From NCBI GenBank assembly GCA_903845155.1, contig CAIMWN010000082.1, positions 1 through 36,824 on the forward strand: a DNA stretch of 36,824 bases, written 5' to 3'. The notes under the pieces are model-generated. The model made no database searches. It was not told the DNA's origin and worked only from the letters and a program-made list of their open reading frames with translations. This DNA is from Oligoflexia bacterium (GTDB lineage Bacteria > Bdellovibrionota > UBA1018 > CAIMNF01). Within the stretch, counting starts at the first letter, position 1. Every line of letters starts with the position of its first letter. Shown piece by piece: positions 1-36,824 of the stretch. The translations under genes were made by a program, and so were the position numbers.

Positions 1-84
1 ACCCAATACTTGAATGTAACTTCAGATGTTCATGATGATGAAATGACCATTCCGTGCAGAAAAATTGAGTTTTACTGCGAGTAA
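1..84 (+). CDS. C-terminal end of an unknown gene (partial)
   Basis: Frame 1 is open from the first base to a TAA at 82-84 and gives 27 residues ending in CRKIEFYCE, with two cysteines. The tail overlaps the 3' end of the leftward hydrolase gene by 13 bp, a common convergent arrangement. The fragment is too short to assign a family. It may be the end of a secreted protein, but an open stretch this short could also be chance. Confidence 0.4.
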   Translation, partial: TQYLNVTSDVHDDEMTIPCRKIEFYCE

Positions 85-1073
85 TTTTGTGATCTCGCGA
101 AATGCGGAAAAAGAACGGCTTTCCCCATTGCTGAAGTGTACATCCCTTCCTTAGTATGAGCCACACCTGGAACCACAAGCAACTGATGATGATTCCCGGC
201 ATACTCATGATCAAGAAAAGCTTTAAAGTTCACTCCCCGTAAATATCGATAGGGGCCCTGTAACTCAGCCGCGCAGTCATGATCGACTTCATTGGTGTCT
301 CTATCTTGCTCGCCTAACATATAGATTACGTCGCGTGATAAATAGTTTGAAATCAGCCTAGAGACAGGCTCGCGATTTAAATAAGAATTCAAGCTTTCAA
401 GTCCGTATTTATACGAGTTGTAGGCACAATTTGTATTTTCTGGAATTGAAAAACCAGAATTGCTGTAAAGTGACGGCCTTTTCGCATTGAGATACACATA
501 TGATCCTGGATTAAGCACCACATATCGGAGATGAATACTCTTCATCTGTCCTTCGATTTCAGTAGCAAGCGCGTATCGCTGGGTCAGCTGACCACCGGCT
601 GAATGACCGGTAAGGGTGATCATTTTTAAATTTGGAAATAATATCGGATTAGAAATTTGTGCGATCAGATTATCAATCATTTCAAACGAAGATGTTTTGC
701 CATCGGTGCTAGACGCATCTCCCCTCAGCCAGCCTTCATCTGTCCAGGTCAATTCATGAGGAAGCCATTCGTTCATTTTACTAGGCGTCTTAAAATGAGG
801 CGCTAAAACGAGCGTGTGATCAATCACCTGTAATAGGGAAGCAACATCATGGATGGTATTAAAATAGGGACCAGCATTACATTCTGATCCTGCTACCACA
901 ATAATTGCCTGAGTAACCTCTGGATGAGATTCATCGATCTTCAAATTTGAAACATAAGAAAAGAAATGATCCTGCACGAGGAGCTTTTGCTCAGGTAGTG
1001 CGTTCGCGGCAAATGAATGCATTCCTCCAATTAGAAAAAAGACTTGAAATAAGGCTAAAATCATCAATTTCAT
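72..1073 (-). CDS. Secreted alpha/beta-hydrolase fold protein
   Basis: The protein has about 333 residues and probably hydrolyses an ester or similar bond outside the cytoplasm. It begins with a signal peptide (MKLMILALFQVFFLIGG, cleavage near SFAANA). In the middle is a nucleophile elbow, GHSAGGQ, with serine as nucleophile, preceded by a beta-strand-like MITLT. A late His in PGVAHTKEG and acidic residues in GEQDRDTNEVDHD could complete the triad. The reading frame extends upstream to an ATG at 1130, which would add a hydrophobic leader; that ATG has AGGA directly against it, and neither start has a well-spaced ribosome site. I chose the inner ATG because it gives a normal signal peptide. 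The substrate is unknown. It resembles the other secreted hydrolase at 17147 only in fold. Confidence 0.75.
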   Translation of the reverse strand: MKLMILALFQVFFLIGGMHSFAANALPEQKLLVQDHFFSYVSNLKIDESHPEVTQAIIVVAGSECNAGPYFNTIHDVASLLQVIDHTLVLAPHFKTPSKMNEWLPHELTWTDEGWLRGDASSTDGKTSSFEMIDNLIAQISNPILFPNLKMITLTGHSAGGQLTQRYALATEIEGQMKSIHLRYVVLNPGSYVYLNAKRPSLYSNSGFSIPENTNCAYNSYKYGLESLNSYLNREPVSRLISNYLSRDVIYMLGEQDRDTNEVDHDCAAELQGPYRYLRGVNFKAFLDHEYAGNHHQLLVVPGVAHTKEGMYTSAMGKAVLFPHFARSQNYSQ

Positions 1074-1302
1074 GGGGGATACGTATCCCAGCACTCCCAT
1101 TAAAGCCACTACGAAAACGAGGGAACTCATTCCTGAATAAAATCAATATATTATCTATTTTTTATGTAATGAAGTACGGTCTCAGCACACCAAAAAAGGC
1201 TGACTGCACTCACCCCAGTTCGCAAAAAAAACGTTGTATTTTCTTAACTGGTTATTTGTTTTTATGCGTTTTAAGGTTCGGAGAACTCAAAAAGGAACCC
1301 CT

Positions 1303-1836
1303 ATGAAAACATTAATTGTGCTCCTTGCCTACCTAATGATTACTCCGAACGCCGAGGCATTTCTCAACATGAAACCTGGCCTGTGGGAAGTTAAAACTAA
1401 AATGAAGACCTTGAGTGGAGACCAAGATCCGATGGCCAGAATGAAACAATCCATGGCAAAAATGCCGCCGGAACAAAGAAAGCAAATCGAAGAAATGATG
1501 GCGAAGCATGGATTGAGCATCAATGGCTCAACGATCAAGATTTGCTACACGAAGGATATGCTCAAGGACGCCGAGGCTATGGCCAAAAATCATCAACAGC
1601 GCGCCGGATGCACCAATCGCATCATCAACCAAACTTCAACAAACTTTTCAATGAGTTTCAGCTGTGAAGACGGCTCAAATGGGACAGGCAATTGGGCTAT
1701 CCACGGCAATGAATCGTATGATGGAGTCATAAAGTTTACCGATAAAAAAGGGAAACATTCTGAAATCAATCATACTGCAAAATTCATTTCTAGTGATTGC
1801 GGGGAGGTAAAACCACTCGTAATCCCGAAGAAATAG
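1303..1836 (+). CDS. DUF3617-like secreted protein
   Basis: A protein of 177 residues with a clear signal peptide (MKTLIVLLAYLMITPNAEA) followed by MKPGLWEVKTKM, the opening typical of DUF3617 family proteins. A Met/Lys/Gln-rich helical segment (about residues 45-75) precedes four cysteines, in ICYTKDM, AGCTNR, FSCEDG and SDCGEV, which could form disulfides in the periplasm. AAAGGAA at 1291-1297 lies 5-6 nt before the ATG at 1303 and decides the start over an upstream in-frame ATG at 1234. The function of the family is not known. It stands alone between genes on either side. Confidence 0.75.
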   Translation: MKTLIVLLAYLMITPNAEAFLNMKPGLWEVKTKMKTLSGDQDPMARMKQSMAKMPPEQRKQIEEMMAKHGLSINGSTIKICYTKDMLKDAEAMAKNHQQRAGCTNRIINQTSTNFSMSFSCEDGSNGTGNWAIHGNESYDGVIKFTDKKGKHSEINHTAKFISSDCGEVKPLVIPKK

Positions 1837-1933
1837 ATAAGGCCAGTAATTGAAGCCACTTGTGTCATTTCACCTAGGATATAATTTACAAGCAACTTGC
1901 ACTTCGGCCCATAATCTATGATCATTACAGATC

Positions 1934-2512
1934 ATGACCCTTACCGATCCCGCCATTTACTCTCTCTCCCACGTGTGGAGTGTGCTAAAGCTCTTTCTTA
2001 TTCCCATTGGCGGAGGAATCCCGGCTGGCGTATTGGTGGCGCGAAACCAAGCTTTCGCGTGGCCAGTAACCACTGTTCTTTATTTTATTTCGGACCTGAT
2101 CCTTGTTTGCGTTTTTGAGCCACTCATTATGCTCTTTATCAAGGCTTCCAAACGTTCTCGCCGCTTGAGTCATATTGGCGAAGTATTTAAGCAATCGACT
2201 CAGAAAACGCTTTCACGCTTCAGCACCACAGGCGGGGCATTCACTCTCATTATGATTTCATTTGGCACTGACCCCATGACGGGTAGATCTGCGGCGATCG
2301 CAGCGGGGCATGACTTTGTAAAGGGGTGGATGTTTGCGATTTCAGGAGACATGCTTTATTTCGGTATCCTGATGATCTCTACTTTGTGGCTAGATGGAAT
2401 ACTTGGGGATGGTACATGGACTACACTCATCATTCTGGCTGGAATGATGATAGTACCGTGGGTCATTCGTCGCATTCGCGAACGAAAAGTTAAACCAACG
2501 TTATCCACTTGA
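1934..2512 (+). CDS. Multi-pass inner-membrane protein
   Basis: A protein of 192 residues with four to five predicted membrane spans. An N-terminal hydrophobic part contains PIGGGIPAGVLVAR, a span follows (TTVLYFISDLILVCVF), then a basic cytoplasmic loop (KASKRSRRLSH), two more spans and a basic tail (RRIRERKVK). The Gly/Pro-rich first loop recalls the small multidrug export family (Pfam Sm_multidrug_ex), but the match is by eye and weak. No good ribosome site is visible before the ATG. The gene lies alone upstream of the peroxiredoxin. I would call it a membrane protein of unknown function. Confidence 0.65.
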   Translation: MTLTDPAIYSLSHVWSVLKLFLIPIGGGIPAGVLVARNQAFAWPVTTVLYFISDLILVCVFEPLIMLFIKASKRSRRLSHIGEVFKQSTQKTLSRFSTTGGAFTLIMISFGTDPMTGRSAAIAAGHDFVKGWMFAISGDMLYFGILMISTLWLDGILGDGTWTTLIILAGMMIVPWVIRRIRERKVKPTLST

Positions 2513-2641
2513 AATAGCAATCAATCATCAATCGGGGAAATTAGCCCCACTCTTAAAAACGATCTGCATTCACTTTCTCTTGCAGAAGTTCAAAACCAGG
2601 GAGATGCTCGAGACTCCAATATACAAACAAGGAGTAAACGC

Positions 2642-3103
2642 ATGATCGACACCGGTACCAAATTCCCCAATTTTAGTTTGAAAAATCAAAATGGAAAAGT
2701 CACGAATCTGAGCGATTTCCACGGAAGTTGGCTTGTGCTTTACGTCTATCCAAAAGACGACACTCCAGGGTGTACGCTTGAGGCTAAATCCTTCACCACC
2801 ACAAAACAAGAATTTGAAAAGGCAGGAATTAAAGTCGTCGGCTTAAGCGCAGATGACGTGAAATCCCATGCAGATTTTTGCACTAAATATTCACTTACGG
2901 TCGACCTGCTTTCTGATCCGCAAGCCGAACTTCTAAAAACACTAGAGGTAGGTCAAAGTGAGTACAAGGGAACAAAATATTGGGATCGCACTACGTTTGT
3001 GGTTGATCCAAGTGGTGTTCTTAAAAAAGTGTATCTTAAAGTAAATCCTGAAGGGCATGAACAGACTCTACTGAAAGACATTCTTTCATTAAAAAATCAG
3101 TAA
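2642..3103 (+). CDS. bcp: Peroxiredoxin, Bcp/PrxQ family (cytoplasmic)
   Basis: A thiol peroxidase of 153 residues, the usual Bcp length, that reduces hydrogen peroxide and organic hydroperoxides using thioredoxin. The peroxidatic cysteine is C44 in YPKDDTPGCTLEA. The position five residues on, where E. coli-type Bcp has its resolving cysteine, is K49; the only other cysteine is C80 in HADFCTKYS, 36 residues after C44. That spacing fits the Bcp subtype in which the resolving cysteine sits in helix alpha-3. There is no signal peptide. AAGGAG about 7 nt upstream supports the ATG at 2642. A second, secreted Bcp is encoded at 23594-24121. Confidence 0.93.
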   Translation: MIDTGTKFPNFSLKNQNGKVTNLSDFHGSWLVLYVYPKDDTPGCTLEAKSFTTTKQEFEKAGIKVVGLSADDVKSHADFCTKYSLTVDLLSDPQAELLKTLEVGQSEYKGTKYWDRTTFVVDPSGVLKKVYLKVNPEGHEQTLLKDILSLKNQ

Positions 3104-3177
3104 TGCTCAAATCCTCTCAGGTGAAATCTTGAGCAGCACTTTATTGAGAGACGCGGCATCACCCAAAACAGTAAGAA

Positions 3178-3191
3178 CCTCACCGGTGAGG
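3178..3191. repeat. 14-bp perfect palindrome between bcp and the initiator gene
   Basis: CCTCACCGGTGAGG is a perfect palindrome without a spacer, in the gap between the convergent ends of bcp and the initiator gene. It is not followed by a T-run, so it is not a classical terminator. It could be a protein site. A weaker stem, TGCTCAA (3104-3110) with TTGAGCA (3129-3135), follows bcp directly. Confidence 0.5.
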
Positions 3192-3225
3192 GGAAGACTC
3201 CATCGCTTTTGCCTTCATTTGCTCT

Positions 3226-4806
3226 TCACGCGTTCCCGATGGGGAGCTTTGCGAGATTGATTTTATCTTGTGAAAGGAATTTAGTCATATCCACGCCCTT
3301 TTTCATATCCTGAAAAACAAGCTCCGCAATCTCTCCATCCATCAGTAATGGTGAGTTCTTCATCAATGGGGCTGTATCGCTCATACGGCCCAAATAAACC
3401 TCGCGAGCGGCTGGGGTGAGGTATTTTACATAACTAAAAGCGGTACGGTAGAGAACCTCATCTGCATCATTTTGAGTCTGTTCTTTCTCCGTCACCACGC
3501 GATTCAACTGTTCAGAGGCCAGTGTCTTCTTGTACAAAAGGTCAATGGGGGCAAAATTATCGGGGTAATCGAGTTTACCCTCTTCTTTTTCCATCATTGC
3601 TTTGAGAACATGTGCAGGATTACGTGCCACATAACCGCCTTTTAACATGCAAAGCAAAACATCAATCACATGATAAACTTTTGAATATTTCCGGCCAGAA
3701 TATTCCACCACACTTTGATCTTTATCGAGCTTGCGCTCTAATGCTTCCTCATTCACTCCAATCGCTTCAAAAAGTGTTTTGTTGTAAACGATGTTTACCA
3801 TATTCAAGAATCGGGCAATGTGACCTGAGCCCAGTAAATAATTCTCGGGTTGTTCAAATGGAGTGAGTCTCAGAACATGACTCTTCCCTACTTTTAAATA
3901 TTCATTTTTGTAAATTTTCTTTTCTTCTAATTCTTCTAACGCTTTCTCAAGACGAGACATAATCGTACTCGGGTAAAGTTTTCCAGATATTGGAATGAGC
4001 GACGCGAGATCCATGAGTTCAAAATCGATCACACCAGATTCATTTTCAATTTGTTGTTTGAATAAAACCAGACACAGAATTCGTTGCGCAAATCCCACAT
4101 CCAGCTGCTGATAGATTTTTCTGTTAATGGTCGCAGTATAGCTTTTCAACAAATTGGTAAGAATATGACGGCCAATTTTGACGGAGCATGAATCTTGGAT
4201 TTTCGTGCTCCCACGGCTGCTCACAATGGTAGCGTCATCCAGAATATTCATCATTAAGCTGATGTAATCAGCGCGATCTTCGCTGTAATAAGCATTCGTG
4301 GATTCAATTTTTGTAATGCAAAGTTTTTTAATTGAATTTCTGATCTGTTCGTAACTTCTTCCTGAATCATTCATTTTAAGACGCGTGCACACCGTGTTTA
4401 AGCGAAAGTTCACAATTCCAGTTTCAGTTCTTCCCTGTTCATCCCATAAATCCATGAGACAAAAAAGTACCTGCATATCAAAGGCCCCAGGTAGGCCCTC
4501 CTTCACGAGCTTGCCGTCTCTTTCGATTTCTGCCGTCGAGACGGAGATTCTGCTCTTGATCACTGTTCCGTTCTTTAAAACAGGAAGTGAGTGCGTAATA
4601 CGGCCACTCTTATCCGTTTGTTTTTTGTCGAAAGAGAAAATAGGAAGAAGCATAAAATTGGCTTCAACCGAGAAGTTCGGGCGGTTGGAGACATCAAGTT
4701 CATAAGTCCGATTGACTTGCATTAATTCGTTTTTAGGCTCTAATTCAACGATTTCTTTAGACAAGCTTTCAGAGTGGAACAAATCATTTTGTGAATGCTC
4801 TTCCAT
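3226..4806 (-). CDS. repA: Replication initiator (RepA/RPA-like, iteron-binding type)
   Basis: A protein of 526 residues, likely the initiator that binds the neighbouring iterons and opens the origin. Segments such as FDMQVLFCLMDLWDEQG, VCTRLKMNDSGRSYEQIRNSIKKL and FAQRILCLVLFK, followed by a second helical block, look like the paired winged helices of the RPA (PF10134) and Rep_3 initiators. The assignment rests on this resemblance plus the iterons directly upstream. The C-terminal third (about residues 340-526) is longer than in small-plasmid Rep proteins and I do not recognise it. A GGGGGAA box 5 nt before the ATG at 4806 fixes the start; an in-frame ATG at 4836 lies inside iteron 1. That iteron (4823-4840) ends 16 nt before the start codon, which suggests autorepression. 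Confidence 0.78.
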   Translation of the reverse strand: MEEHSQNDLFHSESLSKEIVELEPKNELMQVNRTYELDVSNRPNFSVEANFMLLPIFSFDKKQTDKSGRITHSLPVLKNGTVIKSRISVSTAEIERDGKLVKEGLPGAFDMQVLFCLMDLWDEQGRTETGIVNFRLNTVCTRLKMNDSGRSYEQIRNSIKKLCITKIESTNAYYSEDRADYISLMMNILDDATIVSSRGSTKIQDSCSVKIGRHILTNLLKSYTATINRKIYQQLDVGFAQRILCLVLFKQQIENESGVIDFELMDLASLIPISGKLYPSTIMSRLEKALEELEEKKIYKNEYLKVGKSHVLRLTPFEQPENYLLGSGHIARFLNMVNIVYNKTLFEAIGVNEEALERKLDKDQSVVEYSGRKYSKVYHVIDVLLCMLKGGYVARNPAHVLKAMMEKEEGKLDYPDNFAPIDLLYKKTLASEQLNRVVTEKEQTQNDADEVLYRTAFSYVKYLTPAAREVYLGRMSDTAPLMKNSPLLMDGEIAELVFQDMKKGVDMTKFLSQDKINLAKLPIGNA

Positions 4807-4822
4807 TAGTATTCCCCCACGC

Positions 4823-5437
4823 TTTCGTGTAACCACGGTAGATGATTAATCGGTATTCTGTTCGTAGTAGTAGGTATTTTTTTTATGATAGAAAGAATAC
4901 TTACTAACATACGTTTAGAAAATTCTGCCGAATTCTCCCAAATATTTGTAAATATTGAATTAACGTTTATGCATAAACACGGTGGTTTTTGCGTGTAAAC
5001 ACGGTAAACTTTCGTCCACTCACGGAGAAGCTTTCGTGCAGTCACGAGAGCCTTTTGTGCACCCACGGTACCACTTTCGTGTAAACACGGTAGCAAAATA
5101 CACGAAAACAATTGAAGTTTCGTGCTCTCACGGTAGTCTTTCGTCTGGACACGGCGTACTTTCGTGCAAACACGGTATGGTGGTAAAAAAAGTGAAATGA
5201 GTGATAGAAGGTCCGCTTTCGTGCAGACACGGTCATCGATTTTATAGCCTAAATCGCGGTGAAAAGTCGTACCAACCATGGTTATTCTTAGTCCCTTACT
5301 CACATTGTCAGGGATAATTTTACCTTTCGCAACATCTCTTTCGCAAAAACACGGTATTCTTTCGCTGAAACACGGTTTGATTCTTTCTAACCGTGTTTGC
5401 ACGAAAAAACGATCCATTAAACCGTGTTTGCACGAAA
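4823..5437. repeat. oriV: Replication origin: array of 15 iterons
   Basis: The consensus is TTTCGTGCAAACACGGTA. Plus-orientation copies have CACG starting at 4834, 4978, 5000, 5021, 5043, 5064, 5086, 5129, 5150, 5171, 5228, 5350 and 5371; two inverted copies (AACCGTGTTTGCACGAAA) lie at 5389-5406 and 5420-5437. Spacings in the main block are 22, 21, 22, 21, 22, 43, 21 and 21 bp, two helical turns, with one position skipped near 5107. The two inverted copies are 31 bp apart, about three turns. The core is CGTG-N4-CACG, a dyad with a variable centre (TAAA, CAGT, CTCT, CAGA and others). Copies at 4978, 5021, 5150, 5350 and 5371 are degenerate in the left half. No other gene in this stretch is credible; reading frames across it are produced by the repeats. 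Confidence 0.9.
4841..4975. other. AT-rich candidate unwinding region of the origin
   Basis: This stretch between iteron 1 and the main array is clearly richer in A and T than its surroundings. It contains AATATTT-gt-AAATATT (4941-4956, 7-bp arms) and the 14-bp palindrome GTTTATGCATAAAC (4965-4978), which runs into a degenerate iteron. It is the natural candidate for the DNA unwinding element and for the promoter of the initiator gene, but no promoter can be assigned with confidence and no good DnaA box was found. Confidence 0.5.
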
Positions 5438-5440
5438 ATA

Positions 5441-6060
5441 ATGCGCAGCTCCGCAGCTGAACGGCAAGAGCTTGAAAACAAAATTTTCGATGCGCACGCC
5501 GTAACTCCCAAACAACTCCTTTTGGAAATGTTTGAAATGGCTGATGTGCTCTTTATTGGCGAAGCGAATCACTCAAACTACCGAGCCCTGTCCTACCTGC
5601 AAACGCTTTTAGATGAAGTAGGAAACGACCCAAGACTGAAAACAGTCGTATTAAAGCGCTTCGGAGATCACGACGAATTTTACAGCAAACTTTCGAATCA
5701 ATCTTTAGAAAAGACACTTTCTGAAACCGGCTTTCCCAGTGAAGAATCTCGTCAAATGAGTCTTTGCGGTGGACCACAGTGGGCCTATTCTATAGCGAAT
5801 TTACTTCCGAGTATTCGTCAAATTAATCTGAAAAGAAGGGGGAATCCAATTCTAGTGAGGACGATGGACGGAATGCTTTCCACGCGACCTTTATTTGGAT
5901 GAATTACAGTAATGAAACTTTAGATGGACAAACGACCAGTATTATTTGGTCCGCCTTCAATAATCAAGTAATTTGGTTCAGAGACTATTTGAGCAAAGAT
6001 TTGATTGGTAGTGGATCAGGGAAGCATTTTACCCCATTAAATTTCAGCTTGACTTTATAA
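5441..6060 (+). pseudogene. ChaN/erythromycin-esterase-like gene broken by a frameshift
   Basis: The first frame runs from the ATG at 5441 (MRSSAAERQELENKIFDAHA) to a stop at 5900-5902. It contains VLFIGEANHSNYRALSYLQ, which resembles the GE-x-H motif of the ChaN/TraB/erythromycin-esterase group. From the G-run at 5838-5842 a second frame (open from 5827) continues the protein as ESNSSEDDGRNAFHATFIWMNY to a TAA at 6058-6060. The aromatic, protein-like character of this tail shows that one base, probably a G, is missing. Repaired, it would be about 206 residues with no signal peptide. The ATG lies 4 bp beyond the last iteron, so transcription of this gene would leave the origin directly. The break could be real decay or a homopolymer sequencing error. 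Confidence 0.7.
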
Positions 6061-6078
6061 ACACCTAACGTGTAATAT
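6049..6078 (+). promoter_or_regulatory. Sigma70-like promoter of the 6105 gene
   Basis: TTGACT at 6049-6054 and TAATAT at 6073-6078 are 18 nt apart, close to the consensus. The site overlaps the end of the broken gene and points at the small secreted protein gene that starts at 6105, so transcription would start about 20 nt before its ATG. Confidence 0.6.
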
Positions 6079-6104
6079 CCAGGTGCAGATATGGATGGAC
6101 ATCA

Positions 6105-6488
6105 ATGAAAATGACTTTAATCGTTTTTCTACACTTTTTGATGGCAGGTAATTGTTTTGCTTCATATCCCATTACGGCAAAAATGAAACTTTTCAATGGG
6201 AGCATTGCCAGTAGAAAAGCGGAATTAACCGAACTGCAAACGCTGCTTCGCAAAAAACACTATCAAGTATCGGGCGCCGATTCACATGACCCGAGAGTAC
6301 CCAAGATTGAACTGATGAATACTGTGGATATGTCGAATGAAGAGAACTATAGCAAAATAGCGATATTTACTGCACCCTATGGCGCTTTCCAAACAGTTCA
6401 ATACGAATCCATAGCAGAATTGGCACGCTTCATCCCGGATGCGCGTGAGCCCCTCTCTGCATTCATTGAACGCGCATTTACCCAATAA
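6105..6488 (+). CDS. Small secreted protein of unknown function
   Basis: A protein of 127 residues with a signal peptide (MKMTLIVFLHFLMAGNCFA, cleavage before SYP). The mature part is about 108 residues, without cysteines, of mixed helix and strand: a helical KAELTELQTLLRKKHYQ early and a helical SIAELARFIPDAREPLSAFIERAF at the end. I do not recognise a family. A good sigma70-like promoter sits directly upstream, but the ribosome site is weak (GGATGGA, 7 nt before the ATG). It is monocistronic, since the next gene is convergent. Confidence 0.65.
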   Translation: MKMTLIVFLHFLMAGNCFASYPITAKMKLFNGSIASRKAELTELQTLLRKKHYQVSGADSHDPRVPKIELMNTVDMSNEENYSKIAIFTAPYGAFQTVQYESIAELARFIPDAREPLSAFIERAFTQ

Positions 6489-6537
6489 GTTTTGCTTTCA
6501 GACTTATTTCCCCATTCCAAATGTGCCCATTAGACCA

Positions 6538-6972
6538 CTATTGCCTCGGTTGAGGTTTTGGTTTCGCATAGTTTTCATAGCCGGAAAAATCGAGTAACAC
6601 ACAACGGGTACCACCCATCACCAAAGCGTCATGGCCGGGAGGGATTTGAAAAGCATCACCAGCTTTGATGATAAAGGTTTCACCACTGTTCATCACAATC
6701 TTCATTGATCCTTCAAGACAATACCCTACATGGGGTGCTTCACAGCTAGTGGTGCCAGCAATAGGCTTTACATCTACCGACCATTTCCATCCAGGCTCAA
6801 AAACTCCTTTTCCGATGACGACATGGTCAGCAAAATTCAATATATCCAAGTGCCCGTGTCCGTGGAATTTTCGTCTTTCGTCGGGCGCAGCAAAGTTCTT
6901 GCATGACGCATTTAGCGTTGGGATGGGACGATTTAATTTACCAGATGGTGATGTTTCGGTTTGATTCTTCAT
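6538..6972 (-). CDS. Cupin-domain protein
   Basis: A protein of 144 residues with one cupin beta-barrel. After a polar N-terminus (about 40 residues) come FEPGWKWSVDVKPIAG, then the first cupin motif region with APHVGYCLEGSMKIVM, and the second with IKAGDAFQIPPGHDALVMG. H84 (PHVGY) and the His in PPGHDA are potential metal ligands, but the usual HxH pair of motif 1 is not complete, so it may be a sensor or binding protein and not an enzyme. AAGGAG at 6980-6985 is 7 nt before the ATG at 6972 and decides the start over ATGs at 6978 and 7014. It is read in the same direction as the dioxygenase gene and follows it by about 70 nt, so the two may be co-transcribed. Confidence 0.8.
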   Translation of the reverse strand: MKNQTETSPSGKLNRPIPTLNASCKNFAAPDERRKFHGHGHLDILNFADHVVIGKGVFEPGWKWSVDVKPIAGTTSCEAPHVGYCLEGSMKIVMNSGETFIIKAGDAFQIPPGHDALVMGGTRCVLLDFSGYENYAKPKPQPRQ

Positions 6973-7044
6973 ATTCATTCTCCTTGACAGAGAATCTAGC
7001 AATTGCAGTGCCAATGACTCATTCCATCCAGGTGAATTTGAAAA

Positions 7045-7863
7045 TTATCCAAGCCTAAGACTCATCATTGAAATGGATCCGTTTTGAAGTTCTTCGTGTT
7101 CAAATTTAAGTTCATCTGAAGAATTAGAGGCACCTAGAATGTAATGAAGCGGTAAGTAGTGATCCAAGGTAGGCACGCTCAGTTTTCCAGCTTCCGTTTT
7201 TTGAAAGTCATTGAGGACTGCTGAAAAGTCTCTAGCGATGAGTCGCTCTTTGATCCAGGAATCAAATTCAATTGCCCAATCATAAGGTTTTGCATCTTCT
7301 TCCCAGCGAATTCGTCTGAGATTATGAATAAGATTTCCACTGCCTAAAATCAATATTCCTTTGTCTCTAAGCTTGGAAAGTTCATTACCTAGTTGAATGT
7401 GGTATTCAGCAGGCTTGGCCATATAGAGACTTAACTGCATGACTGGAATATCGGATTTGGGATACAAGTTTTTGAGAACCGACCATGTTCCATGATCAAG
7501 GCCCCAGGCTTCGGTGTCGGGATGAATCTTTGGGTTGACCACGGTTTCGCGAATCATTTTTGCGATCTCTGGGCTTCCAGGAGCAGGATATTGAACCTGA
7601 TAAAGAGGCTCTGGAAAACCATAAAAATCGTGGATTGTTTTCGGCGATTCCATTTCAGTAATCCACGAACCTTCGGTCATCCAGTGCGCAGAAATGACGA
7701 GGATCGCTTTTGGCCTAGGGATTTTCCCTGCGAGTTGATTCAGCATGCGAGTATAAGAATTATTTGCAATCGCATTCATGGGGGAGCCATGGCCGATGAA
7801 AAGAACTGGCATGCGCTCCGAATTCGGATGACTCATTAATTTATTTAAACCATCTTTTAACAT
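7045..7863 (-). CDS. ygiD: Extradiol aromatic dioxygenase, YgiD/LigB family
   Basis: A protein of 272 residues, the usual family length (4,5-DOPA dioxygenase extradiol and plant betalain relatives). It would use a non-haem metal to open catechol-type rings. Visible features are FIGHGSPMNAI near the start (H25), ISAHW (H60), AWGLDHGTW (H124), GSGNLIHNL (H180) and TLDHYLPLHYILG (H235); H25, H60 and H180 are the expected metal ligands and H235 lies near the active site. An AGGGAG box 7 nt upstream supports the ATG at 7863. It sits between a cupin gene and a decayed NADP-binding oxidoreductase, in a group read leftward from a LysR gene, which suggests a small LysR-controlled redox cluster. Confidence 0.9.
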   Translation of the reverse strand: MLKDGLNKLMSHPNSERMPVLFIGHGSPMNAIANNSYTRMLNQLAGKIPRPKAILVISAHWMTEGSWITEMESPKTIHDFYGFPEPLYQVQYPAPGSPEIAKMIRETVVNPKIHPDTEAWGLDHGTWSVLKNLYPKSDIPVMQLSLYMAKPAEYHIQLGNELSKLRDKGILILGSGNLIHNLRRIRWEEDAKPYDWAIEFDSWIKERLIARDFSAVLNDFQKTEAGKLSVPTLDHYLPLHYILGASNSSDELKFEHEELQNGSISMMSLRLG

Positions 7864-7888
7864 AGATAGACTCCCTACATTGAAACCC

Positions 7889-8133
7889 CTATCGATTTAA
7901 AGCAAATGCAATGTTTGTACCTAAGCCCTGACCATAGCCGAGCGAAATATTCAGCATAGCGAGTGGTTCAAGATTTCTTGAGTTTCTTTTACTGCACCAT
8001 GACCACTCGCACGGGCGGCGGCTTCCGCATGAGCCTCGTTTTTAGCTGAAAAGATAACTTCGTACCCAACCTTTGCAGCCCAGCTTCCTATCCCTTTACC
8101 TATGTTTCCTGATCCAATTACCGCTAATTTCAT
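7889..8133 (-). pseudogene. NADP-binding (F420-reductase-like) oxidoreductase, internally deleted remnant
   Basis: The N-terminus MKLAVIGSGNIGKGIGSWAAKVGYEV is the Rossmann start of the NADPH-dependent F420-reductase-like family, whose members usually have about 200 residues. Here the frame stops after 60 residues (TGA at 7951-7953). In another frame, directly over and after that stop, comes EPLAMLNISLGYGQGLGTNI ending AFALNR and TAG at 7889-7891, which looks like the C-terminal end of the same family. The middle, roughly 120-130 codons, is therefore gone and the two ends are joined out of frame near 7970. The gene has an SD-like AAGGAG before its ATG and was probably once the first gene of the cluster divergent from the LysR gene. 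Confidence 0.75.
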
Positions 8134-8176
8134 GATGTGATCTCCTTATGAAACTACTCTACGGCTAAAACCCTAC

Positions 8177-8222
8177 TTTCATTAGTATGTTAAATATGAA
8201 ATCATCTTTCATACTCATGAAA
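8177..8222. promoter_or_regulatory. LysR-type operator in the divergent intergenic region
   Basis: TATGAAA-tcatc-TTTCATA (8195-8213) is a perfect 7-bp dyad and contains a LysR-like TGAAA-N5-TTTCA core. Flanking half-sites TTTCAT (8177-8182) and ATGAAA (8217-8222) give four alternating half-sites in 46 bp. It lies 20 nt before the LysR start and faces the divergent oxidoreductase cluster, so it can serve both directions. Confidence 0.65.
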
Positions 8223-8233
8223 GGTCACATTCT

Positions 8234-9121
8234 ATGGATCTCAATGCCGCGCGAATCTTTGTAAAAGTTGTTCAATCGGGCGGTTTTTCCGCTGCCGCTC
8301 GACTTTTAAAAATGCCTGTCTCTACAGTGAGCACGAAGGTTTCTCAGTTAGAGCGCCACTTAGGCTCCTCCCTCTTGGTCAGAACGACGCGAAAGCTTCA
8401 GCTTACCGATATTGGAAGTCGCTTCTATCAGCATGCCTTGAATGCCTGCAATGAACTGCAAGCGGCGGAAGCATCTACTCATGAAGAACAGGAAGAAGTG
8501 TCAGGTTTAATTCGATTGACGGGTCCCATTGAAATGGGAGCAACGTCATTGACGGATGTCATTGCAAGTTTTCTAAAGAAATATCCTAAAACGCAATTCG
8601 AGCTTTTGCTGACCGATCGCATTGTGGACTTGGTGGGTGAAGGGCTCGATCTTGCGCTTAGAGTGGGTGAAATGACGGATTCGAGCTTGATGGCAAAGAA
8701 AATTGGATTCACAGGACTCCAGATTTATGCAAGCCCAAGTTATTTGAAGAAATTCGACGAGCCAAAAAAACCGAAGGATTTGGAAGAGCACCATTGTCTC
8801 AATTTTGAAGGTTTCGAAGATGGTATTTGGCATTTAAAGGCTATGGGCAAGTCAGCGGTGAAAGTGCGTGTAAAAGGGGCGGTAAGCTCAAACAACTTAA
8901 ATTCGCTTCATCGATTAGCGGTAAGTGGGGTTGGCATCATTCTCTTACCGAGTTTCCTTTGCGTTGAAGATGTCTCTCAAGGTCGACTGAAACAAATCTT
9001 AAAAGATTACAACGCAGATCAATTGCCCATTTATCTTGTTTACCCAAATCAAAAGTTTATTCCGAAACGGGTTCGCGTTTTCATGGATTTTGTTTCAGAA
9101 AATTTGAAAGATTTTTTTTAG
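8234..9121 (+). CDS. LysR-family transcriptional regulator
   Basis: A protein of 295 residues, the normal LTTR length. An N-terminal winged helix (about 1-60: MDLNAARIFVKVVQSGGFSA, then LLKMPVSTVSTKVSQLE) is followed by a linker helix and a periplasmic-binding-like effector domain (about 90-293). The domain contains LDLALRVGEMTDSSLMAKK and the conserved AVSGVGIILLPSF. The style is that of the CrgA/PecT-like LTTRs that often act as repressors of nearby reductases. It is divergent from the dioxygenase cluster with a dyad operator between them. The final codons lie in a T-rich stretch ending at 9121. The inducer is unknown. Confidence 0.93.
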   Translation: MDLNAARIFVKVVQSGGFSAAARLLKMPVSTVSTKVSQLERHLGSSLLVRTTRKLQLTDIGSRFYQHALNACNELQAAEASTHEEQEEVSGLIRLTGPIEMGATSLTDVIASFLKKYPKTQFELLLTDRIVDLVGEGLDLALRVGEMTDSSLMAKKIGFTGLQIYASPSYLKKFDEPKKPKDLEEHHCLNFEGFEDGIWHLKAMGKSAVKVRVKGAVSSNNLNSLHRLAVSGVGIILLPSFLCVEDVSQGRLKQILKDYNADQLPIYLVYPNQKFIPKRVRVFMDFVSENLKDFF

Positions 9122-9140
9122 GGACGAGTGCGTATATTTT

Positions 9141-9173
9141 AAAAAAAAGGGGCGCTTCTTCCTGAAGCACCCC
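9141..9173 (-). terminator. Rho-independent terminator of the par operon
   Basis: Read on the minus strand, GGGGTGCTTC (9173-9164), a 5-nt loop and GAAGCGCCCC (9158-9149) form a 10-bp stem with one mismatch, followed at once by eight T residues (9148-9141). It ends transcripts from parA and its partner. The LysR gene converging from the left may share the stem but lacks a T-run on its side. Confidence 0.85.
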
Positions 9174-9225
9174 AAATACAACCACACAAAATTTTGTGCG
9201 GCCATATCACTTGATTAAAACCCAA

Positions 9226-9729
9226 TTAACCCCTCTTCGCTTCCTTCACCCGATTGTATTCAAGAGCATGTTTCTTGAAAAAATCCTGAAGGGCTTCATC
9301 CATGGCGTCTTGCATATTGAGACCAAGGGTGTCGCAGTATTTTTTGAAAAGCGTTTTTGAATCTAAAGTAACTGAATACGTGTGTTTTACGAACTCTTTC
9401 TTCATTCCTTCAAACTTAAGGCCATGCTTTTGAGCAAGCATGATAATTTGATCTTTAGAAAGGGTGTCGCTTGCAGATTTTACTACCGTGTCGGAACTCA
9501 TTACGGTAGCTCTCGCTGTCGTCGGTGTAATGGGTGCTGAATTTAAAACTTCACGCGTTTCCCGAATCGCAGCCGAAGCAGCAATTGTTTCCACGTCATT
9601 ACGGAGTTCAATCATTTTCTTTGGCTCTGGGGCAGAGACCGCCTCTGCCACGGGTTCAGCAGTGATGATGGTTCCGAGTTTTTTCGCTTTTCTTGCCCCA
9701 ATCCCAATATTAAATTCATTCATCGCCAT
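9226..9729 (-). CDS. ParA partner protein, probable ribbon-helix-helix DNA-binding protein
   Basis: A protein of 167 residues whose start ATG overlaps the parA stop (ATGGCGATGA, 10 bp), so it should be translationally coupled. Residues 1-90 are low in hydrophobics and rich in Ala, Glu, Thr and Val, probably flexible, as in partner proteins that stimulate ParA with a mobile N-terminus. A polar helix (SKDQIIMLAQKHGLKFEG) follows. The C-terminal part, HTYSVTLDSKTLFKKYCDTL then NMQDAMDEALQDFFKK, has the strand-helix-helix pattern of RHH proteins: a TYSVTL strand and two helices. It has no ParB HTH or CTPase motif. By position and pattern it should bind the centromere, probably the GTAACAC units upstream of parA. 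The fold is inferred, not proven. Confidence 0.72.
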   Translation of the reverse strand: MAMNEFNIGIGARKAKKLGTIITAEPVAEAVSAPEPKKMIELRNDVETIAASAAIRETREVLNSAPITPTTARATVMSSDTVVKSASDTLSKDQIIMLAQKHGLKFEGMKKEFVKHTYSVTLDSKTLFKKYCDTLGLNMQDAMDEALQDFFKKHALEYNRVKEAKRG

Positions 9730-10478
9730 AATAGCACCTCTTTCGCTAAGTTTTTATAGTCTTCTGCACCAATACTTTTTGAATCAAAACTGAAAATATC
9801 TTGGCCTTTATTGCCGGAAACGCTGAGTTTTACGTTGTCCCTGATCTTTGTCTTCATGACCGCATTTTCAAGTTCATGGCCTTTAAACATTTTTGAAAAG
9901 GCTTCCTGCGTTTTTGAGTTCTTCGTCATGGTGAAAAGGATTCCAGAAACTTTTAATTCTGTATTGTCTTCTTGGATCACTTCTACCGTTTCTAAAAAGT
10001 GGGCAGTGGCTTTTGCATCCATATCATTTGGCTTCATTGGGATCAGAACGTCTTCGGCTGCATTGAGCGAAATTTGCACAAATACACTGAGCGAGGGAGG
10101 TGTATCAATAATGCAATAGTCGTAATTTTTGGTAATTTTACCGAGTAAGGTTTTTAGTCTCATCGGTCCGTCTTTCATTTTCGAAAGCGCACCATCAAAA
10201 GCTGCCAACCGTTCGCAGCCTGGAATTAGGTCTAGGTTCGTTGCAATAGTGACGATAGCCGCATTTGGATCCAATTGGGGGGCGATGAGGAGCTCAGACA
10301 CGGTGACCGTTCCCTCTTCTGTTACATCGACCATAAAGAAGTCAGTTAAACTTTGTTGTGGGTCCATGTCGACCATCAGCACCGACTTCCCTTCGCGGGC
10401 CAATGCCGCTGCAAGGTTTGCTGCTGTGGTGGTCTTCCCCACTCCGCCTTTTCCATTGCTTACCGCAATTCTTCTCAT
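9720..10478 (-). CDS. parA: ParA-family partition ATPase
   Basis: A protein of 252 residues without an N-terminal HTH, so of the short (type Ib-like or Soj-size) class. The deviant Walker A is KGGVGKTT (residues 10-17, signature Lys K10 and catalytic Lys K15). Walker A' is VDMDPQQSLTDF (D37, D39) and Walker B is YCIIDTPPS (D125). The ATPase would form nucleoid-bound patterns that separate replicon copies. GGAG 7 nt upstream supports the ATG at 10478. The next gene overlaps its stop by 10 bp and the operon ends in the terminator at 9141-9173. A possible promoter (TAAACA at 10558-10553, TATATA at 10535-10530, 17 nt apart) lies upstream, with an iteron-like sequence just downstream of the -10. 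Confidence 0.95.
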   Translation of the reverse strand: MRRIAVSNGKGGVGKTTTAANLAAALAREGKSVLMVDMDPQQSLTDFFMVDVTEEGTVTVSELLIAPQLDPNAAIVTIATNLDLIPGCERLAAFDGALSKMKDGPMRLKTLLGKITKNYDYCIIDTPPSLSVFVQISLNAAEDVLIPMKPNDMDAKATAHFLETVEVIQEDNTELKVSGILFTMTKNSKTQEAFSKMFKGHELENAVMKTKIRDNVKLSVSGNKGQDIFSFDSKSIGAEDYKNLAKEVLLWR

Positions 10479-10505
10479 ATTGGATCTCCATGATCTAAAA
10501 CTGGT

Positions 10506-10558
10506 TTACCGTGTTTCCGAAATAAAACTTATATATGAAGTGTATAAAATATTGTTTA
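10506..10558 (-). promoter_or_regulatory. parA promoter with iteron-like site
   Basis: On the minus strand TAAACA (10558-10553) and TATATA (10535-10530) are 17 nt apart. Immediately downstream, at 10507-10521 on the plus strand, ACCGTGTTTCCGAAA matches the inverted iteron ACCGTGTTTGCACGAAA except for two missing bases and one change. A binding initiator there would block transcription of parA. The link is inferred from the sequence match. Confidence 0.45.
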
Positions 10559-10687
10559 GATGTCTACTGTGATTTATTTGACGTAGGTGGCACCCACAGT
10601 AGCCACACTACTCCACCTGAAGAAACTGTAGACCCATACGGGAGAAGGTAAACACAGTGGGTGTGGTGTAGGGAGTGGGGATGGCGA

Positions 10688-10815
10688 GTAACAGTGAAAA
10701 GTGTTACATCGCGGTGTTGAAAGAGTGGTGTTACTCAAAAGTAACACCTGTTTTCGTTCAAGAATTTACAATTACGATCAAGAGTAAAGCGCGCAGTAAC
10801 ACCTAAAAGTAACAC
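10688..10815. repeat. parS: Candidate centromere (parS): three 20-bp units of GTAACAC heptamers
   Basis: Each unit is heptamer, NNAAAA, heptamer, with the heptamers 13 bp apart. Unit 1 (10688-10707) has GTAACAG, TGAAAA, GTGTTAC. Unit 2 (10728-10747) has GTGTTAC, TCAAAA, GTAACAC. Unit 3 (10796-10815) has GTAACAC, CTAAAA, GTAACAC. The three units show convergent, divergent and tandem orientation. Unit 2 is part of a perfect 9-bp inverted repeat (10727-10748). The position upstream of parA, as in many type Ib systems, and the RHH-like partner support a centromere or operator role. Confidence 0.65.
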
Positions 10816-10887
10816 CGACAAAATTGGTGATGAAAAAATAGTGGTCTCGATTGCCACACGGGCAGGTGTATCGCCCTTGCTCCTGGT

Positions 10888-11322
10888 TCATACCTCAACG
10901 GAAGAGGGTTTAAATTTTGAGAGGTAGGCTTCCACTGCCGATCGAAGAAATCTGCGATGTCCACCAGGGGTCGCTTGAAATTTGAGTTCACCTCGTTCGG
11001 CGAGTCTTCGAACGGTTTCGTCCGAAACACGAATGAGTCGAGCAACTTCACTTGTTGAGAGGGTATCGCTTTCAGCAATCGAAAAGACAGCTTTCGAGCG
11101 GGTAGGGGAGGGCAGTGTTTGTTGGGAAGAAGTCATGAGGTTCATCTTCGAGGCTAGTTCCCGTCGTACCTTCATGATGAGCATCTCTGTCTGTCCTACG
11201 TCGCTTGGGCGATAGGGCTCTGCAACTCGATAATCAAAGTCGGGTGAATAGATCGTAAGGTAGGGATCGATTACTTGAATGACTAAGGGGTACTTTTCAG
11301 GGCTAAACGTCTTGTTTTTCAT
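10888..11322 (-). CDS. Excisionase/MerR-type HTH DNA-binding protein
   Basis: A protein of 144 residues. The C-terminal part, LSTSEVARLIRVSDETVRRL then AERGELKFQATPGGHRRFLR, is a clear excisionase/HTH_17 winged helix with the GGHRRF wing seen in MerR-like proteins. The N-terminal part (YPLVIQVIDPYLTIYSPDF) resembles the short strands of HicB-like domains, and a helix (SDVGQTEMLIMKVRRELASKM) and a polar linker follow. AAAAGGAATTCC upstream of the ATG at 11322 favours that start over one at 11349. It is read leftward, 409 bp upstream of parA, across the GTAACAC units. It may regulate the par operon or be an adaptor of the replicon. The HicB resemblance is weak. Confidence 0.72.
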   Translation of the reverse strand: MKNKTFSPEKYPLVIQVIDPYLTIYSPDFDYRVAEPYRPSDVGQTEMLIMKVRRELASKMNLMTSSQQTLPSPTRSKAVFSIAESDTLSTSEVARLIRVSDETVRRLAERGELKFQATPGGHRRFLRSAVEAYLSKFKPSSVEV

Positions 11323-11567
11323 GCGGAATTCCTTTTCCAACATCACCATTCACAGCTATTAAAAATACTAGAACAACTTAATTCTCTCAAAACCCACAAA
11401 AACTGCAAGCCTCACTTTGTGTTTTAACGTCAAATTTTTATTTATTTTTTGAATAGAATAGGAATTCGTTCATCATTGGTTCCCCATTATCAAAAACAGG
11501 AAAGCTGATGAAGTGAAAAAACTTTTTGTCGCATCGCGCAATCTTGCGTGATTGGCGCGTTCTAGGT

Positions 11568-12002
11568 TTAGTTTACTGTTTTTTTGATGGATTGAATCTT
11601 GTCCATCGCCACGTTAATTGCGGTCATTTGTGTGGTCCAGCTTTGTTTTTCTGAAAAGTTCAAATGGGGGCGGAGGCATGCAGTAAAGGGTGCGCCGAAA
11701 TCGTCATTTTCTTGGTTCTTCATTTCGTTTTGAAAGTAGGTATATGGAATTGCATTCGACTTATTTTTTTGTAGATTGAGTTTAGCTAAATTCAACGTCT
11801 TTTCATATTGAGCGAGATTCCAGTTCATGGTGTCCTTCACTTCGGGGATAAATGATAGAACGTAGATTACCGGTTCAATTTTATCCATACAGTCTGAACC
11901 ATAGAGGGACTGAAGTGCACTTTGGATTCTTGCCTGCGACATTTCGGTAGCATGAACGGTGAAGCCAATGAAGACCAAAAGGGTGGCGATGAATAGTTTC
12001 AT
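11568..12002 (-). CDS. Secreted protein of unknown function
   Basis: A protein of 144 residues with a signal peptide (MKLFIATLLVFIGFTVHA, cleavage before TEMSQ). The mature part is mostly helical, with two cysteines (SDCMDK, TACLRP) that could form a disulfide. I know of no family. AAAGGAA about 6 nt before the ATG at 12002 fixes the start; an in-frame ATG at 12038 would place an unlikely polar leader before the signal. The gene is 42 nt downstream of the tetrapeptide-repeat lipoprotein gene in the same direction, so the two are probably co-transcribed and may act together outside the cytoplasm. Downstream, an imperfect stem near 11538-11562 is not followed by a T-run. Confidence 0.7.
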   Translation of the reverse strand: MKLFIATLLVFIGFTVHATEMSQARIQSALQSLYGSDCMDKIEPVIYVLSFIPEVKDTMNWNLAQYEKTLNLAKLNLQKNKSNAIPYTYFQNEMKNQENDDFGAPFTACLRPHLNFSEKQSWTTQMTAINVAMDKIQSIKKTVN

Positions 12003-12044
12003 AAAGTTTCCTTTTCCAGATTTGTTTAAGTTCATCATTTTTTC

Positions 12045-13784
12045 TTATTTCTTTGAATGAGCTCTTTTGAGGCGGGCATGAAGAGCGCTCGCTTTTGCAG
12101 GAGTCAGGCTTGGATGTTTCTTCGACACAGCCAAGAAGTCATAGTCACCTGCGAGATAGATACTTACGTTGGTTCCAAGTGCCTTCAGTTGAAGAGGTTT
12201 CTTCGTGGCAGTGGTTTTACGCTTTCTCGATGCTTTTCTTGAACTCATGGAGAATGACTTTGCCGTTACAGCAAGGGTCGTTCTTCCTAACTTACCTGCA
12301 CCATGGTTGATCGCTGGTCGGCCTGCCAATAGACCACCTGTGCTTGTAGCATAAGTTGCGCAACCATCAGACAATCCAGATTGGTATGCAGTTGCATAGG
12401 CAGTGTTGTAACCATCTGTATAACCTGTTTGGTATTGATCAGTATAGCCTGCGTTGTATGAATCGTTGTAGCTCGTAGCATATGCACTTGCATAGGCGGA
12501 AGCATAGGCTGCTGCATAGGCGGGCGCATTTCCGGAAGCGTATCCAGACGCATACCCTGCCTGATAGGTTTGAGCAGAGGAACTGTTGTACGCTCCTTGA
12601 TAAGCGATTGCATAAGCCGTGTTGTATGCAGTGGTGTACACCGAGTTGTAAGCTGCATTGTATGCACTAGAATACGCGCTTGCGTAAGTTGCATTGTATC
12701 CGTCGTTGTAACCAGCAGGCGCACCTGCTGCTGTTCCATCAGCTTGACCTTGTGTAATGGTCGTGTAGTCGTTTAAGCCAGCACTGTATCCGGTCGCATA
12801 CGAAGTTAGTCCTGGTGGTACCGTAGTGGCAGCAGCATAGCCACGATTGTAACTCGTATTATCCCGTGCAGAATTATAACCACTGATGTAACAAGCGTCA
12901 GTCGTAGTTCCTGATCCTCCTAATGTTCCGGGTTTACCAGCATACTTGGTGCTCATTCCAACTGGTTTATTCCAGTTGGTGAAACCATTGGTGGGAGCGG
13001 CTCTTCCTGCTGTGCATCCTGTTCCAGCACTTCCATCAGTATAACCTGCATTGTATCCATCCGTGTTTCCATCGGTGTCGCCGAGGGTGTTCCCTGCATT
13101 GTAACCCGCAGTTTGTCCTGGAGAATACCCATCGTTGGTTCCATCTGCGTTACCAGCAGTGTCTCCAGCGTTAGTTCCATCAGTGGTACCGGCAGCTTCA
13201 CCCGCTGCAGTTCCATCGCTGACGCCTTGATTGTAAGAAGCAAGGCCATCGGCAGCACCATGGCTCGCGCCATCTGTTGTTCCAAGTGAGGTACCATCGT
13301 TTTGTCCGTCAGTGGTTCCTACTGAAGTACCATTGGTGTAGCCCACAGAGTTTCCATCGGCCTGTCCTAGAGACACGTTAGAATTATAGGAACTGGTATA
13401 AGCTGCATTGTAAGCATTGTGATAAGCCGCATAGAGCCCAGCATTTTTACCGTCATTGTATGCATTTGCATCCCCGTCGGTAATTCCTTTGTTATAGTCA
13501 GTTTGATTGTCAGCAATTGCTTGCTGTTTACCTAAGTCATAATTTGAGCCGGCACTTCGGTCGCATGGAGTAGCCGTGGGTGTCGAATGCGGTGTCGGCG
13601 TTGGAGTCGGTGTTGGGGTTGCTGGCGTTGGAGTGGGTGTTACAGTAGGAGTGGGAGTGGGTGTTACAGTAGGAGTGGGAGTGGGTCCAGGGCCCGTTAC
13701 TGCTTTCTTACATGCAGGCACTACGAGAAAAGTGCTGAGGACTAACAAACTTACAGCCATAGAGCTCTGATAAAACTTTTTCAT
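12045..13784 (-). CDS. Large lipoprotein of Gly/Ala-x3 tetrapeptide repeats
   Basis: A protein of 579 residues. The N-terminus (MKKFYQSSMAVSLLVLSTFL then VVPAC) gives a probable lipobox with C25 as lipid site; the Pro at -2 is unusual. A Pro-Thr linker (about 30-70) follows. Residues about 85-250 and 310-480 keep a small residue (Gly or Ala) at nearly every fourth position, e.g. GTTDGTNAGDTAGNADGTND and AYNAAYNSVYTTAYNTAYAI. The first block is Gly/Asp-rich and the second Ala/Tyr-rich. A basic Ser/Lys tail (SRKASRKRKTTATKK) and a short folded end (LAGDYDFLAVSKKH) close the protein. The pattern resembles the deca-GX3 motif of Yae1/Lto1, repeated many times. A surface fibre or scaffold is possible. 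Long frames in other phases come from the 12-nt DNA periodicity. Confidence 0.75.
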   Translation of the reverse strand: MKKFYQSSMAVSLLVLSTFLVVPACKKAVTGPGPTPTPTVTPTPTPTVTPTPTPATPTPTPTPTPHSTPTATPCDRSAGSNYDLGKQQAIADNQTDYNKGITDGDANAYNDGKNAGLYAAYHNAYNAAYTSSYNSNVSLGQADGNSVGYTNGTSVGTTDGQNDGTSLGTTDGASHGAADGLASYNQGVSDGTAAGEAAGTTDGTNAGDTAGNADGTNDGYSPGQTAGYNAGNTLGDTDGNTDGYNAGYTDGSAGTGCTAGRAAPTNGFTNWNKPVGMSTKYAGKPGTLGGSGTTTDACYISGYNSARDNTSYNRGYAAATTVPPGLTSYATGYSAGLNDYTTITQGQADGTAAGAPAGYNDGYNATYASAYSSAYNAAYNSVYTTAYNTAYAIAYQGAYNSSSAQTYQAGYASGYASGNAPAYAAAYASAYASAYATSYNDSYNAGYTDQYQTGYTDGYNTAYATAYQSGLSDGCATYATSTGGLLAGRPAINHGAGKLGRTTLAVTAKSFSMSSRKASRKRKTTATKKPLQLKALGTNVSIYLAGDYDFLAVSKKHPSLTPAKASALHARLKRAHSKK

Positions 13785-13952
13785 ATTTTCGTTCTAACAG
13801 TGTTTTAATAATTTTTATATAACATTTATTTAACCATTATAAATACAACTTTTTTCGTTGCAGAAAAAAACCTCATTTTAGCGGTATTTTTGCTGATCGT
13901 GAATGTTTTACCAAATAGTTCTCCAAAACACTCTAGTTCATGATCAAAAAAC

Positions 13953-13967
13953 TGATGATGGTCATCA
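13953..13967. repeat. Small palindrome upstream of the SDR gene
   Basis: TGATGA-TGG-TCATCA, 6-bp arms, in the AT-rich 262-bp gap between the divergent repeat-lipoprotein and SDR genes. It may be an operator. The rest of the gap holds AT-rich promoter-like sequence (e.g. near 13800-13850 and 13970-13990) and nothing else I can name. Confidence 0.35.
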
Positions 13968-14046
13968 ATAGATATTTATATATTGAACATCATTCTGCGC
14001 GTACAGTAAGCCTCGACCAAAACAAGCAAAGGATAAGGTGAGGGTG

Positions 14047-14826
14047 ATGAAAATGAAAAAAAAGAGTTATTTAGTCAGTGGAGCTGGTTCAGGAATTGGA
14101 AGAGCGATGGCAATCGCATTGGCGGAATCTTCACCTTCCCATGGAGTGATTCTTCTCGGAAGAACGAAAAGTAAATTAGAGGAAACACTCTCAATTTTGC
14201 CGCGCTCGTCGGATCACACCATTCTCGCAGTAGATGTTCAAAATACCGACGCACTCAGGAAGGCATTCCAGGAGATCAACCTTGGCGAACGGAATTTAGC
14301 AGCAATTATTGCAAACGCAGGGGTGGGCGGTGCAAACACTTATGGCGAAAATGATCGGTGGAACGAAATCATTTCAACAAATCTGACTGGCACCTATCAG
14401 TTGATTCAAGAAGCGCTGCCAGCCCTCCTGCGGGGGACCAGTGAGTTTAAGCATATTGTCATCACCTCTTCAATATTAGCCCGAATCGGGGTTCCTGGTT
14501 ATTCAGCTTATTGCGCTTCAAAAGCGGGTCTCTTGGGATTGATGAGGTCTATGGCTATAGAATATGCTCATCGCAAAATATTAGTGAATGCTATTTGCCC
14601 AGGCTGGGTGGATACGCAAATGTCGCAAGAAGGTCTAGAAGGGATTGCGCATTCAAGCAAAATGAGTATTGAGGCAGCGCTCGCGGAGCAAATGAAAATG
14701 GTTCCAACACGCAAGATGGCTCAGCCGAGTGAAGTGGCTAACCTTCTCCGGTATTTGGTTTCAGACGAACAAAACTCAATTACTGGGCAATGCTTTGATA
14801 TTAACAACGGTGCACTCATGCCTTAA
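14047..14826 (+). CDS. Short-chain dehydrogenase/reductase
   Basis: A protein of 259 residues of the classical SDR family, an NAD(P)-dependent oxidoreductase. The cofactor motif is SGAGSGIGRAMA (TGxxxGxG type, first residue Ser in place of Thr). IANAGVGG corresponds to the NNAG motif. The catalytic residues are Ser in VITSSILARIG and Tyr-x3-Lys in YSAYCASKAGLLG. PGWVDTQM and the late GQCFDINNG are also typical. The second residue of the usual NAG motif is preceded by Ala, a small change. An upstream in-frame GTG at 14038 exists; AAGGTGAGG precedes the ATG at 14047, and a further ATG lies at 14053. The substrate cannot be read from the sequence. The next gene, a histidine kinase, starts 126 nt further on in the same direction. 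Confidence 0.9.
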   Translation: MKMKKKSYLVSGAGSGIGRAMAIALAESSPSHGVILLGRTKSKLEETLSILPRSSDHTILAVDVQNTDALRKAFQEINLGERNLAAIIANAGVGGANTYGENDRWNEIISTNLTGTYQLIQEALPALLRGTSEFKHIVITSSILARIGVPGYSAYCASKAGLLGLMRSMAIEYAHRKILVNAICPGWVDTQMSQEGLEGIAHSSKMSIEAALAEQMKMVPTRKMAQPSEVANLLRYLVSDEQNSITGQCFDINNGALMP

Positions 14827-14952
14827 TAAAATTCCGGCGCCAGAGGTAAGTTGGGGCAATTTGGTGCGCTTCCTTCGATTAAAATTCACGATGACTCAGG
14901 AGCGTAATGTAGGGTACAGAACGTCCGGCCTTATTCTTGCAAGCATCAAGGT

Positions 14953-16596
14953 ATGTCGGTGAGGTATGTACTGGTCTTTGTCGCATATTTTTTTGCTTCG
15001 GAAGTAAGTCTTTGGATTCAGACGATCACAGGGATGGGGACACAAATCTGGCCCGCTTCCGGAATAGCGCTGACGAGCGTCTTGTTATGGGGCCCTCGAG
15101 TTTCAATTTCAATTTTCCTCGCAACCCTTGCTATCCATGCGTTCCGAGGCGATTCACTGTTTGTGTTTTTAGGTCCAGCGGTAGGTAACACGATTGAAGC
15201 GTTGGTCGGTGCTTATATTTGTAACAGGCCACCCGTATTTGATTATTCCTTGCACAAACTCAGAGATATCACGCGACTAATTGTTGGTGGTGCTCTATTC
15301 GGGCCCTTTGCAGGCGCCCTTTTTGCGGTTCCGTATATTTGGCTCACTCAATTGCACTACGTGGATTTGTTCTATTTCATGCAATATTGGGCCGGTGATT
15401 CACTGGGTGTTTTGATGGTTGCACCATTGATTTTAGTCTTCAGCAGTGCCGCAGTTCCAACCCATAATCAATTTCACATTCAACTTCGGCCTAAAACCTG
15501 GGTCGCTTTAGCAGTTTCTTTGCTTTGCATCACTCTATTTTTCACAACATTTAGAGGAACCGCTGCTTTATATTTCTTTTTTCCATTTATTCTCTGGATT
15601 GCGATTCGCTTAGGACAACGTGGGGTGACGGTGACCACACTTGTGTTGGCGACAGTGGCGATCTCTGAAACCGCAATGGGGTTAGGGCCATTTGCATCGC
15701 CTGCGCGAAGTGTCGTCAATGAATTTTCACTTCTCCTCTTTGTGGCCACTCTACAAACCACGGGCATGGTGGTTGCCGGTATTTTTAGGGAACGCGAGAA
15801 TTTACTCGCAGATGAACATAAAGCCAAACAGGAGGCTGAAAATGCGGTTCGAGTTCGTAATGAGTTTCTGGATCTCGCGGCTCACGAGCTTCATACACCG
15901 ATGACCTCACTCTCCTTATCTCTACAGTTGTTGCGACGCAATCCAAACAAGCATTCTCCTGAGAAGCTGCGGCATCTCTTGGAAATTACATGGTCGCAAG
16001 CTGAACGCCTAAAGTTCCTCAGTAATGAGTTATTGAATGTCAGTCGGCTAGAGCGAGGTCAGATGTTCCTCCATTTAGAGGAACTTGATTTAAGATCGAT
16101 TGTTCGAGAAGTGGTTTCACGATTTGAATTCAATCTTCTAGAAGCTCATTGTAGCCTTACTATTCATGATGACGAAGTAATCAAAGGAAACTGGGATCGA
16201 TCTCGGATAGATGAAGTCATTACCAATCTATTATCTAATGCGATTAAATTTGGACACCATCACCCTATAGAGATTATTCTTTCACAATCAAATAATTTTG
16301 CCACTCTCATGGTACGCGACCATGGAATTGGCATAGAGCCATCTCAGCAATCAAGGCTCTTCCAGCGTTTTGAACGAGGAGTGAGTGGCCGTCAGTACTC
16401 AGGATTGGGTTTAGGTCTCTACATATGCCGAAACATCATTACTGCACATGGGGGATCGATTCGTGTAGATAGTCGGGTGGGTGAGGGATCGGTGTTTACA
16501 GTAGTACTTCCGTGTCAGTTGGATTCACAACGTGCAGCTCCAGTCTTTCAAAATTCAAGTGTTCATATCAATCAAAATCATGAATCAAGGAGCTGA
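14953..16596 (+). CDS. MASE1-domain sensor histidine kinase
   Basis: A protein of 547 residues. The N-terminal half (to about 270) has eight or so membrane spans, with WPASGIALTSVLLWG and AVGNTIEALVGAYI typical of MASE1 sensors. A helical linker (AREREN-like, about 275-300) leads to the HisKA box FLDLAAHELHTPMTS with H311. The ATPase part has the N box NLLSNAIKFG (N425 and N429), the G1 box DHGIGIEP (from D456) and the G2 box GLGLGLYICRNI. All catalytic motifs are intact, so it should autophosphorylate H311. There is no response regulator next to it, so its partner is elsewhere. The signal is unknown. The start lacks a clear ribosome site; a GTG two codons on has GGTATG before it and cannot be excluded. 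Confidence 0.9.
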   Translation: MSVRYVLVFVAYFFASEVSLWIQTITGMGTQIWPASGIALTSVLLWGPRVSISIFLATLAIHAFRGDSLFVFLGPAVGNTIEALVGAYICNRPPVFDYSLHKLRDITRLIVGGALFGPFAGALFAVPYIWLTQLHYVDLFYFMQYWAGDSLGVLMVAPLILVFSSAAVPTHNQFHIQLRPKTWVALAVSLLCITLFFTTFRGTAALYFFFPFILWIAIRLGQRGVTVTTLVLATVAISETAMGLGPFASPARSVVNEFSLLLFVATLQTTGMVVAGIFRERENLLADEHKAKQEAENAVRVRNEFLDLAAHELHTPMTSLSLSLQLLRRNPNKHSPEKLRHLLEITWSQAERLKFLSNELLNVSRLERGQMFLHLEELDLRSIVREVVSRFEFNLLEAHCSLTIHDDEVIKGNWDRSRIDEVITNLLSNAIKFGHHHPIEIILSQSNNFATLMVRDHGIGIEPSQQSRLFQRFERGVSGRQYSGLGLGLYICRNIITAHGGSIRVDSRVGEGSVFTVVLPCQLDSQRAAPVFQNSSVHINQNHESRS

Positions 16597-16756
16597 TTGC
16601 AGATTGCGGCACCTTTTTGCTCACATTTGCAACAGTCTGCTGTTAAGCGCCTGGCTAAATCTATGAATAGACACTCTTTTTCACTTTGGCCTTCTCCTTG
16701 CTTTATCTATGAGTGGAAGAACCTTGAAACAAATAAACGCTCAGGAGAAATGATTT

Positions 16757-17050
16757 ATGAATACTTTGATTAAAATGATGATGTTAGGAATGTTTAGTTT
16801 AAGCACTGTTGCAGTGGCAGAAACTACTATACAGGCAGCAAGTAGCAATAGTCCTGTGGTGACACAAAGTCAGGCTGTAAAATCTGTATCAAAAACAGTG
16901 AAGAAACAAAAAAAATCGAAACAAAAACCAGCTCCAAAAGCTGCAATGAAAAACCATAAGAACAGAAGAGCCTTAGCAAAAAAGAGTAAGAATTCTCAAA
17001 AATCAAAAACGATTGCACAAGTCACTCCTGCGAACAGCCAATCTCATTAG
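16757..17050 (+). CDS. Small secreted Lys-rich protein
   Basis: A protein of 97 residues with a signal peptide (MNTLIKMMMLGMFSLSTVAVA, cleavage before ETTIQ). The mature part of about 75 residues is low complexity and strongly basic, with runs such as VKKQKKSKQKPAPKAA and NRRALAKKSKNSQKSK. GGAG 9 nt before the ATG at 16757 supports the start. It could bind nucleic acid, lipopolysaccharide or peptidoglycan at the cell surface, but nothing in the sequence decides this. It ends 30 nt before the bidirectional terminator and is expressed alone. Confidence 0.6.
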   Translation: MNTLIKMMMLGMFSLSTVAVAETTIQAASSNSPVVTQSQAVKSVSKTVKKQKKSKQKPAPKAAMKNHKNRRALAKKSKNSQKSKTIAQVTPANSQSH

Positions 17051-17080
17051 TGATAAGCTCGGAGACAGCAAATCGACCAA

Positions 17081-17125
17081 AAGCAGACAAGGGGATCATC
17101 AAGTATGATTCCCTTGTCTGCTTTT
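17081..17125. terminator. Strong bidirectional rho-independent terminator
   Basis: AAGCAGACAAGGGGATCAT (17081-17099) pairs with ATGATTCCCTTGTCTGCTT (17105-17123) over 19 bp with one G-T pair and a 5-nt loop. TTTT follows on the plus strand (17122-17125) and AAAA precedes it (17079-17082), so it serves both the Lys-rich gene and the convergent hydrolase gene. Confidence 0.93.
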
Positions 17126-17146
17126 AGTCGTGTATTAGTGTTGATC

Positions 17147-18481
17147 TCAGTTCGCCTGCTGATGGATAGTCTCGTAGTTCTTAAGAACGTTTTTTTGAGC
17201 TTCAGAGATGGTTTGCCCAGCCGCAAAGATAAAACCATCGGAGGAATTAAAAGCAGCGGAACTTTGATCGAAAACAAGGAGTGAGCACACATAAGGGCCA
17301 TTCGATGCGACCATACGGTCTAAAGATTTTGGAATATTTTTAACAAATTCAAAATTGAGGCCACCTTTAAAAGTCATGTTTTCTATCTTGGCTAGTCTTG
17401 GTTCGTAGGTGTCGGCTATTTCTGCCGTTCCCTCATGCATTAGGCCCTCTGATTCAGCTTGAATCTTAACGTATAAATATTTGCTAGGATTAAAAATATT
17501 AAAGTTTTTTTCGGTGCCCAAAAACTTTCCGCAGGTTGCGTTTCCAATCCAGTGAGAGCGTGTGGGTCGATACACGTTTTTGCTCAATCGAAGGGAATCG
17601 ATATACTTTTGGTCCAATTGAGCGTGGGTTGCATTTTTGATCGCTGATTTAAGGACGTCACCGATTTCGTTCATAACCGTATTATGATTTCCATGAGCAA
17701 ACATGATTTTAAGATGAGAGGGAATGTTGTATTTCTCAGAAAGTAGATCACTGTATTCTTTCAATATTGCCGATTGGGTCAGGAAGCTTTGGTACAGAAT
17801 TTCTTCTTCGTTAATAATATAAAGAGGTGTGCCGAGGAGCGAAGTTACATAGGCCTCGCTCATTTCGTCAGCGTTTAATGTGCCTGAAAAAGCAAGAAAT
17901 GCCTTAAAGTCTGCAATGAGGTTTCCTGAGGTCCGGATTGTTCCCATGGCACCCATGCTATGCCCGGCTAAGATGAAAAGTTCGGGGTTCACATTGAGTT
18001 CTGAAATGGCTTTTTGTTTTAATTCTTTGAAAAGGGGCACTGATTCATTCGTCCAGCCAATGTTGCTCCCCGGTAAAATGGCAATAAATTGGTTTTTTTC
18101 AGCAATGGCTTTAATCCCGTCTAAGTCCTCATTTTTGTATATGTACATTTCAATTTGATTTTTGCCATATTCAATGGAGCAATGAGGGTCACGCTCAGCG
18201 ATGCAGTGGGTGAATTCGCCGTTTTCAATCTGAAGACCAGGAACGTCGTTACGGTTCAGTGCTGAGCCTCCGTGCAGAAACATAACCACAGGAACCGCTG
18301 AAAGGCTATTCATGGATATGGATGTGGGGATATAAGTGCCCACATAATGTTTAAAATGGGATACGGGGTTCTCAGTGCGCGTGATCTTCACTTCTCCCTG
18401 TTTAGAACTGAAAAGTAATTCAGCCTGTGCGGCGGAGGTCAAACTGAACAGACAGAGAAGGGCGATGATTTGCGTTGTCAT
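17147..18481 (-). CDS. Secreted alpha/beta hydrolase (esterase/PHB-depolymerase-like)
   Basis: A protein of 444 residues with a signal peptide (MTTQIIALLCLFSLTSAAQA). The nucleophile elbow is AGHSMGAMGT with Ser as nucleophile. The oxyanion/strand region PVVMFLHGGSA comes before it, and a late FAHGNHNT could supply the histidine. The style is that of secreted feruloyl-esterase or PHB-depolymerase-like hydrolases (LpqC family), but the substrate is unknown. About 130 C-terminal residues after the hydrolase fold (SEGLMHEGTAEIADTYEPR onward) are of unknown type. An in-frame TTG at 18517 exists, but the ATG at 18481 begins a normal signal peptide; no clear SD is present. The gene converges on the strong terminator at 17081-17125. 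Confidence 0.8.
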   Translation of the reverse strand: MTTQIIALLCLFSLTSAAQAELLFSSKQGEVKITRTENPVSHFKHYVGTYIPTSISMNSLSAVPVVMFLHGGSALNRNDVPGLQIENGEFTHCIAERDPHCSIEYGKNQIEMYIYKNEDLDGIKAIAEKNQFIAILPGSNIGWTNESVPLFKELKQKAISELNVNPELFILAGHSMGAMGTIRTSGNLIADFKAFLAFSGTLNADEMSEAYVTSLLGTPLYIINEEEILYQSFLTQSAILKEYSDLLSEKYNIPSHLKIMFAHGNHNTVMNEIGDVLKSAIKNATHAQLDQKYIDSLRLSKNVYRPTRSHWIGNATCGKFLGTEKNFNIFNPSKYLYVKIQAESEGLMHEGTAEIADTYEPRLAKIENMTFKGGLNFEFVKNIPKSLDRMVASNGPYVCSLLVFDQSSAAFNSSDGFIFAAGQTISEAQKNVLKNYETIHQQAN

Positions 18482-18719
18482 GGCGATGAGGGTAGCACGG
18501 ACGCTTGTGCCACTCAACTGATTTTGTTTAATAAATAGGACCCAAGCCAGAGACGAATTAACTTCGCTATAACAATGACTTGCTGGGCCTTAAGTGTGAT
18601 TTTGTGCAGAATGGTGATTGGAAAAGAAAGGAATGAGTAGTTCCCATGAATTGAAAAACTTAACAGCAGTTTAATTCATCACAATTTCCAGTCGCTAGAA
18701 TAGGGAAAAAGGAGTTTTT

Positions 18720-19352
18720 ATGTCACAACAAACAAAAATCCGGAATCAAGGGACTGATCACTTAATCACACCACAAAATTCAGTATTTCTATTTATTGAT
18801 TATCAGCCAGAACAATTCGAGGGCGTTACTTCGCGAAGCAGAGATGAACTGATGTTGAATGCCATTACGCTAGCAAAAATTACGTGTGAATTTTCAATTC
18901 CCGCTGTGCTCAGTACGGTGGGAGTGACGATGGGAGTGAATCAGTCTACCGCGATCGAACTGAGAGAAGCCCTTCATTTGGTAAAAGAGATAGACCGAAC
19001 TACTTTGAATGCTTGGGAAGATGAAGAGTTTTTTGAGGCCGTCAAGAGAACTGGACGTAAAAAGATCATCATGTCGGGACTATGGACTGAAGTGTGTGTC
19101 ACCTATCCTACTTTGGATGCACTGAAAGATGGTTATGAAGTTTATGTCGTGACCGATGCCATTGGGGGGGTGACGAACGAAAGTCATCAAACGGCTCTCA
19201 CGCGCATGTTTCAGGCAGGCGCAAAGCCCATTACCGCACTTGCTTTGGCTTGTGAAATTCAGCGCGACTGGGTTAGGGAGCAAGGAACCTCACTCCGTGG
19301 AATTGTGCGCTGGTATTTCAACGAGCTAGAACGAACAACCAAATTGCGTTGA
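18720..19352 (+). CDS. Isochorismatase-like cysteine hydrolase (YcaC-like)
   Basis: A protein of 210 residues with the single-domain isochorismatase fold. D27 in FLFIDYQPEQF is the catalytic acid and C126 in SGLWTEVCVTYP is the nucleophile. The family Lys position seems to be R93 in IDRTTLNAWEDEEF, as is also seen in YcaC-like members, so amidase activity is uncertain. AYEVYVV-like strands and TRMFQAGAKPITALALACE match the YcaC C-terminal half. AAAGGAG about 8 nt before the ATG supports the start. The last 27 bp overlap the 3' end of the convergent serine hydrolase gene. The substrate is unknown. Confidence 0.9.
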   Translation: MSQQTKIRNQGTDHLITPQNSVFLFIDYQPEQFEGVTSRSRDELMLNAITLAKITCEFSIPAVLSTVGVTMGVNQSTAIELREALHLVKEIDRTTLNAWEDEEFFEAVKRTGRKKIIMSGLWTEVCVTYPTLDALKDGYEVYVVTDAIGGVTNESHQTALTRMFQAGAKPITALALACEIQRDWVREQGTSLRGIVRWYFNELERTTKLR

Positions 19353-20792
19353 AGTCATTTCTGCTTCCACTGCGGGCAGGATTCCAAAGCTTACTTTTTT
19401 ATTCTCTTCATCGACACTCATATGCACCAAGGGAAAGCCATGAAGTGCTTCTTTAGTGCAGAAGTCTACACTTTGCCCAACGATAAAATGACAGGAACAA
19501 AACTCTTTTGCACGAACTGAAGCAATCAATCGAGTAAAGTGAATGATTGAGGTCTTCTTTTGCGGCGGAGTAGGTGGATCGATGGTGATCGGATCGGGAG
19601 TTTGAACAACGCTTGCAGTATTTACTTTCACTGGTTCAAAGCGAGGCGCTGGTTGCGTCGCTTTGAAACTATCTAAAAGTAGTTTCACATAAACCTCTTT
19701 ATCAATGCCCTCATCGTCAGGATCATGAGCAAGCCTTACAATGACTAAGTCTTTAGATGGAACTACGATAATGGTTTGCCCACAGTGTCCAATTGCTAAA
19801 AAGGTATCGAGAGGTGCACTCGGGTAAGGCGACGGAATTTTCCAATGGGGAACAGGAAGATTGAGCCAAAAACCTGCACTATAGGATGCAGGTTCCGACG
19901 GCAGCTGGGTGCCTGTTTCTAAACCTGGACTTAGTTTTTTGATGAAGTTCATCCAATCAGTTGGAATGACTTGTTCGTTTTTCCAGACGCCATTGTTTAG
20001 AAGGAGATATCCAAAACGGGCGTAATCGCGGGCGGTAGCGTAAATATTTGAGCCACCTAAAAAGGTACCCGAATTATCTTGCTCCCAAACCACATTTTTC
20101 ATTCCAATTTTATTAAAAAGCTTTTCCCATGGGTACTGATTGTAAGTTGCTTCCGGCATTTTAGCTTTGAGCGCTCCCATGAGCACATTGATGTCACCGG
20201 TCGAATAAAGAAATTCATCTCCAGGAGTTGCTTTCATGGGTCTTGAAGCGGTATAAGCGGCTTGGTCACGATGGCCATCCATGTAGAGCATCTGAGTGAC
20301 ATCTGAATTGAGAGGAGATGCGGTGCCGTAATCTTCTTTCCAATCAATCCCAGAAGACATGGTCACGAGGCTACTCATCGTTACTTGGTCGCGTTTCACT
20401 TTTTCTTCACTGCTCGATGTAGGGTAAGGGTAAAAATCAGCCATTTTTGAATTTCTATTGATGATTCCTTCTGATTCTGCAATACCAAAAATGATTGAGG
20501 TGAAGCTTTTTGCCACCGACCAAGAAATGTGGCGCATGTTTTGAGAATATCCATAATTGTATTTCTCAAATATTACTTTGCCCTGGTGCACGAGAATTAA
20601 GGCGTCCGTTTTTCGTTTCTTTAAGTCTGTGAAGGTATAATCGACCCATGCTTTTAATTTTTCAGAATTTACCTGAGTGGACTCAGGCGTTGCCACTTCC
20701 CAATCGGCTTCAGGAAATTTTGCCTGCTGGGCGTTTGAGGTAATTGCGAACAGCATCAGAAGAAGCGAGTACGAAAAAGTTCTATTCATCAT
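19326..20792 (-). CDS. Secreted serine beta-lactamase-family hydrolase with extra C-terminal domain
   Basis: A protein of 488 residues. A signal peptide (FSYSLLLMLFAITSNAQQ) is followed by a class-C/6-aminohexanoate-hydrolase-type domain. The nucleophile motif is SVAKS (S92, K95), LVTMSSGIDWKEDYG is the typical loop, GDEFLYSTGDIN has the Tyr of the active site (Y196), and IGHCGQTI matches the third motif. It is more like an esterase or D-aminopeptidase than an antibiotic resistance enzyme. After about residue 385 comes a Pro/Thr linker and then a domain with RAKEFCSCHFIVGQSVDFCT (three Cys), not part of the lactamase fold. GGGGAG 10 nt before the ATG at 20792 supports the start. The tail overlaps the convergent YcaC-like gene by 27 bp. 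Confidence 0.87.
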   Translation of the reverse strand: MMNRTFSYSLLLMLFAITSNAQQAKFPEADWEVATPESTQVNSEKLKAWVDYTFTDLKKRKTDALILVHQGKVIFEKYNYGYSQNMRHISWSVAKSFTSIIFGIAESEGIINRNSKMADFYPYPTSSSEEKVKRDQVTMSSLVTMSSGIDWKEDYGTASPLNSDVTQMLYMDGHRDQAAYTASRPMKATPGDEFLYSTGDINVLMGALKAKMPEATYNQYPWEKLFNKIGMKNVVWEQDNSGTFLGGSNIYATARDYARFGYLLLNNGVWKNEQVIPTDWMNFIKKLSPGLETGTQLPSEPASYSAGFWLNLPVPHWKIPSPYPSAPLDTFLAIGHCGQTIIVVPSKDLVIVRLAHDPDDEGIDKEVYVKLLLDSFKATQPAPRFEPVKVNTASVVQTPDPITIDPPTPPQKKTSIIHFTRLIASVRAKEFCSCHFIVGQSVDFCTKEALHGFPLVHMSVDEENKKVSFGILPAVEAEMTSTQFGCSF

Positions 20793-20885
20793 GTTTTTTG
20801 ATCTCCCCAGTATCGCGACCGTAGCAGAGCCTGCTTTATGCCGCAACGGGAAGTATTTACGAGTGACCTACTTCGTAAAGCCAGA

Positions 20886-21983
20886 CTAACGTACTTCGGT
20901 ATTGAAGGACCGGTCGCCTGTATCCAGATCTGGAACGATGGTAAATCCGATACGTCCCACCTCTCGGTTGTCCTTGGTTTCAACCTGAACACGCCATTTG
21001 CCAGGCTGGTAATTATTTTTTTGAATCAGTGCTCGATAGCCCTCGTCTCTACCACCAGAAACGGTGAGTGGAATGGCGTCTTGGGCTTGCCACCCACTTT
21101 TGGGATCATGGAGTAGCCATCGTATTTGCAATTGATCTTTAAACCCGGATGGTGAGAAAACTTGGATAAAGGCGATCACGGTATCACCTGGGCGTGCTTC
21201 GAAGGTTTCATCTCCATGCTGCCAAAACTTAAACCACGAATGCTGATAGCTTAAAAGATACTGCCCATCCTTTTTTTCGGCTTGATGGTAAATCCCCATG
21301 TAAGAAACAGAAAGTGGAACGGGTGGAATTGCATTTGCAAAATAAAGAAGGGCAAAAATGCCCTGAATGGCCGCAAAAGGATAAACCACATGAGTTTTTA
21401 AGAGTTCCGGTTTTGAGACCAATTTCGGTTTAATCAGGCGGTAATAACACCAAAAAATAAAAATGGAGGAAGAGCATGATGCCAAGAATGGTAAAATACC
21501 CATCGCGCCAAATAGGATGGGCACGAGTGCCTGAAGGTAGGAAATTAAGCAGAGGCTCCAAAGTCCCATATGCACTTGATGCTGGGAATTACCAAAGCGC
21601 TTAAATTCAGAAAGGGTGAGTGAAGCAATTAAAATGAAAATGAAAATATAAGAGGTGAGCCCAGAGGCACTTTTAAAATAGAAGATAGTATAACTATTAA
21701 GGAGGGTGCCCAGCATGAAATGAAGTAGGAATTCCCGATATTTCCAGATTTTATTAAGAATCAAAGGCGGGTGAATTTCTCTCACAAATTCGAATAAATC
21801 GACCGTAATGAGGCAGCAAGATAGGAGCAGATATATGGCTTGTTGGACGATGACTTTCGGTTCATCAATTCGGCGCAATAAAGTCGCGTCAAAAAGGAAG
21901 CCCAGCACGAAGCCTGCTATAGGTATCCAGCGCTCGTATTGCTGATAAATTTCCTTAACACGCGATCGAAGTGTTTCAAACAT
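20886..21983 (-). CDS. Multi-pass membrane protein with C-terminal DUF2914 domain
   Basis: A protein of 365 residues. Residues 1-230 hold about seven hydrophobic spans (IPIAGFVLGFLFDATLL, IYLLLSCCLITVDLFEFV, LHFMLGTLLNSYTIFYF and others). The C-terminal part (about 245-355), starting near HSWFKFWQHGDETFEARP and ending GYRALIQKNNYQPGKWRVQV with GRIGFTIVPD, matches the DUF2914 pattern (a beta domain with a conserved GKWRV). It probably lies on the outer face of the inner membrane. The function of the domain is unknown. It is transcribed alone; the divergent YqjD/YqjE-like operon starts 49 bp away. Confidence 0.82.
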   Translation of the reverse strand: MFETLRSRVKEIYQQYERWIPIAGFVLGFLFDATLLRRIDEPKVIVQQAIYLLLSCCLITVDLFEFVREIHPPLILNKIWKYREFLLHFMLGTLLNSYTIFYFKSASGLTSYIFIFILIASLTLSEFKRFGNSQHQVHMGLWSLCLISYLQALVPILFGAMGILPFLASCSSSIFIFWCYYRLIKPKLVSKPELLKTHVVYPFAAIQGIFALLYFANAIPPVPLSVSYMGIYHQAEKKDGQYLLSYQHSWFKFWQHGDETFEARPGDTVIAFIQVFSPSGFKDQLQIRWLLHDPKSGWQAQDAIPLTVSGGRDEGYRALIQKNNYQPGKWRVQVETKDNREVGRIGFTIVPDLDTGDRSFNTEVR

Positions 21984-22031
21984 CAGTAAATTATAGCTTA
22001 CCTTAAGGAACTACCATAGGATGAAATCACC

Positions 22032-22211
22032 ATGGAAAACAATGAAACGAACGACAAGAGTGGTTTTAGTATCGACCCGGACCAAATTAAAGAGACTGCA
22101 GCAACTGTTGCAGCGGAAGCAGCGAAATTAATTAAGAAGCATCCATTCGAGTCTGTGGGCGCTGCACTGCTGGTTGGATTGGTGATTGGACTATTGGTGA
22201 AGCGAAAATGA
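22032..22211 (+). CDS. Small DUF883/YqjD-ElaB-like membrane-anchored protein
   Basis: A protein of 59 residues: a polar, Ala-rich helix (DPDQIKETAATVAAEAAKLI) and then KKHPFESVGAALLVGLVIG with LLVKRK at the end. This is the layout of the YqjD/ElaB (DUF883) family, C-tail-anchored proteins linked to ribosome binding at the membrane in stationary phase. It is shorter than YqjD (about 100 residues). Its TGA overlaps the ATG of the next gene (ATGA at 22208-22211), so the two are coupled, as yqjD and yqjE are neighbours in E. coli. AGGATG lies about 9 nt upstream of the ATG at 22032. It is too short to be found by a size cutoff of 60 residues. Confidence 0.75.
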   Translation: MENNETNDKSGFSIDPDQIKETAATVAAEAAKLIKKHPFESVGAALLVGLVIGLLVKRK

Positions 22212-22651
22212 AAGAGCGTAATCTCGATTGGTTAAAAGTATTGCTGCCTGTTATCCAAACTGGCTTTTCTGTTTATATGGGGAAACAGTTCGTAAAAAAA
22301 ACAGCCGAAAATGCAAAAGGGATCGCATTAAAAACTGGAATACTTGCAGTGGGATTCATTTCATTTTTTGCGTTCTTTGTCGCGGCCGTTACGATGATTT
22401 TTGTCGAACTGGGTCATCAGTTCGAGCGCCATGAGGAGATCCATTTTGGTGGAATGGTGCTCGGTGGCTTAGGCCTTTTTACCTTTGGTCTTATCTTCTT
22501 GGGAATTTGTTTTGGAATTACAAAATTCCTCGCTGCGCGCCCATGTCAAAAACCTGCGGAAGAGGAAGCGCATCCTTACGCCCCCATTATTTTATTTGCA
22601 GACGAATTTTTGAAGCAATTAATCGCCAATTTGAATAAAAAAGAGACCTAA
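22208..22651 (+). CDS. YqjE-like two-span membrane protein
   Basis: A protein of 147 residues. A polar N-terminus is followed by a span (KTGILAVGFISFFAFFVAAV then TMIFV), a short loop with HQFERHEEIHF, and a second span (GMVLGGLGLFTFGLIFLGIC). A basic and acidic C-terminal tail follows. This is the layout of the YqjE/holin-superfamily-III proteins that pair with DUF883 genes. The start overlaps the upstream stop by 4 bp. The next gene follows at 7 bp, so three genes form one operon. I infer a role at the inner membrane; nothing more specific is visible. Confidence 0.75.
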   Translation: MKERNLDWLKVLLPVIQTGFSVYMGKQFVKKTAENAKGIALKTGILAVGFISFFAFFVAAVTMIFVELGHQFERHEEIHFGGMVLGGLGLFTFGLIFLGICFGITKFLAARPCQKPAEEEAHPYAPIILFADEFLKQLIANLNKKET

Positions 22652-22658
22652 TTAGCAA

Positions 22659-23576
22659 GTGAAACACATTTTATCACTGAGTTGCTTTTTTTTCTGGGCT
22701 TCCCTGGCTCTTGCCGAAAGCAATTGCGATTATATTAAACGTGAATTTCCTGATCGGTATAATGCGACTTGTGGGAGTGGCGGTGCCGGCGGAGTGAAGC
22801 CCGCCAGCGCGAGTTCTACTTTCAGCGAAGGATTTAATGTCACTCCCGCGGCCCTTCCTACCGAACCCTCATCCTATGGTATAGAAGTAATTGGAAGCTT
22901 TTTGTTAGGAAATCTAGGTGATTGGTCTCCCACTTTTTCTATCGTGAAAGGATTTCATAAGTTTGGAACTGGAATTTCAACGAGTGGACAAAATATATTT
23001 TACGGAAACGACGTGGTAGGGCGTGTGAGTGAAGGTCCATTAGTCACTAGTTTTGAACCAACTGAAACGGCTAAAAGTTCCTATCCGAATCTTAACTTAG
23101 GGACCTCATGGTCTGTACTAGACATAAAGAACGGACCGCAATTTGTTTTAGGAGTTTCTCTTCGCCACAACAAAATAACCGACACGTGGGGCGGTGGTCC
23201 CGGACTGGTGATGAATTGGAAGAGATTTACTTTGGGTGGAGGGTTTACCCGTGAGCAGGTTTCAAACTACCTACCGACCATTACCTTTGCTTCGTATGTT
23301 TTTTCAGTCAGAATTTCATTACTGGAACTTGAATACAATCGACTTCAAAGTTTCGGAGGTCCGGCTCTTACTCCTATTCATATTTTCACCGCAACACTCC
23401 ATGTGAATAAACTTCTTCTCACTGCTGCGCTTCGAGAGGTCCAGTACTATTCGTCGGGCACAGTTTATCAGCCACATTTTGCGTTTCAGTATTCCCTGTC
23501 TCGGCACGTGTCTTGTGGGATGCTCTATAATTACATTCCTGGAGCGATTTCGCTCGCGACGCAGGTATTGTTATAA
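22659..23576 (+). CDS. Secreted, probably outer-membrane beta-barrel protein
   Basis: A protein of 305 residues with a signal peptide (MKHILSLSCFFFWASLALAE). A short Cys-containing start (SNCDYIKREFPDRYNATCGS) and Gly/Ser stretch come first. From about residue 75 onward amphipathic strands alternate (YGIEVIGSFLLG, FVLGVSLRHNKITDTWG, FTLGGGFTREQ, FTATLHVNKLLLTAALR), and the protein ends in SLATQVLL. This is typical of a small outer-membrane barrel, but a terminal aromatic residue is lacking. The start is a GTG at 22659, 7 bp after the YqjE-like stop, with only a weak ribosome site. It is co-transcribed with the YqjD/YqjE pair. Confidence 0.7.
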   Translation: MKHILSLSCFFFWASLALAESNCDYIKREFPDRYNATCGSGGAGGVKPASASSTFSEGFNVTPAALPTEPSSYGIEVIGSFLLGNLGDWSPTFSIVKGFHKFGTGISTSGQNIFYGNDVVGRVSEGPLVTSFEPTETAKSSYPNLNLGTSWSVLDIKNGPQFVLGVSLRHNKITDTWGGGPGLVMNWKRFTLGGGFTREQVSNYLPTITFASYVFSVRISLLELEYNRLQSFGGPALTPIHIFTATLHVNKLLLTAALREVQYYSSGTVYQPHFAFQYSLSRHVSCGMLYNYIPGAISLATQVLL

Positions 23577-23593
23577 GGCAGTCATGGCAAGAG

Positions 23594-24121
23594 TTAATGA
23601 GCCTTGTTTAAGGCTTCCAAGTCTGTGAGCACCTGCGCAGCGTGAGTCTTAGGCTCGACATCTTTATAAACCTTTAATACTTTTCCCTCTGAACTTACCA
23701 ACACACTTTGTCTTTTATAAAGACCAATGATGGGCATCTTATCAATTCCGAAAAGCTTAACCAGAGTACCTGATGAGTCATCTAGTAGGTCGAAAGGCAG
23801 ATGGTATTTGTTTGCAAATTCTTTGTGACTTTTTAAGTCTTGGGAGGAGACGCCGTAAACTAAAATCCCTTTTTCTTTGAATTTGGAAAACGCATCTCGG
23901 AATGAACAGGCCTCTTTGGTGCAGCCAGGTGTCTCATCTTTAGGATAAAAGTAGAAAAGAACTGGTTTACCTTGAACATCTGCAGAAGTAATGATCTTCC
24001 CATCTTGATTCTTGGCGGAAAATCCAGGTAAAGCATCTCCCGTGACCAGCGCCCAGGACAAAGTCCCATACAAAAGGCAAAGAATTGAGCATAAAATGCC
24101 ATTATATTTTAATTTGATCAT
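23594..24121 (-). CDS. Secreted peroxiredoxin, Bcp/PrxQ family
   Basis: A protein of 175 residues. A signal peptide or anchor (MIKLKYNGILCSILCLLYGT, then LSWALVTG) precedes a full Bcp domain of about 150 residues. The motif YPKDETPGCTKEACSFRD holds the peroxidatic C67 and the resolving C72, the i and i+5 pair of E. coli-type Bcp. The alpha-3 cysteine used by the cytoplasmic paralogue at 2642 is absent here (SHKEFANKYHL). It would act as a thiol peroxidase in the periplasm, with an unknown reductant. An in-frame TTG lies at 24130; the ATG at 24121 is preferred. No strong SD. The Cys-repeat protein gene follows upstream on the same strand, 17 nt apart, so the two may be co-transcribed. Confidence 0.9.
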   Translation of the reverse strand: MIKLKYNGILCSILCLLYGTLSWALVTGDALPGFSAKNQDGKIITSADVQGKPVLFYFYPKDETPGCTKEACSFRDAFSKFKEKGILVYGVSSQDLKSHKEFANKYHLPFDLLDDSSGTLVKLFGIDKMPIIGLYKRQSVLVSSEGKVLKVYKDVEPKTHAAQVLTDLEALNKAH

Positions 24122-24138
24122 CAGTAACAATTCTATAC

Positions 24139-24495
24139 TTAGTTTAAGCTACATGCTTGCGCGGTTTGTACCGGGCCGTTGAACTTATCGCGCATAAAAT
24201 TATAACAATCTTCATCAATTTGCGCACAGCTCTGAGCAGCAGCCATTATCGTTACAGAGTATTTCGCAATTTCTCTCATGCAAGAAACAGAAACAGCTTT
24301 ACAGTTTTGCGCACTCACCATGGGGCCATTCTCCGCCCTTAAAGAGTTGAAGCACACATCGTCAACATTGTTGCATGCTTTTCCTGCATCTGATGCAGTA
24401 TAGTAATCTTTTACATCTTTAAAACAGTTAGGTCCTGCGAAGGCATTCATTGAAGAAACGAGAACAGACAATACAATTAAAGCTTTGGTCATCAT
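24139..24495 (-). CDS. Secreted protein with three C-x6-C tandem repeats
   Basis: A protein of 118 residues with a signal peptide (MMTKALIVLSVLVSSMNAFA). The mature part has three repeats of 24-25 residues, each opening with C-x6-C: CNNVDDVC, CKAVSVSC and CAQIDEDC. The first two are followed by a helix ending in SAQN or AAQS, the third by QTAQA and a final Cys. Eight cysteines in all are visible after the signal (NCF, ACN, VCF, NCK, SCM, SCA, DCY, ACS), so disulfides are likely. The family is unknown to me. It is the first gene of a probable pair with the secreted peroxiredoxin, which suggests a link to thiol chemistry in the periplasm. The ATG at 24495 has AGGAGT about 12 nt upstream. Confidence 0.68.
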   Translation of the reverse strand: MMTKALIVLSVLVSSMNAFAGPNCFKDVKDYYTASDAGKACNNVDDVCFNSLRAENGPMVSAQNCKAVSVSCMREIAKYSVTIMAAAQSCAQIDEDCYNFMRDKFNGPVQTAQACSLN

Positions 24496-24531
24496 AAAAT
24501 TGAGTACTCCTTGGCATCCGACTATAGACGA

Positions 24532-24571
24532 ACCTTATTTATTTTTCAACTCAATTTATTTAAAATAAGGT
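24532..24571. promoter_or_regulatory. Inverted repeat in the divergent region upstream of the Cys-repeat gene
   Basis: ACCTTATTT (24532-24540) and AAATAAGGT (24563-24571) are perfect 9-bp inverted arms with a 22-nt AT-rich loop. It lies between the Cys-repeat/peroxiredoxin pair and the divergent lipoprotein gene. It may be an operator (e.g. for a redox or metal regulator) or a hairpin; the sequence does not decide. Confidence 0.45.
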
Positions 24572-24649
24572 GTGGGGAACACGTTATTGCTGTATGAAGA
24601 GTTTGCTTCAACCGTTTTCATTGTACTCACATTGTGATAGCGTAAATCC

Positions 24650-25336
24650 ATGAAAACTACTGCCATGAGGTGTTTTAGGCTGATGACAATTTTTGTTCTT
24701 GGGGCAGTTCAGGGGTGCAGCCACTCCTTCTATACAGCGGAAGTTGCAGGCGAAGGCGCCAAAGCTGACATTAAGACCCATGTGGGTGTAGTTTATTTGA
24801 TTCCGCCTGAGAGTTCTCAATTAAAAATGAAGATTGTCTCGCTCGGCATTTCCAAGAATGAGCAAAAAACCCCTGAACTCAGAATTCGACTGTATTTTGC
24901 AAGAAAGACGGTGAGTGGCAAGGATCCTGGTGTGAGACGGAATCAGAAATTGGAATATTTTGATCCGAAAGAGCAATCCATAATTTTAACCGCAGGCGGT
25001 GAGAAAATTTACCCAAGTCGTATTTTTGGTAATCCTGATAAAAAGCCCTTGATTTCTCTCCAACCAAATCAAAAACAGATCATTGAATTACTATTTCCAC
25101 TCCCACCAAAGATTAAGTCTAATGAGGATCTGGAATCATTCTCCTTCTCATGGAAAATACATTATACCCCCCACAAGTTCGAGGAACAGGTAACGCGTTT
25201 TGATCGGCAAGATCAGGGGCCGATTAATAATGCAGCATTTATGACCGATCCTGATTACCCGGATTTTCCTATTCATGACTTCATGGTTTATCCAGCAAAT
25301 TGGGAATGGGTTCCCTATGGTTGGTGGTGGTGGTAG
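24650..25336 (+). CDS. Lipoprotein of unknown function with an aromatic tail
   Basis: A protein of 228 residues. The N-terminus (MKTTAMRCFRLMTIFVLGAV then QGCSHS) gives a lipobox with C23. The mature part is strand-rich, with KIVSLGISKNEQK, RIRLYFARKTVSGKDP and QKQIIELLFPLPPKI, which looks like one Ig- or lipocalin-like beta-sandwich. The end, NWEWVPYGWWWW, has seven aromatic residues in twelve, which is striking. No family recognised. The ribosome site is weak. It is divergent from the Cys-repeat gene. Confidence 0.7.
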   Translation: MKTTAMRCFRLMTIFVLGAVQGCSHSFYTAEVAGEGAKADIKTHVGVVYLIPPESSQLKMKIVSLGISKNEQKTPELRIRLYFARKTVSGKDPGVRRNQKLEYFDPKEQSIILTAGGEKIYPSRIFGNPDKKPLISLQPNQKQIIELLFPLPPKIKSNEDLESFSFSWKIHYTPHKFEEQVTRFDRQDQGPINNAAFMTDPDYPDFPIHDFMVYPANWEWVPYGWWWW

Positions 25337-25362
25337 GTGAGTGGAAATACTCTCATGGCCGA

Positions 25363-25587
25363 TTAGACCATCGGCTCAGTGTCGAAAATTGGATTCGGGC
25401 GATCCGGCCACTCCGGTTTGAGTGCGAGTCGAATGTTATTCCTCAGTTCTGGTGTGTCTTTTTGCTCATGAGCTGAAACGATATGTGCTGTTGCAGCTTT
25501 GATGACTTCGTCTTCTGTTCCTGAGATTTTTAATGTGCATTTTGACGCCGGTTGATCTCGACAGTCTATATATTTCCTTGTTTCCAT
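25363..25587 (-). CDS. DUF1059 protein
   Basis: A protein of 74 residues. KYIDCRDQPASKCTLKISGT is followed by EDEVIKAATAHIVSAHEQKD and TPELRNNIRLAL, the full pattern of the small DUF1059 domain (two Cys and two His, function unknown). AGGAG 7 nt before the ATG at 25587 fixes the start; an in-frame ATG at 25638 has no such site. It is transcribed alone, towards the lipoprotein gene, and lies divergent from the RND gene that begins at 25714. Confidence 0.85.
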   Translation of the reverse strand: METRKYIDCRDQPASKCTLKISGTEDEVIKAATAHIVSAHEQKDTPELRNNIRLALKPEWPDRPNPIFDTEPMV

Positions 25588-25713
25588 AAATAAACTCCTG
25601 GCGGTGAGCGCAAACATTTTATTTACACTCTTGCCCACTTATCATTGGAGCAAACTTTATACCATCGCAGAGGCTCGTCTCTTGCAGTTCAAGTCTTTAA
25701 AGGCGGAAACTCT

Positions 25714-28700
25714 GTGATTTTATCTGATTTATCCATCAAAAGACCAGTATTTGCATGGATGCTCATGTTCGCTTTACTCGTGTTCGGGGCAATTTCGTAC
25801 AGCCTGATGGGTATTAGTCAGCTTCCTGACGTGGATTTCCCAGTAATCACAGTTACGATTACATGGACGGGAGCCTCTCCAGATGTAATGGAATCTGCAG
25901 TGACCGATATTGTTGAGGACGCCGTGATGAGTGTCGATGGGATTCAGCGAGTTCAATCCGTTTCACAAGAAGGGTTGACTCAGATCACGGTACAGTTTGG
26001 ACTAAATCAAGATATCAATGCTGCGTTAGAACAAGTTCAAACCAGATTAGCGCAAGCACAGAAAACTCTTCCCCAAACGATCGATCCACCTGTAATTACG
26101 AAGACTAATCCTGCAGATCAACCCATTTTATGGATTGCGGCATATGGTGATCAGAATATCACTCTTCGTGATTTAGGGCTCTTTGTTCGCGATCATTTGA
26201 AAGACACCATTACCACGGTGAGTGGCGTCGGAGACGTTTTTTTTGGTGGGTATGTGGATCCGCAAATGCGAATATGGCTCGATAATACCAAACTCACTCA
26301 ACATGAAATTACGGCCCAAGATGTCATCGATGCAGTTACATTAGAGCACCAACTTTCACCGGCTGGGTACCAGGATATGGGCGACAAAGAATCCTATGTT
26401 CGAGTCCATTCAGAATTTTCAAATGCAAAAGAGTGTTCGGAGTTAGCTATTCCTGTTCGGGGTGGAAACTTACCAGTTTATAGAGTGATTCGGATTGCAG
26501 ACGTAGCCAGTTGTGAAGAAGGAACAGACGAAGTCCGTAGAATTTCCCGCTATCAAGGTCAAGCGCCGACGATTGGACTGGGTGTAATTAAGCAGCATGG
26601 TACCAATGCTGTAGCTATTTCAGATGCGGTCCGCGCAAAATTGAAGAGTCTTGCAGAAATTCTGCCTAAGGGAATGAAACTTGGAATTGTTACCGATGCG
26701 ACTGAGTTTATCCGCGACGCTATTCGTGAGTTATTGCGCACCCTCAGTCTTTCGGTTCTCCTCACTTCAATCGTTTGTTATTTGTTTTTGGGAAGTGTGA
26801 GTTCGGCTTTTAATGTAATCATTGCGATTCCTGTTTCATTGATTGGTTCCTTTATTTTTATGCATGCGTTTGGATTCACCATTAATACATTTACGATGAT
26901 GGCGCTCTCGCTTTCCATTGGTATTGTGGTGGATGATGCGATCATGATGCTTGAGAATATTACGCGTCATCGCGAACTCAAACAAACACAGGTAGAAGCA
27001 GCGATTAAAGGCGCAAGGGAAATCACTCCGCCAGCGGTAGCCGCATCGATTGCAATTTTAGCGATTTTCGTCCCTGTAGTATTTATGAACGGCATTATCG
27101 GTAAGTTCTTCTTTCAGTTTGGGATTGCATTATCTATAGCGGTTTTACTTTCTCTTCTGGAGGCGTTGACACTTGCTCCGATGAGGTGTGCTCAATTTTT
27201 AAATGTGGGGCGAGAAAATAAATTGACCCGCGCGGTAAATGTACTGATGCAGAAGACTGCCCGGATTTACGAACGTTCATTAGCGTTTGTACTTGCACAC
27301 CGTTGGCCGGTGCTATTGGGTTCTAGTTGTTTGTTTTTAGCTTCATTGTTGATCGCACGAACGTTACGGAGTGAATTCATTCCGTCGCAAGATCAGAGTC
27401 GGTTTATGGTGACTTTGTATACTAAGATGGGCTCCTCATTAAAATTCACAGACAGTGTCTTTAAATCAGCAGAGAAATTCTATGCAGCCCGAAAAGAAGT
27501 GGATGCCTATTACATTGCGGTGGGCGGTTTTGGTGGCGGTCTCGTCAATCAGGGCATCACGTTTCTCACTCTCAAAGCACCGTCAGATCGTCCTATCATG
27601 TCACCGTTCACTCATCGGCCAACACAACTGGATTTTATGAACTTAACTCGTCAAGAACTCAGTCGGATTCCAGGAGTAGAGAGGGTTTCAATTTTAGACC
27701 TTTCATTGACTGGTTTTAGTGCGCAGCGCGGGTATCCTATTGAATTTGAAGTCCAGGGGCCTGATTGGAACGAATTAGCAAGGCTTTCACTCTTGATTCG
27801 ATCAAAACTGAAGGACTCGGGGCTCATGGCTGATGTGGATACCGATTACAATCCAAACATGCCCGAGATTGAAATTATTCCCAAGCGGGGAAATACATCG
27901 TTACGTGGGTTTCCAGTGGCGAGCATTTCCAATACTGTTGCTGCAATGGTGGGCGGGTTAAAATTACTTCCTAATAAGTACACTGATGCTTCAGGGCATC
28001 GCGATGATATTCAGATTAAACTCATTCCAGGTCAAAACCAAGATGAAGTAGATATTAGCAAAATCCTAGTACGTAATCTTTATGGTGAAGTACGCCCTCT
28101 CAGTGATTTAGTGACCGAGGAAAGTGGGTCAACATTGCTTACCGTTACTCGTTACAATCGGGAACGAGGAATTAGTGTTTTCGGAAATTTCGCTACGGGA
28201 AAATCACAATCAGATGTGATCGACTATATTAAGAAATTGGAAAAGGAAATATTACCAGAAGCGTATCATATTACGTTTATCGGGAACACTGAGGCGTTCC
28301 GGGATTCCTTTCATAGTCTTCTTGTGGCATTGATCCTAGGAATCCTAGTTGCATACATGGTACTTGCAAGCCAATTTAATAGTTTTCTGCATCCGGTGGT
28401 GATTCTCCTCGCGCTCCCTTTTAGTTTAACCGGCGCCTTGCTGGCGATGAAATTGACGAGCACATCACTCAATATCTATAGTTTGATCGGAATTTTACTG
28501 TTGATGGGCATCGTGAAAAAGAATTCAATTTTACTCGTCGAATTTACCAACGTAAAAAGAAGAGAGGGAAATGAAGTGAACGCTGCATTGCTATTGGCAT
28601 GTCCAATTCGTCTTCGACCCATCTTGATGACCTCCATTGCCACCATTGCCGGTGCAGTGCCGAGTGCATTCGCCCTAGGCTCGGGTGCGGAATTGATTAG

Positions 28701-28926
28701 GCCCATGGCAATCGCCGTCATCGGTGGTGTAATCCTTTCGACTTTCCTGACTCTATTTGTGGTGCCGTGTGCGTATAGTTTGATCAATAGATTTGAAAGT
28801 CACAAAGCGGAAAAGGCCTTGACTGAAGCATTAGAAGTGATGGGCGAACATAAGGTGAACGTGATAGTTGAAAGTCCGGGGCTGACGCTAGGGTCGCCCA
28901 GTAATAAAAAGGAACAGATATCATAA
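25714..28926 (+). CDS. RND efflux pump, HAE1/AcrB-MdtBC type
   Basis: A protein of 1070 residues, full length for an inner-membrane RND pump that expels drugs or lipophilic compounds with proton import. The N-terminus SIKRPVFAWMLMFALLVFGA leads into the first span and VDFPVITVTITWTGASPDVM. With the GTG at 25714 as start, the span 4 relay acids fall at D407 and D408 (GIVVDDAIMMLENI), the same numbers as in AcrB, and the span 10 Lys is K936 in GIVKKNSILLVEF. AAAGGCGG 7 nt upstream supports this start over an in-frame TTG at 25645. No membrane-fusion or outer-membrane factor gene is next to it, which is unusual, so partners must be elsewhere. Substrate unknown. Confidence 0.93.
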   Translation: MILSDLSIKRPVFAWMLMFALLVFGAISYSLMGISQLPDVDFPVITVTITWTGASPDVMESAVTDIVEDAVMSVDGIQRVQSVSQEGLTQITVQFGLNQDINAALEQVQTRLAQAQKTLPQTIDPPVITKTNPADQPILWIAAYGDQNITLRDLGLFVRDHLKDTITTVSGVGDVFFGGYVDPQMRIWLDNTKLTQHEITAQDVIDAVTLEHQLSPAGYQDMGDKESYVRVHSEFSNAKECSELAIPVRGGNLPVYRVIRIADVASCEEGTDEVRRISRYQGQAPTIGLGVIKQHGTNAVAISDAVRAKLKSLAEILPKGMKLGIVTDATEFIRDAIRELLRTLSLSVLLTSIVCYLFLGSVSSAFNVIIAIPVSLIGSFIFMHAFGFTINTFTMMALSLSIGIVVDDAIMMLENITRHRELKQTQVEAAIKGAREITPPAVAASIAILAIFVPVVFMNGIIGKFFFQFGIALSIAVLLSLLEALTLAPMRCAQFLNVGRENKLTRAVNVLMQKTARIYERSLAFVLAHRWPVLLGSSCLFLASLLIARTLRSEFIPSQDQSRFMVTLYTKMGSSLKFTDSVFKSAEKFYAARKEVDAYYIAVGGFGGGLVNQGITFLTLKAPSDRPIMSPFTHRPTQLDFMNLTRQELSRIPGVERVSILDLSLTGFSAQRGYPIEFEVQGPDWNELARLSLLIRSKLKDSGLMADVDTDYNPNMPEIEIIPKRGNTSLRGFPVASISNTVAAMVGGLKLLPNKYTDASGHRDDIQIKLIPGQNQDEVDISKILVRNLYGEVRPLSDLVTEESGSTLLTVTRYNRERGISVFGNFATGKSQSDVIDYIKKLEKEILPEAYHITFIGNTEAFRDSFHSLLVALILGILVAYMVLASQFNSFLHPVVILLALPFSLTGALLAMKLTSTSLNIYSLIGILLLMGIVKKNSILLVEFTNVKRREGNEVNAALLLACPIRLRPILMTSIATIAGAVPSAFALGSGAELIRPMAIAVIGGVILSTFLTLFVVPCAYSLINRFESHKAEKALTEALEVMGEHKVNVIVESPGLTLGSPSNKKEQIS

Positions 28927-29051
28927 GGGCCCTGTTGTCCTAGCATTTAAGTTTGAGGTCCTCCTTTAAAAACCTTACTCTCTTGAGGTTATCTATGGTA
29001 ATAGTGGAAAATACCTTTTAATTTCAATATTGCTTTTTAATGGATGGAACA

Positions 29052-30107
29052 ATGTCTAAACTTTTTCAATCACTTCAAGTCGGTGCACTTCATTTACCTA
29101 ACCGGATTATTATGGCTCCTTTAACACGGGCCCGTGCAAACGGAGAGGGGCGCATTCCCAATGAGGTGATGTTAAAATATTATGCACAACGAGTAAGTGC
29201 GGGACTGATCCTCACCGAAGCGACGTCGGTGTGCCCGATGGGAGTCGGTTATGCAAATACTCCTGGAATTTGGTCAGAGGAACAAACGAATGGCTGGCAT
29301 AAAATTACGAAAGCAGTTCATGATTTAGGTGGCCGCATTGTTCTTCAGCTTTGGCACGTAGGTCGAATTTCTGACCCGAAATTTCTCAATGGAGAGTTGC
29401 CAGTTGCTCCTTCTGCCATTCAACCTGCGGGAACGGTGAGCCTGGTACGTCCTGAGAAAAATTATGTCACCCCGAGAGCTCTAGAAACGAGCGAAATTCC
29501 GGGGATCATTGCTGCTTATAAAAAAGGCGCAGAAAATGCTAAGAAAGCTGGGTTTGATGGCGTCGAAATTCATGGTGCAAATGGATATTTATTAGATCAG
29601 TTTTTACAAGATGGCACGAATCACAGAACGGATCAGTACGGCGGTTCGATTGAGAATAGGGCGCGGTTATTACTTGAAGTTGCCGACGCGGTGATTTCAG
29701 TATGGGGATCGGATCGAGTCGGTGTTCATCTTTCGCCTCGTGGAGATGCCCATGACATGAAAGATTCTCATCCAAAAGAGACCTTTAGTTATGTCGCACG
29801 CGAATTAGGTAAGCGAAAAATTGCATTCATTTTCGCGCGTGAGTATCAAGGTGATGATAGCATTGGACCAGAATTGAAGAAGCACTTTGGTGGCGTTTAT
29901 ATTGCGAATGAAAAATTCACTCAGGATTCGGCCGAAAAAATTATTGATTCGGGCAATGCAGATGCCGTTTCTTTTGGAGTACCATTCATCTCTAATCCCG
30001 ATCTCCCTCGTCGTTTTGCTGAAAAAGCGCCACTCAATGACACTAATTTTCAAACTATTTACGCCGAAGGTGCGTTGGGTTATAGCGATTATCCTGCCTT
30101 AGCTTAG
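29052..30107 (+). CDS. nemA: Old Yellow Enzyme family FMN reductase (NemA-like)
   Basis: A protein of 351 residues, an FMN TIM barrel that reduces activated C=C bonds, nitro compounds and N-ethylmaleimide with NAD(P)H. N-terminal LPNRIIMAPLTRARA is typical. H174 and N177 in IHGANGYLLDQ bind the substrate, and Y179 is the proton donor position. DGTNHRTDQYGGSIENRARL is the family signature, and GRIVLQLWHVGRIS lies at the FMN site. An in-frame ATG at 29040 exists; the ATG at 29052, preceded by GGATGGA, gives the usual N-terminus. It lies downstream of the RND pump by about 125 nt in the same direction. Confidence 0.95.
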   Translation: MSKLFQSLQVGALHLPNRIIMAPLTRARANGEGRIPNEVMLKYYAQRVSAGLILTEATSVCPMGVGYANTPGIWSEEQTNGWHKITKAVHDLGGRIVLQLWHVGRISDPKFLNGELPVAPSAIQPAGTVSLVRPEKNYVTPRALETSEIPGIIAAYKKGAENAKKAGFDGVEIHGANGYLLDQFLQDGTNHRTDQYGGSIENRARLLLEVADAVISVWGSDRVGVHLSPRGDAHDMKDSHPKETFSYVARELGKRKIAFIFAREYQGDDSIGPELKKHFGGVYIANEKFTQDSAEKIIDSGNADAVSFGVPFISNPDLPRRFAEKAPLNDTNFQTIYAEGALGYSDYPALA

Positions 30108-30111
30108 CAGT

Positions 30112-30531
30112 TTACATTCTTTCGTGTAGTTTGAATGTTTTCAATTCATTGGCGACTTCTTCATGAAATTTTTCTTCCGTCATGTCAGTAGTCGCTTGGA
30201 AACGAGCTTTTCGTTCAGAGAGGATCGTAATCTTTGTATTGTTTTTAACGGTCTCATCACACCAAACACCATAAACGGTACCCATGCTTAAGATGCTTTC
30301 TTTGCTGGATGCAAAGATTGAAGTTTTGGTGGAGCGAGCGTCATCTATTTTTGCATGAACTGATCCGAGTACTTTTTTAACTACTTTTCCGCAAGTGTCA
30401 GTACTGATGGGATAGGTTTTTCCTAATCCCTCCTTTTTGGCTGTACTCACTTCTTGAACGCTTGCGCAGCCGGATAATAGTGTAATGACAAATAAAGTTC
30501 CGACCAATTTACAATCGAGTAACGAATTCAT
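30112..30531 (-). CDS. Small lipoprotein of unknown function
   Basis: A protein of 139 residues. The N-terminus (MNSLLDCKLVGTLFVITLLSGC) has a good lipobox LLSGC with C22. The mature part, of about 117 residues, has two further Cys (TDTCGKV and GVWCDE), and mixed strands and helices (KITILSERKARFQATTDMTE, then EKFHEEVANELKTF). It could be a small DUF-type outer-membrane lipoprotein. AGGGGAA about 4 nt before the ATG supports the start. Its stop lies only 4 bp from the convergent Old Yellow Enzyme gene. Confidence 0.75.
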   Translation of the reverse strand: MNSLLDCKLVGTLFVITLLSGCASVQEVSTAKKEGLGKTYPISTDTCGKVVKKVLGSVHAKIDDARSTKTSIFASSKESILSMGTVYGVWCDETVKNNTKITILSERKARFQATTDMTEEKFHEEVANELKTFKLHERM

Positions 30532-30661
30532 AGATTCCCCTTTTGATAAAACTCTAAGCTAACGCCCTTATTATTGGTAATTAAATAAAATGGCGTTATG
30601 TGTCAAGTTAAAAATAAAGTGGGATCATTTTGCTGTTTTTATAGCGAAATTTCCGCATTTA

Positions 30662-33600
30662 TTAAACAATGTGCCCAGCACTCTTATCAAAAGCGGGATC
30701 ATCTGGATCAAGGGAATTTGAAGTGACACTTCTTTTTTCATGCATCCAGGAGAACACCAGTGGAACGATGAATAGGGTGGTGAAGGTTGAAGCAAATAGT
30801 CCGCCCATTACTGCCCGCCCTAAAGGTGCCGTTTGCTCCCCGCCCTCGCCCAATCCTAAAGACATAGGAAGCATTCCGGCGAGCATCGCCAAACTGGTCA
30901 TCATAATGGGACGAAGTCTGCTCTTTGCTCCCTCTATCGCAGATCGAGTTGAATCTAGATTTACGAGTCGCAGTCGCTCTGAAAAGGTGACGATCAAAAT
31001 TGAATTTGCAACTGATACTCCAATCGCCATAATCATTCCCATAAATGATTCAATGTTGAGGGTAGAGCCAGTCAACATCAAAAAGGTAAGTGAACCAGCA
31101 AGTACGGCAGGTACTGTAGCGAGCACATTCAAAGAAAGAGGAATGGACTCGAAGTTTGCGGCGAGTAAAAGAAAGATGATGACAATCGCAATTCCTAATC
31201 CTGAAGTGAGTCCCCTAAACATTTCCGCATAGGATTCCATTTGTCCCCGTGAATAAACCTCCACTCCGCGTGGTTTTTCTAGTGTATTATTTTTGACAAT
31301 TTTATTGATATCATGAACTGCATGCGCCAAATCCATACCATGGAGATTGGCGGTAATGGTGATCATTCTTTGCATGTTGTAGCGATCATATTCGCCAACG
31401 CTCACGCCTTTGGTTACTTTTGCCACTTCACGAAGTTTTACTGCATTACCGTTGAAACCTGGCATCGGTAATTCTTCAATATCATGTACCGACGTCATAA
31501 AGTTCTGAGGAACTTGTACTTGCACTTGATAATTAATCCCGCTCTTAGGATCAGACCAATAATTTTGCGCGATAAAGCGACTTGAAGAAGTGGCTGGAAC
31601 CAATGCGCTGCCCACCTGATGGACAGTGATTCCTTGATAGCCAGCTTTTGTACGATCCACATTGACCGAGATGGTAGGAAAATCCAATCTCTGACCGAGC
31701 TGGATATCGCGGAGGTAAGGAAGAGTGCTGATTGCAGTCTTCAGTTTTTCTGCCAATTCTGCGTCTTTTTGAAGATCTTTCCCGGTAACCGCGATTTCAA
31801 TCGGAGTCGTCGAGCCATCACTCATCGCGCGATCGACCAGATTGGAAGGCTCAAAGGAAATGGTCACTTCGGGCATCTCTGTGCGCACCTTTTCTCTCAA
31901 ACGCTCTTTTAGTTCTGGCATTTTAATGGAAGTACCCTCTAAGAGCGCAACCTCAAGAACTGCCTCTTGTGATCCAGAAGTCCACAAGTGGATATTGTTC
32001 ACTGCGTAGTTTGAAGGTTGTGTACCCACAAACGCTACTGTGCTTTCTACATTGGCAGCACCCACGATTTGTTTAGTAAAATCAATTAATTTTAATGTGT
32101 AAGCTTCAGTATTATTAATCGATGTTCCAGTAGGGCCTCGAAGTCTCAATTGGAACTGACCGGCATCGGCTTGAGGGAAAATTTCAGCACCGATTTTGAC
32201 AAAACAATAGCCAGTGATCGCAAAGGCGATGAGAAAATAACTCAGGACAATGGTTTTACGATGATGGTTCAAAGCTTGAACCGCTAACTCGTATTTGCCT
32301 TTTAAACGATTAAAAAAGGAAGTCTCATCTTCGTGGTGATAGGTTTTTAACATCCAAGAACAAAGTACCGGCACGAGTGTTCTTGAAAGAATAAAGGAGC
32401 TGATCATGGAGAATCCTACACTTAAGGTTAGTGGCACAAAGAGAGCACGGGTGACGCCTTCCATAAAGAAAGAAGGAAGAAATACCGACAGTACGCACAA
32501 AAGTGTGAGAAGGGCAGGTTTCAAAATTTCATTCGTTCCATCTAAAACTGCTCGATTTACCGTTGATCCGCGCGCAAGATGCGAAAAAATATTTTCGATC
32601 GTGACCGTAGTTTCATCAACGAGAATTCCCACCGCGAGCGCAAGTCCGCCCAAGGTCATGATGTTCACTGTCTGGTTAAAAATCCATAGCGCAACCAAAG
32701 AGCTAAGTAGGGCGATGGGAATATTCAACACCACAATAAAGACACTTTGAAAATCACGCAAAAAGAGTAACACCATAAAACCCGTCAAAATTGCACCCAG
32801 CAGTGCTTCCATCACTAATGAAGCGATCGAGCGTCTGACGTAGCCGGATTGGTCGAATTCGTAGCTTACTTTAATATCGTCGGGCAAGGCTGCCTGAAAG
32901 CGGGGAAGATTTTCTTTGACTAGATCTACTACCGCAAGGGTGGAAGCATCTGAGCGCTTCGTTACGGGAATATACACCGTACGCTTCCCATTCACGAGCG
33001 CGTAACCGGTTGGAAGATCGGACGCGTCTTTTACCGTGGCGAAATCGCCTAAAAATACTGGATTGTTTTTCCCAGGTCGAAGAGGAGTTTTTAAGATTTC
33101 GTTAATATCGCTCACGACCCCATTTACAGGAACGATGGGATATTGGGTTCCGTCATGAATATTACCGGATGGAATGATTTGATTTGAGTCAAGCAATGCG
33201 TTGGTAACTTGATCAGCCGATAGGTCCAGAGCTGCTAGTTTTCTTGGATCGACTTCAATGACAATGGTTCGAGCACTGGCGCCGAAAGGCGGGGGCGCAG
33301 AAACTCCTTGAAGGGTGGCGAAAATAGGACGTACGTTATTCAGAGCGTAGTTTTGAAGTTCGCCGAGTGTTCTTTTTTCACTGGTAAAAACGAGTTTACC
33401 CACAGGTGAGCTTCCGGCATCAAAGCGGACTACAAAGGGGGGCACCGTTCCGGGTGGCATAAAAGCGCGTGAGCGATTTACTTCTGCAACTGTTTCGCCC
33501 ATTGCTTGAGCCATATCCGTTCCTGGATGAAATTTTAATTTAATGAGGGATGTACCTTGAATGTTTTTCGATTCAATATGCTCAATTCCAGAAATATAAA

Positions 33601-33853
33601 GGAAGTGGTATTCGTAATAATAGGAAAGGTAACTTTCCATTTGGGATGGATCAAGGCCTCCATAGGGTTGTGCCACGTAAATTACGGGTAGTGATAAATC
33701 GGGCAAAATATCCCTGGGCATTTTAATGACTGCTAATACTGAAAACAAAATGAGACTGGTTACCACCACCATTACGCTGATGGGTTTTCGCATCGCTAAA
33801 TTGACGATGGACGCGCCTTTACTGGGTGCTGATGGACTATTGATTTCTTTCAC
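30662..33853 (-). CDS. RND transporter with a non-canonical proton relay
   Basis: A protein of 1063 residues, full length. MRKPISVMVVVTSLILFSVL begins span 1, and MPRDILPDLSLPVIYVAQPY is the typical start of the first periplasmic loop. Span 4 has GILVDETTVTIEN, i.e. D413-E414 where AcrB has Asp-Asp. Span 10 has IGVSVANSILIV with A949 where AcrB has the relay Lys. This pattern belongs to a distinct subgroup of RND proteins, so coupling differs from AcrB. The start is the GTG at 33853 with AGGAAGG 8 nt upstream. No fusion or outer-membrane factor gene adjoins it. The other RND pump (25714) is only distantly related. Confidence 0.92.
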   Translation of the reverse strand: MKEINSPSAPSKGASIVNLAMRKPISVMVVVTSLILFSVLAVIKMPRDILPDLSLPVIYVAQPYGGLDPSQMESYLSYYYEYHFLYISGIEHIESKNIQGTSLIKLKFHPGTDMAQAMGETVAEVNRSRAFMPPGTVPPFVVRFDAGSSPVGKLVFTSEKRTLGELQNYALNNVRPIFATLQGVSAPPPFGASARTIVIEVDPRKLAALDLSADQVTNALLDSNQIIPSGNIHDGTQYPIVPVNGVVSDINEILKTPLRPGKNNPVFLGDFATVKDASDLPTGYALVNGKRTVYIPVTKRSDASTLAVVDLVKENLPRFQAALPDDIKVSYEFDQSGYVRRSIASLVMEALLGAILTGFMVLLFLRDFQSVFIVVLNIPIALLSSLVALWIFNQTVNIMTLGGLALAVGILVDETTVTIENIFSHLARGSTVNRAVLDGTNEILKPALLTLLCVLSVFLPSFFMEGVTRALFVPLTLSVGFSMISSFILSRTLVPVLCSWMLKTYHHEDETSFFNRLKGKYELAVQALNHHRKTIVLSYFLIAFAITGYCFVKIGAEIFPQADAGQFQLRLRGPTGTSINNTEAYTLKLIDFTKQIVGAANVESTVAFVGTQPSNYAVNNIHLWTSGSQEAVLEVALLEGTSIKMPELKERLREKVRTEMPEVTISFEPSNLVDRAMSDGSTTPIEIAVTGKDLQKDAELAEKLKTAISTLPYLRDIQLGQRLDFPTISVNVDRTKAGYQGITVHQVGSALVPATSSSRFIAQNYWSDPKSGINYQVQVQVPQNFMTSVHDIEELPMPGFNGNAVKLREVAKVTKGVSVGEYDRYNMQRMITITANLHGMDLAHAVHDINKIVKNNTLEKPRGVEVYSRGQMESYAEMFRGLTSGLGIAIVIIFLLLAANFESIPLSLNVLATVPAVLAGSLTFLMLTGSTLNIESFMGMIMAIGVSVANSILIVTFSERLRLVNLDSTRSAIEGAKSRLRPIMMTSLAMLAGMLPMSLGLGEGGEQTAPLGRAVMGGLFASTFTTLFIVPLVFSWMHEKRSVTSNSLDPDDPAFDKSAGHIV

Positions 33854-33913
33854 GGGTTAAACCTTCCTATATTAAGTTAAGCTGATTGACGTTTTATAAA
33901 ATCGAAAAACGGC

Positions 33914-34264
33914 TTAACTGGAGGGCGGAGGAGTGGGAATAAGTGTAACAACACTGGGTGGTATCATTTCGGCGGAAGACCAAGAATTCGACACCATTAT
34001 GGAATTTGAAAAATTCGCAAACGTCGGGCAGGAAATGTTATTCAGATGATTGGATTCATCGCTCAACCGAATGGAGTTGACCTTCAGATGGTGAGAGCAA
34101 AATTGAATTAAAATATTTTGGGTAGATGGGGATGCTTTCGAAACTGTACTTTGAACGTGATTGTAATTCTCCAAAGTAGGTAAGTGACGTTGTGCAAAGG
34201 TTGAAACCCTAGCGCTAAAGAGGAGAAGTAAAAGCACGATACAAAAATTCTTCACAAAGTTCAT
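33914..34264 (-). CDS. Small secreted protein of unknown function
   Basis: A protein of 116 residues with a signal peptide (MNFVKNFCIVLLLLLFSARV then STFA). The mature part has two Cys (QFCSHH, ISCPTF), many Ser and Asn, and a Pro-rich end (PTPPPSS). I do not recognise it. The reading frame extends to 34303, but the ATG at 34264 gives the clean signal peptide, with GGTGG about 11 nt upstream. It ends 60 nt before the RND gene start on the same strand and may be co-transcribed with it. Confidence 0.5.
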   Translation of the reverse strand: MNFVKNFCIVLLLLLFSARVSTFAQRHLPTLENYNHVQSTVSKASPSTQNILIQFCSHHLKVNSIRLSDESNHLNNISCPTFANFSNSIMVSNSWSSAEMIPPSVVTLIPTPPPSS

Positions 34265-34403
34265 TTCAGTTAATCCACCTATTATCTTAGCGGCACCTGA
34301 CAAAACTAATCAACAATTATTACACTCTTTTAATATAATAGGAGCTATTCCGTCTAACTAGCTGATAATGAGAAGTAAATTTGAAGGACCGATTTAAATT
34401 TTA

Positions 34404-34427
34404 TTTTACAATATGCGTTATGTAAAA
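34404..34427. promoter_or_regulatory. Operator-like inverted repeat TTTTACA-N10-TGTAAAA
   Basis: Perfect 7-bp arms, 10-nt spacer, in the AT-rich 269-bp gap between the small secreted protein gene and the barrel gene. Such an arrangement fits a dimeric repressor (two helical turns between arm centres, about 17 bp). A short palindrome CAGTATACTG follows at 34450-34459. The rest of the gap holds a possible -10 (TAATAC at 34513) close to the barrel start and nothing else I can name. Confidence 0.45.
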
Positions 34428-34533
34428 ACAAATGAGCTAAAGTGAGTATCAGTATACTGGTTCAATTTTTTGGAGAAACACGTCCTCATATTTACTTACG
34501 CTCTAGATCAAGTAATACTGGCCCGGGGGATCC

Positions 34534-35886
34534 ATGAACATTTTTTCACATCTGCACTCACTTCTTTTGGTGAGTGCACTACTGAGCTTTTGCCCAGCAT
34601 GGGCGCAGGTATCCCCTCAGGAGGCCCACCAGAAACTAGAGAATACCTCCTCCGATTTTCAAGACCCTTGGGTTAAGAAAGTGATGGGGCTAAAAGACGC
34701 GAAACTGACGCAATTTGTGCTTAATCAATATCAAAAATTTGGTGCTGCTGGCCTGAAGGACAAAAAATTCAGAGCGCGAGTTAATGATTTCGTTGCGCGT
34801 AACTATAGACTTGATTTGAGACGAGTGGATAATGTGAGTATTCCAGAACGGGAATCTCCTTTTTTTATGATGGGTTCTGTTTCCACTACCGTTGCGTTTT
34901 ATGGCGAAGACGAAGATCTGCCAACGGGTGCAACGGTCGGGGGAGGGAGTGGGCCCACCAATGGCATTCCGAATTCAGCGAATTTAACATTGATGGGTGG
35001 TTACATTCTATCTGCTGATGACCAAATAGCAGGTCTTTATATGCATACTTTACGTTTTAGCGAACAAGATCAAACCAATAGTGATTCGACGTTCGTGCCC
35101 CCCGATAATATTTCTGGAATTACCTATACTCACGACCTTTCTCGGTTTTTTGCCATGCAAGTGGGAGAATCCTATTTGGATACTACAGGATTTCAAGATC
35201 CAACTTTGGGCCTGAGTTATACCAAAGATGATCATCCCGAAGAAGAGGCAGGATATAAATACATTTTGGGTGTAAGTTTGAGTGCTCCCGTCTCTGATAA
35301 AAGCCAACAGCTAGGTAAAATCACCACGCTTGCATTAAGTGGCTCATTTAATTACAAAACCCCCGATTGGAAAACGCGCTTAAAGATTAATTATTCATAC
35401 ACTTATTATAAAAACGACGAAGTTTTGAATGATTCCGAAGACACCGCCTCCGGTGCATATAGTGGAGGGGGCACCACGGAAAATGACGATGGTACGATTA
35501 CACCTAATTTTCCAAGTTATGATGTTAATTATACTTCGCGGGAACTTGCCCGCACGATGGTGAATTTTACCGAAAAATATAGGCTCGCATCGCATTTTGA
35601 TTTAGGAATTGCTGCAAAAGTTTCTTATAGTTTTCTCAATAGCACATTTTCAAAATGGAGCAGTAACTGCACTTTGCTATCGGTGGGAGCGCATGCGTCT
35701 GGATTGTCAGCCGAAATGGCTGCCACTTTAACATCACTCACTTTTGACCAAGACCGCTTTACTCTACCTTCTAATTTAGGAGTGAAGTTGACGCTCTCTT
35801 ATACGCTGCCGCTATTTGGCGATGCAAAACCGGAACTTTTTAGTTCTCTGAAAGAGAATATGCCTTCGGGAAAGAAAGGGCAGTGA
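34534..35886 (+). CDS. Secreted protein, probable outer-membrane beta-barrel
   Basis: A protein of 450 residues with a signal peptide (MNIFSHLHSLLLVSALLSFC then PAWA, cleavage before QVSPQ). A helical region of about 80 residues (LENTSSDFQDPWVKKVMG, LKDAKLTQFVLNQYQKFG) is followed by strand-rich sequence with many aromatic and polar alternations (IAGLYMHTLRFSEQD, LKINYSYTYYKNDEVL, LGIAAKVSYSFLNST). These look like barrel strands. The tail (SLKENMPSGKKGQ) is polar and lacks the usual terminal Phe. The SD-like GGGGGA lies 3-4 nt before the ATG. No named family recognised. It could be an outer-membrane porin-like channel with a helical periplasmic head. Confidence 0.7.
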   Translation: MNIFSHLHSLLLVSALLSFCPAWAQVSPQEAHQKLENTSSDFQDPWVKKVMGLKDAKLTQFVLNQYQKFGAAGLKDKKFRARVNDFVARNYRLDLRRVDNVSIPERESPFFMMGSVSTTVAFYGEDEDLPTGATVGGGSGPTNGIPNSANLTLMGGYILSADDQIAGLYMHTLRFSEQDQTNSDSTFVPPDNISGITYTHDLSRFFAMQVGESYLDTTGFQDPTLGLSYTKDDHPEEEAGYKYILGVSLSAPVSDKSQQLGKITTLALSGSFNYKTPDWKTRLKINYSYTYYKNDEVLNDSEDTASGAYSGGGTTENDDGTITPNFPSYDVNYTSRELARTMVNFTEKYRLASHFDLGIAAKVSYSFLNSTFSKWSSNCTLLSVGAHASGLSAEMAATLTSLTFDQDRFTLPSNLGVKLTLSYTLPLFGDAKPELFSSLKENMPSGKKGQ

Positions 35887-35935
35887 TGCACGCTGTCGTT
35901 CAATTACTTTCGATTTGATTAATCCTATAAATATT

Positions 35936-35951
35936 CTTAAATAAATTTAAG
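35936..35951. repeat. 16-bp palindrome upstream of the sensor gene
   Basis: CTTAAAT-AA-ATTTAAG, perfect 7-bp arms. A TAGAAT -10-like box lies at 35954-35959, 25 bp before the next ATG, so the palindrome would sit in the spacer region of the promoter, well placed for repression. Confidence 0.45.
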
Positions 35952-35984
35952 TATAGAATCTTTAATTCCGAAAAGGATTCTGTA

Positions 35985-36689
35985 ATGCAAGTTGAAATTA
36001 AACAGATGCTGAATCAAGAGCTAAGGGCGAGAACTCCAGCAGCAGCTGTGGGTGCGCTGTTTTTGTGCCCACTTTTTTTTGGTCTTACTCAACTTTCGCC
36101 GTTTCATTTTATTTGGGCTGGAATTGCGGCCTTGGTGATTATGGTCTCCAGTGTTTTTCGCTACATTCTAATTAATAAAAGCATAAAATTAAATTCGGTT
36201 TTCATTCTTACCTCAGCACTGGGTTGGAGTGTGTTGAGTACTGGCGTTTTTTTAACTTTTAATTTTCAGGCAACTGAGAGTCAGATGATGTTGTTGTTTT
36301 TGAGTGGTATCGCCTCATCGGCATTGATCACCCTCACTGCGAATCCAAAAGTTTTTAAAATCTATGTTGCACTCATTCTCATTATTCCGCCTGGCGTACA
36401 TGCTCTTGTTCTATATGACACTTTAAGTATAAAATATTTGATTATATTTCTGACCTATCTTGTTTTTCTACTAAAATTGTCGAGTGTGTATTACCAAGGT
36501 TTGGTTCACAATTTTGAAAACACAGTGAAGCTTGACCAAGAGCGCTCGGTTCTTCAAACCATTCTTGATACGGTTCCTGGATTCTTGTCTTATATTGATA
36601 AAAATCTAAAATATGTCTCTATGAATTCAAACCTCAGAAATGCACTGGGACTCAAAGAACATGAGTGCAAGGGTAAGAACGTAGGGTAG
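35985..36689 (+). CDS. Membrane sensor with truncated PAS domain
   Basis: A protein of 234 residues, apparently cut short. Residues 1-170 hold five to six spans (AAAVGALFLCPLFFGLTQLS, IWAGIAALVIMVSSVFRYIL and others), the 7TM/MASE-like style of bacterial sensors. A helical linker (NFENTVKLDQERSVLQTILD) leads into a PAS domain, TVPGFLSYIDKNLKYVSMNS then NLRNALGLKEHECKGKNVG, which ends after about 55 residues. A PAS domain needs about 100, and an output domain (kinase or GGDEF) should follow. The stop TAG is at 36687-36689. Just beyond it is the end of a convergent gene, so an insertion or rearrangement probably removed the rest. AAAGGA 7 nt before the ATG supports the start. Confidence 0.72.
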   Translation: MQVEIKQMLNQELRARTPAAAVGALFLCPLFFGLTQLSPFHFIWAGIAALVIMVSSVFRYILINKSIKLNSVFILTSALGWSVLSTGVFLTFNFQATESQMMLLFLSGIASSALITLTANPKVFKIYVALILIIPPGVHALVLYDTLSIKYLIIFLTYLVFLLKLSSVYYQGLVHNFENTVKLDQERSVLQTILDTVPGFLSYIDKNLKYVSMNSNLRNALGLKEHECKGKNVG

Positions 36690-36697
36690 CGTAAAAT

Positions 36698-36824
36698 TTA
36701 TTGTGTAGATTCGGCAGGAGCTTTGAACCAAGCGAGCCGCTTCTGGAAAGTGATTGGGTGCTTTTTCCAATACGCTTCCATCCGAATAGATACAACGGCT
36801 AGAAGGCTGTAGCAAGATTTTTCG
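36698..36824 (-). CDS. C-terminal end of a convergent gene, possibly a transposase (partial)
   Basis: On the minus strand an open frame runs from the window end to TAA at 36700-36698 and gives 42 residues: EKSCYSLLAVVSIRMEAYWK and then KHPITFQKRLAWFKAPAESTQ. The basic aromatic pattern fits the end of a transposase, but this is a guess. It ends 8 bp from the stop of the truncated PAS gene, which would be explained by a mobile element inserted there. No inverted terminal repeat can be checked because the element continues past the window. Confidence 0.4.
   Translation of the reverse strand, partial: EKSCYSLLAVVSIRMEAYWKKHPITFQKRLAWFKAPAESTQ

Follow-up and report, generated by a model that had tools for sequence, protein, structure and literature searches.

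What is the function of the dense array of short repeats that lies directly upstream of a putative initiator gene in a draft genome of an Oligoflexia bacterium? The window, i.e., the whole stretch of DNA that was analyzed, is one entire contig of 36,824 bases (G000:C82) from an assembly of 4.29 Mb in 337 contigs. The initial annotation had interpreted the interval 4823-5437 as an iteron origin, and this interpretation is in agreement with the adjacent initiator gene, the conserved phased array, an AT-rich unwinding segment, an iteron copy ahead of rep, and partition genes nearby. The repeats of the interval are real, but its borders were drawn too narrowly, because rep itself and a pair of intragenic copies also belong to it. 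We consider it very likely that the region is a theta-type, iteron-controlled origin of a plasmid or a secondary chromosome, which is driven by the adjacent initiator of the RPA family. The following features were identified upstream of rep:

4822-4841, plus strand: iteron on the rep side of the unwinding segment, ahead of the start codon, a presumed operator (score 25.7; at the same place in the related loci L017, 5966, and L018, 1487)
4966-4985, plus strand: iteron 1 of the six that are proximal to the unwinding element, with a degenerate left half (score 11.8, expected 0.004 per 200 bp; position matched in L017)
4988-5093, plus strand: iterons 2 to 6 (starts 4988, 5009, 5031, 5052, and 5074)
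5094-5116, no strand: skipped iteron position, skipped in L017 too
5117-5178, plus strand: iterons 7 to 9 (starts 5117, 5138, and 5159)
5216-5235, plus strand: distal iteron, out of phase, for which no counterpart was found in L017
5338-5378, plus strand: two distal iterons 21 bp apart (5338 and 5359), variant TTTCGC (L017 counterparts 5466 and 5487)
5388-5438, minus strand: two inverted iterons 31 bp apart (5388 and 5419; L017 counterparts 5384 and 5424)

The nine CACG starts that had been reported for the main block (4978, 5000, 5021, 5043, 5064, 5086, 5129, 5150, and 5171) and the steps between them (22, 21, 22, 21, 22, 43, 21, and 21 bp) were reproduced exactly in a recount, and the same is true for the inversion of the last two copies and their distance of 31 bp. 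The spacing of the eight clear array copies is described by a period of 21.44 bp, corresponding to two turns of about 10.7 bp. The step of 43 bp had been attributed to one missing copy, and L017, the Rep of which is 63-66% identical, indeed skips the same position. The degenerate copy at 4966, which has its CACG at 4978 and retains the right half-site only, occupies the sixth place of the block proximal to the unwinding element. The distal copies at 5216, 5338, 5359, 5388, and 5419 are out of phase, with distances of 5.3, 16.7, 18.7, 21.4, and 24.3 turns from the copy at 5159. With up to three mismatches allowed, TTTCGTGNNNNCACGGT has 26 matches in the window, versus 9.06 +/- 3.31 expected and a maximum of 18 in 100 shuffles. 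Fifteen of the 26 matches lie within 4823-5437, and one of these fifteen is a reverse reading of the copy at 5032. The annotated claim that each iteron contains the dyad CGTG-N4-CACG could not be upheld: the dyad is perfect in nine of the 15 copies, and in five of the nine that had been listed first. Nor is a palindromic core the defining oddity of the array, because the dyad is incomplete and, by inspection, absent from the iterons of the other, more distant Rep groups. The CACG half-site is kept in all 15 copies, none of which contains the Dam site GATC. The flanks are asymmetric, with CTTT on one side and GGTA on the other, and the iteron is therefore a polar site with an inner partial dyad.

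The layout is conserved in two loci from an Oligoflexia metagenome bin, the nearest named relative that was found. L017 (the same locus as L010/L020) has the same iteron sequence as the window and a period of 21.46 bp. Its features follow in the same order: one copy just ahead of rep, the AT-rich gap, a block of six iterons, the skip, a block of three, a variant pair, and an inverted pair. The window contains one extra copy, at 5216. In L018, which encodes a Rep that is 44-45% identical, the iteron reads TGTCCTTACACGGAA instead, and a TGTGG subtype is also present. Six copies at steps of 22, 21, 22, 21, and 22 bp adjoin the AT-rich gap (period 21.54), one copy precedes the start codon, and inverted copies are located at the far end. 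Inverted pairs, 32 bp apart, are also present in L033, L034, and L035. A profile search with Rep yielded 25 matches in 21 of the 368 genomes of the phylum, and the family is represented in five of the 12 genomes of the genus. An iteron-like array lies upstream of rep for 23 of the 25 matches in the phylum (the short upstream stretch of L050 contains none, and L051 was left out of the count), and the array sequences differ between groups. No close relatives were found in viral contigs, neither by profile nor by iteron pattern, and no DNA similarity to the origin was found among plasmids. Another iteron origin was observed in L065 (G166:C16), where positions 1-2086 comprise ten copies of CGTTTTACC and a ParB-like gene. 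The Rep-like gene of L065 has no Pfam match; the gene and the CGTTTTACC copies were found through the pattern of unwinding repeats that is described below.

A cassette with predicted partition functions is located on the same contig:

9226-9729, minus strand: gene for a small ribbon-helix-helix-like protein, the presumed partner of ParA (weak Pfam RHH match, E 0.0016, below the cut-off)
9720-10478, minus strand: gene for a ParA-type partition ATPase (Pfam AAA_31, E 9e-44; NCBIfam ParA_partition, E 4e-36, below the cut-off of that model)
10888-11349, minus strand: gene for a helix-turn-helix protein upstream of parA (HTH_17, E 9e-13)

In L020, parA, the small gene, and the helix-turn-helix gene have the same order. 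The region upstream of parA contains AGTAACACC repeats (10737-10820), a candidate partition site, and a weak iteron-like site at 10506-10525 (score 10.1); a strong iteron-like site is present upstream of parA in L020 (14194-14213, with 0.0017 expected in the L020 contig). Further along the window, 12045-13784 encodes a low-complexity repetitive protein of 579 aa, with G..DG and Y.AAY runs behind a lipoprotein-like signal. Direct-repeat centromeres are used by some plasmids, and the partition genes are only 4-6 kb away from the array, so that it could be argued that the array is itself a partition site, or a regulatory operator array, which is bound by the small ribbon-helix-helix-like protein or another regulator. 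We regard this as very unlikely, because the array changes with Rep: from one Rep lineage to another the iteron sequence shifts, but not the position of the array beside rep. Moreover, copies are located directly upstream of rep and within rep, the repeats in the par promoter region of the window are different ones (AGTAACACC), and L065 has a ParB-like gene instead, yet its array lies beside the Rep-like gene. The initiator gene and its features are as follows:

3226-4806, minus strand: rep, encoding a replication initiator of 526 aa (ATG at 4806, with a GGGGG ribosome-binding-like stretch upstream)
4777-4791, minus strand: codons 6-10 of rep, encoding QNDLF, a motif in the N terminus that resembles sliding-clamp-binding motifs
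4389-4408, minus strand: intragenic iteron at the FRLNTV codons, facing the other way from the main array (L017 counterpart 6411)
4200-4219, plus strand: second iteron in rep at the codons for SRGSTK (L017 counterpart 6600, HRGNTK; absent in L018)

The reading frame of rep is open, and the protein matches the Pfam family RPA (PF10134, replication initiator protein A) with an E-value of 4e-8 and 33.5 bits, above the curated cut-off of 27. Among annotated plasmids there were six matches, TrfA/RepA proteins of Rubrobacter and Deinococcus, which are 24-27% identical over at most 47% of the protein. Searches with Rep of the PDB sequences and of NCBIfam had no result, and profile A2 retrieved no initiator from the PDB sequences up to E 10, but three unrelated weak matches. 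The AlphaFold2 model of Rep, for which three sequences were used as input, is of low confidence (mean pLDDT 58.5, pTM 0.39). With this weak model, the sole Foldseek matches with E <= 0.001 were three chains of RctB domains 2-3 (E 3.5e-5). VIA, with the same low-confidence model, also placed RctB domains 2-3 first (Z 11.8 over 249 residues, model residues 45-324), followed by other winged-helix Rep proteins, including RepE (8ac8, Z 7.6) and pi (2nra, Z 6.2). TrfA was not among the Foldseek and VIA matches, which is no argument against a relation to TrfA. The model weakly suggests that Rep contains two winged-helix domains with an RctB-like fold. The strict motif Q.[SDAEN]LF occurs within the first 45 residues of seven of the 25 Reps, and elsewhere once in 11,790 residues. 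TrfA is stated to bind the sliding clamp through a clamp-binding motif in one report on this protein (PMC4980987), and by analogy QNDLF may be a clamp binder.

The two iterons inside rep had been missed by the initial annotation. The rep gene of L018 carries an iteron of the L018 type at the codons for FRLTTI (1899). The chance that synonymous codons yield an equally high score at the FRLNTV site is 0.0066 for the window, 5.2e-5 for L017, and 1.1e-4 for L018, and at the 4200 site it is 0.0026 for the window and 0.0036 for L017, with a null derived solely from the codons that these three rep genes use. Two codon changes follow the change of the iteron, from TTT to TTC (phenylalanine) and from ACG to ACA (threonine). 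However, the intragenic copy of L018 fits the minor subtype TGTGG, which is represented by three of the 12 upstream copies considered and resembles the window type; therefore, shared descent is possible, and the tracking of the iteron change is suggestive rather than proven. In more distant Reps the iteron at the FRLNTV codons was not found, and their sole intragenic copies are located at the 5' end of the open reading frame (L033, L034, L035, and L038). A literature search for iterons inside rep genes revealed no paper describing such sites by title among the matches listed.

Between the presumed operator and the six proximal iterons lies the segment that would be unwound:

4842-4965, no strand: AT-rich DNA unwinding element (DUE), in which the 60-bp and the 100-bp windows of lowest stability within 4806-5450 are located
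4865-4906, no strand: inverted TTAC/GTAA-type repeats in the DUE (AGTAAGTA...TACCTACTA on the minus strand; TAGTAGTAG on the plus strand, 4865-4873)

The pattern AGTANGTA-N12-30-TACNTACTA was found at 24 distinct places, with overlapping rows counted once, in 23 of the 368 genomes. Seven of these places are in iteron/Rep origins (G000, G005 C376, G211, two in G216, G219, and G166 C16), and the 60-bp stability minimum overlaps the repeats in six of six origins, which had been picked because they carry them. The element was at first taken for a palindrome only, and this was abandoned after more origins had been scanned: what they have in common is a TTAC-type tandem, of which the palindrome is a subset. 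The wider set of 24 origins comprises those of 23 of the 25 Rep matches and of L065; L050 and L051 were omitted because of short upstream DNA or a longest frame that is not evidently Rep. In 17 of these 24 origins, versus 2.2 expected, TACWTAC is found no more than 30 bp away from the stability minimum, but many positive origins are close relatives, so that these are not 17 independent cases; the origins with TACWTAC fall into about seven groups. In total, the 24 origins contain 47 hits, compared to 5.6 expected. TACWTAC is absent from the 1 kb upstream in L033, L034, L035, and L041, despite their iteron arrays, and in L039, L040, and L054 it is present but away from the stability minimum. TTAC-type repeats are common to origins whose iterons differ. 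Against the reading as an origin, no consensus promoter could be identified in the interval from the DUE to rep, the origin region of the window contains no perfect DnaA box, but three hits with one mismatch, and the GC-skew minimum of the window is near 10 kb and not at the iteron array.

An alternative for the opened strand, which is compatible with an iteron origin, is that the repeats are DnaA-trios, a motif that has been described (PMC10797057), and that host DnaA rather than Rep holds the single strand. DnaA may read TAGTAGTAG on the plus strand of the window, because CTACTACTACTA stands beside AT-rich DNA between dnaA and dnaN both in this genome (L058) and in G264 (L055). However, no perfect DnaA box adjoins, most relatives show TTAC repeats with a periodicity of 4 bp and not trios of 3 bp, and inverted elements on both strands are frequent. 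We judge the involvement of DnaA-trios to be possible, but the less probable case. In their own right, L058 (2860-2925) and L055 (1570-1610), where CTACTACTACTA lies beside TATATATA, are candidate chromosomal origins with DnaA-trios.

It could also be that a dead or integrated plasmid origin resides in a chromosome. The contig is linear as assembled, its ends do not overlap, many of its genes look like ordinary chromosomal genes, and the assembly, with its 337 contigs, is a draft. A dead or integrated origin is at variance with the open rep frame and with the conservation of the array, the DUE, and the intragenic copies, which argues for selection. It is also disfavored by the genome size of 4.29 Mb, versus 2.1-3.4 Mb in the 11 genus mates, and by G264, a complete-looking relative with two contigs, which has dnaA on a contig of 3.80 Mb and Rep on a separate contig of 209 kb, an arrangement that fits a secondary replicon. 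We regard a dead or integrated origin as improbable.

Known systems offer three comparisons for the proposed origin. In the published accounts of Vibrio ori2, six 12-mers follow one another head to tail with spacings of 10 or 11 bp; the DUE beside them contains ATCA single-strand repeats, the rctB promoter harbors a site through which rctB is repressed, and inhibitory sites lie in the flanks (PMC6090056, PMC11711613). Compared to these accounts of Vibrio chromosome 2, the window likewise has six head-to-tail iterons at steps of about two turns beside a DUE with tetranucleotide repeats, an extra candidate initiator site ahead of the initiator gene, and putative flanking regulatory sites, and RctB is the best fold match of the weak Rep model. 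However, the iterons are of unrelated sequence and lack GATC, the flanking sites are iteron copies and not 29/39-mers, the DUE repeats are of the TTAC type and not ATCA, and the profile search of PDB sequences had no sequence-level match to RctB. Membership in the RctB class is not claimed, because no sequence relation was found and the iterons lack GATC. With RK2-type TrfA/RepA plasmids the window shares an initiator of the RPA family, iterons beside the initiator gene, and an N-terminal clamp-binding-like motif. In contrast to them, its Rep is longer, with a C-terminal half outside of the Pfam match, and iterons and layout differ, including the copies within rep. The F plasmid (RepE) and R6K (pi) have a winged-helix initiator fold like that predicted for Rep, but the match is weaker than that to RctB and mostly confined to the first winged-helix domain. 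The arrangement of ori2 with other sequences suggests that the window works like an RctB/TrfA/RepE origin.

We propose the following mechanism. Rep, for which two winged-helix domains are predicted, probably occupies the polar iterons in monomeric form, always in one direction and at steps of 21-22 bp, i.e., two turns. Once the six DUE-proximal sites are filled, the AT-rich segment 4842-4965 would open, and one of its single strands would be held by Rep or DnaA via the TTAC-type tetranucleotide repeats, comparable to RctB and the ATCA repeats at ori2. The N-terminal QNDLF may recruit the sliding clamp, and the copy at 4822 may serve to repress rep. The distal, inverted, and intragenic copies would limit the copy number, either through titration of Rep or through the pairing of origins (handcuffing).

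Isolated perfect consensus iterons were observed on two other contigs, G000:C216:1393-1412 (L019) and G003:C64:5589-5607 (L098:1501-1519), with 2e-5 (C216) and 9e-5 (G003) expected per genome. No Rep was found in G003. Chance had been considered for the C216 copy, with an estimated 0.5 or so expected for 12 specified bases, and was rejected because the complete score over 20 bases has an expectation of just 2e-5 per genome. The isolated iterons may be control sites (crtS-like), parts of the same replicon, or remnants. As a speculative extension, which we think is rather doubtful, the iteron replicons of the phylum might split two codes. The double-strand code of the iterons would diverge with each Rep lineage, while the single-strand code of the TTAC-type DUE would be fixed, being read by a shared factor or a conserved Rep surface. 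In addition, Rep sites would be embedded in rep by codon choice, and the isolated iterons at G000:C216:1393 and G003:C64:5589 would be crtS-like.

Searches of the open-access literature found no paper on iteron- or RctB-type plasmid replication in Bdellovibrio, and a broader search found none on the Oligoflexia/Bdellovibrio-related group by title among the matches listed. The replication of secondary replicons seems to be almost undescribed in Bdellovibrio-related (Oligoflexia) bacteria. The proposed mechanism is familiar, with a few conserved details that we had not met before. The TTAC-type DUE repeats, the iterons inside rep at conserved codons, and the clamp-binding-like N terminus of Rep had escaped the initial annotation. 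The compact and conserved origin is a candidate vector origin for Oligoflexia. If the proposed reading is true, an RctB-like initiator would exist outside of the Vibrio group, and its combination of variable iterons with constant unwinding repeats would make double-strand and single-strand recognition separable in tests.

Follow-up and report, generated by a model that had tools for sequence, protein, structure and literature searches.

A two-block ladder of heptamers upstream of parA is a candidate type Ib-like centromere on a putative Oligoflexia plasmid

Results

Between parA and an upstream HTH gene of an Oligoflexia bacterium lies an array of seven heptamers which, judging from the genes around it and its conservation in two relatives, we consider likely to be the parS of a plasmid type I partition system that pairs ParA with an RHH-type ParB (type Ib-like). 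The array is probably also the operator of the parA operon. As a centromere, the candidate is probably new in both its heptamer consensus and its gapped 13-bp register. The window (the whole stretch of DNA analysed, to which positions refer) is a complete contig of 36,824 bases in a 337-contig assembly. On its minus strand the HTH gene is followed by the array, parA and the putative RHH gene.

3226-4836, minus strand: replication initiator, from a profile match to Pfam RPA (PF10134)
4822-5440, plus strand: replication-origin iterons CTTTCGTGYAAACACGGTA, about ten 20-bp copies, often 21-22 bp or multiples thereof apart
9226-9729, minus strand: putative RHH protein, 167 aa, with weak RHH matches and similarity to omega; the first 10 bp of the gene lie within the 3' end of parA
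9720-10478, minus strand: parA, encoding a 252-aa ParA ATPase with a deviant Walker A motif (KGGVGKTT) and without an N-terminal HTH domain, from family and PDB comparison
10577-10582, minus strand: GTCAAA element, about 105 bp 5' of parA
10688-10747, no strand assigned: candidate parS block A, five heptamers (10688 GTAACAG, 10701 GTGTTAC, 10714 GTGTTGA, 10728 GTGTTAC and 10741 GTAACAC, at steps of 13, 13, 14 and 13 bp), with offsets matched on contigs G004:C501 and G008:C114
10748-10795, no strand assigned: inter-block gap of 48 bp without sites (start to start, 55 bp in the window, 55 bp in G004 and 57 bp in G008)
10796-10815, no strand assigned: candidate parS block B, GTAACAC at 10796 and 10809 (a 13-bp step); a two-site block is also present in G004 and G008
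10888-11322, minus strand: HTH_17/BldC-like DNA-binding protein, the upstream neighbour of the array, from family matches and orthologue comparison

Layout of the array

The array spans 128 bp, with heptamers in both orientations 210-340 bp 5' of parA. An earlier note on this DNA had described it as three 20-bp units, and the letters are exactly as given there: GTAACAG-TGAAAA-GTGTTAC at 10688, GTGTTAC-TCAAAA-GTAACAC at 10728 and GTAACAC-CTAAAA-GTAACAC at 10796. Its count of five exact heptamers plus one with a final G likewise holds for the array (GTAACAC or its reverse complement five times within 10701-10815, and GTAACAG at 10688); in the whole window, 10 copies were observed where 2.5 are expected. 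A scan with the slightly wider pattern KYAACAC revealed a further site that the three-unit plan had missed, GTGTTGA at 10714 (reverse complement TCAACAC), 13 bp from the site at 10701 and 14 bp from that at 10728. Since this site sits at the ladder spacing, positions 10688-10747 form a single five-site ladder. A two-block 13-bp ladder of seven heptamers is thus a better parse of the array than three units, of which the letters and the 13-bp spacing stand.

GTAACAC and GTGTTAC differ in their middle three bases alone and share the form GTRWYAC. The heptamer is therefore nearly its own reverse complement, and inversion of a site needs just three base changes. When the 409-bp intergenic region between parA and the HTH gene was shuffled with dinucleotides preserved, five copies of any single heptamer arose in 13 of 5000 shuffles. 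In a scan of the window, 130-bp stretches holding the same heptamer five times were otherwise confined to repeat-rich coding DNA at about 13.6 kb. No second copy of the array was found elsewhere in the genome.

Conservation in two congeneric genomes

Across the 58 genomes of the class searched, the only ParA outside the window with E < 1e-40 was encoded on G004:C501, where it shares 70% identity over 128 residues before the contig stops inside the gene. The remaining half of this parA was not found on other contigs, and no close ParA relative beyond G004 was present in the genome contig and viral contig collections. Read in the direction of parA, the window sites lie at offsets 0, 13, 68, 81, 95, 108 and 121, and those upstream of the G004:C501 parA at 0, 13, 68, 81 (weak), 94 and 108; two of the seven positions are degenerate in G004. 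A pattern search of the family revealed a third locus, on G008:C114, with offsets 0, 13, 70, 83, 97 and 111; here the contig end cuts the array, and no close ParA was found in the G008 assembly. Site offsets across the three loci agree to within 3 bp over 111-121 bp. Block B reads TCAACAC and GTAACAC in G004, and GTGTTAC twice in G008.

With a matrix built from the window sites only, the geometry score of either relative was reached by none of 1000 shuffles. Site identity for the three locus pairs was 67, 93 and 76%, against 38, 49 and 32% between sites, the latter figures being generous since the better of two anchorings was taken. Among 369 genomes of the phylum, only two carried the core GTGTTAC-N6-GTAACAC-N6-8-TCAACAC, in both cases at an array locus, while control matches numbered zero. 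Between the window and G004, sites have flipped without moving at offsets 0, 13 and 108. Conservation in related loci, on which the earlier note had made its reading depend, was found in two genomes, where the position of the sites is kept and their orientation is not. Its proposal of a reader protein that tolerates both orientations, as RHH proteins would, gains support from the sequence comparison, direction being unfixed among relatives while position is kept.

The note had also remarked on the A-tract of the spacers as a possible source of curvature. G008 retains these AAAA spacers (TTTTGG and TTTTAA on the parA strand), but a general role for curvature is unsupported because the A4 spacer is mostly missing in G004.

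Viral contigs held no match to the three-site core; a looser pattern matched there four times, in simple repeats or other GTGTTAC clusters with no ParA nearby, and these matches were set aside. Among viral sequences, GTGTTAC clusters with some 12-14-bp steps occur in L078 (1859-2000) and L079 (78-158); neither has a ParA by tblastn and both are probably unrelated.

Partition genes

The KGGVGKTT motif of ParA lies near the N-terminus, and the AAA_31 match begins at residue 1. Relatives in the PDB include Soj-type ParAs, delta and ParF. The window ParA thus has the deviant Walker A motif and lacks the N-terminal HTH domain, as expected of the small ParAs of type Ib partition.

Family matches of the 9226-9729 protein were all weak, the meaningful ones being consistently to RHH proteins: PF21432 at 3e-4, over the C-terminal 58 residues and under the Pfam gathering score, and phrog_582 (Arc-like repressor) at 0.007. 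A single-sequence AlphaFold model was of low confidence (mean pLDDT 40) and was kept out of the fold search. Neither Pfam nor NCBIfam gave a match to the ParB family (HTH/CTPase type), and a parS of the HTH-ParB kind (type Ia or chromosomal) was set aside on this ground. Relatives of the protein were found neither in 55 genomes of the order nor in plasmid and viral collections.

Similarity to omega was assessed against the omega protein of pRE25 (69 aa as annotated), an omega-like sequence of pEOC01 being set aside for its divergent C-terminus. The RHH half of pRE25 omega aligns gap-free with residues 117-154 of the 9226-9729 protein, and none of 5000 shuffles scored as high; the omega tail LGAQKAKRNDTPISAK aligns with IGARKAKKLGTIITAE (1 of 5000 shuffles). 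Both figures are somewhat flattered because the two stretches had been spotted by eye before they were tested. BLASTP gave an E value of 0.022 for the tail, and phmmer returned no omega match. At the sequence level, the protein weakly resembles omega of the Inc18 plasmids in both halves. The stretch of tail that matches includes omega K10, the residue changed to alanine in a control peptide (PMC9499535).

Closer to parA, GTCAAA occurs 52-118 bp upstream of the gene in all seven loci compared (the window, L010, L012, L014, L015, L016 and L022; 104-118 bp in six of them). In five loci the element reads GTCAAAAAxATxTCTGA or nearly so, and the ParAs across the loci are only about 36% identical. 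It may be part of a promoter or an operator.

Plasmid context

The contig is by its sequence a plasmid or similar replicon, or part of one, since it carries a PF10134 initiator together with iterons. Its backbone and its partition genes point to different relatives: RepA (65% identical) and the HTH protein (61%) have G004:C48 among their closest, and the ParA (70%) has G004:C501. For this reason the array, parA and the RHH gene seem, on these comparisons, to have been exchanged as one module on a shared RepA/HTH backbone.

Several other features were observed. The HTH_17 protein (10888-11322, minus strand) has a conserved N-terminal domain (PEKYPLVIQVIDxxLxxYxPDFDYRVxE) that lacks a Pfam match and is common to close relatives. 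A predicted secreted protein of 579 aa, encoded at 12045-13784 on the minus strand, consists of short, degenerate repeats in which Tyr, Ala, Asn, Gly and Asp are abundant and likewise has no Pfam match. The contig carries two large RND-type transporter genes, at 25645-28926 (matching ACR_tran) and 30662-33853 (judged by sequence only). In a second HTH-parA locus of the same genome (L066, G000:C72, 15480-16345), the genes are separated by about 860 bp in which TTTGTAAGCAGTTTGTGA is repeated many times, probably the origin or centromere of another replicon.

Which protein reads the array, and what it is for

Two proteins had been put forward as binders, the RHH protein and the HTH_17/BldC-like protein. 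The gene of the latter is the immediate neighbour of the array, and proteins of the BldC/Xis type bind direct repeats head to tail. Nevertheless, we think it very unlikely that this protein binds the array. Its five orthologues, 49-72% identical, stand beside ParAs only about 36% identical to that of the window, and their intergenic regions contain not one GTAACAC or KYAACAC site; this includes the G005 orthologue (72% identical, with a nearly identical HTH) as well as the four others at 49-61%. Conversely, each of the three loci has a different gene 5' of the array, a SprT-like hydrolase on G004:C501 and a nucleotidyltransferase-like gene on G008:C114 (both named by eye) taking the place of the HTH gene. 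The motif is thus absent beside close relatives of the HTH protein and present where another gene replaces that of the HTH protein, which argues that the array goes with ParA and, by inference, probably with the RHH protein, the most likely binder on this sequence evidence. The G004 and G008 array contigs end before the expected position of the RHH gene, and searches for it elsewhere found no copy.

A position upstream of parA would also suit an array that is an operator only, through which the RHH protein or another regulator controls parA while the true centromere lies elsewhere. RHH partition proteins commonly double as repressors, and in TP228 the operator and the centromere are separate stretches (PMC5016525). 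We judge this reading unlikely, given that the array ends about 210 bp from the start of parA in the window and 311 bp in G004, beyond a usual promoter operator, whereas the conserved GTCAAA element lies far nearer, at about -105. Moreover, seven sites in 128 bp exceed what an operator usually needs, and no further copy of the array was found in the genome. That the array could be a second iteron set of RepA or an origin element is suggested by replication of the plasmid through RepA, with iterons 5 kb away, but is hardly tenable: the iterons at 4822-5440 are unrelated to the GTAACAC sites, and a matrix of the ten iterons scores the array at best -1.8, against 22-32 for true iterons. A score below zero led us to reject this identity. 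A role of the sites as RNA hairpins or as a transcript terminator has a similarly slight chance of being correct. Positions 10727-10748 do form a 9-bp stem-loop that is terminator-like on the plus strand, and RNA of the parA strand folds somewhat better than shuffles in all three arrays (z -2.6, -3.6 and -2.3). This excess is however expected from the inversion of the sites, the terminator-like tail sits opposite to the strand of the neighbouring genes, and the array had no match in Rfam. The window and G008 have the hairpin in common, but G004 forms different pairs and lacks it at the corresponding position, and an RNA identity was rejected on that basis.

Discussion

The reading that we favour, a type Ib-like centromere, is supported by the plasmid context and by a ladder kept in two relatives, as far as sequence comparison can tell, and it bears out the suggestion that a candidate centromere lies beside parA. 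Centromeres of type Ib are in general located 5' of the operon and contain direct and inverted repeats (PMC5016525); several short repeats of both kinds are found upstream of the window par operon. In the mechanism that we propose, each nearly symmetric heptamer would be occupied by one dimer of the 9226-9729 protein. Given the pseudo-symmetry of RHH dimers, it would matter where a site stands but hardly which way it points. Through the numerous basic N-terminal tails (IGARKAKK) that it displays, the assembled complex would act on ParA-ATP bound to DNA and trigger hydrolysis by ParA, so that plasmid copies are moved and separated. Occupancy of the sites would also repress the parA operon, as in the omega and ParG systems.

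It is possible, although we would lean slightly against it, that the array belongs to a subclass of its own among RHH centromeres, one where the positions of sites (13-bp steps, blocks 55-57 bp apart) are fixed by selection and their direction is not, with a nearly symmetric GTRWYAC heptamer and a gapped ladder of spaced dimers rather than the contiguous filament of omega. Were this so, ParA activation would not in general depend on contiguity; omega, in contrast to the gapped 13-bp ladder, reportedly needs contiguous heptads. Diverged DNA in which position is kept and direction left free provides a clean natural experiment on the way RHH partition proteins recognise a centromere. Additionally, the array seemingly travelled, as a module with parA, onto a RepA/HTH backbone; elsewhere this backbone is combined with another ParA, another RHH protein and another repeat. 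Such an exchange is relevant to the way in which plasmids switch incompatibility. Our search for described RHH partition centromeres from plasmids of the Bdellovibrio group found none, and no paper linking GTAACAC with partition and plasmids was found in the literature searched.

Comparison with known systems places these features in context. In the predicted type Ib PAR module of Paracoccus pMARC3, the proposed parS consists of three repeats of 13 bp within the promoter region of parA (PMC3832669). Compared by repeat layout, it resembles the window in its short repeats upstream of parA, but there the repeat unit itself is 13 bp, whereas the window has a 7-bp site at 13-bp steps. The ParF-ParG-parH system of TP228 is alike in its degenerate boxes with AT-rich spacers upstream of the operon (PMC5016525), in pairing ParA with a protein whose RHH part (putative in the window) is C-terminal and whose N-terminal tail is flexible, and in having further repeats between the centromere and the genes. 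It differs in that its boxes are tetramers rather than heptamers, and its ParF (206 aa in the PDB entry) matches the window ParA best over a stretch of the first 48 residues only.

Congeneric cassettes (G003:C8, G005:C103, G007:C18, G010:C25 and G004:C48) share the order HTH gene, parA, RHH gene with a homologous upstream HTH protein, and four of the five have a related RepA on the same contig. Their ParAs, however, are about 36% identical to that of the window, their RHH proteins (111-135 aa) have no detectable similarity to the window protein, and in place of a GTAACAC array G003, G007 and G010 have GATTCG/CGAATC repeats. In the interval between the HTH gene and parA of L014, L015 and L016, the repeated GATTCG/CGAATC includes the palindrome GATTCGTNCGAATC; these repeats are a candidate centromere of the related cassettes.

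The closest known system is delta-omega of pSM19035 and other Inc18 plasmids, which allows the 'unknown type' of the earlier note to be replaced by type I RHH (type Ib-like). In both systems ParA has no HTH domain (27% identity to delta over 222 aa), the sites 5' of parA are short, non-palindromic heptamers whose orientation is free, and the partner is a small protein, putatively RHH in the window, whose basic tail has the form GAxKAK(K/R). The WATCACW heptads of pRE25 follow one another without gaps, every 7 bp and pointing either way, immediately 5' of delta (parA) and of omega. For omega, contiguous gap-free heptads are needed for full activation of ParA; the direction of the heptads matters little, but a gap does matter (PMC9499535). 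Whereas omega heptads thus run contiguously and in several places, the window has one two-block array in which GTAACAC sites follow at 13-14-bp steps with spacers of 6-7 bp. Membership of the delta-omega family proper was set aside on the heptads, a single isolated WATCACW match being found upstream of the window parA. Finally, omega is a protein of 69 aa encoded in a separate transcription unit, while the putative RHH protein of the window has 167 aa and its gene starts inside parA.
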